Below, in pieces: positions 1 to 46,712 of a stretch of 46,712 bases of DNA. The notes under the pieces are model-generated. The model worked only from the letters and a program-made list of their open reading frames with translations. It had not been told where the DNA came from and ran no database searches. Each line of letters starts with the position of its first letter. Position 1 is the first letter of the stretch. The position numbers and the translations under genes were made by a program. The stretch is from Candidatus Omnitrophota bacterium (GTDB lineage: Bacteria > Omnitrophota > Gorgyraeia > Zapsychrales > Fredricksoniimonadaceae): positions 1 through 46,712 of the forward strand of contig JADGCU010000010.1 of assembly GCA_015228785.1 (NCBI GenBank), read 5' to 3'.

Positions 1-453
1 CTTTTGTTTTTGGGGCAGGATCCTCATCTTTCTGATTGGTCTGTTGTGGGAAGCGATAATTTGTTTGATTACAGGATTACCGATTTCTTTAATTTTGCAA
101 GGAAACAGGGGCCTTCTGCGACTATAGGTTGTTATGATATACAGACTCTTGCGGAGGCGAGTCAATACGGGGTGATTGAACTGGATGCCAAGGGCAAGAT
201 CGTGTCTTTGGAAGAAAAGCCTAAAAAACCGAAATCGAGCCTTATTTCGATGTGCTTGTATTATTTTCCGGCAGCAGGGCTTTCGAATTTCCGGACGTTT
301 ATTCAGGAGACAGGAAGTAAGGATACGACGGGGGGCTATATTCAGTGGCTTCATATAAAAGAAGATGTTTATGGTTTTAAATTTAATGGAAAATGGTATG
401 ATATCGGCAGTTTGGAATCGTATCATGAGGCTCAAAAGTATTTTTCGAATTAA
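1..453 (+). CDS. Sugar-1-phosphate nucleotidyltransferase, 3' part (partial)
   Basis: The reading frame is open from the first base, so the N-terminal part, including the nucleotide-binding signature, lies outside the window; the TTG 'start' at base 4 is not a real start. The remaining ~150 residues match the second half of RfbA-type glucose-1-phosphate thymidylyltransferases. GSDNLFD is the metal-binding Asp segment, followed by [17 protein letters not shown] and the C-terminal [13 protein letters not shown]. These enzymes make dTDP- or other NDP-sugars for rhamnose and surface polysaccharides. The exact sugar cannot be told from this fragment. It ends 35 bases before metK and could be co-transcribed with it. 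The family call is firm; the substrate is not. Confidence 0.85.
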
Positions 454-488
454 ATCCCATTGTTAACAGTTACGAAAGGACGGAATAC

Positions 489-1646
489 GTGAAAGGCAAT
501 TATTTTATTACATCAGAATCAGTAGGCAATGGTCATCCTGACAAGGTTTGCGATCAGATCTCGGATGCGGTGTTGGATGCTGTGTTAAAGGATGATCCTA
601 AGGGGCGCGTGGCGTGTGAGACGTTCATCAGCGCAGGTCTTGTTATTGTGGGTGGAGAGATTACGACGACAACTTATGTTGATGTCCACAAGCTTGTGCG
701 TGGCGTCTTGAGCGATATTGGCTATACGAATCAGGTTTATGGATTTGATTCATCGACCTGTGCGATTTTGAATGCCATTAACCGTCAGTCTCCTGATATT
801 TCTCAGGGTGTTGATACCGGTGGTGCTGGGGATCAGGGCATCATGTATGGATATGCAACTAATGAGACGAAAGAGCTCATGCCTTTGCCGATCACGCTCG
901 CCCATAAGCTTGTGGCGCGTGTCGAGAAGGTCCGTAACGAGAAAATCCTTGATTATTTGGGGCCTGACTGCAAGAGTCAGGTCACGGTGGAATATGTGGA
1001 TGGACAGCCTAAGCGCATTGACTCGGTTGTTTTGGCCTGCCAGCATACCGAGAAGATCCTGGATAAGACGGGAATGAAAATTACTGAGAAATCTCGCCAG
1101 GAGATCATTGATCAAGTTGCTATGCCGATCGTTGCGAAATTGATCGACAAGAACACCAAGTTTTATATCAACCAGACCGGTAAATTTGTCGTTGGCGGAC
1201 CCCAGTCTGATACAGGCGTCACGGGTCGCAAGATCATTGTCGATACCTATGGCGGGATCGTTCCTCATGGCGGCGGTGCTTTTTCCGGGAAGGATCCGAC
1301 CAAGGTGGATCGTTCGGCGGCGTATATGTGCCGTTATATCACCAAGAACATTGTGGCCGCGGGAATCGCGGAAAAGTGTTTGATCCAGTTGAGTTATGTC
1401 ATCGGGAAGGCGGAGCCGCTCAGCGTGTTCGTTGATACTTTTGGTACAGGTAAGATCAGTGAGGAGAAGATCGTTGCGATCATTCGCAAGAACTTTGACC
1501 TGACGCCGGCCGGGATCATCAAGAAGCTGGATCTGCGCAAGCCTGTTTTCCGTCGTACAGCGGCCTATGGCCATTTCGGGCGCACGGGATTTGCCTGGGA
1601 GACGACAGACATGGCGGCCAAGTTGAAGAAGGACGCGGGAGTTTAA
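489..1646 (+). CDS. metK: S-adenosylmethionine synthetase
   Basis: Makes S-adenosylmethionine from methionine and ATP in the cytoplasm. The 385-residue protein has the usual length and three-domain pattern. Near the N-terminus it has [19 protein letters not shown] (ATP and metal site), then [12 protein letters not shown], then [19 protein letters not shown] in the last third. The start is GTG at 489, preceded by a GAAAGGA Shine-Dalgarno with good spacing; no better ATG exists. The neighbour ahcY recycles the methyltransferase product SAH, so the pair forms the core of the activated methyl cycle. A long hairpin separates the two genes. No SAM-riboswitch-like structure was recognised upstream. 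Confidence 0.97.
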
Positions 1647-1657
1647 CAGTTGATAAC

Positions 1658-1695
1658 GCGGGGGCGGCTCACACGTTTGTCTGGGTCGTCCCCGT
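1658..1695 (+). other. Long G·U-rich hairpin between metK and ahcY
   Basis: The arms 1658-1674 and 1679-1695 can pair almost completely around the loop GTTT. I count one mismatch (C·C) and several G·U pairs. The G·U pairs are valid only in RNA read from the + strand, which argues for an mRNA structure. There is no U-run after it, so it is not a standard intrinsic terminator. It may be an mRNA processing, stability or partial-attenuation element between two genes of one pathway. It does not resemble the SAH riboswitch consensus as I know it. Confidence 0.6.
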
Positions 1696-1716
1696 ATCAT
1701 ATTTAAGGAGTATTTC

Positions 1717-3120
1717 ATGGCAGCCAAAGAATATAAAGTTAAGGATATGAGTTTGGCGGATCTTGGTCATAAGCAAATCGCAATGGCTGAAAAAGAGATG
1801 CCAGGTCTGATGTCGCTTCGGAGGAAATACGGTGCCAAAAAGCCTTTGAAGGGCGCACGCATCATGGGCTCTTTGCATATGACTATTGAGACCGCGGTCC
1901 TTATCAAGACGCTGGTTGCCCTCGGGGCGGATGTCCGCTGGGCAAGTTGTAATATTTTTTCGACGCAGGATCAGGCGGCTGCCGCAATCGCGGACCTTGG
2001 TATTCCGGTTTTCGCCTGGAAGGGTGAGACCCTGGAGGAATATTGGTGGTGTACCAAGAAGGCGCTTATTTGGGCGGATGGTAAGGGGCCGGATCTGATC
2101 GTTGATGATGGGGGTGATGCGACCATGATGGTGCATCTGGGGTATGCGGCTGAGAAAGATGCGAAGGTCCTGAATCGCAAGGCGGGCGGAGAAGATGAGA
2201 AGCAGCTTTTACTGTGTCTTAAACAGATTTTAAAAGAGAGCCCAAAGATATGGCACGGGATCACGCCCAAGATCAAGGGTGTTTCCGAGGAGACAACGAC
2301 GGGTGTTCATCGTTTGTATCAGATGATGGAGGAGAAAAAGCTTCTGTTCCCGGCGTTTAATGTGAACGATTCGGTCACTAAGTCTAAATTTGACAATCTC
2401 TACGGTTGCCGTGAATCTTTGGCCGATGGGATCAAGCGCGCGACGGATGTTATGATCGCGGGCAAGGTCGCTGTTGTGTGCGGGTATGGCGATGTGGGCA
2501 AGGGCTGCGCCCATTCCCTCCGTTTTTACGGGGCGCGTGTTATCGTCACCGAGATCGATCCGATCTGCGCTCTTCAAGCAGCCATGGAAGGCTTTGAGGT
2601 CAAGACCGTCGAGGATGCTCTCCCTGAAGGGAACATCTATGTGACAACGACAGGAAATGTAGACATCATTACGATCAAGCATTTGGCCGCGATGAAGGAC
2701 AGTGCGATTGTTTGCAATATCGGTCACTTTGATAATGAGATCGAAGTCGTGAAACTTGAGAAATATCCTGCTATCAAGCGGATCAATATTAAACCGCAGG
2801 TCGATAAATATGTGTTCCCGGATGGACATTGCATTATTCTTTTGGCTGAGGGGCGTTTGGTGAATCTGGGCTGCGCAACGGGGCATCCGTCGTTTGTGAT
2901 GTCCAATTCCTTCACGAATCAGACGCTGGCGCAGCTTGAGCTCTGGCAGAAAGAGTATCCGGTGGGGGTCTACCGTCTTCCTAAGCATCTGGATGAGGAA
3001 GTTGCACGTTTGCATCTTGAGAATGTCGGTGCTAAACTTACAAAACTCTCGGCCAAGCAGGCCAAGTATCTCGGTATTCCGGTCGATGGGCCGTATAAAT
3101 CAGATCATTATCGGTATTGA
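1717..3120 (+). CDS. ahcY: S-adenosylhomocysteine hydrolase
   Basis: Hydrolyses S-adenosylhomocysteine to adenosine and homocysteine, using bound NAD, and so removes the inhibitor made by methyltransferases. The 467 residues match the long bacterial form. Visible motifs are [11 protein letters not shown] near the N-terminus, [21 protein letters not shown], the active-site stretch [13 protein letters not shown], the Rossmann NAD motif [14 protein letters not shown], and the family's C-terminal end YKSDHYRY. The ATG at 1717 follows a clear AAGGAG. It is followed with only two bases between by pfkA, so the two are probably translated from one message. Confidence 0.97.
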
Positions 3121-3122
3121 TT

Positions 3123-4100
3123 ATGGCAAAGGTTTCGAAAATTAAAAAGATTGGCGTTTTGTGCTCCGGAGGAGATGGTCCTGGGATGAACGCGGCCGTG
3201 CGTGCGGTCGTTCGGGCGGGATGCTCTTACGGCCTTAAGATCGAGGGCATCATGCGCGGGTATCAGGGTTTGATCGAGAATGACTTGATCGAGATGGGAC
3301 CTCGTTCGGTGTCTGGCATCATTGGTCGAGGCGGCACAATTATCAAGACCGCCCGTTCGTCGGAATTTCGGGCCGAGGCAGGGCAGAAGAAGGCGCTGGC
3401 GACATTAAAAAGGCATAAGATTGATGCCTTGGTCGTTGTGGGTGGAGATGGTTCCTACCTAGGAGCGAATGCTCTTTATCAGACATGGGGATTTCCAACG
3501 GTCGGGATCCCGGGGACGATTGATAATGACCTTTATGGCACGGATCAGACGATCGGATGCAATACGGCGATCAACACGGCTTTGGAGGCCATTGATAAGG
3601 TGCGCGACACGGCTCATAGCATGGAGCGTATTTTTATCGTTGAGGTGATGGGCAATCGTTCGGGGCATATCGCAATGCAGGTGGCGCTTGGGGCTGGGGC
3701 TGAGGATGTGGTCATTCCGGAATTCAAGCCTGATTACAAGGCCATGTGCGACCGTATTATGAAGGGCGCTAAAAAGGGCAAGATCAGCTGGATCATTGTT
3801 GTTTCTGAGGGAGTTGTTAAGGCGGAGGCCTTGTCCAGCACCATTACGAACATGACGGGGCTTGAGACGCGTTCTGTTGTACTGGGGCATGTTCAGCGCG
3901 GGGGAAATCCTTGCGCTCTTGATCGTAATATTTCGACGCGGTTAGGCGTTGCAGCTGTTGAGCAGATTTTAGAGGGAAATTACGGCAAGGCGATTGGTGT
4001 TATCCAGGATAAAATTAATATTATTTCTCTCGCAGAGGCCCGTAAGCGTCCGTTCGAGGAATATAAGGAATATTACAGGCTTATTTCGATGCTGAGATAG
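3123..4100 (+). CDS. pfkA: ATP-dependent 6-phosphofructokinase
   Basis: Phosphorylates fructose 6-phosphate to fructose 1,6-bisphosphate in glycolysis. About 325 residues, the usual length for the short bacterial enzyme. GGDGPGMNAAVRA is the N-terminal phosphate-binding site. GGDGSY and PGTIDND carry the small residues typical of the ATP-dependent type; pyrophosphate-dependent enzymes usually have GGDD and PKTIDND. The catalytic Asp lies in TIDND, and MGNRSGHIA binds sugar phosphate. The ORF track starts at TTG 3117, inside the end of ahcY; the ATG at 3123 matches the family start better. The aldolase gene for the next step lies about 5 kb downstream, not adjacent. Confidence 0.93.
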   Translation: MAKVSKIKKIGVLCSGGDGPGMNAAVRAVVRAGCSYGLKIEGIMRGYQGLIENDLIEMGPRSVSGIIGRGGTIIKTARSSEFRAEAGQKKALATLKRHKIDALVVVGGDGSYLGANALYQTWGFPTVGIPGTIDNDLYGTDQTIGCNTAINTALEAIDKVRDTAHSMERIFIVEVMGNRSGHIAMQVALGAGAEDVVIPEFKPDYKAMCDRIMKGAKKGKISWIIVVSEGVVKAEALSSTITNMTGLETRSVVLGHVQRGGNPCALDRNISTRLGVAAVEQILEGNYGKAIGVIQDKINIISLAEARKRPFEEYKEYYRLISMLR

Positions 4101-4119
4101 CACGCTTTGCTGTTTTTTT
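4096..4119 (+). terminator. Weak intrinsic terminator at the end of pfkA
   Basis: A short stem (ATAGCA paired with TGCTGT, loop CGCTT) overlaps the pfkA stop codon and runs into seven or more T residues. The stem is short and contains a wobble pair, so termination may be partial. A good promoter for ilvC begins 18 bases further on, which fits a transcription unit boundary here. Confidence 0.5.
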
Positions 4120-4136
4120 AAGATGCGCGCGAGGGA

Positions 4137-4165
4137 TTGACTATTTTTAACTTTTCTCATATACT
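4137..4165 (+). promoter_or_regulatory. Sigma70-type promoter for ilvC
   Basis: TTGACT at 4137-4142 and TATACT at 4160-4165 are separated by exactly 17 bases. Each differs from consensus at one position. Transcription should start near 4172, giving a leader of about 53 bases with a small hairpin (CGCTCA/TGGGCG at 4183-4198) before the AAGGAAGG ribosome site. Confidence 0.75.
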
Positions 4166-4224
4166 TTAACCTCATTGAAAGACGCTCATTTGTGGGCGGA
4201 TAAAACAACCTAAGGAAGGATAAC

Positions 4225-5217
4225 ATGGCTAAGATTTATTATGACAAAGATGCGGATTTAAATGTTTTGAAAAACAAGACCATTGCCATTATTGGTTATG
4301 GTATTCAGGGTCGTGGACAGGCGCTGAACCTGCGTGACAGCGGGCTTAATGTGATTATTTCAGAGATCGAAACGAGTCCTAATTATAAGATAGCTTTGGA
4401 AGATGGCTTCAAGCCTATGGATGCAGGCAAAGCTGCCCAGAAGGGTGATATTATCCAGATCCTGACACAGGACCATCTTCAGGCTGAGATCTACAAGAAG
4501 GCGATCCGTCGTCATTTGAAAAAAGGCAAGGCGCTTGTTTTTTCTCATGGTTTTAATATTCATTTTGGCCAGATCAAGCCACCGGCTGATGTGGATGTTT
4601 GGATGATTGCGCCGAAGGGGCCGGGTGCCTTAGTTCGCCGTCAGTATGAAGAGGGTAAGGGCGTTCCGAGTCTCGTTGCGATTCATCAGGATGCGTCGGG
4701 TCATGCCTTGAAAGAGGCCCTGGCGTATGCCAAAGGTATTGGTGGAACACGGGCAGGCACTTTCCAGACGACTTTTAAGGAAGAGACAGAGACTGACCTT
4801 TTTGGCGAGCAGGTTGTTTTGTGCGGTGGCACAAGTGAGCTCCTTAAGGCGGGTTATGAAACCCTGGTCGATGCGGGTTATGCTCCGGAAATGGCCTACT
4901 TTGAGTGTCTTCATGAGCTGAAACTTATTGTTGATATTATTTATGAAGAAGGCGTTGCTGGTATGCGTAAGCGCGTGTCAGATACGGCTGAGTATGGTGA
5001 TTATAGTCGCGGTAAGCGCATCATTAATGATCGGACTCGTAAGGAAATGAAGAAGATCCTTAAAGAGATCCAGACCGGCAGGTTCGCGCGCGAGTGGATA
5101 CGCGAGAACAAAAATGGCAGACCGAATTTTTCAAAGATGCGCCAGGATAGCGAGAAGCATCCTATTGAAAAGGTCGGTAAGGAACTAAGGGCCATGATGC
5201 CGTGGATGAAGAAATAA
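4225..5217 (+). CDS. ilvC: Ketol-acid reductoisomerase, class I
   Basis: Converts acetolactate to dihydroxyisovalerate (and the isoleucine homologue) in branched-chain amino acid synthesis, with Mg2+ and NAD(P)H. The 330 residues are typical of the short class I form. The Rossmann motif GYGIQGRG lies near residue 24. The metal-binding acidic residues are in [17 protein letters not shown] and in the later [12 protein letters not shown] segment. The loop after the second strand (residues ~46-53, SEIETSPN) lacks the Arg and the paired Ser residues that usually bind the NADPH phosphate, so an NADH preference is possible. ATG 4225 follows AAGGAAGGA. It has its own promoter and terminator, so it is monocistronic. 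Confidence 0.96.
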
Positions 5218-5245
5218 GATAAAGGTGATAAGAGGGTTAATAAAG

Positions 5246-5277
5246 AACGCTCGTCACCGACGAGCGTTTTTTATTTT
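5246..5277 (+). terminator. Strong intrinsic terminator after ilvC
   Basis: A perfect 10-base stem (AACGCTCGTC/GACGAGCGTT) with loop ACC is followed by TTTTATTTT. This is a textbook intrinsic terminator 29 bases after the ilvC stop. Its T-run overlaps the start of the palindromic element described separately. Confidence 0.93.
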
Positions 5278-5338
5278 GGTAAGGATCCTTACCAAAATAT
5301 CTCGAGGTGGCTAACAAGGGGAGCTTTTCGGCCCGAGG
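5272..5338 (+). repeat. Two-hairpin palindromic element, copy 1
   Basis: It begins with a perfect 28-base palindrome (arms TATTTTGGTAAGGA) at 5272-5299, followed by a region whose ends can pair (TCTCG at 5300-5304 with CGAGG at 5334-5338). A second copy of similar sequence and the same layout lies at 10298-10367, also straight after an intrinsic terminator. The two copies align over their full length with a few small gaps, and paired bases change together (TCTC:GAGG versus CCCC:GGGG). This points to a dispersed repeat with selected structure. Its function is unknown. Confidence 0.7.
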
Positions 5339-5360
5339 AATTTGATAATAGGAGTTTTTT

Positions 5361-6920
5361 ATGGCAAAAGAAAACAAAGTCTTAATTTTTGATACGACTT
5401 TGCGCGACGGGGAGCAGGCACCGGGCGCCAGCATGAACCAGCGCGAGAAGATGGAAGTCGCCCAAGCATTGGAGCGTTTGGGCGTTGACATCATCGAGGC
5501 CGGATTTCCCGTTGTTTCCAAGGGAGATTTTGAATCTGTTCAGATGGTGGCGCATAAAATTAAGAATTGTTCGGTTGGCGCTCTGGCCCGTTCCATCACG
5601 AAAGACATTGATGCAGCGGGGGAGGCATTAAAAGGTGCCAAACGTCCCAGGATCCATGTTTTTCTGGCGACATCCAAGATCCACATGGAGCATAAACTGC
5701 GTAAATCTCCTGATGAGATCGTTCAGATCGCGGTCGATTCCGTGAAACATGCGCGTAAATATGTGGATGATGTTGAGTTTTCGCCTGAGGATGCCTCTCG
5801 CTCGGAAAAAACGTTTTTGTATCGGGTTCTGGAGGCTGTCATCAAGGCGGGAGCGAGTACTGTGAATATCCCGGATACGGTTGGTTATGCTGTGCCGGAA
5901 CAATATGGAAAGTTGATCCTGGATATCAGGAATAATGTTTCCAATATTAGCAAGGCCGTTATCTCTGCGCATTGTCATGATGATTTGGGGATGTCTGTGG
6001 CCAATTCTTTGGCAGCGGTCAAGAACGGTGCTCGTCAGATCGAGTGTACGATCAATGGCATTGGCGAACGCGCCGGTAATTGTTCCCTGGAAGAGGTGGT
6101 TATGGCCTTGCGCACGCGCCAGGATTATTTTGGCGTTTTGACGGGGATTAATAGTTCGGAAATCTGCCGGGCGTCGCGCCTGGTCAGCAAGTATACGGGG
6201 TTCGCTGTCCCGCCGAATAAGGCGATCGTGGGTGGCAATGCCTTTCGCCATGAGTCCGGGATCCATCAGGACGGTGTTTTGAAAGAACCGACGACCTATG
6301 AGATCATGCGTCCTGAGGATGTTGGTTTTACAGGGATCGGGCTTGTTTTGGGGAAACATTCCGGTCGTGCCGCCCTCAAGGATCGCCTCAAGAAGTTGGG
6401 GATCGATCTGGGAGATAAGGAATTGTTGCGTGCTTTTGACCGTTTTAAGGACCTGTGCGATAAGAAAAAAGAGGTCTTTGATGAGGACTTGATCGCAATC
6501 GTCGATGACGAGGTTCAGGAGGTCAGGGATATTTGGACGATGGATGGGTTTGTCGTCACAAGCGGAACCGGGATCAAGCCTAAAGTTGAGGTGCGTCTCA
6601 AGTCTTCAGGAAAGATTCAGAAGAAGGCTGCGACAGGTGACGGTCCAATCGATGCCTGTTATCTTGCGATCGATGAGATCACGGGCATGAAGGGTAAGCT
6701 CCTTAATTACGGGATCCAGTCTGTGACGCAGGGCAAAGATGCCTTGGGTGAGGTGCGCGTGCGGGTTAATTTTGACGGGGAGAAGGTCATGGGTATTGGC
6801 GCATCGACCGATGTTATTGAAGCTTCTGTCAAAGCGTATCTGAACGCAGTGAACAAGGCATGTTTTTCAAAGAAAACAAAAACAAAGGTTAAGGATATTG
6901 ATTTTGGGTTACAACCTTAA
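5361..6920 (+). CDS. leuA: 2-isopropylmalate synthase
   Basis: Condenses acetyl-CoA with 2-oxoisovalerate, the first committed step of leucine synthesis. The 519-residue length and layout fit LeuA: a TIM-barrel domain opening with FDTTLRDGEQAPG, metal-binding HCHDD-type residues (SAHCHDDLGMS), GERAGNCSLEEVV, and HESGIHQDG in the linker. Residues ~390-519 form the C-terminal regulatory domain that senses leucine. Citramalate or homocitrate synthases are alternatives, but the neighbouring ilvC and the overall pattern favour leucine. The ATG follows TAGGAG. No leucine-rich leader peptide was seen; the 5' region holds the palindromic element instead. Confidence 0.93.
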   Translation: MAKENKVLIFDTTLRDGEQAPGASMNQREKMEVAQALERLGVDIIEAGFPVVSKGDFESVQMVAHKIKNCSVGALARSITKDIDAAGEALKGAKRPRIHVFLATSKIHMEHKLRKSPDEIVQIAVDSVKHARKYVDDVEFSPEDASRSEKTFLYRVLEAVIKAGASTVNIPDTVGYAVPEQYGKLILDIRNNVSNISKAVISAHCHDDLGMSVANSLAAVKNGARQIECTINGIGERAGNCSLEEVVMALRTRQDYFGVLTGINSSEICRASRLVSKYTGFAVPPNKAIVGGNAFRHESGIHQDGVLKEPTTYEIMRPEDVGFTGIGLVLGKHSGRAALKDRLKKLGIDLGDKELLRAFDRFKDLCDKKKEVFDEDLIAIVDDEVQEVRDIWTMDGFVVTSGTGIKPKVEVRLKSSGKIQKKAATGDGPIDACYLAIDEITGMKGKLLNYGIQSVTQGKDALGEVRVRVNFDGEKVMGIGASTDVIEASVKAYLNAVNKACFSKKTKTKVKDIDFGLQP

Positions 6921-6929
6921 TTAGGAGAC

Positions 6930-6986
6930 ACAAGGCACAAGTAATAGGGCACGGGTTTTTGTGTTCTATTTCAAGTGTCTTGTTTT
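6930..6986 (+). terminator. Long hairpin between leuA and aroE, possible terminator
   Basis: The arms 6931-6952 and 6961-6982 pair with three internal mismatches and several G·U pairs around the loop GGGTTTTT. The stem extends by one A-T pair outward and is followed by TTTT. The 3' arm ends eight bases before the aroE start, occupying the place where a Shine-Dalgarno would be. It could be an intrinsic terminator of leuA, or an mRNA structure that limits aroE translation. Confidence 0.55.
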
Positions 6987-6990
6987 ATGA

Positions 6991-7866
6991 ATGATGGATC
7001 ATTTCGCTAAAGCAACTTACGGTCTCATCGGGTATCCCCTGGGGCATAGTTTATCTCCCGTTATGCATAATACGGCTTTCAAGGCGCTGGATGTGGAGGC
7101 TGAGTACGTTCTTTTTCCTATGAAAAAGGAAGAGATCGAAGGCTTCTTAAAGGAACTCAAAGATAAGGATAGTCCTATTTTTGGGTTGAATGTGACCGTT
7201 CCTCATAAAGAAAATGTGATCCCTTTCTTGGATGCGCTTGATCCTTTTGCGACCAAGGTGGGGGCTGTCAATACGGTCGTGATCGATAAAAATCGCAGGC
7301 TCGTTGGATTTAATACCGATGGCCCTGGTTTTCTGGCGCATCTGACGGAGGTTGGTTTTGATGCCGCTGGAAAACGCATTGCAATTCTGGGTGCAGGAGG
7401 AGCGGCGCGTGCGATTGTGAGCGTATTTTGTCTGCTTGGGTCAAGGCCTGATTCCGTGCGTATTTATGATGTGGACAAAGATAAGGCTGTTGCTCTCGTT
7501 CAGGATGTTGGGTCAAGGGTTGACGCGAGCCATGTCCAAGTTGTCAACAGCATTGATGATCTTAATATCGAGATTGCCGACCTTTTGATCAATGCTACGC
7601 CGATTGGTATGAAGGCTGCGGATCCGTCTTTGGTGAGCGAAGAATTGCTGCACTCAAATATGTTGGTTTACGATCTTGTTTATAATCCGCCGGAGACGCC
7701 TCTGTTAAAGATGGCTAAGGCGAAAGGCGCCAAATCGGTTAATGGTCTGAAGATGCTTTTTTATCAGGGGGTCCTGGCGTTTCAGCATTGGGCAGAGATT
7801 CAGCTTCCCGAACCTGTGAAGGCGAGGATGTGGGAAGAATTAGAGAAAGCGTGTTATAAAAAATGA
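6991..7866 (+). CDS. aroE: Shikimate dehydrogenase
   Basis: Reduces 3-dehydroshikimate to shikimate with NADPH in aromatic amino acid synthesis. The 291 residues fit the family. GYPLGHSLSPVMHN binds shikimate. NVTVPHKE holds the catalytic Lys. GAVNTV and FNTDGPGF follow, then the NADP motif GAGGAARA and the NATPIGM segment. A stop codon lies in frame directly before ATG 6991, so the start is 6991 or the next codon, 6994. No Shine-Dalgarno is visible; a long hairpin lies there instead. Its stop overlaps the start of the prepilin peptidase (ATGA). A second shikimate gene, aroK, lies 3 kb on. Confidence 0.95.
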   Translation: MMDHFAKATYGLIGYPLGHSLSPVMHNTAFKALDVEAEYVLFPMKKEEIEGFLKELKDKDSPIFGLNVTVPHKENVIPFLDALDPFATKVGAVNTVVIDKNRRLVGFNTDGPGFLAHLTEVGFDAAGKRIAILGAGGAARAIVSVFCLLGSRPDSVRIYDVDKDKAVALVQDVGSRVDASHVQVVNSIDDLNIEIADLLINATPIGMKAADPSLVSEELLHSNMLVYDLVYNPPETPLLKMAKAKGAKSVNGLKMLFYQGVLAFQHWAEIQLPEPVKARMWEELEKACYKK

Positions 7867-9068
7867 ATGAATTAGAGATTATTCTTCGGATTTTCTTTTT
7901 TGCCTTTGGCTCTGCGATCGGGAGTTTTTTGAATGTCTGCATTGTCCGTTTGCCACAGGGCAAGTCTGTGGTGATGCCTGGATCGCACTGTATGAAGTGC
8001 GATAAGCTGGTGCGATGGTTTGATAATATTCCTATCCTCAGTTATTTTCTTCTTCGCGGGAAATGTCGCGATTGTGGGACCGTGTTTTCTTTTCGCTACG
8101 CAGGCATTGAATTTCTGACAGGTATCATTTTTTTAGGATTGTATCTCTTTTTTGGCCTTAGTTGGACGCTGATCCCGTGGTTCTTTCTTGTTGGTTCTCT
8201 TATTATTGCGACGTTTGTTGACTTGGAGCTTCGTATTATTCCTGATGAATTGAGCCTTTGGGGCATTCCTGTAGGATTGGTTATGAGTTTCTTTCTTCCT
8301 CAGATCCAGTCCATGGCAGGAAGTCCTTTGTTAGGGATAGGATTGGCTTTGTGTGCGATCTTTTCTGTTTTGGCTTTGTTGTTGATGTTGCTGGATGCGT
8401 GGGGCAGACGTTCTTTTTTGGCAAAGGAGGATGTGTGGCTCATTGGTTCAGTTTTTGTTGCTGTTCTTTTTCAGTTTTTATTGACGATATTTGTGGTTCC
8501 TGATGCTCGAGCGGTCAGGATATTGGGTCTTGTTGCCTCTTGTCAGGGAGTGATCGTTGGTGGGGGCGCCCTTTATCTCTTGGGGCTGGTGGGAGCGATT
8601 CTGATTAAAAAAAGGGTTGTGACACTCATTGATCTTAAAAGTGTAACGGATCGGTATGAAGATCTTTTCAAGGAACTCATGAACAAGGGCTATCTTGATG
8701 ATGAGGGGGAGATTCAGCCTAAATTTTCTTTGGTCAAATTAGAGGAAGGTTTTGTTTTAGATTCATCGTGGGACAAGGAGAGGGAGAAGGTTTATGCGCT
8801 TATCCTTGATTGTCAGGAGGGTGGCGTTATGGGTGGCGGGGATGTCAAGCTCATGGCCCTGGTCGGCGCATTTTTAGGATGGAAGCTTGCTCTGTTGACA
8901 ATTGTTCTTGCTCCGTTCCTGGGGATTCCCTTTGCTATTGTTGAGAAGATTCGTACGAAGAGCAGCGCCATAGCGTTTGGGCCTTATTTGGCGGTCGCAG
9001 CTGTTGTTAGTCTTCTTTTTGGAGAGAAACTGATCGCCTGGATCCTTTCTGGGTATGGAATGTATTGA
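7863..9068 (+). CDS. pilD: Prepilin peptidase (type 4) with a large internal insertion
   Basis: Membrane aspartyl protease that cuts the leader of type IV prepilins and pseudopilins and may methylate the new N-terminus. GSFLNVCIVRLP near residue 20 and two CxxC pairs (Cys43/46 and Cys68/71) form the N-terminal zinc domain. The two catalytic Asp are D120 (in VDLELRIIPD) and D327 (in MGGGDVKL). The protein has 401 residues, while usual members have about 250-290. The two catalytic Asp lie ~207 residues apart instead of ~65, due to an insert with extra hydrophobic segments and a soluble stretch at ~249-315. Translation is coupled to aroE by ATGA. The CpaF ATPase at the window end may belong to the same secretion or pilus machinery. 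Confidence 0.93.
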   Translation: MNELEIILRIFFFAFGSAIGSFLNVCIVRLPQGKSVVMPGSHCMKCDKLVRWFDNIPILSYFLLRGKCRDCGTVFSFRYAGIEFLTGIIFLGLYLFFGLSWTLIPWFFLVGSLIIATFVDLELRIIPDELSLWGIPVGLVMSFFLPQIQSMAGSPLLGIGLALCAIFSVLALLLMLLDAWGRRSFLAKEDVWLIGSVFVAVLFQFLLTIFVVPDARAVRILGLVASCQGVIVGGGALYLLGLVGAILIKKRVVTLIDLKSVTDRYEDLFKELMNKGYLDDEGEIQPKFSLVKLEEGFVLDSSWDKEREKVYALILDCQEGGVMGGGDVKLMALVGAFLGWKLALLTIVLAPFLGIPFAIVEKIRTKSSAIAFGPYLAVAAVVSLLFGEKLIAWILSGYGMY

Positions 9069-9100
9069 TCCCGATTTATTTATAGGGAAAAAATTAAGGA

Positions 9101-9124
9101 AGCCGAGAATTTTTCTTGTCGGCT
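9101..9124 (+). promoter_or_regulatory. Dyad overlapping the fba promoter -35
   Basis: AGCCGA at 9101-9106 and TCGGCT at 9119-9124 form a perfect 6-base inverted repeat with a 12-base centre that holds a T-run. Two further A-T pairs are possible inside. The right arm overlaps the proposed -35 hexamer of the fba promoter. It may be an operator, or a weak hairpin ending pilD transcription. Confidence 0.4.
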
Positions 9125-9144
9125 GGGTATTTCGTGAGTATATT
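9116..9144 (+). promoter_or_regulatory. Sigma70-type promoter for fba
   Basis: TTGTCG at 9116-9121 and TATATT at 9139-9144 are separated by 17 bases. The predicted start near 9151 gives a leader of about 70 bases ending in AGAGGAG before the fba ATG. Confidence 0.6.
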
Positions 9145-9219
9145 AAAAGCCCTTGTGGGGATGGTAGAGAGAGTTTTCCCTTGGGGCAGGATTAAAGAAT
9201 AATTAAAAGAGGAGAAAAT

Positions 9220-10230
9220 ATGGTTTCTTACAAAGAGTTAGGTCTTGTGAATACACGCGAAATGTTTCGCGGAGCTGTGAAGGGCGGATACGCCATTCCC
9301 GCGTACAATTTTAATAATATGGAGCAGATCCAAGCGATCATCACGGCTTGCGTTGAAACGCAATCGCCGGTGATTTTGCAGGTATCATCCGGCGCCCGTA
9401 AGTATGCCAACGCAACTCTTTTGCGCTGGATGGCCAAGGGTGCTGTTGAGATGATGAAGGAAATTGCCAAGGCTAAGAATCTTAAGGAGATTCCCATCGC
9501 GCTTCATCTGGACCATGGCGATACCTTTGAGCTTGCTAAAAGCTGTATTGAATCTGGGTTTTCTTCCGTCATGATCGACGGGTCGCATCATCCTTATGAG
9601 AAGAACGTGGAGCTTGCCAAACAGGTTGCGGATTATGCGCATCAGCATGATGTGACGGTCGAAGCTGAGCTTGGTGTTCTTTCCGGCATTGAAGATGATG
9701 TGGTGGCCGCTCATTCGGTTTATACGCAGCCTGATCAGGTGGTTGATTTTGTGAAAAGAACGGGCGTTGATTCACTTGCTATTTCCATCGGCACATCCCA
9801 TGGTGCTTACAAGTTTAAGCCTGCCCAGTGCACCAAGGATCCCAAGACCGGGGTTTTGGTTCCGCCGCCGTTACGGTTTGATATTCTGGAGGAGATCGAG
9901 AAGCGCATTCCAGGATTCCCAATCGTTCTTCATGGCGCGAGTTCTGTGGCGACCGAGTATGTTGAGATGATCAATAAGTTCGGCGGCAAGCTTGAGGCTG
10001 CTGTCGGAATTCCTGAGGAACAGCTCCGTCGTGCCGCGAAGTCGGCGGTCTGCAAGATCAATATTGATTCTGATGGTCGTCTGGCCATGACTGCACTCAT
10101 TCGTAAGACGTTCGCTGAGAATCCTGGTGAATTTGATCCGCGGAAATACTTAGGTCCGGCGCGTGATGCCCTGGTTAAGGTGTACAAACAGAAGAACGAG
10201 AATGTCCTTGGCTCTGCTGGCAGGGCGTAA
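9220..10230 (+). CDS. fba: Class II fructose-1,6-bisphosphate aldolase
   Basis: Zinc-dependent cleavage of fructose 1,6-bisphosphate, or the reverse reaction in gluconeogenesis. The 336 residues contain HLDHGDTFE (catalytic Asp and zinc His), MIDGSHHPYEKN, VEAELGVLSG, the second zinc His in GTSHGAYKF, the third in VLHGASSV, and the phosphate-binding NIDSDGRLAMTA. This is the form with an extended loop near residue 205-220 (TKDPKTGVLVPPP). ATG 9220 follows AGAGGAG. With its own promoter and a strong terminator, it looks monocistronic. Together with pfkA it covers two successive glycolytic steps. Confidence 0.96.
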   Translation: MVSYKELGLVNTREMFRGAVKGGYAIPAYNFNNMEQIQAIITACVETQSPVILQVSSGARKYANATLLRWMAKGAVEMMKEIAKAKNLKEIPIALHLDHGDTFELAKSCIESGFSSVMIDGSHHPYEKNVELAKQVADYAHQHDVTVEAELGVLSGIEDDVVAAHSVYTQPDQVVDFVKRTGVDSLAISIGTSHGAYKFKPAQCTKDPKTGVLVPPPLRFDILEEIEKRIPGFPIVLHGASSVATEYVEMINKFGGKLEAAVGIPEEQLRRAAKSAVCKINIDSDGRLAMTALIRKTFAENPGEFDPRKYLGPARDALVKVYKQKNENVLGSAGRA

Positions 10231-10260
10231 GGCGTTTATAGTATGCTTGTATTGGTTTTT

Positions 10261-10302
10261 ACCCCGCGTCCCCCAGTATCCGGGTGGCGCGGGGTTTTGT
10301 TT
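10261..10302 (+). terminator. Strong intrinsic terminator after fba
   Basis: ACCCCGCG at 10261-10268 pairs with CGCGGGGT at 10288-10295; the space between can form a further short stem. TTTTGTTTT follows. It lies about 30 bases after the fba stop and runs directly into the second copy of the palindromic element. Confidence 0.9.
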
Positions 10303-10367
10303 TGGTGAGGGTTCTCGCCAAAACACCCCGAACCGTGTTGCGAGCAGGAGGTATTTCGAGTGAGGGG
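10298..10367 (+). repeat. Two-hairpin palindromic element, copy 2
   Basis: The inverted repeat 10298-10309/10314-10325 (arms TGTTTTGGTGAG, loop GGTT, one G·U pair) is followed by a segment bounded by CCCC (10326-10329) and GGGG (10364-10367). The order, spacing and much of the sequence match copy 1 at 5272-5338, and both copies directly follow the T-run of an intrinsic terminator. A promoter for the next gene begins 14 bases after it. Confidence 0.7.
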
Positions 10368-10380
10368 CACTATTTTCTTT

Positions 10381-10409
10381 TTGACGTTAAAAGGTTCGCA
10401 GGATACACT
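10381..10409 (+). promoter_or_regulatory. Sigma70-type promoter for the small Cys-rich gene
   Basis: TTGACG at 10381-10386 and TACACT at 10404-10409 are 17 bases apart. Transcription should start near 10416, twenty bases before the ATG, leaving just enough room for the strong AAAGGAGGGG ribosome site. Confidence 0.7.
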
Positions 10410-10435
10410 TGTATGAGTTTTAAAGGAGGGGTTTT

Positions 10436-10630
10436 ATGGAATGTTTGAAAGAAAGAAATTTGAAAGATTGTACATGTACGTATCCTGGTTGTTCACGTAA
10501 AGGGATTTGCTGCGAATGTGTTATTTATCATCGCAACAAAGGGGCTATCCCAGGCTGTTTCTTTCCAAGTGAGGGTGAGAAGACTTACGACAGGAGTCGG
10601 GCTAGTTTTATCAAGGCATGGTCAAAATGA
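10436..10630 (+). CDS. Small Cys-rich protein, DUF6485-like
   Basis: This 64-residue protein has seven Cys in its first 41 residues: one near the start, a CTCTYPGCSRKG segment, the CCEC cluster, and a single Cys in GCFFPSEGEKTYDRS. From memory, the arrangement matches the DUF6485 family of short conserved proteins of unknown function; I could not check this against a database. The Cys spacing suggests a bound metal such as zinc. It has an unusually strong Shine-Dalgarno (AAAGGAGGGG) and its own promoter, so it is probably well expressed. Its stop overlaps the start of the next small ORF (ATGA). Confidence 0.8.
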   Translation: MECLKERNLKDCTCTYPGCSRKGICCECVIYHRNKGAIPGCFFPSEGEKTYDRSRASFIKAWSK

Positions 10631-10809
10631 GCAAGAAGGAAAAGCAGATTCTGATTCATAAGAAAAACAGTCGAGGGCTTTCTATGAGCGCTCAAGCGGT
10701 TCACGGGTCCACTAAAGGAAGTCGTTTTGTCGCGCCAGCGACGACGTCAAAGACCCGTGCTGAGGTTTTTCTTCAAAATTTGAAAATGGAGATCAAAAAG
10801 GCGATTTGA
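10627..10809 (+). CDS. Small basic hypothetical protein
   Basis: I do not recognise this protein. It has about 60 residues, is Lys-rich, has no Cys and no membrane segment, and ends in a probable short helix (RAEVFLQNLKMEIKKAI). The ORF track starts at ATG 10618, but the ATG at 10627 overlaps the previous stop as ATGA, the coupling seen throughout this window, so I prefer it. It shares a message with the DUF6485-like gene. The aroK promoter begins inside its stop codon. It could be a real small protein or a non-functional ORF. Confidence 0.5.
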   Translation: MSKKEKQILIHKKNSRGLSMSAQAVHGSTKGSRFVAPATTSKTRAEVFLQNLKMEIKKAI

Positions 10810-10834
10810 CTTTTTGTCAATATTTTGATACGAT
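10806..10834 (+). promoter_or_regulatory. Sigma70-type promoter for aroK, probably leaderless
   Basis: TTGACT at 10806-10811 and TACGAT at 10829-10834 lie 17 bases apart. The normal start point would be at about 10840-10842, on top of the aroK ATG at 10841. No Shine-Dalgarno exists before that ATG. The mRNA would thus start at, or within a base or two of, the start codon. Confidence 0.6.
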
Positions 10835-10840
10835 TCACCT

Positions 10841-11365
10841 ATGATGCAGGATCAGAAAAATATTGTTTTAGTCGGTTTTATGGCTTCCGGAAAGACATTT
10901 GCCTCTCGGGAGTTGGCTAAGTGCTTGAGTCGCGAATGCGTCTCAACGGATGAGCTCGTAGAGAAGCGAGAAGGTATGAGGATTGCGGATATCTTTGCCA
11001 AAAAAGGCGAGCCGTATTTTCGTCAGGTTGAGAAGGAGATCGTCCGTGAGGCGTCTGCTCAAAAGAATCTCGTGATCGATTGCGGCGGAGGTGTCGCCGC
11101 CAATGAAGAGAATTTCAATGTGCTTAAAGCGACGGGCATTAGTTTTTATCTTTATGCCTCGCCTGAGAGTGTGTATCGCAGGACTAAGGGGAAAACCGAT
11201 CGGCCTTTGCTGAACGTGCCCGATCCTCTTGGTAAGATCAAGGAACTGTTGGCCAAACGCGACCCCCATTACCGAACGGCCCACTTCATTGTAGATTCCA
11301 ATGAAGACAACATAGGTAAGGTGGTCGATGAAATCCTCTTTATTCTGTCCAAAGACAAATCGTGA
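10841..11365 (+). CDS. aroK: Shikimate kinase
   Basis: Phosphorylates shikimate at the 3-hydroxyl using ATP. The 174 residues have the P-loop GFMASGKT near residue 12, the shikimate-binding Asp in STDELVEKREG, GEPYFRQVEKEI, the CGGGV glycine run, and the lid segment TDRPLL. Two adjacent ATGs (10841, 10844) could start translation; neither has a Shine-Dalgarno, and the promoter places the transcript start there. Its 3' end overlaps the dprA start by 38 bases. It belongs to the same pathway as aroE upstream but is a separate transcription unit. Confidence 0.93.
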   Translation: MMQDQKNIVLVGFMASGKTFASRELAKCLSRECVSTDELVEKREGMRIADIFAKKGEPYFRQVEKEIVREASAQKNLVIDCGGGVAANEENFNVLKATGISFYLYASPESVYRRTKGKTDRPLLNVPDPLGKIKELLAKRDPHYRTAHFIVDSNEDNIGKVVDEILFILSKDKS

Positions 11366-12455
11366 CGCGCTTCTGATTCTCAATGCTATTTCTGGTCTTG
11401 GTAACAGGCGAACACTCGCATTGATCCAGCATTTCGGATCTCCCCAAAGTATTTTTGAATCGCTTGGCAATGGAAGTTTGCGAAGCGTGGGGCTTCCTGA
11501 GCAACTCATTATTAACATGGAGACTTTTGATGCTGAGACTTTTCTGAAATCAGAAGAGGATTGTTTGCTTGAGCACGACGCCAGGCTTATGACGATCTTG
11601 GACGATGATTATCCATCCAGGCTCAAGGAAATCGCGGATGCTCCGATCGTTCTTTATATCCAAGGTAAGATCCCGGAGAGGCTTGATTGTGCGATTGCGA
11701 TTGTTGGTTCCCGGAACGCGACGATCTATGGCTTGCAGATGGCGGAACAGTTTGCTCGTGAACTGTCGGAACTGGGCGTGCCGATCATTTCTGGTCTTGC
11801 GCGCGGCATTGATGCGGCAGCTCATCGCGGGTGTTTAAGGGCAAGCGGGCAGACGGTGGGCGTTTTGGGTTGCGGACTTGATATTGTCTATCCTCGAGAG
11901 AATAAATTTCTTTTTGATGCTATTCGTGAGAAGGGGTGTATTATTTCTGAATTTCCTTTCGGTACACCACCTGTTTCTTATAATTTTCCCCGGCGAAACC
12001 GGATCGTGAGTGGCTTGTCGTTGGGGGTTCTTGTTGTTGAGGCGAATTTGAAGAGTGGGGCGCTTATCACGGCTGATTTTGCTCTTGAGCAAGGGCGTGA
12101 GGTTTTTGCCTTACCCGGCCGGGTTGATAGTCCTTTGTCTCAGGGGCCGCATGCCATTATTCGTCAAGGGGCAAAACTTGTTCTGTCAGTTGATGATATT
12201 CTTGAAGAATTACCGGTTAAGGTTATGAGGCCAGAAAGTGCGGGGTCCAGCCTTTCTTGTGAGTCCCCGGATCTGGATAATGAGGAAAAAGAACTTTTCG
12301 ATATTATTAAGGAAGGGAAGTCTTCTTTGGAAAGTTTACAGGTGAAGACAGGGTCTTCTTCGTCGGGATTGATGGCGCCTTTGCTTGCGTTACAGCTTAA
12401 AAAGATTGTTCGGGAGTTGCCTGGGAAAATATACGAATTGGTGAGTGGTCGCTAA
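11328..12455 (+). CDS. dprA: DNA-processing protein DprA
   Basis: Binds single-stranded DNA taken up during transformation and loads RecA on it. The 375-residue protein has an N-terminal helix-hairpin-helix/SAM-like region (ISGLGNRRTLALIQHFGS). The Rossmann-type core follows, with VGSRNATIYG, SGLARGIDAAAHRG, GCGLDIVYP, NFPRRNRIVSGLS and GALITADFALEQGREVFALPG. The last ~65 residues form a winged-helix-like tail. The start at 11328 lies inside aroK; it keeps the full N-terminal domain. The order dprA-topA-xerC is common in bacteria. Together with the prepilin peptidase and pilus-type ATPase, it hints that natural transformation is possible, but no uptake channel gene is present here. Confidence 0.95.
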   Translation: MKSSLFCPKTNRDALLILNAISGLGNRRTLALIQHFGSPQSIFESLGNGSLRSVGLPEQLIINMETFDAETFLKSEEDCLLEHDARLMTILDDDYPSRLKEIADAPIVLYIQGKIPERLDCAIAIVGSRNATIYGLQMAEQFARELSELGVPIISGLARGIDAAAHRGCLRASGQTVGVLGCGLDIVYPRENKFLFDAIREKGCIISEFPFGTPPVSYNFPRRNRIVSGLSLGVLVVEANLKSGALITADFALEQGREVFALPGRVDSPLSQGPHAIIRQGAKLVLSVDDILEELPVKVMRPESAGSSLSCESPDLDNEEKELFDIIKEGKSSLESLQVKTGSSSSGLMAPLLALQLKKIVRELPGKIYELVSGR

Positions 12456-12488
12456 TCAGTTAATATATTTGTTGCATATTATCTGTTT

Positions 12489-12517
12489 TTGTGGAAATTA
12501 AGAGTGGCGCATGTAAT
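12489..12517 (+). promoter_or_regulatory. Possible promoter for topA
   Basis: TGTAAT at 12512-12517 is a good -10. The hexamer 17 bases before it, TTGTGG, matches consensus only in its first three bases. The intergenic stretch is AT-rich. Moderate to weak support. Confidence 0.35.
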
Positions 12518-12553
12518 GGATTATCATAATTTTTATAGGAATCTTTAGAATTT

Positions 12554-14548
12554 ATGTCGAAATCCCTCGTTATAGTCGAATCACCTGCTAAGGTCAAAAC
12601 GATCAATAAGATTCTTGGGAGCAAGTACAAAGTGACCTCTTCCATGGGGCACTTGATCGATCTTCCTAAGTCTACCCTTGGGGTAGATGTGGATAAGGAC
12701 TTTGAGCCGCGTTTTATTGTTGTGCGTGCCAAGCAGAAAGTCTTGACCAAGCTTAAGAAAGAGGCGGAAGGTAAGACCGAGATCTATTTTGCGACTGACC
12801 CTGATCGCGAAGGGGAGGCGATTGGTTGGAATCTGGTTCCGCATTTAGCGCCTGATGGCAAGAAAAAGATTTTTCGTGTTGTTTTTCATGAGATCACCAA
12901 AGAGGCAGTGAAAAAGGCCTTTGAAGAGAAGCATGCCTTTGAGCCCAACAAGATCAATGCGCAGAATGCGCGTCGTATTTTGGATCGTATTGTGGGGTAT
13001 TTGATCAGCCCTATTCTTTGGAAGAAAGTGGGAAGTCGCTTGAGTGCTGGGCGTGTTCAGTCAGTTGCGCTTCGCATTATTGTCGAGCGGGAACGCGAGA
13101 TCCAGAAATTTAACCCTGTTGAGTATTGGCAGATCGCTGTGCTTCTTCAGAAAGATGGCGTGACGGGAAATCTTGAAGCGCAGCTTGAGAAGATCGACGG
13201 GCAGAAGGTTGATTTGAAGGCTTCTCATGAGACGCAAAGAATCGCGGAAGAGCTTAAGACTAAGCTGTTTCGTATCTCGGCGGTTACGACCCGTGAAGTC
13301 AGGCGCAATGCACAGCCTCCTTTTATTACAAGCACTCTTCAGCAGGAGGCCTTTTCCAAGCTTGGGTTTAACGCGCAGCGTACCATGATGATCGCGCAGG
13401 AGCTTTACGAGGGGATCGAGATCGGGGATGAGGAAGCGGTGGGTCTTATTACGTACATGAGGACGGATTCTGTCAATATTGCTAATGAAGCGATCGACAA
13501 GGTTCGCGGGTTCGTTGGCAAGAGTTTTGGTAGTGATTATTTGCCAGAGGTGCCCAATAAGTTCAAGTCTAAGAAATCGGCTCAGGAGGCTCACGAGGCG
13601 ATCCGTCCTTCTGATGTGGTGAGAACGCCTGAGAGCATGAAGAAGTTTTTGACGGAGGATCAGCAGAAGCTGTATGACCTTATTTGGAAGCGGTTTGTTA
13701 GTTGTCAGATGGCGCCTGCTGTTTTTGAGAATAAAAGGGTTGAAATATCAGCAGGGTCTTATCAGTTTGGGGCTACGGGATCGACGTTGATATTTGCCGG
13801 GTGTCTCTCGGTTTATCGTACGAATGAAGAGGAAGATGGAAAGCAGGATCTGGCGCCATACGTTGAGAATGATATTCTACAGATGACCGAGGTCAGGCCA
13901 ACGCAGCATTTTACGAAGCCTCCGGCTCGGTATTCGGAAGCGAGTCTTGTCAAAACGCTTGAAGAAGAGGGCATTGGGCGTCCTAGTACATATGCTTCGA
14001 TCATTCAGACACTTGTTTTAAGAAATTATGTGACGCGTGAGCGAGGATATTTTACTCCCACACAGCTTGGTTTTATTGTTTGTGATCTTCTCGTATCGAG
14101 TTTTCCAAAAGTTTTAGATATAGGATTTACGGCCAAGATGGAAGAGAGCTTGGATCTTGTGGAAGAAGGTGTTCTTGATTACGTTAAGCTCCTTAAGGAT
14201 TTTTATGGTCCGTTTAAAGAGGAATTGGACCGTGCCATGGATGGTCTTGAGAAGACGAGTATTACCATTGATAAGCCGTGTCCTAAGTGCGCATCTACAA
14301 GTCTGGCCGTTAAGTGGGGTCGTAATGGCCGGTTCTTAAGCTGTGCGAAATTCCCCGAGTGCCGGCATGCTGAGCCTTATCCGACAGGTGTCAAGTGTCC
14401 CGAGGCGGGCTGTGATGGCGAACTTGTTGAACGTCGCAACCGGCGTGGCGGGGTTTTTTACGGTTGTAATAAATATCCTACGTGTAAACACATCTCCAAT
14501 AAGCTTCCTGTAAGCGCTCCTGTTATTGAAAAGTCACTTGAAGAATAG
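12554..14548 (+). CDS. topA: DNA topoisomerase I (type IA)
   Basis: Relaxes negative supercoils by passing strands through a transient single-strand break. The Toprim domain begins at the N-terminus (VIVESPAKVKTI) and has the metal site TDPDREGEAI. The active-site Tyr lies in GLITYMRTDS near residue 300, and RRILDRIVGY and AGRVQSVAL are present. The C-terminus carries two four-Cys zinc ribbons (CPKC…CAKFPEC and CPEAGC…CNKYPTC). 664 residues is at the shorter end for bacterial TopA because only two zinc ribbons are present. ATG 12554 has only a weak ribosome site. It lies between dprA and xerC in a widely conserved order. Confidence 0.97.
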   Translation: MSKSLVIVESPAKVKTINKILGSKYKVTSSMGHLIDLPKSTLGVDVDKDFEPRFIVVRAKQKVLTKLKKEAEGKTEIYFATDPDREGEAIGWNLVPHLAPDGKKKIFRVVFHEITKEAVKKAFEEKHAFEPNKINAQNARRILDRIVGYLISPILWKKVGSRLSAGRVQSVALRIIVEREREIQKFNPVEYWQIAVLLQKDGVTGNLEAQLEKIDGQKVDLKASHETQRIAEELKTKLFRISAVTTREVRRNAQPPFITSTLQQEAFSKLGFNAQRTMMIAQELYEGIEIGDEEAVGLITYMRTDSVNIANEAIDKVRGFVGKSFGSDYLPEVPNKFKSKKSAQEAHEAIRPSDVVRTPESMKKFLTEDQQKLYDLIWKRFVSCQMAPAVFENKRVEISAGSYQFGATGSTLIFAGCLSVYRTNEEEDGKQDLAPYVENDILQMTEVRPTQHFTKPPARYSEASLVKTLEEEGIGRPSTYASIIQTLVLRNYVTRERGYFTPTQLGFIVCDLLVSSFPKVLDIGFTAKMEESLDLVEEGVLDYVKLLKDFYGPFKEELDRAMDGLEKTSITIDKPCPKCASTSLAVKWGRNGRFLSCAKFPECRHAEPYPTGVKCPEAGCDGELVERRNRRGGVFYGCNKYPTCKHISNKLPVSAPVIEKSLEE

Positions 14549-14563
14549 TTTTTGACCAGAAGA

Positions 14564-14592
14564 ATTCTTTTTGAAATCTCATTAAAAAGAAT
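14564..14592 (+). other. AT-rich inverted repeat after topA
   Basis: ATTCTTTTT and AAAAAGAAT form a perfect 9-base inverted repeat with an 11-base loop. It lies just after the topA stop and before the xerC promoter region. It is AT-rich and lacks a clean T-run, so it is at most a weak terminator; a regulator-binding dyad is also possible. Confidence 0.4.
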
Positions 14593-14632
14593 GTGAATTT
14601 ACTATTTGTTCTTTATATATATCGATATTAGT

Positions 14633-14638
14633 TATAAT
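14633..14638 (+). promoter_or_regulatory. Consensus -10 element for xerC
   Basis: A perfect TATAAT lies 24 bases before the xerC ATG in an AT-rich region. No convincing -35 hexamer lies at 16-18 bases; TTGTTC is 20 bases away. The ribosome site AAAAGGGG fits between the predicted start and the ATG. Confidence 0.45.
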
Positions 14639-14661
14639 ATATTCTCATTAAAAAGGGGTAA

Positions 14662-15522
14662 ATGAGCCAGCATCTTGATAAATTCCTTAATAATCTTGAG
14701 ATTGAGAAGAATTATTCTGAGCATACGCTTTTGAATTATCGTCTTGATCTTCAGGAGTTCTTTGTCTTTTTGGGGCATGATCGGATTGCGGAAGTAGATT
14801 ATTCGGTGTTGAGGCGATTTTTGGCTGAGATGCGTGCCAAGCAGCTCAAGCCGCGCAGTGTGGCACGCAAGCTGTCGAGTTTGAGGAGCTTCTTTAAGTT
14901 TCTTCAGAGAGAGGGGGTTATCCAGAAGAATCCTGCAAGTTTACTGTTGACCCCCAAGCTTGATAAGCCTTTGCCGCATTTCTTGAGTGAGGAGGATACG
15001 GTCAGGCTGATCGAAGCGCCTGAGGGGGATAAGTCTTCGAATCTTCGGGATAAGGCGATCTTTGAGACGCTCTATTCAACTGGCATCAGGGTCAGCGAGC
15101 TTGTTGGTTTAAGTCAGGGGGATGTGGATTTGATCGGTGATCTTGTGAAGGTTTTTGGTAAAGGGCGCAAGGAGCGGATTGTCCCCATTGGGGCTAAGGC
15201 TGTTGAGGCGATCCAGGGGTATTTGGCTGCGCGCAAGCATACATCTGAGGCTGTTTTTTTGAACAATCGCGGCGGACGGCTCACGGCGCGCAGTGTGCGC
15301 AATATTATCAACAAGCACATTAAGAAGGCGGCGTTTCAGCAGAATGTACATCCGCACATGTTGCGGCATTCTTTTGCCACGCATCTTCTGGATCATGGGG
15401 CGGACTTAAGGTCAGTCCAGGAATTGTTGGGTCACGTCAATCTTTCAACAACACAGATATATACGCATCTGACGACCGAGAAACTGAAGAGCGTTTATGA
15501 AAAGGCCCATCCACGTGCTTAG
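14662..15522 (+). CDS. xerC: Tyrosine recombinase XerC
   Basis: Site-specific recombinase that resolves chromosome dimers at dif. The 286 residues comprise an N-terminal SAM-like domain (about 1-90, YSEHTLLNYRLDL) and a catalytic domain. The catalytic set is visible: Arg in STGIRVSEL, Lys in GKGRKERIVP, HxxR in HPHMLRHSFATHLL, His in LLGHVNLSTT, and Tyr in TQIYTHL. It could also be XerD or a single Xer; its place next to topA and dprA supports the housekeeping role. No att sites, repeats or phage genes are nearby, so a phage integrase is unlikely. Confidence 0.93.
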   Translation: MSQHLDKFLNNLEIEKNYSEHTLLNYRLDLQEFFVFLGHDRIAEVDYSVLRRFLAEMRAKQLKPRSVARKLSSLRSFFKFLQREGVIQKNPASLLLTPKLDKPLPHFLSEEDTVRLIEAPEGDKSSNLRDKAIFETLYSTGIRVSELVGLSQGDVDLIGDLVKVFGKGRKERIVPIGAKAVEAIQGYLAARKHTSEAVFLNNRGGRLTARSVRNIINKHIKKAAFQQNVHPHMLRHSFATHLLDHGADLRSVQELLGHVNLSTTQIYTHLTTEKLKSVYEKAHPRA

Positions 15523-15565
15523 TGGATAGGTAAAGTTATCGTAACGTCTAGAGCGTGAAACGAAT

Positions 15566-16822
15566 ATGGCTATATTTTTTGATATTTTATATTTATTTTA
15601 TGCGATTTTATATTTTCCTTTTTTGATCCTGCGCGGCAAATGGCATGGGGGGTTTAAGGAAAGGGTAGGATTTTTTTCATCAAGGCTTAAGAAGGACTTT
15701 GCTGAAAGACAAAATATTTGGATTCATGCGGTAAGTGTGGGTGAGGTGGTTGCGATCGAAGGCGTCCTTCGCCGGCTTCAAGCCGTGTATCCTGACAAGA
15801 GGATCGTCCTTTCTGTTACGACTAAGGCGGGGTATGCCTTGGCCCAAACGAAATATCCTCATGGGATTATTTTGCTTCGATCGCCTCTGGATTTTAGTTT
15901 TACAGCCCGGGTCTTTGTTAAGACGATCCGGCCGATGATCTACATTGCCGCAGAGACAGAGCTTTGGCCAAATTTGTTTCGTCAGTTAGAAAGTGATCGT
16001 GTTTCGATTATGGTGATCAATGGGCGCATTTCGGATGAATCTTATCCCCGGTATCGTTTGGCAAAGATGATCCTTCAAGGGACATTGAGGCGTGTCAGAA
16101 TTTTTTGTATGCAAAGCGACCTTGATGCGCAAAGGATCATTGCGCTTGGGGTCCTTAAGGAACGCGTACGGACTGTTGGCAATATCAAGTTTGACAATGC
16201 TCCGCATTTTCCAGCACCTGTCATGAAAGATCTTGGTTTTTCTGACAAGGAACTTATTTTTGTAGGTGGTAGCACTCATCCAGGAGAAGAGGATATCCTT
16301 TTGGATATTTTCTTGAGTCTTCGAGGGCAGTGCCCTGCCTTGCGGCTTGTTTTGGCGCCTAGGCATCCGGAACGGTCTTTATCTATTGCCGATGCTGTAC
16401 GAGAGAAGCTTCTTATTCCTGTCTTATTTTCTAAGAGAAAGGACGCTCTTAAGAAAGACGAGGTGTTGATCCTTGATACGATTGGTCATTTATTAGGGTT
16501 TTATTCGATTGCCACGATTGTTTTTGTTGGAAAGAGTCTCACGGTCAAGGGGGGGCACAATATTATTGAGCCCGCGTTATTTTGCAAACCTATTCTGATC
16601 GGTCCTCATATGCAGAATTTTAGGGATGTGACGCGTGCTTTTATAACAGATGGTGCGGTCCGTCAAGTTGAGGATGCTAAGGCGCTTCATGAGGCGGTTG
16701 CTGAGCTTTTAGAGAAGCCTGCCTTGCGTGAGGACCTAGGCCGGAAAGCGAGCGTTGTTGTTGGTAAAAATTGTGGGGCAACTGAGAGAACCCTTGATTG
16801 TGTTGGGGAGATTTTGCGGTGA
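15566..16822 (+). CDS. waaA: Kdo transferase (3-deoxy-D-manno-octulosonic acid transferase)
   Basis: Adds Kdo to the lipid A precursor at the inner membrane, using CMP-Kdo made by the kds genes further down this cluster. The 418 residues comprise an N-terminal membrane segment (about 1-20), a GT30 N-terminal domain with IWIHAVSVGEVVA and ETELWPNL, then VGGSTHPGEED and the C-terminal GGHNIIEPA nucleotide-binding motif. It overlaps lpxK by four bases. Whether it adds one or more Kdo residues cannot be read from the sequence. It opens the envelope cluster that runs to lptB. Confidence 0.95.
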   Translation: MAIFFDILYLFYAILYFPFLILRGKWHGGFKERVGFFSSRLKKDFAERQNIWIHAVSVGEVVAIEGVLRRLQAVYPDKRIVLSVTTKAGYALAQTKYPHGIILLRSPLDFSFTARVFVKTIRPMIYIAAETELWPNLFRQLESDRVSIMVINGRISDESYPRYRLAKMILQGTLRRVRIFCMQSDLDAQRIIALGVLKERVRTVGNIKFDNAPHFPAPVMKDLGFSDKELIFVGGSTHPGEEDILLDIFLSLRGQCPALRLVLAPRHPERSLSIADAVREKLLIPVLFSKRKDALKKDEVLILDTIGHLLGFYSIATIVFVGKSLTVKGGHNIIEPALFCKPILIGPHMQNFRDVTRAFITDGAVRQVEDAKALHEAVAELLEKPALREDLGRKASVVVGKNCGATERTLDCVGEILR

Positions 16823-17883
16823 AGAAGGATTGTTACACATATGTTTATGGGTTGATGACAGATCGAGAAAAGGGGGCGATGGCATCTTTTTTTAAGATTT
16901 GTCTATTTCTTATTTCCGGTCTTTATCGTTTGGGTCTTTTGGTGCGCTCTTGGACGTACGCACTTAAATTCTCTGCTGTCTATTGTTCTCAGCGCAAGGT
17001 GATCAGTGTGGGGAATATGACCATGGGGGGTGTGGGTAAGACTCCGATGGTTGTCTATCTGGTCAAGGCACTTCAAAAACGTAAGATATGTCCGGTTGTT
17101 GTGACGCGTGGATACATGATGGATAAGGCTGCTGAGGGGGATGAGGTTAAAATGCTTCGGGAGATAGTTCCTGGCATGGCTGTTTATGCGGGCGCTAATA
17201 GGGTGGTCTCGATTCAGCAGGCGGAGAAGGATGGTGCTGGCGAGGTTTTCATCTTGGATGATGGTTTTCAGCATTGGCGCGTTGCCCGGGACTTTGATAT
17301 CGTCGTCCTGGATGCGATGTGTGCTTTCGGAAATGGTCAGGTTTTGCCTCGAGGCATTCTGCGAGAACCTATCTCATCGATTTCTAGGGCAGATGTTATT
17401 GTCTTGGCGCGTGCTGACGTTGGAAGGGATAATGTCGCGTCTCTTCGTGAGGTGTGTGGCCGTTTTAATGCCAAGGCGCTTGTTGTTGAAGCTGTTCATG
17501 AGCCCCTTAGTGTAACGAATTTGATGTCAGGAAAGAGTTGGAATGATTTTTCTGTTATCAAGGAAGATATTGGGATGGTATGCGCGATAGGTTCTCCAGA
17601 TAATTTTCGTTTATCTTTAGAAGTTCTTGGGGCTAAAGTGAACGTTTCTTTTGTTTACCGAGACCACTATTCTTATACTGTGGATGATATAAAGAGTGTC
17701 ATCAAGGAGTGCAGGGCTTTGGGGATCCGGAAGCTTGTGACGACGCATAAGGATGCGGTCAAGCTTCGGGAGTTTGCAAATCTTTGGGATGGGGTTGAGG
17801 TTTTTGTTTTGGATGTGGAGATTAGGATTATTTATGGGGAAGCTGAATTCCTTTCAAGGATCGATCGCCTGTTTCATTCTTAA
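16819..17883 (+). CDS. lpxK: Tetraacyldisaccharide 4'-kinase
   Basis: Phosphorylates the 4' position of the lipid A disaccharide on the inner face of the inner membrane. About 354 residues from the GTG at 16819, which overlaps the waaA stop as GTGA; the ORF track begins seven codons earlier inside waaA. A hydrophobic N-terminal segment (FFKICLFLISGLYRLGLLV) precedes SVGNMTMGGVGKTP, the P-loop. Next come TRGY and DDGFQH, the conserved Asp pair, then QVLPRGILREP and TTHKDAVKL near the end. It overlaps the following acyltransferase gene by about 50 bases. Confidence 0.94.
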   Translation: MKKDCYTYVYGLMTDREKGAMASFFKICLFLISGLYRLGLLVRSWTYALKFSAVYCSQRKVISVGNMTMGGVGKTPMVVYLVKALQKRKICPVVVTRGYMMDKAAEGDEVKMLREIVPGMAVYAGANRVVSIQQAEKDGAGEVFILDDGFQHWRVARDFDIVVLDAMCAFGNGQVLPRGILREPISSISRADVIVLARADVGRDNVASLREVCGRFNAKALVVEAVHEPLSVTNLMSGKSWNDFSVIKEDIGMVCAIGSPDNFRLSLEVLGAKVNVSFVYRDHYSYTVDDIKSVIKECRALGIRKLVTTHKDAVKLREFANLWDGVEVFVLDVEIRIIYGEAEFLSRIDRLFHS

Positions 17884-19807
17884 GGCGTTCGCTGTGTTGT
17901 TGCGGATTTTGCCTATGCCGGCCACGCTATGGGTGGGGCGGCGCATTGGGGAGGCTGTGTGTTTCTTGGGTGCCAAGAACGCCCGTAAAACGCGCAATAA
18001 TATCAAGGTAGCTTTTGGTTCGAGAAAGTCACGCCGAGAGATAGATCAGATCATCCGGGGCTTTTACCATCTTTACGGGCAAAATATTGTTGAGCTTGCG
18101 CAGCTTCCCTTGATCGCGAAAAGAGGGTTTGAAAAATATGTTGAGGTGGAAGGACGAGAGCATGTTGCCGCAGCGATGAAAAAGGGTAAGGGACTTATTT
18201 TTCTTTCCATGCATTCGGGAAATTGGGAGCTTTCCAATATTGTTGGGAGCATGAGCGGGTATCCTTACAGCATGGTTGCTAATTATTTGGAGCAAATTGA
18301 CAAGATCGCGGATTATTTGGATTCCCTGCGTCAGAGTGCTGGGTGTAACATTATAAATCCTGGTGTTGCCGGACGTGAGATCATCAAGCGTCTTAAGAAG
18401 AACGAGATCGTAACGCTTGTGGCTGATCAGGGTGGCGAGGAAGGCGTTCTTGTGCCTTTTTTTGGGCGAGAGGCGTCGATGTCAACCGGGGCTGTAAGGC
18501 TAGCGTTAAAATACGGTGCATCTATTTGCTTAGTTGATATTCATCGGGTAGGGACAGGGAGGCATCGCCTTGTTGCAAAGCCTTTTGATGTTGTCGATAC
18601 GGGAGATACTGAAAAAGATGTGCGTTTGAATATGGAGAAGATAGCTTCTTGGTTTCAGGCACGCATTGAGGAACATCCGTCAGAATATATCTGGTCTTAT
18701 GGGACATGGAAATATTCGTCTGTCCGTCATCTTGTTGTTCTTGATGATGGAAGGACAGGACATTTACGTCAGTCTGAGGCTGTGGCGAGGCATTTGAAGA
18801 TTGCCCTTGAGGAAGCCTCGCGCATTGTGACAACACAAACGCTTCGTGTTGAATACAAGAGCGGATGGCATGCGTTCTTTTTAGGGCTTATAGCATGGTT
18901 GCGATTTCCATTTATGCCAAAGGACGGTCGTATGTTGAAGCCTTTCTTAACAGCGGAGACCGTTGAGCGGCTTTCAGTTGTTAAGGCAGATTTTGTTGTG
19001 TCATGCGGGGCAAGGAATGCGGTGGTTAATTATTGTTTTTCTCAAGAAAATTATGCACGGAACATTGCGATCTTACGTCCAGGAATGGTTCCTTATGATT
19101 ATTTTAAACTTGTGGTTCTCCCCGAGCATGATCGAGTTTCAGGTCTTAATTTCTCTAATCTTCTGTTGACGAAAGCGGCACCGAATTTGATTGATAAGGA
19201 TTATCTGGAGGACAACAAACGCCGTCTGTTGAATCGTTTTTCTCACTTAAAAATGAATTTAGCTCCTAAGTTTGGTGTTTTGATTGGTGGAGACGCCAAA
19301 GGCGTGACGATGACAGAACGACAAATGAAGGTGATCTTCCATCAGTTGAAAGAGATTGCCCAGCGATATGGGGCTGAATTTCTTATAACAACATCTCGCC
19401 GAACATCGCTTGAAATCGATCGGCTTGTTATGAAGGAATTTAAGGATTATGGGCGGACAGCTCTTTTGGTTGTTGCGAATCGTAATAATGTCCCGGAAGC
19501 CGTAGGGGGGATCTTGGCGCTTTCAGATGTCCTCATCGTTTCAGGGGAAAGCATTTCCATGGTGTCTGAGGCGACTTCATCAGGGAAAAAGACGATTGTT
19601 TTTCCGATCGATGGGAATAGTCTGCGGCCAGTTGAAAATAAATATTTTCATTTTGTTGAAGAGCTTGGCAAGCAGGGGCATATCATTTATACAGAAACGA
19701 GGGGCATGGGACAGGCCGTTGATGATGCTCTGAAAGGTAAGATCATGACGCGTCCTATTCATGATCAAGGTCTTATTTTAGAAGCTATGAGAAAGATAAT
19801 CGCATGA
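17834..19807 (+). CDS. Fusion: lipid A acyltransferase (LpxL-type) + ELM1/DUF1022 domain
   Basis: Residues ~1-295 match LpxL/LpxM lauroyl/myristoyl transferases. They have an N-terminal hydrophobic helix, the catalytic HX4E box HSGNWE (H127, E132), and VADQGGEEGVLVPFFGREA. These add secondary acyl chains to lipid A. Residues ~298-657 match the ELM1-like family (Mito_fiss_Elm1/DUF1022), with LDDGRTGHLRQS, CGARNAVVN, LPEHDRVSG, LIGGDAKGVTMT and VSGESISMVSEA. That family has a glycosyltransferase-like fold and is often encoded near LPS genes. The start chosen is ATG 17834; the ORF track's 17753 would lengthen the lpxK overlap with poor sequence. The overlap with the next gene is ATGA. The domain calls are strong; the role of the ELM1 half is unknown. 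Confidence 0.88.
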   Translation: MGKLNSFQGSIACFILKAFAVLLRILPMPATLWVGRRIGEAVCFLGAKNARKTRNNIKVAFGSRKSRREIDQIIRGFYHLYGQNIVELAQLPLIAKRGFEKYVEVEGREHVAAAMKKGKGLIFLSMHSGNWELSNIVGSMSGYPYSMVANYLEQIDKIADYLDSLRQSAGCNIINPGVAGREIIKRLKKNEIVTLVADQGGEEGVLVPFFGREASMSTGAVRLALKYGASICLVDIHRVGTGRHRLVAKPFDVVDTGDTEKDVRLNMEKIASWFQARIEEHPSEYIWSYGTWKYSSVRHLVVLDDGRTGHLRQSEAVARHLKIALEEASRIVTTQTLRVEYKSGWHAFFLGLIAWLRFPFMPKDGRMLKPFLTAETVERLSVVKADFVVSCGARNAVVNYCFSQENYARNIAILRPGMVPYDYFKLVVLPEHDRVSGLNFSNLLLTKAAPNLIDKDYLEDNKRRLLNRFSHLKMNLAPKFGVLIGGDAKGVTMTERQMKVIFHQLKEIAQRYGAEFLITTSRRTSLEIDRLVMKEFKDYGRTALLVVANRNNVPEAVGGILALSDVLIVSGESISMVSEATSSGKKTIVFPIDGNSLRPVENKYFHFVEELGKQGHIIYTETRGMGQAVDDALKGKIMTRPIHDQGLILEAMRKIIA

Positions 19808-21909
19808 AGATTCTTCAAGTCCTTCCTGAAATGAATGTGGGGGGTGTTGAACGGGGGGTTTTGGACCTTGCCAAATATCTTGTGAAGCAGGGACATGAGT
19901 CTCTTGTTGTCTCGCATGGGGGATCCATGGTTGAGGCACTTGAGGCGCAGGGCACGAAACATTACACCCTTGCGGTTCATAAGAAAGATCTTTTTTCGAT
20001 GTGGGAATGCTCTGGGGAACTCGAGAAGATCATTCTTAAGGAGGGCGTTGATATCGTCCATGCCCGTTCGCGCGTTCCGGCATGGATTGCCTATTTTTCA
20101 TGCCGACGGACGAATGCGGCCTTTGTGACAACTTGTCACGGGTACTATTCGAAAAATATTTTCAGCCATGTGATGGGATGGGGCAAGCTTGTCATCGTGA
20201 TTAGTGAGATTATCGGACGCCACATGATCGAGGATTTTCGTGTTCATCCTGAGAATATTCGCCTTATTCATCGCAGTGTGGATCTGGATAAATTTAAATT
20301 TCGTGAGCGTCGGGTAGGACAGTCGGCATTCACTGTTTCGATGGTGGGCCGCATCACGCCGCTTAAAGGACATGCCTTCTTTTTGGAAGCTATGGCCAAA
20401 GTTATTCGGCAGATGCCGTATGTTCGGGTGCGGATCATTGGTGATGCGCCGGCGAATAAGCGTGTTTATAAGGACCGGCTTGTTCTTCTAACAAGGCGTC
20501 TGGGGATATCGGAGAAGGTGGAATTCTTAGGTAATCGAGCTGATATTCCGCAGCTTCTGGAAGAATCTGATGTTCTGGTTTTATCAACTATTACGCATGA
20601 AGCTTTTGGTCGTGTCATTGTCGAGGCCCAGGCTGTGGGGGTTCCTGTTGTGGTGACAAAGGTGGGAGGGGTTGTTGATATTGTGGAGCATGAGAAGACC
20701 GGGCTTGTGGTTCTGCCCCGAGATGTTGATGCCATGGCGAGTGCGGTTATGCGCATTATCAAAGAACCGAAATTGGCTGACGCGATGATTTTGGAAGCTC
20801 GTAAACGTGTCGAGGAGAAATACACGCTTGAACAGATGGCAACCGCTACGATCAAGGTTTATCAAGAACTTAAAACGTCACTTAATATTCTTGTTATTAA
20901 ATTGAGCGCAGTGGGGGATGTTATCCTTGCGACAGCCGCGTTGAGGGCCTTGCGTAAGAAATATCCACAGGCGAAGATTTGTTGTTTGGTGGGGCGTGAT
21001 GGCGCTGCGATGATCCAGGGATGTCCTTATGTTGATGAGGTGATCACCTACGATTACAAAGGTAGGGACAAGGGTGTTTTTGGTTTTAAGAGAATGCTCG
21101 GGGTATTACGTAAATATCGGTTTGATAAGATTATTGACTTTCAGAATAATAACAGGAGCCATCTTTTGTCCTTTTTGTGTTTTCCGCGAGCGAGTTATGG
21201 TTATCGCAATAAAAAATTGGGATGTCTTCTTTCGCATGGCATTCTAAATGATCAGCCCAATATTCCTCCTGTGCGTCATCAGTTTCGGCTTCTTGAGCAG
21301 TTAGATATTGTTTATGATGAGGATGTCAGACTGGAAATGTGGCCCAGGCCTGACGATATACTTTACGCTAAAGAGCTTCTTCATGGCAATTGGATTGATG
21401 AGAAGAATCATACCGTTGTGGGTGTCAATATTTCGGCTTCTGAACGATGGCCGACAAAGAATTTGCCTATGAAGTCTGTGGCTGATTTATGTGACAAGAT
21501 GTCAGCGGATAATATTCGCGTTATTATCACGGGGATGGAAAAAGATGCTTCGTTGGTCAGGCAATTGAGCGGTCATCTTAAATCCAAGCCCGCGATCTTT
21601 GTGGGGAAGACGAATTTGTTGCAGCTTGCGGCCCTGATTAGTTTGTGCAAGGTTTATGTGACGTCTGATTCGGCCCCGCTTCATGTTGCCGCTGCCATGG
21701 ATGTCCCGGTTGTTGCTTTTTTTGGGCCTACGAATCCTGAGCGTCATATTCCGCCCGCTTCGCGTTTGAAGGTTATTAAGAAAGATTTGGCGTGTCAGGC
21801 ATGTTATTTAACGGAGTGTAAGAATAAGAAACATGCCTGCATGGTTGATATCACATCTGTTGAGGTTTATGCGGAGATCAAGAAATTTCTGGGTAAAGCG
21901 AAGACATGA
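19804..21909 (+). CDS. Fusion glycosyltransferase: GT4 + GT9 (heptosyltransferase-like)
   Basis: One 701-residue reading frame joins two glycosyltransferases. Residues 1-358 are GT4. They open with LPEMNVGGVERGVLDLA and hold RITPLKGH and the EX7E motif in HEAFGRVIVEAQ (E266, E274). Residues ~361-701 are GT9. They open with ILVIKLSAVGDVILATAALRAL, and contain the nucleotide-sugar motif TSDSAPLHVAAAMDVPVVAFFGPT and the Cys-bearing tail CQACYLTECKNKKHAC common in heptosyltransferases. A single polypeptide probably adds two successive LPS core sugars at the inner face of the membrane. It overlaps both neighbours by four bases. The donor sugars cannot be told from sequence alone. Confidence 0.9.
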   Translation: MKILQVLPEMNVGGVERGVLDLAKYLVKQGHESLVVSHGGSMVEALEAQGTKHYTLAVHKKDLFSMWECSGELEKIILKEGVDIVHARSRVPAWIAYFSCRRTNAAFVTTCHGYYSKNIFSHVMGWGKLVIVISEIIGRHMIEDFRVHPENIRLIHRSVDLDKFKFRERRVGQSAFTVSMVGRITPLKGHAFFLEAMAKVIRQMPYVRVRIIGDAPANKRVYKDRLVLLTRRLGISEKVEFLGNRADIPQLLEESDVLVLSTITHEAFGRVIVEAQAVGVPVVVTKVGGVVDIVEHEKTGLVVLPRDVDAMASAVMRIIKEPKLADAMILEARKRVEEKYTLEQMATATIKVYQELKTSLNILVIKLSAVGDVILATAALRALRKKYPQAKICCLVGRDGAAMIQGCPYVDEVITYDYKGRDKGVFGFKRMLGVLRKYRFDKIIDFQNNNRSHLLSFLCFPRASYGYRNKKLGCLLSHGILNDQPNIPPVRHQFRLLEQLDIVYDEDVRLEMWPRPDDILYAKELLHGNWIDEKNHTVVGVNISASERWPTKNLPMKSVADLCDKMSADNIRVIITGMEKDASLVRQLSGHLKSKPAIFVGKTNLLQLAALISLCKVYVTSDSAPLHVAAAMDVPVVAFFGPTNPERHIPPASRLKVIKKDLACQACYLTECKNKKHACMVDITSVEVYAEIKKFLGKAKT

Positions 21910-23000
21910 GAATCCTTTTTCTGGCTAATCATTTTAATACAGGAGGGATCACCAGTTATGTGATGACCCTTGCCAGGGGGCTTTTGCGAAAAGGGCATCA
22001 TGTTGTCGTTGCTTCGAGCGGAGGAGATCGTGTTTCGGAATGCGAGTTTGGTGGAATGAGGCATGTGATGGCTTCTCTTCGTGTCAAATGTGCGGTTCAT
22101 CCGAATATTTTTCTTTCGCTCCCAAAACTTCTTAGGCTTGTTAAGGATGAGAAGATTGATATTATTCATGCCCATACGCGATCAACACAGGTCTGTGCGG
22201 CCATGTTGTCCCGATTGGCGGGAATTCCTGTGGTGAGCACGTGTCATGGTTTTTTTAAGCCCCATTGGGGACGGCGGACGTTTCCTTTGTGGGGCAAGGC
22301 CGTGATTGCCATTAGTCCTCAGGTCGCTACTCATTTGACGAAGGACCTTTGCGTAGAAAAAAAGGACGTCACGGTTGTTGCCAATGGGATTGATCTTGAT
22401 AACTTTCATCCGGAAGATCTTCTTAAGAAGGCGGATCATCGCCGGCGATGGGATCTTTCTGATGGCCCGGTTATAGGGATCGTTGCGCGCCTGTCGGATG
22501 TTAAAGGCCATTGTTATTTGATTGATGCGATGACAGATGTTTTAAAGATTTTTCCGAAAGTGCAGTGCTTGATCGTGGGAGTAGGGCCTGAGGAGAAACG
22601 GCTTAAAGAGCAGGTCCGATCAAAGGGGCTTGAACAGAGTGTTTGTTTTTTGAATGTCGTGAATAAGACATCAGAACTTGTGCCTCTTTTAGATATTTTT
22701 ATTTTGCCCTCTCTTCAAGAGGGTCTGGGGTTATCCGCGATGGAGGCAGGGGCCTGTGGAGTCCCTGTGATAGCAAGCCGTGTGGGAGGGATTCCTGAGG
22801 TTGTTGTTGACGGAGAAACGGGTATTCTTGTTCCATCACGGGATTCCAAGGCTTTGGCAGATGCGATCATTCGTCTTTTAGGAGATCCTGCGAAGATGTT
22901 AGTTTTAGGGCAGAGGGCCAGGCAAGTTGTCGCAGAACGGTTTTCTTCGGATAGAATGGTTGAGAGGACGATAGAGGTTTATCAAAAGGTATTAAGATGA
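21906..23000 (+). CDS. Glycosyltransferase family 4
   Basis: A 364-residue GT-B enzyme of LPS core or O-chain assembly. The opening FLANHFNTGGITSYVMTLARGL is the acceptor-side glycine loop. The C-terminal half has VIGIVARLSDVKGH and the EX7E region LPSLQEGLGLSAMEAGACGVPVIAS. It resembles the GT4 half of the preceding fusion and may have arisen by duplication. It is translationally coupled on both sides by ATGA overlaps. Donor and acceptor are unknown. Confidence 0.9.
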   Translation: MRILFLANHFNTGGITSYVMTLARGLLRKGHHVVVASSGGDRVSECEFGGMRHVMASLRVKCAVHPNIFLSLPKLLRLVKDEKIDIIHAHTRSTQVCAAMLSRLAGIPVVSTCHGFFKPHWGRRTFPLWGKAVIAISPQVATHLTKDLCVEKKDVTVVANGIDLDNFHPEDLLKKADHRRRWDLSDGPVIGIVARLSDVKGHCYLIDAMTDVLKIFPKVQCLIVGVGPEEKRLKEQVRSKGLEQSVCFLNVVNKTSELVPLLDIFILPSLQEGLGLSAMEAGACGVPVIASRVGGIPEVVVDGETGILVPSRDSKALADAIIRLLGDPAKMLVLGQRARQVVAERFSSDRMVERTIEVYQKVLR

Positions 23001-24013
23001 AGAATATTCTCGTCGTTTCAGTCAATTGGCTAGGGGATGCTGTCTTTGAAACGCCCGTTTTTCGGGCACTCAAGACGAAGTATCCGGGTTCCTGGATCAC
23101 GTGTCTGTGCGTGCCGCGCGTTGCTGATGTTCTGGCTATGTGCCCGGATATCGATGAGATCATGGTGTATGATGAAAGAGGAAAAGATCAACCCTTCTTT
23201 TCAAGAGTATTTCTGATTATGAAGATTCTTAAGAAGAGGTTTGATGCGGCTTTTATTCTTCGTAAATCTTTGTCGCGTTCGCTTTTGCTCATGTTGGCAG
23301 GCATCCCTTTGCGTATTGGTTTTGCTGATAAGTCTTGGGACTGGCTTTTGACCCATGTTGTGGATGATGATGGGCTGGATGAGAAGCATCGTTCTGATGT
23401 GTATGTAAGTGTTGTTGAGTCTTTAGGGATTTCAACCTGGGATCGCTCTTGTCGTTTGGTTGCGCCAGAGAGTTTTGTGAGAGGTGTGCGCGAGTCGCTT
23501 GCGCAGAAGGGAATCTCAGATCAGGATCGTTTGATCGCTGTGAATACGGGGGGAAATTGGAATCTCAAGCAGTGGCCACCTGAAAAGTTTGCTGAGCTTG
23601 TACGCAAGGTTTATGCTCGAGGTTTGGGAAAAGTTGTTCTTCCGGGTGCGGTCAAAGATGTTGATCGCGTTAATCAGATCGCAGCGCTTTCCGGGGTGAG
23701 TCCTATAGTGATGGCAGGTGAGACGGGGATTAAATGTCTGGCGGGGCTTTTTACGCGGGTTAATCTTCTGATCACGGCGGATACGGGGCCTCTTCATTTG
23801 GCATCGGCACTAGGGGCGAGTGTGATCTCTATTTTTGGTCCGACAAGGCCTGAGATTACTGGTCCTCGGGGACCGGGACGTGCCGTGATCTTGCAAAAGG
23901 ATGTCGGGTGTAACCGTGCGCCGTGCTATTATCTGGAGTGCGGGGACAATAAATGCATGAAGGAGGTGTCTGTTGAAGATGTTCTCCAGGCTATCCAGCA
24001 AATCCAAAGTTGA
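22997..24013 (+). CDS. Glycosyltransferase family 9, heptosyltransferase II-like
   Basis: Probably adds ADP-heptose to the inner LPS core. The 338 residues begin with ILVVSVNWLGDAVFETPVFRAL, as in WaaF-type enzymes. The C-terminal half has NTGGNWNLKQWPPEKFAEL and ITADTGPLHLASALGASVISIFGPT (donor binding). The tail has the Cys pattern CNRAPCYYLECGDNKC followed by SVEDV. Of the GT9 proteins here it looks closest to WaaF, but I do not assign the symbol because several paralogues sit side by side. It overlaps the next gene by 41 bases. Confidence 0.88.
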   Translation: MKNILVVSVNWLGDAVFETPVFRALKTKYPGSWITCLCVPRVADVLAMCPDIDEIMVYDERGKDQPFFSRVFLIMKILKKRFDAAFILRKSLSRSLLLMLAGIPLRIGFADKSWDWLLTHVVDDDGLDEKHRSDVYVSVVESLGISTWDRSCRLVAPESFVRGVRESLAQKGISDQDRLIAVNTGGNWNLKQWPPEKFAELVRKVYARGLGKVVLPGAVKDVDRVNQIAALSGVSPIVMAGETGIKCLAGLFTRVNLLITADTGPLHLASALGASVISIFGPTRPEITGPRGPGRAVILQKDVGCNRAPCYYLECGDNKCMKEVSVEDVLQAIQQIQS

Positions 24014-24920
24014 GAAGATCCTACTTGTTTCTCTCACTAATATCGGGGATGTGATTCTGACGTTTCCTGTCTTTGATGTGCTTCGTGAACGCTTTCCAGA
24101 GGCTGAGATATCTGTTGTTGTGGGACCCAAGGCCAGGAGCCTTCTGGAGGATAATCCCCATGTTTATCGTCTGTATGTTTATGACAAGCGAGCGAGTGTC
24201 AAAGAACAGTGGCGGTGGTTGAGGTCAGTTCGCAGTCAGGATTTTGATCTGGTCGTGGATCTTCGTAATTCCATGATGCCGTTTCTTGTGAAAGGACGTG
24301 TTCTGACGCGTCCGGTGTTGGGGTGCAAGCCAAAATGTCATATGAAAGACAAGCATATGGGTCGGCTTGATCTTGTGCTGAAAGATGTGACGCCCTCAAG
24401 GTCCAGGTTGGCTTTGTATGTTTCGTCTTCTGATGAGAAATATGCTCATGGTCTTTTGAAGGGACGCAAGGATTATGTTGTATTGGCGCCGGGTGCTGCT
24501 GATGATCGCAAGCGTTGGTCTGAGGAGCGTTTTGCGGAGATTGGTAAGTATTTGATGCGTAATTATAAAGCGGGCATTGTTATTGTGGGGGATAAAAATG
24601 ATGCCAAGATTGCAGAGCGTCTCTTGAAGAATGGTTCGCAAGGGATCGTGAATATCGCGGGGCAGACAAACTTGCCTCAGTTGGGTGCGGTCCTCAAAGG
24701 GGCAAAGCTCGCGATTACCAATGACAGTGGCATTATGCATATGGCCAGCTATTTGAATATTCCTGTGATCGCGCTTTTTGGTCCCACGGATCCGGAATGC
24801 TATGGTCCTTGGAGCGGCAATCGCTATGTTTTGCGGCAAGGCCCTTCGATGGAGAAGATCCAGGTCGCGGATGTCTGTTCTGCTATTGATGATTGGTTTC
24901 ATGGTCATGCCGCAATTTAA
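23973..24920 (+). CDS. Glycosyltransferase family 9
   Basis: A 315-residue heptosyltransferase-family protein. The N-terminal ILLVSLTNIGDVILTFPVFDVL and the C-terminal ITNDSGIMHMASYLNIPVIALFGPT are clear GT9 motifs. Unlike its neighbours it lacks the Cys-containing tail, ending soon after the last motif. The TTG at 23973 has AGGAGG six bases before it; the ATG at 23979 would have a 12-base gap, so TTG is preferred, giving a 41-base overlap with the previous gene. It acts in the LPS core; the sugar is unknown. Confidence 0.87.
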   Translation: MKMFSRLSSKSKVEKILLVSLTNIGDVILTFPVFDVLRERFPEAEISVVVGPKARSLLEDNPHVYRLYVYDKRASVKEQWRWLRSVRSQDFDLVVDLRNSMMPFLVKGRVLTRPVLGCKPKCHMKDKHMGRLDLVLKDVTPSRSRLALYVSSSDEKYAHGLLKGRKDYVVLAPGAADDRKRWSEERFAEIGKYLMRNYKAGIVIVGDKNDAKIAERLLKNGSQGIVNIAGQTNLPQLGAVLKGAKLAITNDSGIMHMASYLNIPVIALFGPTDPECYGPWSGNRYVLRQGPSMEKIQVADVCSAIDDWFHGHAAI

Positions 24921-24961
24921 GTGAAAAAACTAGTTCGACGTTCTGGCTTTTAAGGATATCT

Positions 24962-25729
24962 GTGAAGCGATTTCTATTTATTTTTAGTTTTCTGGTTTGG
25001 TCTACATTTTCGTATGCCCAAGAAGTTGACAAAATTCTTTTTAAGGGCTATAGCACGGCGTTTGTTATTTATAACCGTTCTTCTGGAGCTGTTGTGAATG
25101 TGGATCCGGTGTTGAGTGCCCGACGTTTGCCCCCGTGCTCTACTTTTAAAATTTACAATACCCTCATTGGATTAGACCTGGACTTGATTCCGGGGGCAGA
25201 TGCTCCATGGTATAAGTGGAATGGCGTTCATCGCTCTATAGATGGATGGAATCAGGATTTGACTCTTCGTGAAGCATTTCGCGTGTCGGCTGTGCCCGCT
25301 TATCAGATTTTGGCGCGTCAGATTGGCGTTGAGCGCATGAAAGAATATGTCGATCAAATTGATTATGGAACCAGAGATATTTCTGCGGGGATCGATGTAT
25401 TCTGGCTTGACCGAAATGATGCGGTTTCGATCAAGATCAGCGCTGATGAGCAGGTCGCTCTTTTAAATAAGCTTCTTGATGGGAGGCTGCCGTTTGCGCA
25501 AAAGAATATCGCGATTCTGAAAGATGTCATGCAATTGGTTAAAACGGATAAGGGGACGCTTTACGGTAAGACGGGATCAGGCTCTGATGTGGGATGGCTT
25601 GTCGGGTTTGTTGAACACGGGGAGACGACATATGTTTTCGCATGTAATATTATTGGTGGAGAGAATCCTTCTGGGAAGGTCGCGCGGGCAATCGTAGAAG
25701 ATGTTTTTAAATCTCAAGGGCTTCTTTAG
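24962..25729 (+). CDS. Secreted class D (OXA-type) beta-lactamase-like protein
   Basis: The start is GTG 24962, with AAGGA five bases before it; the ORF track start at 24893 lies in the previous gene. The 255-residue product opens with a signal peptide (MKRFLFIFSFLVWSTFSYAQ). It has all main class D motifs: S60-T-F-K63 (nucleophile Ser and the Lys that is carboxylated), S109-A-V111, Y135-G-T137 (usually YGN), W148 next to the active site, and K203-T-G205. Family members hydrolyse penicillins and some other beta-lactams in the periplasm. A penicillin-binding or sensor role without hydrolysis is possible. It sits between heptosyltransferase genes and has no mobile element nearby, so it looks chromosomal and intrinsic. 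Confidence 0.9.
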   Translation: MKRFLFIFSFLVWSTFSYAQEVDKILFKGYSTAFVIYNRSSGAVVNVDPVLSARRLPPCSTFKIYNTLIGLDLDLIPGADAPWYKWNGVHRSIDGWNQDLTLREAFRVSAVPAYQILARQIGVERMKEYVDQIDYGTRDISAGIDVFWLDRNDAVSIKISADEQVALLNKLLDGRLPFAQKNIAILKDVMQLVKTDKGTLYGKTGSGSDVGWLVGFVEHGETTYVFACNIIGGENPSGKVARAIVEDVFKSQGLL

Positions 25730-25779
25730 ATCATGGCAGAGGGGTATTAATTATTTATATAATTGTCAGGGTATTGGCC

Positions 25780-25806
25780 TTGACATGCAGGGTTGCCACA
25801 TATAAT
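25780..25806 (+). promoter_or_regulatory. Promoter with consensus hexamers and 15-base spacer
   Basis: A perfect TTGACA (25780-25785) and a perfect TATAAT (25801-25806) are separated by only 15 bases, shorter than the optimal 17. The gap after the beta-lactamase-like gene is ~110 bases and no terminator was found in it. The leader to the GT9 start at 25841 has no Shine-Dalgarno. Confidence 0.55.
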
Positions 25807-25840
25807 CTCTTGAAATTAAAAATTTGAACAGTTTCTATCA

Positions 25841-26899
25841 ATGACAAAGACAGCTAATAATAAAGATTTTAGACGAATTCTGATTATTCGCACTGACAGG
25901 ATCGGGGATGCGATTCTGTCAACGCCTGTTATTGAGGCGATGAGGAATGCTTACCCATCTGCACATATTGCGGTCATGGCGCGGGTTTATGCTAAAGACG
26001 TGATCGAGGGAAATCCTTATTTGAATGAAGTAATTATTTATAACAAGAAGGAAGTAGAAGAGAGTTTGTTGGGGCTTCTCAAATTTGCGTTTGAAATCAG
26101 AAGAAAGAATTTTGATCTTGCCCTTATCTTACATCCTACTAACAGTGTTCATCTTTTGTCTTTTCTAGCCGGGATCCCCAGAAGAGTTGGATATGATCGG
26201 AAAATGGGATTTCTTTTGACGGATCGAATCGCGCATACAAAGCAGTTGGGCGAGAAGCATGAGATGGAATATGCGCTTGATCTGGTGAGGCATTTGGGGA
26301 TAAGTCCTCAGCACCATGGTCCTTTTGCGCCGTTAAATCCTGCTTCTGAAAAGCGGGCGGATGAATTATTCAAGAAACACGGGATCACGCCGCAGGATAA
26401 AGTTCTGGCGCTTCATCCGGGGACGAGTTGTAAGTCCAAGATGTGGTCGCAGGAACGATTTGCCCAGGCAGCGGATGAATTGGTGAAGACCAGTGGGTTT
26501 AAAGTTTTGGTTATGGGTGGTCCGGATGAAAAAGAGATCACGGGAAATGTCCTTAAGAATATGAAGTCTCCGGCCATTGACCTGACCGGAATCTCCGTAA
26601 GTCAGGATGTTAGTGTTCTCAAAAGATGCGGCCTTTTGATTACAACGGACTGCGGGACGATGCATATTGCGGCTGCTTTGGGGGTCCCTCTTGTTGTTAT
26701 TTTTGGACGAAAACAGGCAGGCATCAGTCCTGTTCGTTTTGGCCCTGTTAGTAAGAAGAGCCGTGTCTTGCATAAAGATGTTGGCTGCGAGACGTGTTTG
26801 GCTCATGACTGCACCAAGGGCTTTGCCTGTCTTCAGGCTGTGAGTGTTAAGGAAGTTGTGGATGTGGCTCAGAGTCTTCTTGGGGAATCTCATGGTTAA
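25841..26899 (+). CDS. Glycosyltransferase family 9, heptosyltransferase-like
   Basis: A 352-residue GT9 enzyme of LPS core synthesis. It opens with RILIIRTDRIGDAILSTPVIEAM. The second half has ALHPGTSCKSKMWSQERFAQA and the donor motif ITTDCGTMHIAAALGVPLVVIFG. The tail carries the heptosyltransferase Cys pattern CETCLAHDCTKGFAC followed by VSVKEVV. The ATG at 25841 has no clear ribosome site. The gene overlaps the next by eight bases. It is transcribed from the promoter just upstream, separately from the first half of the LPS cluster. Confidence 0.88.
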   Translation: MTKTANNKDFRRILIIRTDRIGDAILSTPVIEAMRNAYPSAHIAVMARVYAKDVIEGNPYLNEVIIYNKKEVEESLLGLLKFAFEIRRKNFDLALILHPTNSVHLLSFLAGIPRRVGYDRKMGFLLTDRIAHTKQLGEKHEMEYALDLVRHLGISPQHHGPFAPLNPASEKRADELFKKHGITPQDKVLALHPGTSCKSKMWSQERFAQAADELVKTSGFKVLVMGGPDEKEITGNVLKNMKSPAIDLTGISVSQDVSVLKRCGLLITTDCGTMHIAAALGVPLVVIFGRKQAGISPVRFGPVSKKSRVLHKDVGCETCLAHDCTKGFACLQAVSVKEVVDVAQSLLGESHG

Positions 26900-28286
26900 A
26901 GCAAAGACTACATTTTCACGAAAAGAGATCTCTATATTGTGCGCTCAGGCTACGGATCCGGATGAAGTTATTAGTAAGCCCGCTGTTGGTCGGTTGTTTT
27001 CGGATGTCGTTGAGAGTCTTTGTGATTCTTTTTTGCCAAGACGGGTTGCGCTCTATGACAGGATTTTTGCGCAGGTTATTGATTATTGTCGGCATCTGCC
27101 GGATGGTCAGGGGATGGATGATCTTTTAAAGAGATTTGGTTTGAGCGATGAGCGGGCTATCCTGGCTCGAAAGAAAAACGTAGAGAAAATGCGCAAATTC
27201 TCGGTTGCGAACCGGAAAAAGGTTAAAAAGATTTGTGTCCTTTCGCGAGTGACGATTGGGGCAGACGTTGCGGTTACAGGTGTTGTGCTGAGCAAGTTGG
27301 TGAATATCTTTCCTGGGGTGTGTATTGTTGTGATCGGTCCTAAGAAGCTTGTGGAAGTCTTTGGCGGGCATCCGAATATTTCAATTAAAGAAGTGCCTTA
27401 TGTAAGGCGAGGTGGTCTTTTGGGGCGGTTGAACTCCTGGGTTGATCTTGTTTGCGTTATCGATGAGGAAAGGCGAGGCCTTAGGCCTGATGAGTTTTTG
27501 CTGATTGATCCGGATTCTCGTTTGACGCAGCTTGGCCTTTTGCCTGTCATTCCTAAAGATGATGGATATTATTTCTTTCAGAGTCGGACGTATGCGAAGG
27601 CGCGTTCAGGTCGGATTGGAGAACTTACGGCGAATTGGTTGGATCAGGTTTTTGGTCCTGGCAGTCAAAAAACATATCCAGAAATTTTCATTGATAAGAA
27701 TATTCTGAAAATAGGTAGAGCCTGTGCTCAAAAACTTTCTCATTCAGGGGCGAGGCCTATTGTTTGTATTAATTTTGGCGTGGGAGGAAATGAGAAGAAG
27801 AGGGTCTCGCCTGACTTTGAAGACAATCTGGTGAGGGATATCCTGAATCAGGGGGCGGCGGTTATTTTGGATAAAGGTTTTGGTGATGAAGTTGATATGG
27901 TAAATGTTTTGGTTTCAAAGTTGCGGGCTCAAGGAAAGATTGTTCTTGATGCCAATGAGGGGAATATTTTTAAATTGGCCAAAGAGAGTGCTTGGCCCTG
28001 TGATGTCCTGACTTGGGAAGGCGGGCTTGCCGTTTTTGGCGCGCTTATCGCGTCTAGCAATGTTTATATGGGGTATGATTCGGGATTTCAGCATATCGCC
28101 TCTGCCCAAGGAGTTCCTATTGTTGATATCTTTTTTGGTGCGCCATCTTCGTTGTTTATTAAGCGCTGGACCCCGTATGGTAAAAACAGGGTTAAGATCG
28201 TGGGAGGTCAAAGCCTTAAGAAGGACGATGTAACCCCTGATCATGTCCTTTCTGCCCTCAAGAAACTACTTTCAGAACAGCCTTAA
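26892..28286 (+). CDS. Divergent GT9-like protein with N-terminal extension
   Basis: About 464 residues from ATG 26892; the ORF track begins 16 codons earlier inside the previous gene. Residues ~112-460 show a worn GT9 pattern: KKICVLSRVTIGADVAVTGVVL at the start of the domain and SNVYMGYDSGFQHIASAQGVPIVDIFFG near the end, where GT9 enzymes have DSGPLHLAAALGVP. The first ~110 residues are not recognised and look helical and soluble. The tail lacks the Cys pattern of its neighbours. It may use another donor or be a non-catalytic partner. It ends the GT block before hldA. Confidence 0.7.
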   Translation: MVKAKTTFSRKEISILCAQATDPDEVISKPAVGRLFSDVVESLCDSFLPRRVALYDRIFAQVIDYCRHLPDGQGMDDLLKRFGLSDERAILARKKNVEKMRKFSVANRKKVKKICVLSRVTIGADVAVTGVVLSKLVNIFPGVCIVVIGPKKLVEVFGGHPNISIKEVPYVRRGGLLGRLNSWVDLVCVIDEERRGLRPDEFLLIDPDSRLTQLGLLPVIPKDDGYYFFQSRTYAKARSGRIGELTANWLDQVFGPGSQKTYPEIFIDKNILKIGRACAQKLSHSGARPIVCINFGVGGNEKKRVSPDFEDNLVRDILNQGAAVILDKGFGDEVDMVNVLVSKLRAQGKIVLDANEGNIFKLAKESAWPCDVLTWEGGLAVFGALIASSNVYMGYDSGFQHIASAQGVPIVDIFFGAPSSLFIKRWTPYGKNRVKIVGGQSLKKDDVTPDHVLSALKKLLSEQP

Positions 28287-28304
28287 GCACCCTGTCTTCC
28301 TTCG

Positions 28305-28333
28305 TTGACATCATTTTTAAGCTGTGTTACCAT
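28305..28333 (+). promoter_or_regulatory. Sigma70-type promoter for the hldA-kds-lpt operon
   Basis: A perfect TTGACA (28305-28310) is followed after 17 bases by TACCAT (28328-28333), a moderate -10. Transcription would start near 28340, about 26 bases before the hldA ATG. That leader has no Shine-Dalgarno. It would drive the overlapping genes hldA-kdsB-kdsA-kdsD-kdsC-lptCA-lptB. Confidence 0.55.
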
Positions 28334-28365
28334 AAAGCCTCTTTTTTACGAATAAAATAATTATT

Positions 28366-29391
28366 ATGATTAAATACACTAAAATTCTTAATAGTTTTAA
28401 GCGCTGCCATGTCCTCGTGATCGGGGATTTGATTCTTGATCAGTATATCAAGGGGTCGGTGGATAGGATTTCACCAGAAGCGCCGGTGCCGATCCTTCTT
28501 CAAAGGGATATGTTTTATACGCCAGGCGGGGCTGCGAATGTGGCGAATAATTTGAGTAGCCTGGGTGCTAAAGTCACGGTTGTGGGGCGTATTGGCAACG
28601 ATCGCGAAGGTCATCAGCTTAAAGAACTTCTTAAAGAGCGCAGGATTCGCACGGTTGGGATTTTTGAAGACCGCCGCGTGCATACGATCCTCAAGACCAG
28701 GATCATCGCCCATCAACAACAGCTTGTTCGTGTTGATCGGGAGCTTGTGGTGGATGATTCGGACGGGTCTTTTTATGCCAAGAGCATTGCTCCTTTTTTG
28801 CACAAGAATTTTAATGATTTTGATGCGGTCATTATTTCTGACTATGGCAAGGGGATCATTCAGCCTGAATTGGTAGAGGATGTCACAACCATGGCCGGGA
28901 AACGAGGCATTCCCGTTGTGGTGGATCCTAAGGTTGAGCATCTTAAATTTTATGGTCATGTGAGTTCGATCACGCCAAATCGCAAGGAAGCCGAGAATGC
29001 GATGAAGAGTCTTGAGCCTCATACGCGAAAAGATTTTGGTATTTTGAAGACTAGGCTTGATTCCATGGAGACGGTCAAGAAATCAGGTGTTGGTCTTTTA
29101 AATTATTTGGGCATTGATTCGCTTTTAATTACGCTTGGTGAGGATGGGATGTGCCTTTTTGAACAAGGAAAACAGCCTCTTCATATCCCGACACGGGCTC
29201 ATGAGGTCTTTGATGTTTCAGGTGCGGGGGATACGGTGATTTCTGTTTTTGCTTTAGCCATGGCGGCTGGTGCTAAAAAGAAAGAGGCAGCCGACATAGC
29301 AAATCATGCGGCGGGTATTGTCGTCGCGAAGATAGGGGCCGCCTCAGTGACGCCCGAGGAACTCGTTTCTTCCTTCAAGGAGGAAAGATGA
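28366..29391 (+). CDS. hldA: D-glycero-beta-D-manno-heptose 7-phosphate kinase
   Basis: Phosphorylates heptose 7-phosphate to the 1,7-bisphosphate on the way to ADP-heptose, the donor used by GT9 heptosyltransferases. The 341 residues form a PfkB/ribokinase-type kinase with VLVIGDLILDQYI, SPEAPVPIL, TPGGAANVANNLSSLGA and the C-terminal catalytic motif DVSGAGDTVISVFALA. Only the kinase half of the HldE fusion is present; the nucleotidyltransferase domain (HldC) must be encoded elsewhere. It overlaps kdsB by four bases, joining heptose supply to Kdo supply in one transcript. Confidence 0.93.
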   Translation: MIKYTKILNSFKRCHVLVIGDLILDQYIKGSVDRISPEAPVPILLQRDMFYTPGGAANVANNLSSLGAKVTVVGRIGNDREGHQLKELLKERRIRTVGIFEDRRVHTILKTRIIAHQQQLVRVDRELVVDDSDGSFYAKSIAPFLHKNFNDFDAVIISDYGKGIIQPELVEDVTTMAGKRGIPVVVDPKVEHLKFYGHVSSITPNRKEAENAMKSLEPHTRKDFGILKTRLDSMETVKKSGVGLLNYLGIDSLLITLGEDGMCLFEQGKQPLHIPTRAHEVFDVSGAGDTVISVFALAMAAGAKKKEAADIANHAAGIVVAKIGAASVTPEELVSSFKEER

Positions 29392-30128
29392 AGGCTGTTG
29401 GTGTTCTTCCGGCTCGTTGGGCCTCGACCCGTTTACCAGGCAAGGTCCTTGTTGACATTTGCGGTAAACCTTTGGTTCAGCACGTCTGGGAGAGGGTTAG
29501 GCAGTGTAAGCGTCTTAGCGAGGTGATCATTGCTTGTGATGAGTCGAATGTTTTGGAGCGGTGCAAGGCTTTTGGGGCAAATGCAGTCTTAACCTCCAGG
29601 GATCATCCGTCAGGTTCTGATCGCGTTTCGGAAGCAACGTCCCGCAGTGATGCGGATATCATTGTTAATATTCAGGCTGATGAACCTTTGATCGATCCAG
29701 TCCTTATTGATGACTTGGTGTTGGCCCTTGAGAATGACGAGGCGTGTGTGGTGGCGACACCAATTAAAAGGATCGGGAGTGCTCTGGATTTCAATAATCC
29801 GAATATTGTAAAGGTTGTTGTGGATGTGAACGGGCACGCTCTTTATTTTTCACGTGCTGCGATTCCTTTTAAGCGGGATGGGGAACCGTCCGATCATTCC
29901 AGATATTTCCGGCATCTGGGGCTTTATGCGTATCGTCGGGACTTTCTTTTTACATATTGTCAGTGGTCCAAGTCCTTCTTGGAGCAGGAAGAGTGTTTGG
30001 AGCAGCTGCGGATCCTTGAGGCAGGGTACAAGATTAAGTGTGTTGAGACAGATGTTGATTCGATCGGCGTGGATACGCATGAAGATGTTCAAAAGGTTAT
30101 TAATCTTTTGAGGAGGAAGACATCATGA
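29388..30128 (+). CDS. kdsB: CMP-Kdo synthetase
   Basis: Activates Kdo with CTP to give CMP-Kdo, the donor for WaaA. The 246 residues have the N-terminal nucleotide-binding motif LPARWASTRLPGKVL, then IIACDES, NIQADEPLID, and HLGLYAYRRDFL. The C-terminal LEQLRILEAGYKI and DTHEDVQKV are typical. It overlaps hldA and kdsA by ATGA on both sides. Confidence 0.96.
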   Translation: MKAVGVLPARWASTRLPGKVLVDICGKPLVQHVWERVRQCKRLSEVIIACDESNVLERCKAFGANAVLTSRDHPSGSDRVSEATSRSDADIIVNIQADEPLIDPVLIDDLVLALENDEACVVATPIKRIGSALDFNNPNIVKVVVDVNGHALYFSRAAIPFKRDGEPSDHSRYFRHLGLYAYRRDFLFTYCQWSKSFLEQEECLEQLRILEAGYKIKCVETDVDSIGVDTHEDVQKVINLLRRKTS

Positions 30129-30958
30129 AGACCCGCATTGTGAAAGCCGGTAATGTAGAATTTGGCGGCGGGAATCCTTTTGTTCTCATAGCAGGACCTT
30201 GCGTGATCGAGGATCGCAAGTCAACGATTAAAATTGCGGGCAATCTTGCGAAATTGACGAAACGTTTAGGGATACCGTATGTTTTTAAGGCTAGTTACGA
30301 TAAAGCTAACCGGACATCGATCGGTGCTTTTCGTGGGCCAGGGATTGATGAGGGGATCGAGATTCTGCGGGAGGTCAAAGAACGTTTTGGTGTTCCAATT
30401 TTGAGTGATGTTCATAATCAGTCTGAGGTGGAGCTTGCAGGGACTGTTTTGGATATTCTACAGATTCCTGCGTTTTTGTGTCGTCAGACAGATCTTGTGG
30501 TGAGCGTTGCGATGACGCGCAAGGTTGTGAATGTGAAGAAGGGACAGTTTCTGGCACCCTGGGATGTGGGTTCTATTGTGAAAAAGATCGAGAGTACTGG
30601 CAATCGCAAGATTTTATTGACAGAGCGTGGTGCGAGTTTTGGTTACAATAATTTAGTTACGGATTTTACGTCTTTTGAGATCATGGCGCGTACGGGTTGT
30701 CCTGTTGTTTATGATGTGACTCACAGCGTTCAGCAGCCAGGCGGTTTAGGAGATTCCACGGGTGGGCGCAGCGAGTTTGTTCCTCTTTTGTCACGCTGTG
30801 GTGTTGCGGCCGGTGTTGATGCGGTCTTTATGGAAACGCATGAAAATCCTAAGAAGTCTCCGTCTGATGGTCCGAATATGATCGCGCTCGGTAGGCTTGA
30901 ACCGCTTTTGGTTGAGATGATGAAAATTGACAGGATTGTTAAGAAATTGAAGGATTAG
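30125..30958 (+). CDS. kdsA: Kdo 8-phosphate synthase
   Basis: Condenses arabinose 5-phosphate with phosphoenolpyruvate to Kdo 8-phosphate. The 277 residues have the family motifs FKASYDKANRTS, LSDVHNQSEVE, FLCRQTDLV, LTERGASFGYNNLV and DVTHSVQQPGG. The Cys in IAGPCVIE is the metal ligand of the metal-dependent class (as in the Aquifex enzyme), where the metal-independent class has Asn. It is therefore probably metal-dependent. It is followed after four bases by kdsD, which makes its arabinose 5-phosphate substrate. Confidence 0.96.
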   Translation: MKTRIVKAGNVEFGGGNPFVLIAGPCVIEDRKSTIKIAGNLAKLTKRLGIPYVFKASYDKANRTSIGAFRGPGIDEGIEILREVKERFGVPILSDVHNQSEVELAGTVLDILQIPAFLCRQTDLVVSVAMTRKVVNVKKGQFLAPWDVGSIVKKIESTGNRKILLTERGASFGYNNLVTDFTSFEIMARTGCPVVYDVTHSVQQPGGLGDSTGGRSEFVPLLSRCGVAAGVDAVFMETHENPKKSPSDGPNMIALGRLEPLLVEMMKIDRIVKKLKD

Positions 30959-30962
30959 ACTT

Positions 30963-31925
30963 ATGCCGCTTAAACGAGCGAAAGATGTTTTGCAAATTGA
31001 AGCTCAGGCTGTGACAGCGCTGATCGGAAATTTAGATGATAACTTTACGAGAGCCGTTGATGTCATTGCTAAGTGTAGGGGGCGCGTTATTGTGGCTGGG
31101 ATGGGAAAGACGGGGATCGTTGGCCATAAGATCTCGGCTACGCTTTCTTCAACCGGAACACCCAGTATTTTCATGCACAGTGCAGAGGCTGTTCATGGTG
31201 ATTTGGGTCAGGTCACGCGTGATGATGTCGTGATCCTGATTTCTTCTAGTGGTGAAACCGAGGAAACGGTTCGGCTTTTGCCATCTTTGAAAAAGATCGG
31301 TTGTAAGACGATCGCTATGACGGGGTGTATCAAGTCGACGCTGACACGTTACTGTGATGTGACGCTTAATTGCGGGGTTAAGACAGAGGGGTGTCCTTTG
31401 GGGCTTGCGCCGATGGCTTCGACTACGGCGACCTTGGCGATGGGGGATGCATTGGCCGCATGTCTTGTGGATCGGAAGAATTTTAAACAAGAGGATTTCG
31501 CCTTTTATCATCCTGGCGGGAGTTTGGGCCGTCGGCTTTTATTGACGGTTGAGGATGTTATGCGTAAAGGCGCTCATTTTGCTAAGGTTTCTGATGTGGT
31601 GAAGGTCAAGGATGTGCTTTTAGCCATTACCAAGGCCCGTTGTGGATCAGCTTGCGTTGTGGATAAGAAAAATAAATTTAGCGGTATTTTTACAGATGGA
31701 GATCTTCGCCGGCATTTAGAGAGCGACACCGAGATTCTTCAACGGCCGGTAGGGCAAGTGATGACGAGAAGTCCCTTGACGATCTGTAAGGATCGTCTTG
31801 CCGCTGAGGCTTTTGAGATTTTGATGTCGAAGAAGGTTGACGAGCTTCCCGTTGTGGATGCCAAAGGTCATCTTGTTGGTCTTTTGGACGTCCAGGATCT
31901 TCTGAAAGCAGGGTTGGCTAGATGA
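30963..31925 (+). CDS. kdsD: Arabinose 5-phosphate isomerase (KpsF/GutQ type)
   Basis: Converts ribulose 5-phosphate to arabinose 5-phosphate, the first Kdo precursor. The 320 residues comprise a SIS sugar isomerase domain (about 35-180: GRVIVAGMGKTGIVGHKI, HSAEAVHGDLG, SSSGETEE, APMASTTATLAMGDALA) and two CBS domains (about 205-320, ending LVGLLDVQDLLKAG). FYHPGGSLGRRLL links the two parts. The gene overlaps kdsC by four bases. Confidence 0.95.
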   Translation: MPLKRAKDVLQIEAQAVTALIGNLDDNFTRAVDVIAKCRGRVIVAGMGKTGIVGHKISATLSSTGTPSIFMHSAEAVHGDLGQVTRDDVVILISSSGETEETVRLLPSLKKIGCKTIAMTGCIKSTLTRYCDVTLNCGVKTEGCPLGLAPMASTTATLAMGDALAACLVDRKNFKQEDFAFYHPGGSLGRRLLLTVEDVMRKGAHFAKVSDVVKVKDVLLAITKARCGSACVVDKKNKFSGIFTDGDLRRHLESDTEILQRPVGQVMTRSPLTICKDRLAAEAFEILMSKKVDELPVVDAKGHLVGLLDVQDLLKAGLAR

Positions 31926-32419
31926 TGAGCAAGCTTAAGAAAATCAAAGTTTTGGCGATGGATGTTGACGGTGTTATGACCGATGGACGGATTGTCTATG
32001 ATGGAGACGGCAAGGAGCTTAAATTCTTTGACGTACAGGATGGTTATGCGATTGGCCGAGCCAGGAAGTCCGGTATTAAGATTGCGGTTATTTCAGCGCG
32101 TGGATGTCAGGCGGTCAGGGCGCGCGCGGCGGATCTTAAATTTGACAAAGTTTATCTGGATGTGTACCCCAAGATCGATGCGTATGAAAAAATGATTAAA
32201 GTTTTTGGTGTGACGGATGAAGAGGTTTGTTTTATTGGTGATGATCTTCCGGATTATGAGATCCTTGCGCGCGTTGGTTTTGCCGCAGCACCTAAGAACG
32301 CTGCTCCTGAAATTAAGAAGATCGTAGATTATGTTGCCCAACGTAGCGGTGGGCGAGGTGCTGTGCGTGAAATCGCTGAGAAGATCCTCAAGGCCCAGGG
32401 ATTTTGGAGTGTGAAATGA
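31922..32419 (+). CDS. kdsC: Kdo 8-phosphate phosphatase
   Basis: Removes the phosphate from Kdo 8-phosphate. It is a small 165-residue HAD-family enzyme without a cap domain. Nucleophile and acid Asp are in LAMDVDGVMTDGRI, the motif II Ser/Thr region is ISARGCQAV, and the metal-binding Asp pair is in FIGDDLPDYEIL. With kdsD, kdsA and kdsB next to it the route from ribulose 5-phosphate to CMP-Kdo is complete. Its stop overlaps the ATG of the Lpt fusion gene. Confidence 0.95.
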   Translation: MMSKLKKIKVLAMDVDGVMTDGRIVYDGDGKELKFFDVQDGYAIGRARKSGIKIAVISARGCQAVRARAADLKFDKVYLDVYPKIDAYEKMIKVFGVTDEEVCFIGDDLPDYEILARVGFAAAPKNAAPEIKKIVDYVAQRSGGRGAVREIAEKILKAQGFWSVK

Positions 32420-33516
32420 AGTTTTTTCTTGGTATTGTGGTGATTATTTTTATTGTGTGCTCTTTTACGGCAGCGCCGTTTGTTTACGCGGAGCCTGTTG
32501 CCGGATATGTTTGTAATGCTGCGACAAAGGAATGTTTTCTTGATCTTATTAAGGATGACACAGGTGATTTGTCCTTCCCCGGGTGTGTTGCTTATGATGC
32601 TGCTCAAGAGGCGTCTTTGGCGAAAAAAGGATTTGTGATAATTTCAGGAGGGGAGCTTCATAGGAGAATGGAGCAGGATCAGAAATATTCTTTTTGCGAT
32701 GAGGGGAAGAATCCTCAGAAAGAGAAAACAGGGGACGCTAAAGAGATGTCTTCATTGCCTCAGCAGATCGATGGGTTTAATTTGGTTGGGTATAGTGACG
32801 GCGGGCAGAAGGCCTGGGATATCAAGGGAGACAAGGCTAATATTCAGGGTGATCAGGTAGACGTTACCAATGTGAACGCAAATTCCTATGGTGATGAGGA
32901 TATGAACATTAAGGCCAAGAAGGGGACGCTTGATAAGGCAACAGGGAATGTTTTCCTTGAAAAGGATGTGGTCGTCACCTCTGAGGGTGGTGCTCAGATG
33001 AAGACTGATACGCTCGAATGGCAGCGTCAGAAAGATTTGGTTCAGACCAGTGATAAGGTTGTTATTCAAGATGAGGAAATGATGGTTTCTGGTGTTGGCA
33101 TGGAGGCGCATCCTTCCACGCGGGCGGCAAAGCTTCATGGGGATGTGACAGCCAATATTTCTGCGGAATCTTCGGGAGGTAAGAAGGATAATCGGATTGA
33201 AATTACCTCTGATGGTCCCATGGATCTTGATCAGGCGAAGCAGAAAGCGGTCTTTCGTGATAATGTCATGGCTATCGAGTTATCAACGGGGCGGAAGTTG
33301 AAAGCTGATCAAATGGATGTGATTTTTGATGAGAAATCGAAGAAGATCAAGGAGATTGTTTGTACAGGAAATGTTGAATTGCATCAGGACGGGAATGTGA
33401 CTCATTCTGAAGTGCTGGTGTACAAAGCGGATGAGCAGCGTATGACTTTGACCGGTCGGCCCAAGTTGTTGATCGATCCCGGCACGGTGGACACGAAAGA
33501 GTTTTTTAAGTATTAG
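32416..33516 (+). CDS. LptC-LptA fusion, periplasmic LPS bridge protein
   Basis: About 366 residues from ATG 32416, overlapping the kdsC stop (ATGA). A signal peptide (cleavage near VYA|EP, residue 25) is followed by an unknown ~90-residue segment with four Cys. The LptC-like domain starts at GFNLVGYSDGGQKAWDIKGD and includes NIKAKKGTLDKATGNVFLEKDVV. The last ~110 residues match LptA/OstA: KQKAVFRDNVMAIE, LKADQMDVIFDE, CTGNVELHQDG and LTGRPKLL. LptC and LptA are normally separate. LptC is usually anchored by an uncleaved helix; here the hydrophobic N-terminus could act either way. LptB follows after eight bases, so the transport role is well supported. Confidence 0.85.
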   Translation: MKFFLGIVVIIFIVCSFTAAPFVYAEPVAGYVCNAATKECFLDLIKDDTGDLSFPGCVAYDAAQEASLAKKGFVIISGGELHRRMEQDQKYSFCDEGKNPQKEKTGDAKEMSSLPQQIDGFNLVGYSDGGQKAWDIKGDKANIQGDQVDVTNVNANSYGDEDMNIKAKKGTLDKATGNVFLEKDVVVTSEGGAQMKTDTLEWQRQKDLVQTSDKVVIQDEEMMVSGVGMEAHPSTRAAKLHGDVTANISAESSGGKKDNRIEITSDGPMDLDQAKQKAVFRDNVMAIELSTGRKLKADQMDVIFDEKSKKIKEIVCTGNVELHQDGNVTHSEVLVYKADEQRMTLTGRPKLLIDPGTVDTKEFFKY

Positions 33517-33524
33517 AGGATGAC

Positions 33525-34247
33525 ATGGACCTTTTAGAACTTAAGGATTTGGTGAAGATCTATAACGGGCGGGCGGTTGTTAACGGATTGGACCTTTCGG
33601 TCGGTCGCTCTGAGATCGTGGGGCTTTTGGGGCCGAATGGCGCTGGAAAGACGACAAGTTTTTATATGGCCGTTGGCATCATTAAACCGGACCAGGGGCA
33701 CGTCTATTTTGATCAAGAAGATATTACCGCTAAGCCTATTCATGACCGTTGCCTTTTGGGGATGGGGTATTTGGCGCAGGAGCCTTCTATTTTTCGGAAG
33801 CTTACGGTTGAAGAAAATATCATGGCGGTCTTAGAGACGTTGGATATCGGGATCCGCGAGAGGAAGCGTCGTCTTGAATCGCTTTTGGAGGAACTTAACA
33901 TTTCACATTTGGCAAAAAGCAAGGCTTATACCCTTTCGGGTGGGGAGAGGCGGCGGCTTGAGATCACGCGTGCTCTTGTGACGAATCCTTCGTTTCTTCT
34001 TCTCGACGAGCCTTTTTCAGGGATAGATCCGATCGTGGTCGCTGAAGCACAAGAGATCATAAAAGATTTGAAAAAGAAGGGACTCGGTATATTATTAACC
34101 GATCATAATGTCCGCGAAACGCTCTCTATTGTTGATCGGGCTTATCTGGTGGCAGAGGGAAAACTTTTGATCGCAGGGACAGCTCAGGATCTGATCAACG
34201 ACCCTAAGGCGCGAAAGATTTATTTGGGCGAAAAATTCACTATGTGA
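33525..34247 (+). CDS. lptB: LPS export ABC transporter ATP-binding protein
   Basis: The cytoplasmic ATPase that drives extraction of LPS from the inner membrane with LptF and LptG, which are not in this window. The 240 residues have Walker A GPNGAGKTTS, Q-loop YLAQEPSIFRKL, signature LSGGERRRLEITRAL, Walker B FLLLDEPFSGIDP and the H-loop LTDHNVRE. The pattern matches LptB more closely than the amino acid importer LivF. It ends the LPS cluster; trigger factor begins 31 bases on with its own AAAGGAG. Confidence 0.95.
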   Translation: MDLLELKDLVKIYNGRAVVNGLDLSVGRSEIVGLLGPNGAGKTTSFYMAVGIIKPDQGHVYFDQEDITAKPIHDRCLLGMGYLAQEPSIFRKLTVEENIMAVLETLDIGIRERKRRLESLLEELNISHLAKSKAYTLSGGERRRLEITRALVTNPSFLLLDEPFSGIDPIVVAEAQEIIKDLKKKGLGILLTDHNVRETLSIVDRAYLVAEGKLLIAGTAQDLINDPKARKIYLGEKFTM

Positions 34248-34278
34248 GGATAACAGCAGTTAAAGGAGTATTGATTTC

Positions 34279-35172
34279 ATGAAGGTATCTGTAAAAAAGA
34301 TCGATGCGCTCAGGCGCGAAATGCATTTTGAGGTTCCCAGGGACCGGGTAACAAAGAAACTTGATCAGATTTTAGGTGACATTGCAAAACATGCGAAGAT
34401 TCCTGGATTTCGTAAGGGCAAGGCACCTAAGAATCTTGTTGAGTCTGCGCATCATCGTGTGGCTCGGGAAGAGATGCTTAAGAGTCTTGTTCCTGAGGTT
34501 TATCAGGAAGGCCTTAAATCTGAGGCTTTTGAACCCATTGATTTTCCGGCGATCGATCAGGTTGATTTGACGGATGGAATACTTAAATTCCGGGCGACAT
34601 TTGATTTGCGTCCTGAGGTTGAGATCAAGGAATATAAAGGAGTGTCTGTTACCAAGAAAAGCGCTGAGGTCTCTGATGATGAAGTGACAAAGACGATGGA
34701 TTTTTTCAAAAAGAGCAGAGGGATGGAAGAGGGCGCTGTTCTTGATGATGAATTCGCTAAGGGTATGGGGTTCCCAAGTCTTGAGGAATTTAAGAAAGCC
34801 ATTAAGCGTAATATGGAGCAGGACAAAGAGCGCCAGAATCGCGCTGAGATCGAGAATCAGCTTGTTGAGGAGCTTATGAAGAGGGCTAAGCTCCAGGTTC
34901 CTCAGTCTTTGGTTGAGCGTCAGATGGAAGGACGACTTGAGGAGTTTAAGCGTCGTCTTAAGCAGTATGGCGCTAAGGATGAGGATATTGAAAAGAAGAT
35001 CAAAGAAAGCGACAAGGAGATCAAGGATGCTGCTGAGAAGGATGTGAAGGTATTTTTGATTCTTCAGAAGATCGCTGAGATCGAGAAGATTGAGGCGGCT
35101 AAGGGGGAAAATCTTTCTGTTAAAGTGATTGAGCTTCTGTTGAAAGAAGCTAAATGGGAGGACGCAAAATGA
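34279..35172 (+). CDS. tig: Trigger factor lacking the PPIase domain
   Basis: Ribosome-associated chaperone that meets nascent chains at the exit tunnel. Residues 1-~115 form the ribosome-binding domain with the signature GFRKGKAP (43-50). The next stretch (~115-150, [22 protein letters not shown]) is the usual linker. The FKBP-type prolyl isomerase domain expected there (~100 residues) is absent, and the sequence passes directly into the C-terminal substrate-binding arms (from [18 protein letters not shown]). The total is 297 residues instead of ~430. The reading frame is intact, so this is a clean domain loss rather than decay. It overlaps clpP by four bases, a common partner. Confidence 0.9.
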
Positions 35173-35771
35173 AATCAAAGAACAATATCTTGATTCCTAT
35201 GGTCGTTGAAAGCACGGGACATGCCGAGAGATCATATGATATTTATTCGCGTCTTTTAAAGGACCGTATTGTATTTTTGGGATCCGCGATCGACGACAAT
35301 GTTGCTAATCTTGTTATTGCCCAGCTTATGTTTCTTCAGTATGAGGATCCGGAGAAGGATATCAGTCTTTATATTAATTCGCCTGGTGGTTCTGTGACCG
35401 CAGGGCTTGCGATTTATGACACGATTCAATTTGTGAAGCCTAAGGTTTCGACGTATTGCGTTGGTCAGGCAGCTAGTATGGGGGCAGTCCTCTTGGCGGC
35501 AGGCGCGGCTGGAAAACGATTTGCGCTTCCTAATGCCCGTATTATGATCCATCAGCCTTGGGGTGGGGCTGAAGGCACGGCGAGCGATATTCATATTCAG
35601 GCGCAAGAAATCTTGCGTATGAAGGCGAATCTCACGGAGATTCTCGCAAAACATTCAAAGCAGCCTGTGGAGAAAGTCGTCAAGGATTCAGACCGTGACT
35701 TTTTTATGTCTGCTCAGGAATCTAAGGATTACGGTCTTATTGATGAAGTTGTCGCACCAACACCGCGTTAA
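35169..35771 (+). CDS. clpP: ATP-dependent Clp protease proteolytic subunit
   Basis: Serine protease that forms the double-ring chamber fed by ClpX or ClpA. The 200 residues from ATG 35169 (the ORF track's extra five codons lie in tig) have the full catalytic triad: Ser103 in [10 protein letters not shown], His128 in IMIHQP, and Asp177 in DRDFFM. The N-terminus has [22 protein letters not shown], usual for ClpP. No clpX follows, unlike the common tig-clpP-clpX order; the next gene is an aminotransferase. Confidence 0.97.
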
Positions 35772-35798
35772 TCATATTCAAAAAAGGATGAAGAACAT

Positions 35799-36938
35799 AT
35801 GAAGAGAAATTTACTATTGACTCCTGGTCCATCCAAAGTTCCTGTTGAACTTTGTGAGGTTTTGGGAAAACCGATCATTCATCATCGTACCCCGCAATTC
35901 CAACAGGTACTCAAAGAGGTTACTGAGGGCTTGAAAACGATCATGGGGACATCGAGCGATGTTTATCTTTTGGCGTCCTCTGGGACAGGTGCCATGGAGG
36001 CTGCTGTCGCTAATATCGCCTCTCCGGGTGACAAGGTGATCACCGTCGAGTATGGAAAGTTTGGTGAGCGCTGGGCGTCTTTGGCCAAGGCATACAAATT
36101 GAATGCGGTGACCCTTAAGATCGAGTGGGGTAGGACCATTACTCCCGATGAGGTCAAGGCAGTGCTTGCTCAGCATTCTGATGCTAAGGCAATATTTTTG
36201 ACACAGTGTGAGACGTCAACGTCAGCTACGCCTGATCTTCAGGCGATCGCCGCTGTAACGCGTTCGACGCAGACAGCGCTTGTTGTGGATGCGGTGAGTG
36301 CTTTGGGAACAGAGCCTATTAAGATGGATGAGTGGGGCGTGGATGTGGTTTGCTCCGGATCGCACAAAGGGCTTATGCTTCCGCCTGGAGTTGGGATTGT
36401 TGCGGTGAGCGCTAAGGCCATCGCGATGATGGAAGCGTCATCCAATGTCCGGTTTTATTTTGATTTGAGAAAATCGCGTAAGGCCCTAGCAGATATAGAT
36501 ACGCCATTTACCCCTGCGATAGGGATTGTTATTGCCTTGAATGAATCGGTCAAGATGCTTTTGGCAGCTGGCCTTGAGAAGAAACAGGAATATTATCTCA
36601 AAATGGCTAAAGCGGTCTGGGCTGCGGCTGAGGCGATTGGTTTAAAGGTTTATGCTCAACCGGCGTTCCGTTCGAGGGGGTTGACGGCGATCCTCGTCCC
36701 GGAAGCTTTAAATCCTAAGAAACTGGTCAAGATCATGCGCGATACTCATGGGATCACCATGGCGGGTGGTCAGGGAGATCTTGATGGGAAAATTATTCGT
36801 ATCGCCCATATGGGGGCAGTCGATGAGTATGACCTTTTGACAGGTCTTTCTTGCATCGAGAAGGTTTTGAAAGAAGCAGGACATAAGTTTGAATTAGGTG
36901 CTAGCCTTGCGGCTGCGCAAAAGGTTCTCAATAGTTAA
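35799..36938 (+). CDS. Class V aminotransferase (phosphoserine/serine-pyruvate type)
   Basis: A PLP enzyme of 379 residues. Motifs are LLTPGPSKVP at the start, SSGTGAMEAAVAN (phosphate binding), VVDAVSALGTEP (Asp holding the PLP ring), SGSHKGLMLPPG with the Schiff-base Lys, and MAGGQGDLDGKIIRIAHMG. The family includes serine-pyruvate and alanine-glyoxylate aminotransferases. Next to serA, and with no serC seen, it most likely acts as the phosphoserine aminotransferase of serine synthesis, as proposed for similar pairs in other bacteria and archaea. That role is inference from context. The two genes are 66 bases apart. Confidence 0.88.
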   Translation: MKRNLLLTPGPSKVPVELCEVLGKPIIHHRTPQFQQVLKEVTEGLKTIMGTSSDVYLLASSGTGAMEAAVANIASPGDKVITVEYGKFGERWASLAKAYKLNAVTLKIEWGRTITPDEVKAVLAQHSDAKAIFLTQCETSTSATPDLQAIAAVTRSTQTALVVDAVSALGTEPIKMDEWGVDVVCSGSHKGLMLPPGVGIVAVSAKAIAMMEASSNVRFYFDLRKSRKALADIDTPFTPAIGIVIALNESVKMLLAAGLEKKQEYYLKMAKAVWAAAEAIGLKVYAQPAFRSRGLTAILVPEALNPKKLVKIMRDTHGITMAGGQGDLDGKIIRIAHMGAVDEYDLLTGLSCIEKVLKEAGHKFELGASLAAAQKVLNS

Positions 36939-37004
36939 GGCCGGCAACTTTTTTAGAAATTGACGAGTCTCGCTATCAAAACAATTAAAGGTAGGAGTAG
37001 TGTC

Positions 37005-38597
37005 ATGATTAAAATGAAAGTGCTTGTTAGTGACAAGCTTGCTGAAGAAGGTTTAAAGATCCTTCGTGAAGGTGATGTGTTTGAGGTGGATACGAAATAT
37101 GATCTTAAGCCTGAAGACTTAAAGAAGATCATTGGTGAATATGATGCCTTGATCGTTCGCTCCGGGACTCAGGTGACGGAGGAGATTATTGAGGCGGCCG
37201 GAAAACTCAAGGTGATCGGTCGTGCTGGTGTTGGACTCGATAATGTGGATTTGAAGGCAGCCACGAAAAAGGGCATTATCGCGATGAATACGCCTGGTGG
37301 TAATACAACATCGACGGCAGAACATGCGTTTAGTCTTATTATGGCGCTTGCTCGTAATATTCCTCAGGCCCATGGTTCGATGAAGGCCGGGAAATGGGAG
37401 CGTAACAAGTTTCAGGGTGTTGAGCTATACGGCAAAACACTTGGCGTCATAGGGTTGGGGCGCATTGGTTCGACCGTTGCTAAATTTGCACAAGGATTTG
37501 GTATGGCAATCAAGGCGTATGATCCTTTTCTGTCTCCTGAAATGGCGGCCAAGCGTGGCATTACAATGTCGACGTTGGAAGATCTTTTCAAGAATTCTGA
37601 TTTTATTACGATCCATGTTCCGAAGACCGATGAGACCAAGGGCATGATCGGTGAGAAACAGATTGATCTTATGAAGAAATCCGTGCGCTTGATTAATTGC
37701 GCGCGCGGTGGGATTATTGATGAGGCAGCTCTTGCTAAAGCTTTGGAGACAAAGCGCATTGCTGGTGCGGCCCTCGATGTTTATGATGAAGAGCCGCCCA
37801 AGCCGGATCTTCCTGTTCTTAAATTCGACAATTGTGTCACCACACCTCATCTTGGCGCTTCAACTGCTGAGGCTCAGGTGAATGTGGCTATCGAAGTTGC
37901 TTATTCTGTCCGGGATGCGCTTTTGGGTAAGGGCATCAAGAATGCAGCCAATTTTCCGTCTTTGGATGAGGAGTCGTTTAAGGTTCTTGAGCCCTATATT
38001 GACTTAGGAGATAAGCTTGGTAAATTCGCGGGACAGTTGATCAATGGTGGACTCAAGAGTATTAAGATCACTTATAGTGGGATTTTGACAAAATATAATG
38101 TCATGCCGGTTACTATGGCTATCACGCATGGAGTTCTTAAGCCGATTCTCGCAGATAATGTCAATGCGATCAACTCGATCGATATTGCCAAAGAGCGCGG
38201 TATTGATCTTCAGGAGATCCATTCGAGTGCGGAAGAGGAGTTTGTTAATTGCGTTACGCTTGAATTGGTGACAGACAAAGAGAGACTCGCGGTTCTCGGG
38301 ACGCTTTCTTCAAATAAGAAGGCGCGGATTGTTAAGATCAATAATGTGTATGTTGAGGCTGTTCCATCGGGAAATATCCTGTTCATTCGTAATAATGATG
38401 TGCCCGGCATTGTGGGTGCTGTTGGGACCGCTTTGGGTAATGCCAAGATCAACATTGCCTATATTACCTTTGGTCGTGAGAAGGAAGGGGCTACGGCGGT
38501 GAGCGTTGTGAACGTGGATAGTGATATCCCTGTTGATGTGCTTGATGGTCTTAAAAATACGAAGGGAATTCAGTTCGTTAAAATGCTTAAGGTTTAA
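37005..38597 (+). CDS. serA: D-3-phosphoglycerate dehydrogenase
   Basis: Oxidises 3-phosphoglycerate, the first step of serine synthesis. The ATG at 37005 has AGGAG seven bases before it; the ORF track start at 36960 has none, so the protein is about 530 residues. It is the long form. The NAD domain has GVIGLGRIGSTVAKFAQGFG, RAGVGLDNVD, NTPGGNTTSTAEH, CARGGIIDE and the catalytic His in TPHLGASTAEA. It is followed by an intervening (ASB) domain from ~320 and a C-terminal ACT domain (FIRNNDVPGIVGAVGTALG), the usual site of serine feedback control. Confidence 0.96.
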   Translation: MIKMKVLVSDKLAEEGLKILREGDVFEVDTKYDLKPEDLKKIIGEYDALIVRSGTQVTEEIIEAAGKLKVIGRAGVGLDNVDLKAATKKGIIAMNTPGGNTTSTAEHAFSLIMALARNIPQAHGSMKAGKWERNKFQGVELYGKTLGVIGLGRIGSTVAKFAQGFGMAIKAYDPFLSPEMAAKRGITMSTLEDLFKNSDFITIHVPKTDETKGMIGEKQIDLMKKSVRLINCARGGIIDEAALAKALETKRIAGAALDVYDEEPPKPDLPVLKFDNCVTTPHLGASTAEAQVNVAIEVAYSVRDALLGKGIKNAANFPSLDEESFKVLEPYIDLGDKLGKFAGQLINGGLKSIKITYSGILTKYNVMPVTMAITHGVLKPILADNVNAINSIDIAKERGIDLQEIHSSAEEEFVNCVTLELVTDKERLAVLGTLSSNKKARIVKINNVYVEAVPSGNILFIRNNDVPGIVGAVGTALGNAKINIAYITFGREKEGATAVSVVNVDSDIPVDVLDGLKNTKGIQFVKMLKV

Positions 38598-38659
38598 GTT
38601 GTTATTATTAGAGAGGTCTTGTTCCCTGGTGATCATCTCGTTTAGCAGGGTTTTCGTCT

Positions 38660-39352
38660 ATGACGGATTTTTTTATAGTGCTTTACTGGGGGATCTTTGA
38701 TAGTGCGAATTTATGCCAGATGGCATCATCTGGGCTTATGGTTTTGGCAGGGTTTTTGTTTTGGCGTGATGACAGAGCGTTCTTTTCATTTGCGGGGGCT
38801 TTTGTTTCTGCTTATTCTACCCTGATGTTCTTTCTTCACAGTGGTCTTATACATGGTTTCTTGGGAACAACGACTTATAACGTGATGGTTGTTGTTTTTT
38901 ATGTGATCACCGGAGTAGTTTTCTTGGTATTTGGAGGCATTCTTTTTTTCTCCTGGTGTTCTGTTCGTCGTGGATTGAAAGAATTTGTGTTACAGGGAGT
39001 TTTGGTTTTTCCGGGTTTTTGTTATAGGCCGTTGGGTGTTGTTTTGGCATGTTTGGCGGCTGTTCATGCCGCGTTTTGGCCGTTGAGCATAGGGGCGCTC
39101 ATGAACACGCAGACGATGTTTATTCCCGGATTTTTGTTTCGGGGGACAATTTCTTTGTTGTTCTATGAATTTTTGCAGTTATGGCCTATTCTTGGACTTA
39201 TTGCGGGTTATGTTCTGTTTCACAGAAACGAGAAATTTAGATGTTTTATGCGGGGCCGGCGTCCTGCGTTATGTGTGATCTCCTCAGTTGTTTATATGGT
39301 TTTGGGAGGGAGTTTGGTGGTCTTTTTTCTTAAGGGATGGCATTTACAGTAA
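38660..39352 (+). CDS. Hypothetical polytopic membrane protein
   Basis: I do not recognise this 230-residue protein. It is very hydrophobic with about six membrane helices (roughly residues 18-37, 41-64, 74-100, 122-145, 163-188, 204-226). Loops are short; the main charged ones are CSVRRGLKEF near 105 and HRNEKFRCFMRGRR near 192. By the positive-inside rule these would be cytoplasmic. Several Cys and many Phe/Trp are present but no catalytic motif was seen. It lies between serA and purA, ten bases before the latter, so it may be co-transcribed with it; the context gives no functional hint. Confidence 0.75.
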   Translation: MTDFFIVLYWGIFDSANLCQMASSGLMVLAGFLFWRDDRAFFSFAGAFVSAYSTLMFFLHSGLIHGFLGTTTYNVMVVVFYVITGVVFLVFGGILFFSWCSVRRGLKEFVLQGVLVFPGFCYRPLGVVLACLAAVHAAFWPLSIGALMNTQTMFIPGFLFRGTISLLFYEFLQLWPILGLIAGYVLFHRNEKFRCFMRGRRPALCVISSVVYMVLGGSLVVFFLKGWHLQ

Positions 39353-39362
39353 AGGATGACGA

Positions 39363-40634
39363 ATGAATATTGTAGTTGTGGGTGCCCAGTGGGGCGATGA
39401 GGGTAAGGGTAAGCTTATTGATATCTTGTCTAAGGATGTTGATATTACTGTCCGTTATCAGGGCGGAAGTAATGCGGGGCATACTGTTATTGTTGGGACG
39501 GAACATTATGTTTTTCATTTATTGCCGTCTGCAATTCTTCGTAAAGGTAAGGTGTGCGTTATTGGAAATGGTGTTGTGGTTGATCCCAAGGCGTTATTGG
39601 AGGAGATCGATAGTTTGAAGAAGCGTGGAATTCGGATTTCTCCTCAGCAGCTTAAGATCGCGGTTAATAGCCATATTGTAATGCCGTATCATCGTAGTCT
39701 TGATGGTCTGCGTGAGAAAATGCGGGAACACAAGATCGGGACAACGGGGCGCGGCATTGGGCCGTGCTATGCGGATAAGGTGACCCGTTGCGGTATTCGT
39801 ATGGTTGACCTTTTGAATCCTCGTGTTTTTGAAAACAAGCTTAAAGATAATTTGCGTGAAAAGAACGAATATTTTAAGAAGGTTTTTAATCAAGGCGGCT
39901 TTCATTTTGATGAGATCTATGATGAGTATATGGGCTACGCCCGGCGTCTGAAACCTTACGTGTGTGATACGGCGCTTTATGTTAACGCAGAGATCGCGCG
40001 TAAGAAGTCAGTTCTTTTCGAAGGCGCGCAGGGAGCCTTTCTGGACATTGATTTTGGGACATATCCTTTTGTCACATCCTCTAATACGATGGTGGGTGGG
40101 GTTGCGAGCGGAAGTGGTGTGGCCCCGGTAAAAATTCATAAAGTGATTGCGGCGGTAAAGGCCTATACAACACGTGTTGGCGAAGGTCCATTTCCGACTG
40201 AGTTTGATGCCAAGATGGATAATGAGATTCGGGCCAAGGGTAAGGAGTTTGGGGCAACGACGGGTCGTCCACGCCGTTGTGGATGGTTCGATAGCGTTTT
40301 GGTACGGTATGCCGCTACGGTTGGCGGGTTTAACGAACTGGCGATTATGAAGCTGGACGTTCTGGATGAGCTTAAAACCATTAAGTTGTGTAAGGCATAT
40401 AAATACAAGGGGAAAACATTTAAGGATTATTCACACGATTATGAAGTTGTTTGCCAAGCCAAGCCGGTTTATGAAGAGATGCCTGGTTGGCAGACGCCCC
40501 TTGGTAAGATTCGGGATTTTAGGAAATTGCCGTCTCAGGCCCGTGATTATATCAACCGTATGGAAGAGCTTGTGGGGGTTCCGATTAAGTATATTTCGAT
40601 TGGTTCTGAGCGCGATGAGATCATTGTTCGCTAA
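39363..40634 (+). CDS. purA: Adenylosuccinate synthetase
   Basis: Makes adenylosuccinate from IMP, aspartate and GTP on the way to AMP. The 423 residues have GAQWGDEGKGKLIDIL (GTP-binding loop and catalytic Asp), GGSNAGHTV with the catalytic His, IGTTGRGIGPCYADK, FEGAQGAFLDIDFGTYPFVTSSNT, TGRPRRCGWFD, and the C-terminal guanine-binding SIGSERDE. ATG 39363 follows AAAGGATGACG. Confidence 0.97.
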   Translation: MNIVVVGAQWGDEGKGKLIDILSKDVDITVRYQGGSNAGHTVIVGTEHYVFHLLPSAILRKGKVCVIGNGVVVDPKALLEEIDSLKKRGIRISPQQLKIAVNSHIVMPYHRSLDGLREKMREHKIGTTGRGIGPCYADKVTRCGIRMVDLLNPRVFENKLKDNLREKNEYFKKVFNQGGFHFDEIYDEYMGYARRLKPYVCDTALYVNAEIARKKSVLFEGAQGAFLDIDFGTYPFVTSSNTMVGGVASGSGVAPVKIHKVIAAVKAYTTRVGEGPFPTEFDAKMDNEIRAKGKEFGATTGRPRRCGWFDSVLVRYAATVGGFNELAIMKLDVLDELKTIKLCKAYKYKGKTFKDYSHDYEVVCQAKPVYEEMPGWQTPLGKIRDFRKLPSQARDYINRMEELVGVPIKYISIGSERDEIIVR

Positions 40635-40657
40635 GACTTTTTGACGACCTAATTTTC

Positions 40658-40686
40658 TTGACTTTGATATTGGGCTATATTAATTT
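40658..40686 (+). promoter_or_regulatory. Possible promoter for the OmpA-family lipoprotein gene
   Basis: TTGACT at 40658-40663 is a good -35. At 17 bases only a poor -10, TAATTT, is present, in a very AT-rich stretch that offers other weak choices. Weak support. Confidence 0.3.
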
Positions 40687-40710
40687 ATAAATATATTTTA
40701 AGGAGACGAG

Positions 40711-41334
40711 ATGATCAAGAAGACCTTTTTATTCTTTAGTGGTCTTTTAGCCCTGTCTATGGTGTTGTCGTTAACGGGTTGTACTCTTGTTTTTCAGAAA
40801 GGTCGTCGGACGGATGTGGAGAGAATATCGCGCCTGAAGAGCGAGCTTTCTGAGATAGAGAGGGCTAAGAAGGAGCTTGAGGCGCGTTTATCTCAGGAGA
40901 TCACTGATAAAGAAGTCAAGGTGGAAATGCTTGAGAAGGGGCTTGTGATCACCTTTGTATCTGAAGTATTATTCTCATCTGGAAAAGCAGAGCTCAAGGG
41001 AGATTCTTTGGCAAAGCTTGAGAAGGTTTCGGCGGTTGTTCAATCTACGGTCAAGGATTTGAATGTCGGTATCGAGGGGCACACAGATAATGAGCCGATC
41101 AAGGTTTCGGGGTGGAAGTCAAACTGGGAGCTTTCGGCTGCACGTGCTATGAGCGTTCTCCATTATCTTGCTGAGAATGGGGTGGCCTCCGAGAGACTTT
41201 CTGCTACCGCATTTGGGGAGTATCATCCGGTTGCCTCGAATGATGATAAAGCGGGTCGTCAGAAGAATCGTCGTGTAGAGATCGTGATTCTTCCCCAGGT
41301 GACTAAGCAGGCGAATGATTTATCTGAGAATTGA
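40711..41334 (+). CDS. OmpA-family peptidoglycan-binding lipoprotein
   Basis: Probably links the outer membrane to the cell wall. The 207 residues start with a lipoprotein signal ending in the lipobox LTGC, with Cys24 as the lipidated residue. A coiled-coil stretch follows at ~33-70 (ERISRLKSELSEIERAKKELEARL). The OmpA/MotB C-terminal domain fills ~75-200: EVLFSSGKAELK, GHTDNEPI with the Asp that binds diaminopimelate, NWELSAARAMSVLHYL, and NRRVEIVI with the conserved Arg. It is a Pal-like or MotB-like protein, but no tol or mot genes are here. The next gene, a membrane coiled-coil protein, starts 20 bases on and may be a partner. Confidence 0.9.
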   Translation: MIKKTFLFFSGLLALSMVLSLTGCTLVFQKGRRTDVERISRLKSELSEIERAKKELEARLSQEITDKEVKVEMLEKGLVITFVSEVLFSSGKAELKGDSLAKLEKVSAVVQSTVKDLNVGIEGHTDNEPIKVSGWKSNWELSAARAMSVLHYLAENGVASERLSATAFGEYHPVASNDDKAGRQKNRRVEIVILPQVTKQANDLSEN

Positions 41335-41353
41335 TATGGAGAGGATGTAGGAC

Positions 41354-41845
41354 GTGAAGAGTTTCTTCTTTTTTTTGATTTTGCTCGTGACAGGGATTTC
41401 TATACTTCTTTTGGTACGGACGTACAGGGATAAGCAAGATATGGATAAGGATCTTGTTGAGGAACGCTATGGTCGGATGAGCGCAGAGCAAAAGCTTCAG
41501 GAGGGGGAGTATCGTATTAAAAAGCTGGAGGCTGAGCTTCAAGCGGCGCAAATGAAATCTTCCAAGATTTTGGAAGCGTTGGATAAGAATAAGCAGGAAA
41601 ATGTGACGCTAAAGGCAGATCTTGATAAGAATGAAGAGCAGATTCGGTTACAACAAAATAGTTTACGCAAAGACCTTGACGACGCATTGATGAAGAAGGC
41701 AGATGTGGAGAAGCAGCTTCGGGAGGCCGAGGTGGCGGCTCGTAGCGCTATGGAAGAGGCTGAGCGGGCCAAGGCGCGAGCCGAGGCAGCAGAGCGCAGG
41801 GCCCAAGAACAGGCCGCAGCCATGGCAGTAGTACCGAAGAAGTAA
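41354..41845 (+). CDS. Membrane-anchored coiled-coil protein
   Basis: The GTG start at 41354 gives a 163-residue protein. Residues ~2-22 are one membrane helix (FFFFLILLVTGISILLLV). Nearly all the rest is a charged coiled coil rich in Glu, Lys, Ala and Gln, becoming Ala/Glu/Arg-rich at ~120-155 (EEAERAKARAEAAERRAQEQ). No enzyme motif is present. It would project from the membrane as a rod, likely into the periplasm, and may act with the preceding OmpA-type lipoprotein, as a TolA-like spacer would; that is inference. An intrinsic terminator follows. Confidence 0.75.
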   Translation: MKSFFFFLILLVTGISILLLVRTYRDKQDMDKDLVEERYGRMSAEQKLQEGEYRIKKLEAELQAAQMKSSKILEALDKNKQENVTLKADLDKNEEQIRLQQNSLRKDLDDALMKKADVEKQLREAEVAARSAMEEAERAKARAEAAERRAQEQAAAMAVVPKK

Positions 41846-41893
41846 GGCCAGCAGAAGCGTTGTGTGACGGTAGATATGGTGGTGCGTATTGAT

Positions 41894-41919
41894 GGGGGAT
41901 GTTCGATCCCCCTTTTTTT
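41894..41919 (+). terminator. Intrinsic terminator just before uppS
   Basis: GGGGGAT and ATCCCCC form a perfect 7-base stem with loop GTTCG, followed by seven T. It ends only 15 bases before the uppS start codon. Transcription of uppS must therefore come through this terminator or start very close to it; no obvious promoter fits in the gap. Confidence 0.92.
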
Positions 41920-41933
41920 CTTAATAGGAGTTT

Positions 41934-42671
41934 GTGGTGGATAGCAAGAGAGATATGCCAAGACATATTGCGATCATTATGGACGGGAATGGTCGCTGGG
42001 CTAAGGAGCGCGGGCTTTTGCGGACACAGGGACACTTGGAAGGGGTCAAGCGTGTAGATGAGATCGTTGAGGCCTCGAGCAAAATGGGTCTCAAGGCATT
42101 AACGTTGTATACATTTTCAACCGAGAACTGGACGCGGCCTGAGGATGAGGTGTCTATGTTGATGCAGACCCTTGTAACAGTCCTGGAGCAGAAACTTAGG
42201 AAATTACATGATAATGGTGTTCGTTTTCGTGTGTGCGGAAGCAGGGATGGGGCGCCTAAGTTTGTTTTACATACATTCGATAAAGCGGCTGAATATACAA
42301 AAGATAATACAGGGCTGACATTGAATATTGCGTTCAATTACGGTGGTCGACAGGAGATTTTAGATGCGGTCCGCGGTATTGCTCAGGAAGTTAAAGCGGG
42401 ATCTCTTGAGCCTTCGGCCATTAATGAAAATGTTTTTAGTGATCATTTGTATACCAAGGGGCTTCCTGATCCTGATCTTTTGATCAGGACATCTGGAGAG
42501 CTGCGGATCAGTAATTTTTTATTGTGGCAGTTGTCGTATGCTGAGTTTTATTTCACAGAGAAATACTGGCCTGATTTCACACCAGCAGAGCTTGAGAAGG
42601 CCATTGGAGATTATCAGCGGCGTGAGCGTCGATTTGGTAGTATTAGGACGGTTTCGGGGGGTGGGGCATGA
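41934..42671 (+). CDS. uppS: Undecaprenyl diphosphate synthase
   Basis: Makes the C55 lipid carrier for peptidoglycan and O-antigen by adding isoprene units to farnesyl diphosphate. The 245 residues have the signature HIAIIMDGNGRWAKERG with the catalytic Asp. TLYTFSTENWTRP, AFNYGGRQEILDA, DPDLLIRTSGELRISNFLLWQLSYAE and the final FGS segment follow. Start is GTG 41934 or the adjacent GTG 41937, which has the better distance to AGGAG. It overlaps cdsA by four bases. Confidence 0.96.
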   Translation: MVDSKRDMPRHIAIIMDGNGRWAKERGLLRTQGHLEGVKRVDEIVEASSKMGLKALTLYTFSTENWTRPEDEVSMLMQTLVTVLEQKLRKLHDNGVRFRVCGSRDGAPKFVLHTFDKAAEYTKDNTGLTLNIAFNYGGRQEILDAVRGIAQEVKAGSLEPSAINENVFSDHLYTKGLPDPDLLIRTSGELRISNFLLWQLSYAEFYFTEKYWPDFTPAELEKAIGDYQRRERRFGSIRTVSGGGA

Positions 42672-43498
42672 GTTGGCAAAGACTTCTTAGCGGGATCATT
42701 ATTTTTGTGATTACGACCTTGGCCATTCTTAACCAATGGATTTTTATTGTCTTTATTTGTGGGCTTACGGTGGGAGGTCTTTATGAATTCTTTCATATGA
42801 TTAAGAGGAAGGGGATTCCTATTTATAGTTATGTTGGTATTTTTATAGGAATTCTCATTCCCCTTTCTATCTTTTTTCAGTTTGAGTTGACCAGAAATTG
42901 GGAGCTTCTTTTTATCGTGTGTGCATTTTTGCTAATTTTGTTGCTCCAGTTTGGGAGGGAGGATAATCGAAATGCGGTCGTGGGATTGTCAACGACATTA
43001 TTTGGTGTGATTTATGTGTCATGGTTCTTCAGTTTTATCGTGAAGACCCGTCTTTTGTTGCCCGGGTTCGCAGGGGCGGAGCTTGTGGCTTTTATCATTG
43101 TGATCACCAAGGCAGGGGACATCGGAGCCATGACTTTTGGCTCGTGGTTGGGCAAACATCCACTTTTGCCAAAAGTCAGTCCTAATAAATCTATCGAGGG
43201 TTGTATCGGTGGAATAGTGACAAGTTCTATTGCGGCTGTCTTGTGTCATGTATGGCTTCCGAACCTTCCTCATTTTACATTAGGTTTTGTGGCTATTATG
43301 GGGGCCTTCTTTGGTGGGTTAGGTCAGTTGGGGGATCTTTCGGAGTCCTTGATTAAAAGGGATTGTAATGTGAAAGATTCTGGCCATCTTATACCCGGGA
43401 TGGGAGGGATTCTGGATTCGATCGATAGCTTGTTGTTTTCTGTTCCAGCATTTTATTTGTATATGAGTTCAACCTTGAATCTTTTTGTTGGTAGATGA
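42668..43498 (+). CDS. cdsA: Phosphatidate cytidylyltransferase
   Basis: Makes CDP-diacylglycerol from phosphatidic acid and CTP in the inner membrane, the branch point of phospholipid synthesis. The 276 residues have about seven hydrophobic segments. Motifs are GDIGAMTFGSWLGKHPL, SPNKSIEG and the C-terminal family signature DLSESLIKRDCNVKDSGHLI followed by GGILDSIDSLLF. It lies in the conserved order uppS-cdsA-dxr-rseP with ATGA overlaps to both neighbours. Confidence 0.95.
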   Translation: MSWQRLLSGIIIFVITTLAILNQWIFIVFICGLTVGGLYEFFHMIKRKGIPIYSYVGIFIGILIPLSIFFQFELTRNWELLFIVCAFLLILLLQFGREDNRNAVVGLSTTLFGVIYVSWFFSFIVKTRLLLPGFAGAELVAFIIVITKAGDIGAMTFGSWLGKHPLLPKVSPNKSIEGCIGGIVTSSIAAVLCHVWLPNLPHFTLGFVAIMGAFFGGLGQLGDLSESLIKRDCNVKDSGHLIPGMGGILDSIDSLLFSVPAFYLYMSSTLNLFVGR

Positions 43499-44646
43499 AA
43501 AAGAAACGCGTTGCGATCCTTGGTTCAACAGGTTCAATCGGTCTTAATACGCTTGATGTGATTCGGCGTTATCCGGATCGCTTCGAAGTCACGCTTTTGA
43601 CAGCTCGGAATAATGTCACGGTTTTACGCGAGCAGATCAAGGAGTTCTCTCCTAGAAAAGTGGCGCTTTCAGGGGATAAGATATCACAGTTAAGGGGATG
43701 CGGTTTGCCTTCATCCCGGTTCTTTGATGTTGAGAATGACCTTTCCGGCCTGGTTTCGGGTAAGGATGTAGATGTCGTTGTGATCGCGATGACTGGGGCA
43801 GCGGCGCTTAAGCCTTTCTTGAGTGCGGTCAAGGCGGGTAAGGCTGTTGCGCCTGCTAATAAAGAAGCCCTTGTGATGGCAGGTGACATCATTATGGCTG
43901 CGGCGCGTAAAAGTGGAGCTAGGATCATCCCTGTTGATAGTGAGCAGAGCGCAATCTTTCAATGTTTGGAGGGGCAACGGCGTTGTGATCTTGCGAAGGT
44001 TCATTTGACAGCTTCTGGTGGTCCGTTGTGGAATATTCCATCAGCGCGTTATGACAATCTTACTGTTGCGGATGTTTTGCGGCATCCTCGCTGGTCTATG
44101 GGGGCGAAGATCACTGTTGATTCTGCAACATTAATGAATAAGGGTCTTGAGGTGATCGAAGCGCAAAGGCTTTTTGGTTTGACGACGGAGCAAGTTCATG
44201 TGGTTATTCATCCCCAGGCTATTATTCATTCTATGGTCGAATATGGGGATGGGTCGATCATGGCTCAGTTGGGGGTGACGGATATGCGGATTCCTATCCA
44301 GTACGCCTTGACGTATCCTGAGCGGTTGTCAACAGCGATGAAGGGGTTGGATCTTGTTGGCTTGGGGGCATTGACGTTCTTGAAGCCGGATATGAAGAGG
44401 TTTCCGGCTTTGGCCTTGGCGTATCATGTTTCTCGTGAGGGGGGTACGGTTCCAGCAGTTCTTAATGCTGCGGATGAGGTAGCGGTTGAGGCGTTTCTCT
44501 TAAAGAAGATAAAGTTCTTGTCGATTGTAAGAATTGTTGAGAAAGTTGTTAAAGCGCATGAGAAGGTAGGGATGCCTTCTCTTGAAGATATTCAACGCGC
44601 TGATGTCTGGGCTCGAGCCAAGGCATTGGCATTAATTAAAGGATAG
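43495..44646 (+). CDS. dxr: 1-deoxy-D-xylulose 5-phosphate reductoisomerase
   Basis: Converts DXP to methylerythritol 4-phosphate with NADPH, the committed step of the MEP isoprenoid pathway that feeds UppS. The 383 residues have the NADPH motif LGSTGSIGLNTLDVI, ANKEALVMAG, the metal-binding VDSEQSAIFQCLEG, ASGGPLWN, and HPRWSMGAKITVDSATLMNKG followed by EVIEAQ. A small C-terminal helical domain ends the protein. It overlaps cdsA by four bases and is followed after two bases by rseP. Confidence 0.96.
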   Translation: MKKKRVAILGSTGSIGLNTLDVIRRYPDRFEVTLLTARNNVTVLREQIKEFSPRKVALSGDKISQLRGCGLPSSRFFDVENDLSGLVSGKDVDVVVIAMTGAAALKPFLSAVKAGKAVAPANKEALVMAGDIIMAAARKSGARIIPVDSEQSAIFQCLEGQRRCDLAKVHLTASGGPLWNIPSARYDNLTVADVLRHPRWSMGAKITVDSATLMNKGLEVIEAQRLFGLTTEQVHVVIHPQAIIHSMVEYGDGSIMAQLGVTDMRIPIQYALTYPERLSTAMKGLDLVGLGALTFLKPDMKRFPALALAYHVSREGGTVPAVLNAADEVAVEAFLLKKIKFLSIVRIVEKVVKAHEKVGMPSLEDIQRADVWARAKALALIKG

Positions 44647-44648
44647 GT

Positions 44649-45764
44649 ATGGTATTTTTGATTTTTGTTTTAATTTTGAGTGTGTTGATCGTTGTTCATG
44701 AGGCGGGGCATTTCTTTACTGCAAAGAAGATGGGGGTGAGGGTTGAGCAATTCGCTCTTGGGTTTGGTCCTAAGCTTTTTTCTCGGGTATGGGAGGGGAC
44801 CGAGTATTGTTTGTGTGCTATTCCTCTTGGCGGTTATGTGAAAATGGCAGGAGATGATCGTACTCAGTGTAAGGGCGTGAGCGATGAGTATTTCTCAAAA
44901 TCTATCGGGCACCGTTCTTGGATCATTCTGATGGGGCCGATCGTCAATTATATTTTTGCGTATCTTTGTTTTGTCATTGTTTTTATGATTGGTTATGTTG
45001 ATATGGAGGCGACAAATAAAGCTGTTCCAGCCAAGGTGGAGCAGGTTGTTGTGGAGTCTGCGGCAGAGAAAGCGGGAGTTAAACAAGGGGATCAGATCAT
45101 GGCGATCGATGGAACTTCCATCGGCAGCTGGGGTGAGATGCAGGAGAAGGTATCGCATTCTGCTGGCAAGGAACTTCAGTTTTCATTGATGAGAGATGGG
45201 GAGATCAAAACTCTATTAGTGACGCCGCAGCTACGGACAACAAAAGATATTTTTGGACGTGAAAAGCAGGTCGGTCAAATTGGTGTTCAGCAGGGAAAGA
45301 TTGACTCTCCTGATAAACTTGTGATCCGTAAGTATAGTTTTGTGGCATCCTTAGGTCAGGCCGCAGGGGAATTAGGGAAGATAACGGGAAAGACATATAG
45401 TTCTCTGTGGGAAATTATTACGGGGCAACGTTCTGCGAAAGAAGGGATGACGGGGCTGATCGGGATCTTCTTTATTATTAAGTTTGCCGTTGCCATTGGG
45501 CTTTCATTCTTGCTTCATGTTGTTGGTATTATCAGTGCGAGTCTGGCTATTTTTAATCTTTTACCTATTATTCCCTTGGACGGCGGGCACCTGTTTTTGC
45601 TGGGTCTTGAGAAGATGCGCGGTAGAGCCTTGTCGTTAAAGACAGATGAGTTGATGGCTAAGGTAGGGTTTGCGTTTATTATAGTTTTGGCAGCGTTTGT
45701 CTTTTATGTTGATTTTGAGCGGATCGGATTGATCGATCGGGTTGTTCATTTCTTAAAAGGATAG
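44649..45764 (+). CDS. rseP: Site-2 intramembrane metalloprotease (RseP family)
   Basis: Cuts anti-sigma factors or leftover signal peptides within the membrane. The 371 residues have HEAGH (17-21), the zinc site in the first membrane helix. After it come GFGPKLFSR, IPLGGYVKMAGDD and the second helix at about 98-114. One PDZ domain lies at ~125-195 (VESAAEKAGVKQGDQIMAIDG), where the E. coli protein has two. The third metal ligand is in NLLPIIPLDGGHLFL near the C-terminal membrane helices. Which stress response it serves is unknown; no rseA-like gene is here. Confidence 0.94.
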   Translation: MVFLIFVLILSVLIVVHEAGHFFTAKKMGVRVEQFALGFGPKLFSRVWEGTEYCLCAIPLGGYVKMAGDDRTQCKGVSDEYFSKSIGHRSWIILMGPIVNYIFAYLCFVIVFMIGYVDMEATNKAVPAKVEQVVVESAAEKAGVKQGDQIMAIDGTSIGSWGEMQEKVSHSAGKELQFSLMRDGEIKTLLVTPQLRTTKDIFGREKQVGQIGVQQGKIDSPDKLVIRKYSFVASLGQAAGELGKITGKTYSSLWEIITGQRSAKEGMTGLIGIFFIIKFAVAIGLSFLLHVVGIISASLAIFNLLPIIPLDGGHLFLLGLEKMRGRALSLKTDELMAKVGFAFIIVLAAFVFYVDFERIGLIDRVVHFLKG

Positions 45765-45772
45765 GGGGCGGC

Positions 45773-46712
45773 ATGGCCATTACACTTCATTATAGTGATT
45801 TGAAAGACAGGTTGCATCGACACCTGATTTCGAATACTGACTTTATCAAGGTTAAAGATGAGCTGAACGATGATCAGATGAGGTTATACGTTGACAATGC
45901 GATTACCCAGGTTTGTCGCGTTGGTGAAATTTCTATTAATTTTGAGGACAGGTCTAAGTTGATCCGCGAGATCGCCGGCTCTGTTGTTAGTCTCGGACCG
46001 ATCAGGGCGCTTATTGAAGATAATGAAGTGACCGAGATCATGATCAATGGTCCTAAGCAGATCTATATGCAGAAAAAAGGGAAGATCATTCTTACGGATA
46101 TCAAATTTGAAGATAATGCACAGCTTCTGCACACGATCCAAAAGATCATTGCGGCATCAGGGACTTCACGGCGAGTTGATGAATCTTCTCCCTATGTTGA
46201 TTTTTCTATGATTGATGGATCTCGTATGAATATCATTTTGCCTCCGTGTTCTTTGGTGGGACCTGTGTTGACCATTCGTAAATTCTCAAGAGATATTCAA
46301 ACGATTGAGAATTTGATTAATCTCAATTCGCTGAGCCGTCCTATGGCAGATTTTCTGGTCGCGTCGGTCAAGGCTAAATTAAATATTGTTTTTTGCGGTT
46401 CGACAGGATCTGGAAAAACGACGTTGCTTAACGTTCTCTCCCGTCATATTCCTGATGATGAGCGGATCATTACCATCGAAGACATGGCTTTGATCGAAGA
46501 ACAAGATAGAGTCGTTTTCCAGGAGCCTGGTCTTTCGGACGCCCAGCGCATGGAGCTCTGGAATGAAATCAAGCCGATTTCACCCCCAGGCGTGATGTTT
46601 GACGATTACCCCGTAGGCTCGAGCATGTATTTACTCAAGGCTGCGGCCATCGGAATAGGACCGGACCGGTGGATTCAAGTGGAACATTTCAGCAGGGAAT
46701 ACAAGGATAAAG
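45773..46712 (+). CDS. CpaF-type secretion/pilus ATPase, 3' truncated, with atypical tail
   Basis: A PilT/CpaF-type AAA ATPase for a Tad pilus or type II/IV secretion system. 313 codons are present and the frame is still open at the window end. Residues ~1-237 look normal: GPIRALIEDNEVTEIMINGP, VDFSMIDGSRMNIILPP, Walker A CGSTGSGKTTLLN (208-220) and IITIEDMA. Here CpaF proteins continue with an ELQL-type stretch, RLE, and later a Walker B/RPDRIIVGEVRG region. None of that appears. The last ~70 residues (from about 240) are unlike the family, and their DNA is richer in C than the rest. This may be an assembly chimera near the contig end, or a real fusion. The ATPase call is strong for the first 237 residues only. 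Confidence 0.85.
   Translation, partial: MAITLHYSDLKDRLHRHLISNTDFIKVKDELNDDQMRLYVDNAITQVCRVGEISINFEDRSKLIREIAGSVVSLGPIRALIEDNEVTEIMINGPKQIYMQKKGKIILTDIKFEDNAQLLHTIQKIIAASGTSRRVDESSPYVDFSMIDGSRMNIILPPCSLVGPVLTIRKFSRDIQTIENLINLNSLSRPMADFLVASVKAKLNIVFCGSTGSGKTTLLNVLSRHIPDDERIITIEDMALIEEQDRVVFQEPGLSDAQRMELWNEIKPISPPGVMFDDYPVGSSMYLLKAAAIGIGPDRWIQVEHFSREYKDK

Follow-up and report, generated by a model that had tools for sequence, protein, structure and literature searches.

Does a class D beta-lactamase-like gene that stands within an LPS-core gene cluster belong to that cluster and to its host lineage, and does it encode an enzyme or a sensor? The question is raised by a 46,712-nucleotide stretch of DNA, here called the window, from a draft Omnitrophota MAG (2.02 Mb, 82% complete), in which an earlier note made from the sequence alone had recognised such a gene and proposed either an ancient intrinsic beta-lactamase or a penicillin-binding protein used in envelope sensing. 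We consider it highly probable that the gene product is an exported class D (OXA-domain) beta-lactamase from a subfamily found in Omnitrophota and in the green sulphur bacteria of the Chlorobiaceae, and that the gene was laterally acquired and inserted between two heptosyltransferase genes of the LPS-core cluster. The protein combines the class D fold and the full class D catalytic motif set with a single-domain secreted architecture, its distribution is patchy, and the syntenic cluster of relatives is free of the gene.

The open reading frame (24962-25729, forward strand) runs from a GTG start to a TAG stop and encodes a single-domain protein of the secreted type, 255 aa long and hence below 350 aa, with residues numbered here from the GTG at 24962. 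Its N-terminus, which reads VKRFLFIFSFLVWSTFSYAQE from the in-frame GTG, shows a typical signal-peptide pattern as judged by eye on the translation; this segment, residues 1-20 (24962-25021, +), ends approximately between FSYA and QE and has low pLDDT in the structural model. The SxxK, SxV and K(T/S)G motifs follow in order on the forward strand as STFK (residues 60-63; nucleophile Ser60 and Lys63; 25139-25150), SAV (S109-V111; 25286-25294) and KTG (K203-T-G205; 25568-25576), while YGT (Y135-G-T137; 25364-25372) occupies the YGN position and FWL (F147-W148-L; 25400-25408) carries the omega-loop tryptophan Trp148. Translation, alignment and profiles thus confirm the reading frame and motifs first read by eye, and an alignment of 32 homologues shows no variation at the Ser, Lys, Val, Trp and KTG positions. 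YGN is a common accessory motif of class D outside the three defining ones, and the earlier note had taken its change to YGT as the mark of a divergent member. Within the clade described below, its third residue is S in 12, N in 9 (including all six Chlorobiaceae members) and T in 7 of 28 sequences, which does not support that view. Since this residue varies while the catalytic Ser, Lys, Trp and KTG are fixed, we read YGT as a variable position of the subfamily and no sign of lost function. Moreover, third codon positions differ most from the homologues (0.46-0.57, against 0.11-0.16 at second positions), the pattern expected of a maintained gene, and at 0.43 the gene's GC3 is only slightly lower than in the genes of the window (0.48 +/- 0.04).

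Profile searches gave a match to the NCBIfam class D model (bla_class_D_main; E 1.9e-60, 204.1 bits) that falls below its naming cut-off of 250 bits, a conservative annotation threshold, and the best subfamily model, BPU, likewise scored below its cut-off (174.8 against 525 bits). The Pfam Transpeptidase match was weaker (1.8e-26, 93 bits), and the generic BlaR1 model matched across the sensor domain (2.2e-51), the N-terminal receptor part of BlaR being absent from the protein. A PDB search returned 136 distinct sequences at E <= 1e-8, with beta-lactamases throughout among the matches listed, so that chance similarity is no explanation. The structure prediction that the earlier note had named as a check also gave a class D fold: the AlphaFold2 model, built from the alignment of 32 homologues, reached a pLDDT of 91 and a pTM of 0.86, and its best 50 Foldseek matches were all class D beta-lactamases, BPU-1 first and YbxI/BSU-2 among the nearest structures. 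Sequence, fold and source in an Omnitrophota MAG therefore agree with the description of a class D beta-lactamase-like chromosomal gene of an uncultivated lineage.

The best reading of the protein is a periplasmic class D beta-lactamase that would work by acyl-enzyme chemistry. This chemistry is established for class D enzymes: the serine is acylated, the carbamylated lysine of motif 1 serves as base, and water activated by that lysine deacylates the enzyme. The present protein would be exported to the periplasm, where a beta-lactam would acylate Ser60 while carbamylated Lys63 acts as general base; Trp148 would stabilise the Lys63 carbamate, Lys63 would activate the water for deacylation, and the resulting hydrolysis would spare the cell's own PBPs. 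Other loci of the genome code for PBP-type transpeptidase domains, which would give beta-lactams plausible targets in the cell. By the length and SxV motif that distinguish soluble enzymes from BlaR, the protein fits the soluble-enzyme group and not BlaR, and seven of ten enzymes picked from uncharacterised clusters in the same study hydrolysed at least nitrocefin (Lupo et al., 2022; PMC9045261).

The genomic setting was then compared with that of relatives. The cluster comprises LPS-core genes, namely an acyltransferase, a GT4, several GT9 heptosyltransferases, an HldE-type kinase and KdsB, and profile matches to PF01075 on both sides uphold the heptosyltransferase surroundings that had been noted. 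The left border of the putative insertion is a GT9 heptosyltransferase-type gene (23973-24920, +), whose orthologue abuts that of the gene at 25841 in relatives, and the right border is this GT9 heptosyltransferase II-type gene (25841-26899, +), both placed by profile match and synteny. All 16 same-family genomes fetched hold the syntenic cluster, none with a beta-lactamase gene in it; in 15 of them, the same-genus genome G299 included, the two flanking genes adjoin each other, and in the remaining one (G386, L129) a secreted serpin occupies the slot. Conserved membership of the LPS cluster is hence not seen for the beta-lactamase gene in relatives. No heptosyltransferases stand beside the other homologues in the neighbourhood comparison, and no gene neighbourhood is conserved among the homologues, the neighbours differing in every other one. 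Because the relatives have the cluster without the gene and the other homologues lack such neighbours, the gene appears to be an insertion into an older LPS cluster, and the envelope role drawn from this setting in the earlier note finds no support in it, whether as LPS synthesis or as sensing. The gene begins 42 bp behind the preceding LPS gene in the same direction, which suggests co-transcription and not a role in LPS synthesis, and scans for a promoter or terminator of its own gave results at shuffle level. A promoter-like pair, TTGACA and TATAAT with a 15-nt spacer (25780-25806, +), lies between the beta-lactamase gene and the next LPS gene; it was seen by eye only, is absent from the scan list, and its spacer is below the optimum.

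Further features of the cluster deserve mention. A 480-aa ORF (26844-28286, +) has only a weak C-terminal GT9 match (3.8e-05) and is missing from the syntenic cluster of all 16 relatives fetched; judged from this comparison, it is apparently a second lineage-specific gain beside the beta-lactamase gene. Besides, the window encodes two double-domain proteins, one joining a lipid A acyltransferase to an ELM1-like domain (17753-19807, +) and the other GT4 to GT9 glycosyltransferase domains (19804-21909, +), and each is matched by a syntenic gene in relatives of the same family.

The homologues recovered by scanning GTDB genomes belong to Omnitrophota and Chlorobiaceae at 54-72% identity, with a gap before the next ones, at about 43% in Negativicutes. 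In the tree, 28 homologues form one clade with 100/100 support and a long stem (0.96), 22 of them from Omnitrophota (the window gene included) and six from Chlorobiaceae; a simpler tree agrees on this clade. The phylogeny against OXA families and BlaR domains, which the earlier note had proposed, thus places the clade outside the reference OXA groups and, in the best tree, apart from BlaR domains, although its union with the latter was not rejected (p-AU 0.19). Neither by clade nor by score does the window protein belong to a named OXA subfamily (OXA-1, -2, -10, -23, -24, -48, -50, -58, -85, LCR-1 or BPU), and the clade also stands apart from BSU. All six Chlorobiaceae sequences fall into a single subclade within the Omnitrophota ones, which suggests one transfer between the two phyla; in an unrooted tree, its direction would be an inference. 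Omnitrophota also have a second type of class D homologue, only distantly related (L068, L069 and L071; 27-31% identity to the window protein), which groups with OXA-1 on long branches. In Sporomusaceae and Synergistaceae, class D genes (L032, L035, L036 and L037) adjoin BlaR-like ORFs of about 600 aa. The sensor domains of these ORFs and Staphylococcus BlaR1 make up one clade in the tree, and the class D genes beside them are likely under BlaR control.

Among 384 Omnitrophota genomes, members of the clade were found in 18 (matches of at least 54% identity, fragments counted), and none was found in the same-genus genome G299. Members from different families and orders are 65-72% identical to one another. 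Holding the two members of family f4 together was rejected (p-AU 0.011), the same constraint was borderline for f35 (p-AU 0.055), and it was not rejected for the window's own family f1, that is, the window and L062 (p-AU 0.113); the family groups were picked after the tree had been seen, so these p-values are indicative. For at least one of the families tested, the gene tree would thus depart from taxonomy. In addition, two loci from families of different orders (L007 and L009) both carry the gene with flanks at 83% nucleotide identity, and the region of their downstream DUF6088/AbiEi-like gene, about 800 bp, is 90% identical. At a further locus (L010:2900-4152), two direct repeats of 46 nt, 89% alike and 1207 bp apart, enclose the class D gene, and genes for a large serine recombinase and a DUF2924 protein stand next to it; this may be a mobile unit. 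At the window copy no mobile element is visible, as the earlier note had stated; no tRNA was found in the window, and no convincing repeats frame the gene there, longer pairs occurring only between paralogous heptosyltransferase genes. As no trace of movement is left and the composition is close to that of the neighbours, the insertion in the window is probably not recent. Two specific vehicles were considered and rejected: the integron cassette, as a simple pattern found no attC-like pairs near the gene in 24 homologues and the window, and a plasmid or phage origin, as there were remote matches only (40.8% at best on plasmids, none above 60%). Given the occurrence in 18 of 384 genomes and the signs of lateral movement, the gene appears accessory and not intrinsic, within a patchy, laterally moving family.

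Could the protein nevertheless be a pseudo-beta-lactamase or penicillin-binding protein, which keeps fold and motifs and is acylated with negligible turnover, and which may act on cell-wall peptides or bind drugs? We regard this as improbable. Its closest relatives by sequence, BPU-1 and FUS-1, are active beta-lactamases, Lys63, Trp148 and KTG are invariant, and the class D model scores far above the generic Transpeptidase model (204 against 93 bits). On the other side, 19 of the 28 clade members have T or S in place of the YGN asparagine, and the YbxI/BAC-1 cluster, which has so far yielded only pseudo-beta-lactamases (pseudo-DBL), combines the complete motif set with weak or absent activity (Lupo et al., 2022; PMC9045261) and is represented among the structural neighbours. 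A BlaR/MecR-like sensor for beta-lactams or for the envelope, which would have shed its membrane part and would work with the LPS cluster, is very improbable, even though the BlaR1 model match across the sensor domain and the unrejected union with BlaR domains speak for it. The single secreted domain of 255 aa has no membrane or M56 peptidase part (BlaR/MecR proteins have about 600 aa), and its SAV lacks the polar third residue of SxV used as a criterion for BlaR (PMC9045261), which the Sporomusaceae and Synergistaceae BlaR sets carry as SVS or SVN. Moreover, the 82%-complete genome gave no match to a BlaI-type repressor, and the LPS cluster does without the gene in all relatives compared. Architecture, motif and the lack of a repressor match thus all disfavour the sensing role offered in the earlier note.

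The other proposal of that note was an ancient intrinsic gene, which would here be an Omnitrophota enzyme inherited vertically, lost many times and moved within genomes. The Omnitrophota share of the clade (22 of 28) with its single Chlorobiaceae subclade, as well as a base composition near that of the window's genes, would agree with it. We nevertheless think this history unlikely: the gene occurs in few genomes and is missing from the same-genus one, identity remains at 65-72% across families and orders, and the monophyly of f4 is rejected, so that gene tree and taxonomy conflict in at least one case. Besides, L007 and L009 share their 90%-identical downstream gene across orders, and the L010 copy is framed by direct repeats beside a serine recombinase.

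Serpins provide a further lead. In one genome (G087:C13), a class D beta-lactamase domain is fused to a C-terminal serpin in a 648-aa protein (L026:7995-9941, +; the same gene as L062), the serpin part spanning residues 282-648 (1.5e-106); the fused ORF lies directly behind an O-antigen ligase gene, after Wzz/Wzc-like genes, and the finding comes from this single genome. The serpin in the LPS slot of G386 (C92; L129:3132-4366, +) is secreted (PF00079, 1e-95) and stands between the two heptosyltransferase genes; it and the fused serpin are not each other's closest relatives. Across the 384 genomes, co-occurrence of serpins and class D genes is weakly raised (4 genomes have both where 1.3 would be expected; hypergeometric P 0.03, no correction for relatedness), too weakly to lean on. 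Because the same slot holds a beta-lactamase in the window and a serpin in G386, and the two are fused in G087, one may speculate that in Omnitrophota both belong to a linked and exchangeable stock of secreted cargo for envelope protection, an idea to which we give little credence at present. A literature search found no paper on a class D/serpin fusion among the ten titles listed out of 65 matches. To a specialist, the fusion and the common slot would be what stands out as unusual; both are offered as a lead and not as the main claim.

Taken as a class D beta-lactamase, the protein represents a new branch of a well-known kind of enzyme and not a new system. It adds a well-supported, laterally moving class D branch in a phylum for which the literature examined describes no beta-lactamases, and extends the environmental reservoir of class D enzymes to uncultivated Omnitrophota and to Chlorobiaceae. 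The case also illustrates how an LPS setting can mislead, as what looked like a functional link reads as an insertion once relatives are compared. With the keywords tried, our literature search found no paper that joins Omnitrophota with class D beta-lactamases, and the consulted text of Lupo et al. (2022; PMC9045261) does not mention Omnitrophota. Ten class D sequences from Chlorobi were reported there, which may overlap with our Chlorobiaceae homologues; the latter are 62-66% identical to the window protein, fall inside the same 100/100 clade, and all six read YGN in place of YGT.

Among known systems, the BlaR1 sensor domain of Staphylococcus and Sporomusa shares the OXA fold, SxxK and KTG with the window protein, but BlaR1 is a receptor of 585-609 aa with a polar third residue in SxV and forms a separate clade (99/97). 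YbxI/BSU-2/BAT-2 from Bacillus (PDB 5e2f, 6w5e, 6w5g) have fold and motifs in common with it at 33-37% identity, and BSU-2 is among the best PDB relatives by sequence together with BPU-1 and FUS-1. FUS-1/OXA-85 from Fusobacterium (PDB 4ied) matches over nearly the full length, part of the signal peptide included (7.2e-43); all catalytic positions align and the SxVPAY-type second motif region is shared, whereas identity is 35% and FUS-1 groups in the tree with OXA-50-like and Cetobacterium enzymes, away from the window clade. The best sequence match is BPU-1, a Bacillus class D beta-lactamase (PDB 5ctn/5ctm; E 4.9e-45 for 5ctn), which superposes on the model with a TM of up to 0.93 and an rmsd of 1.6 at about 40% identity. 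The two proteins share all catalytic motifs at aligned positions, but BPU-1 has YGN and SVV where the window protein has YGT and SAV, the latter carries a short insertion after FWL, and they belong to different clades of the tree.
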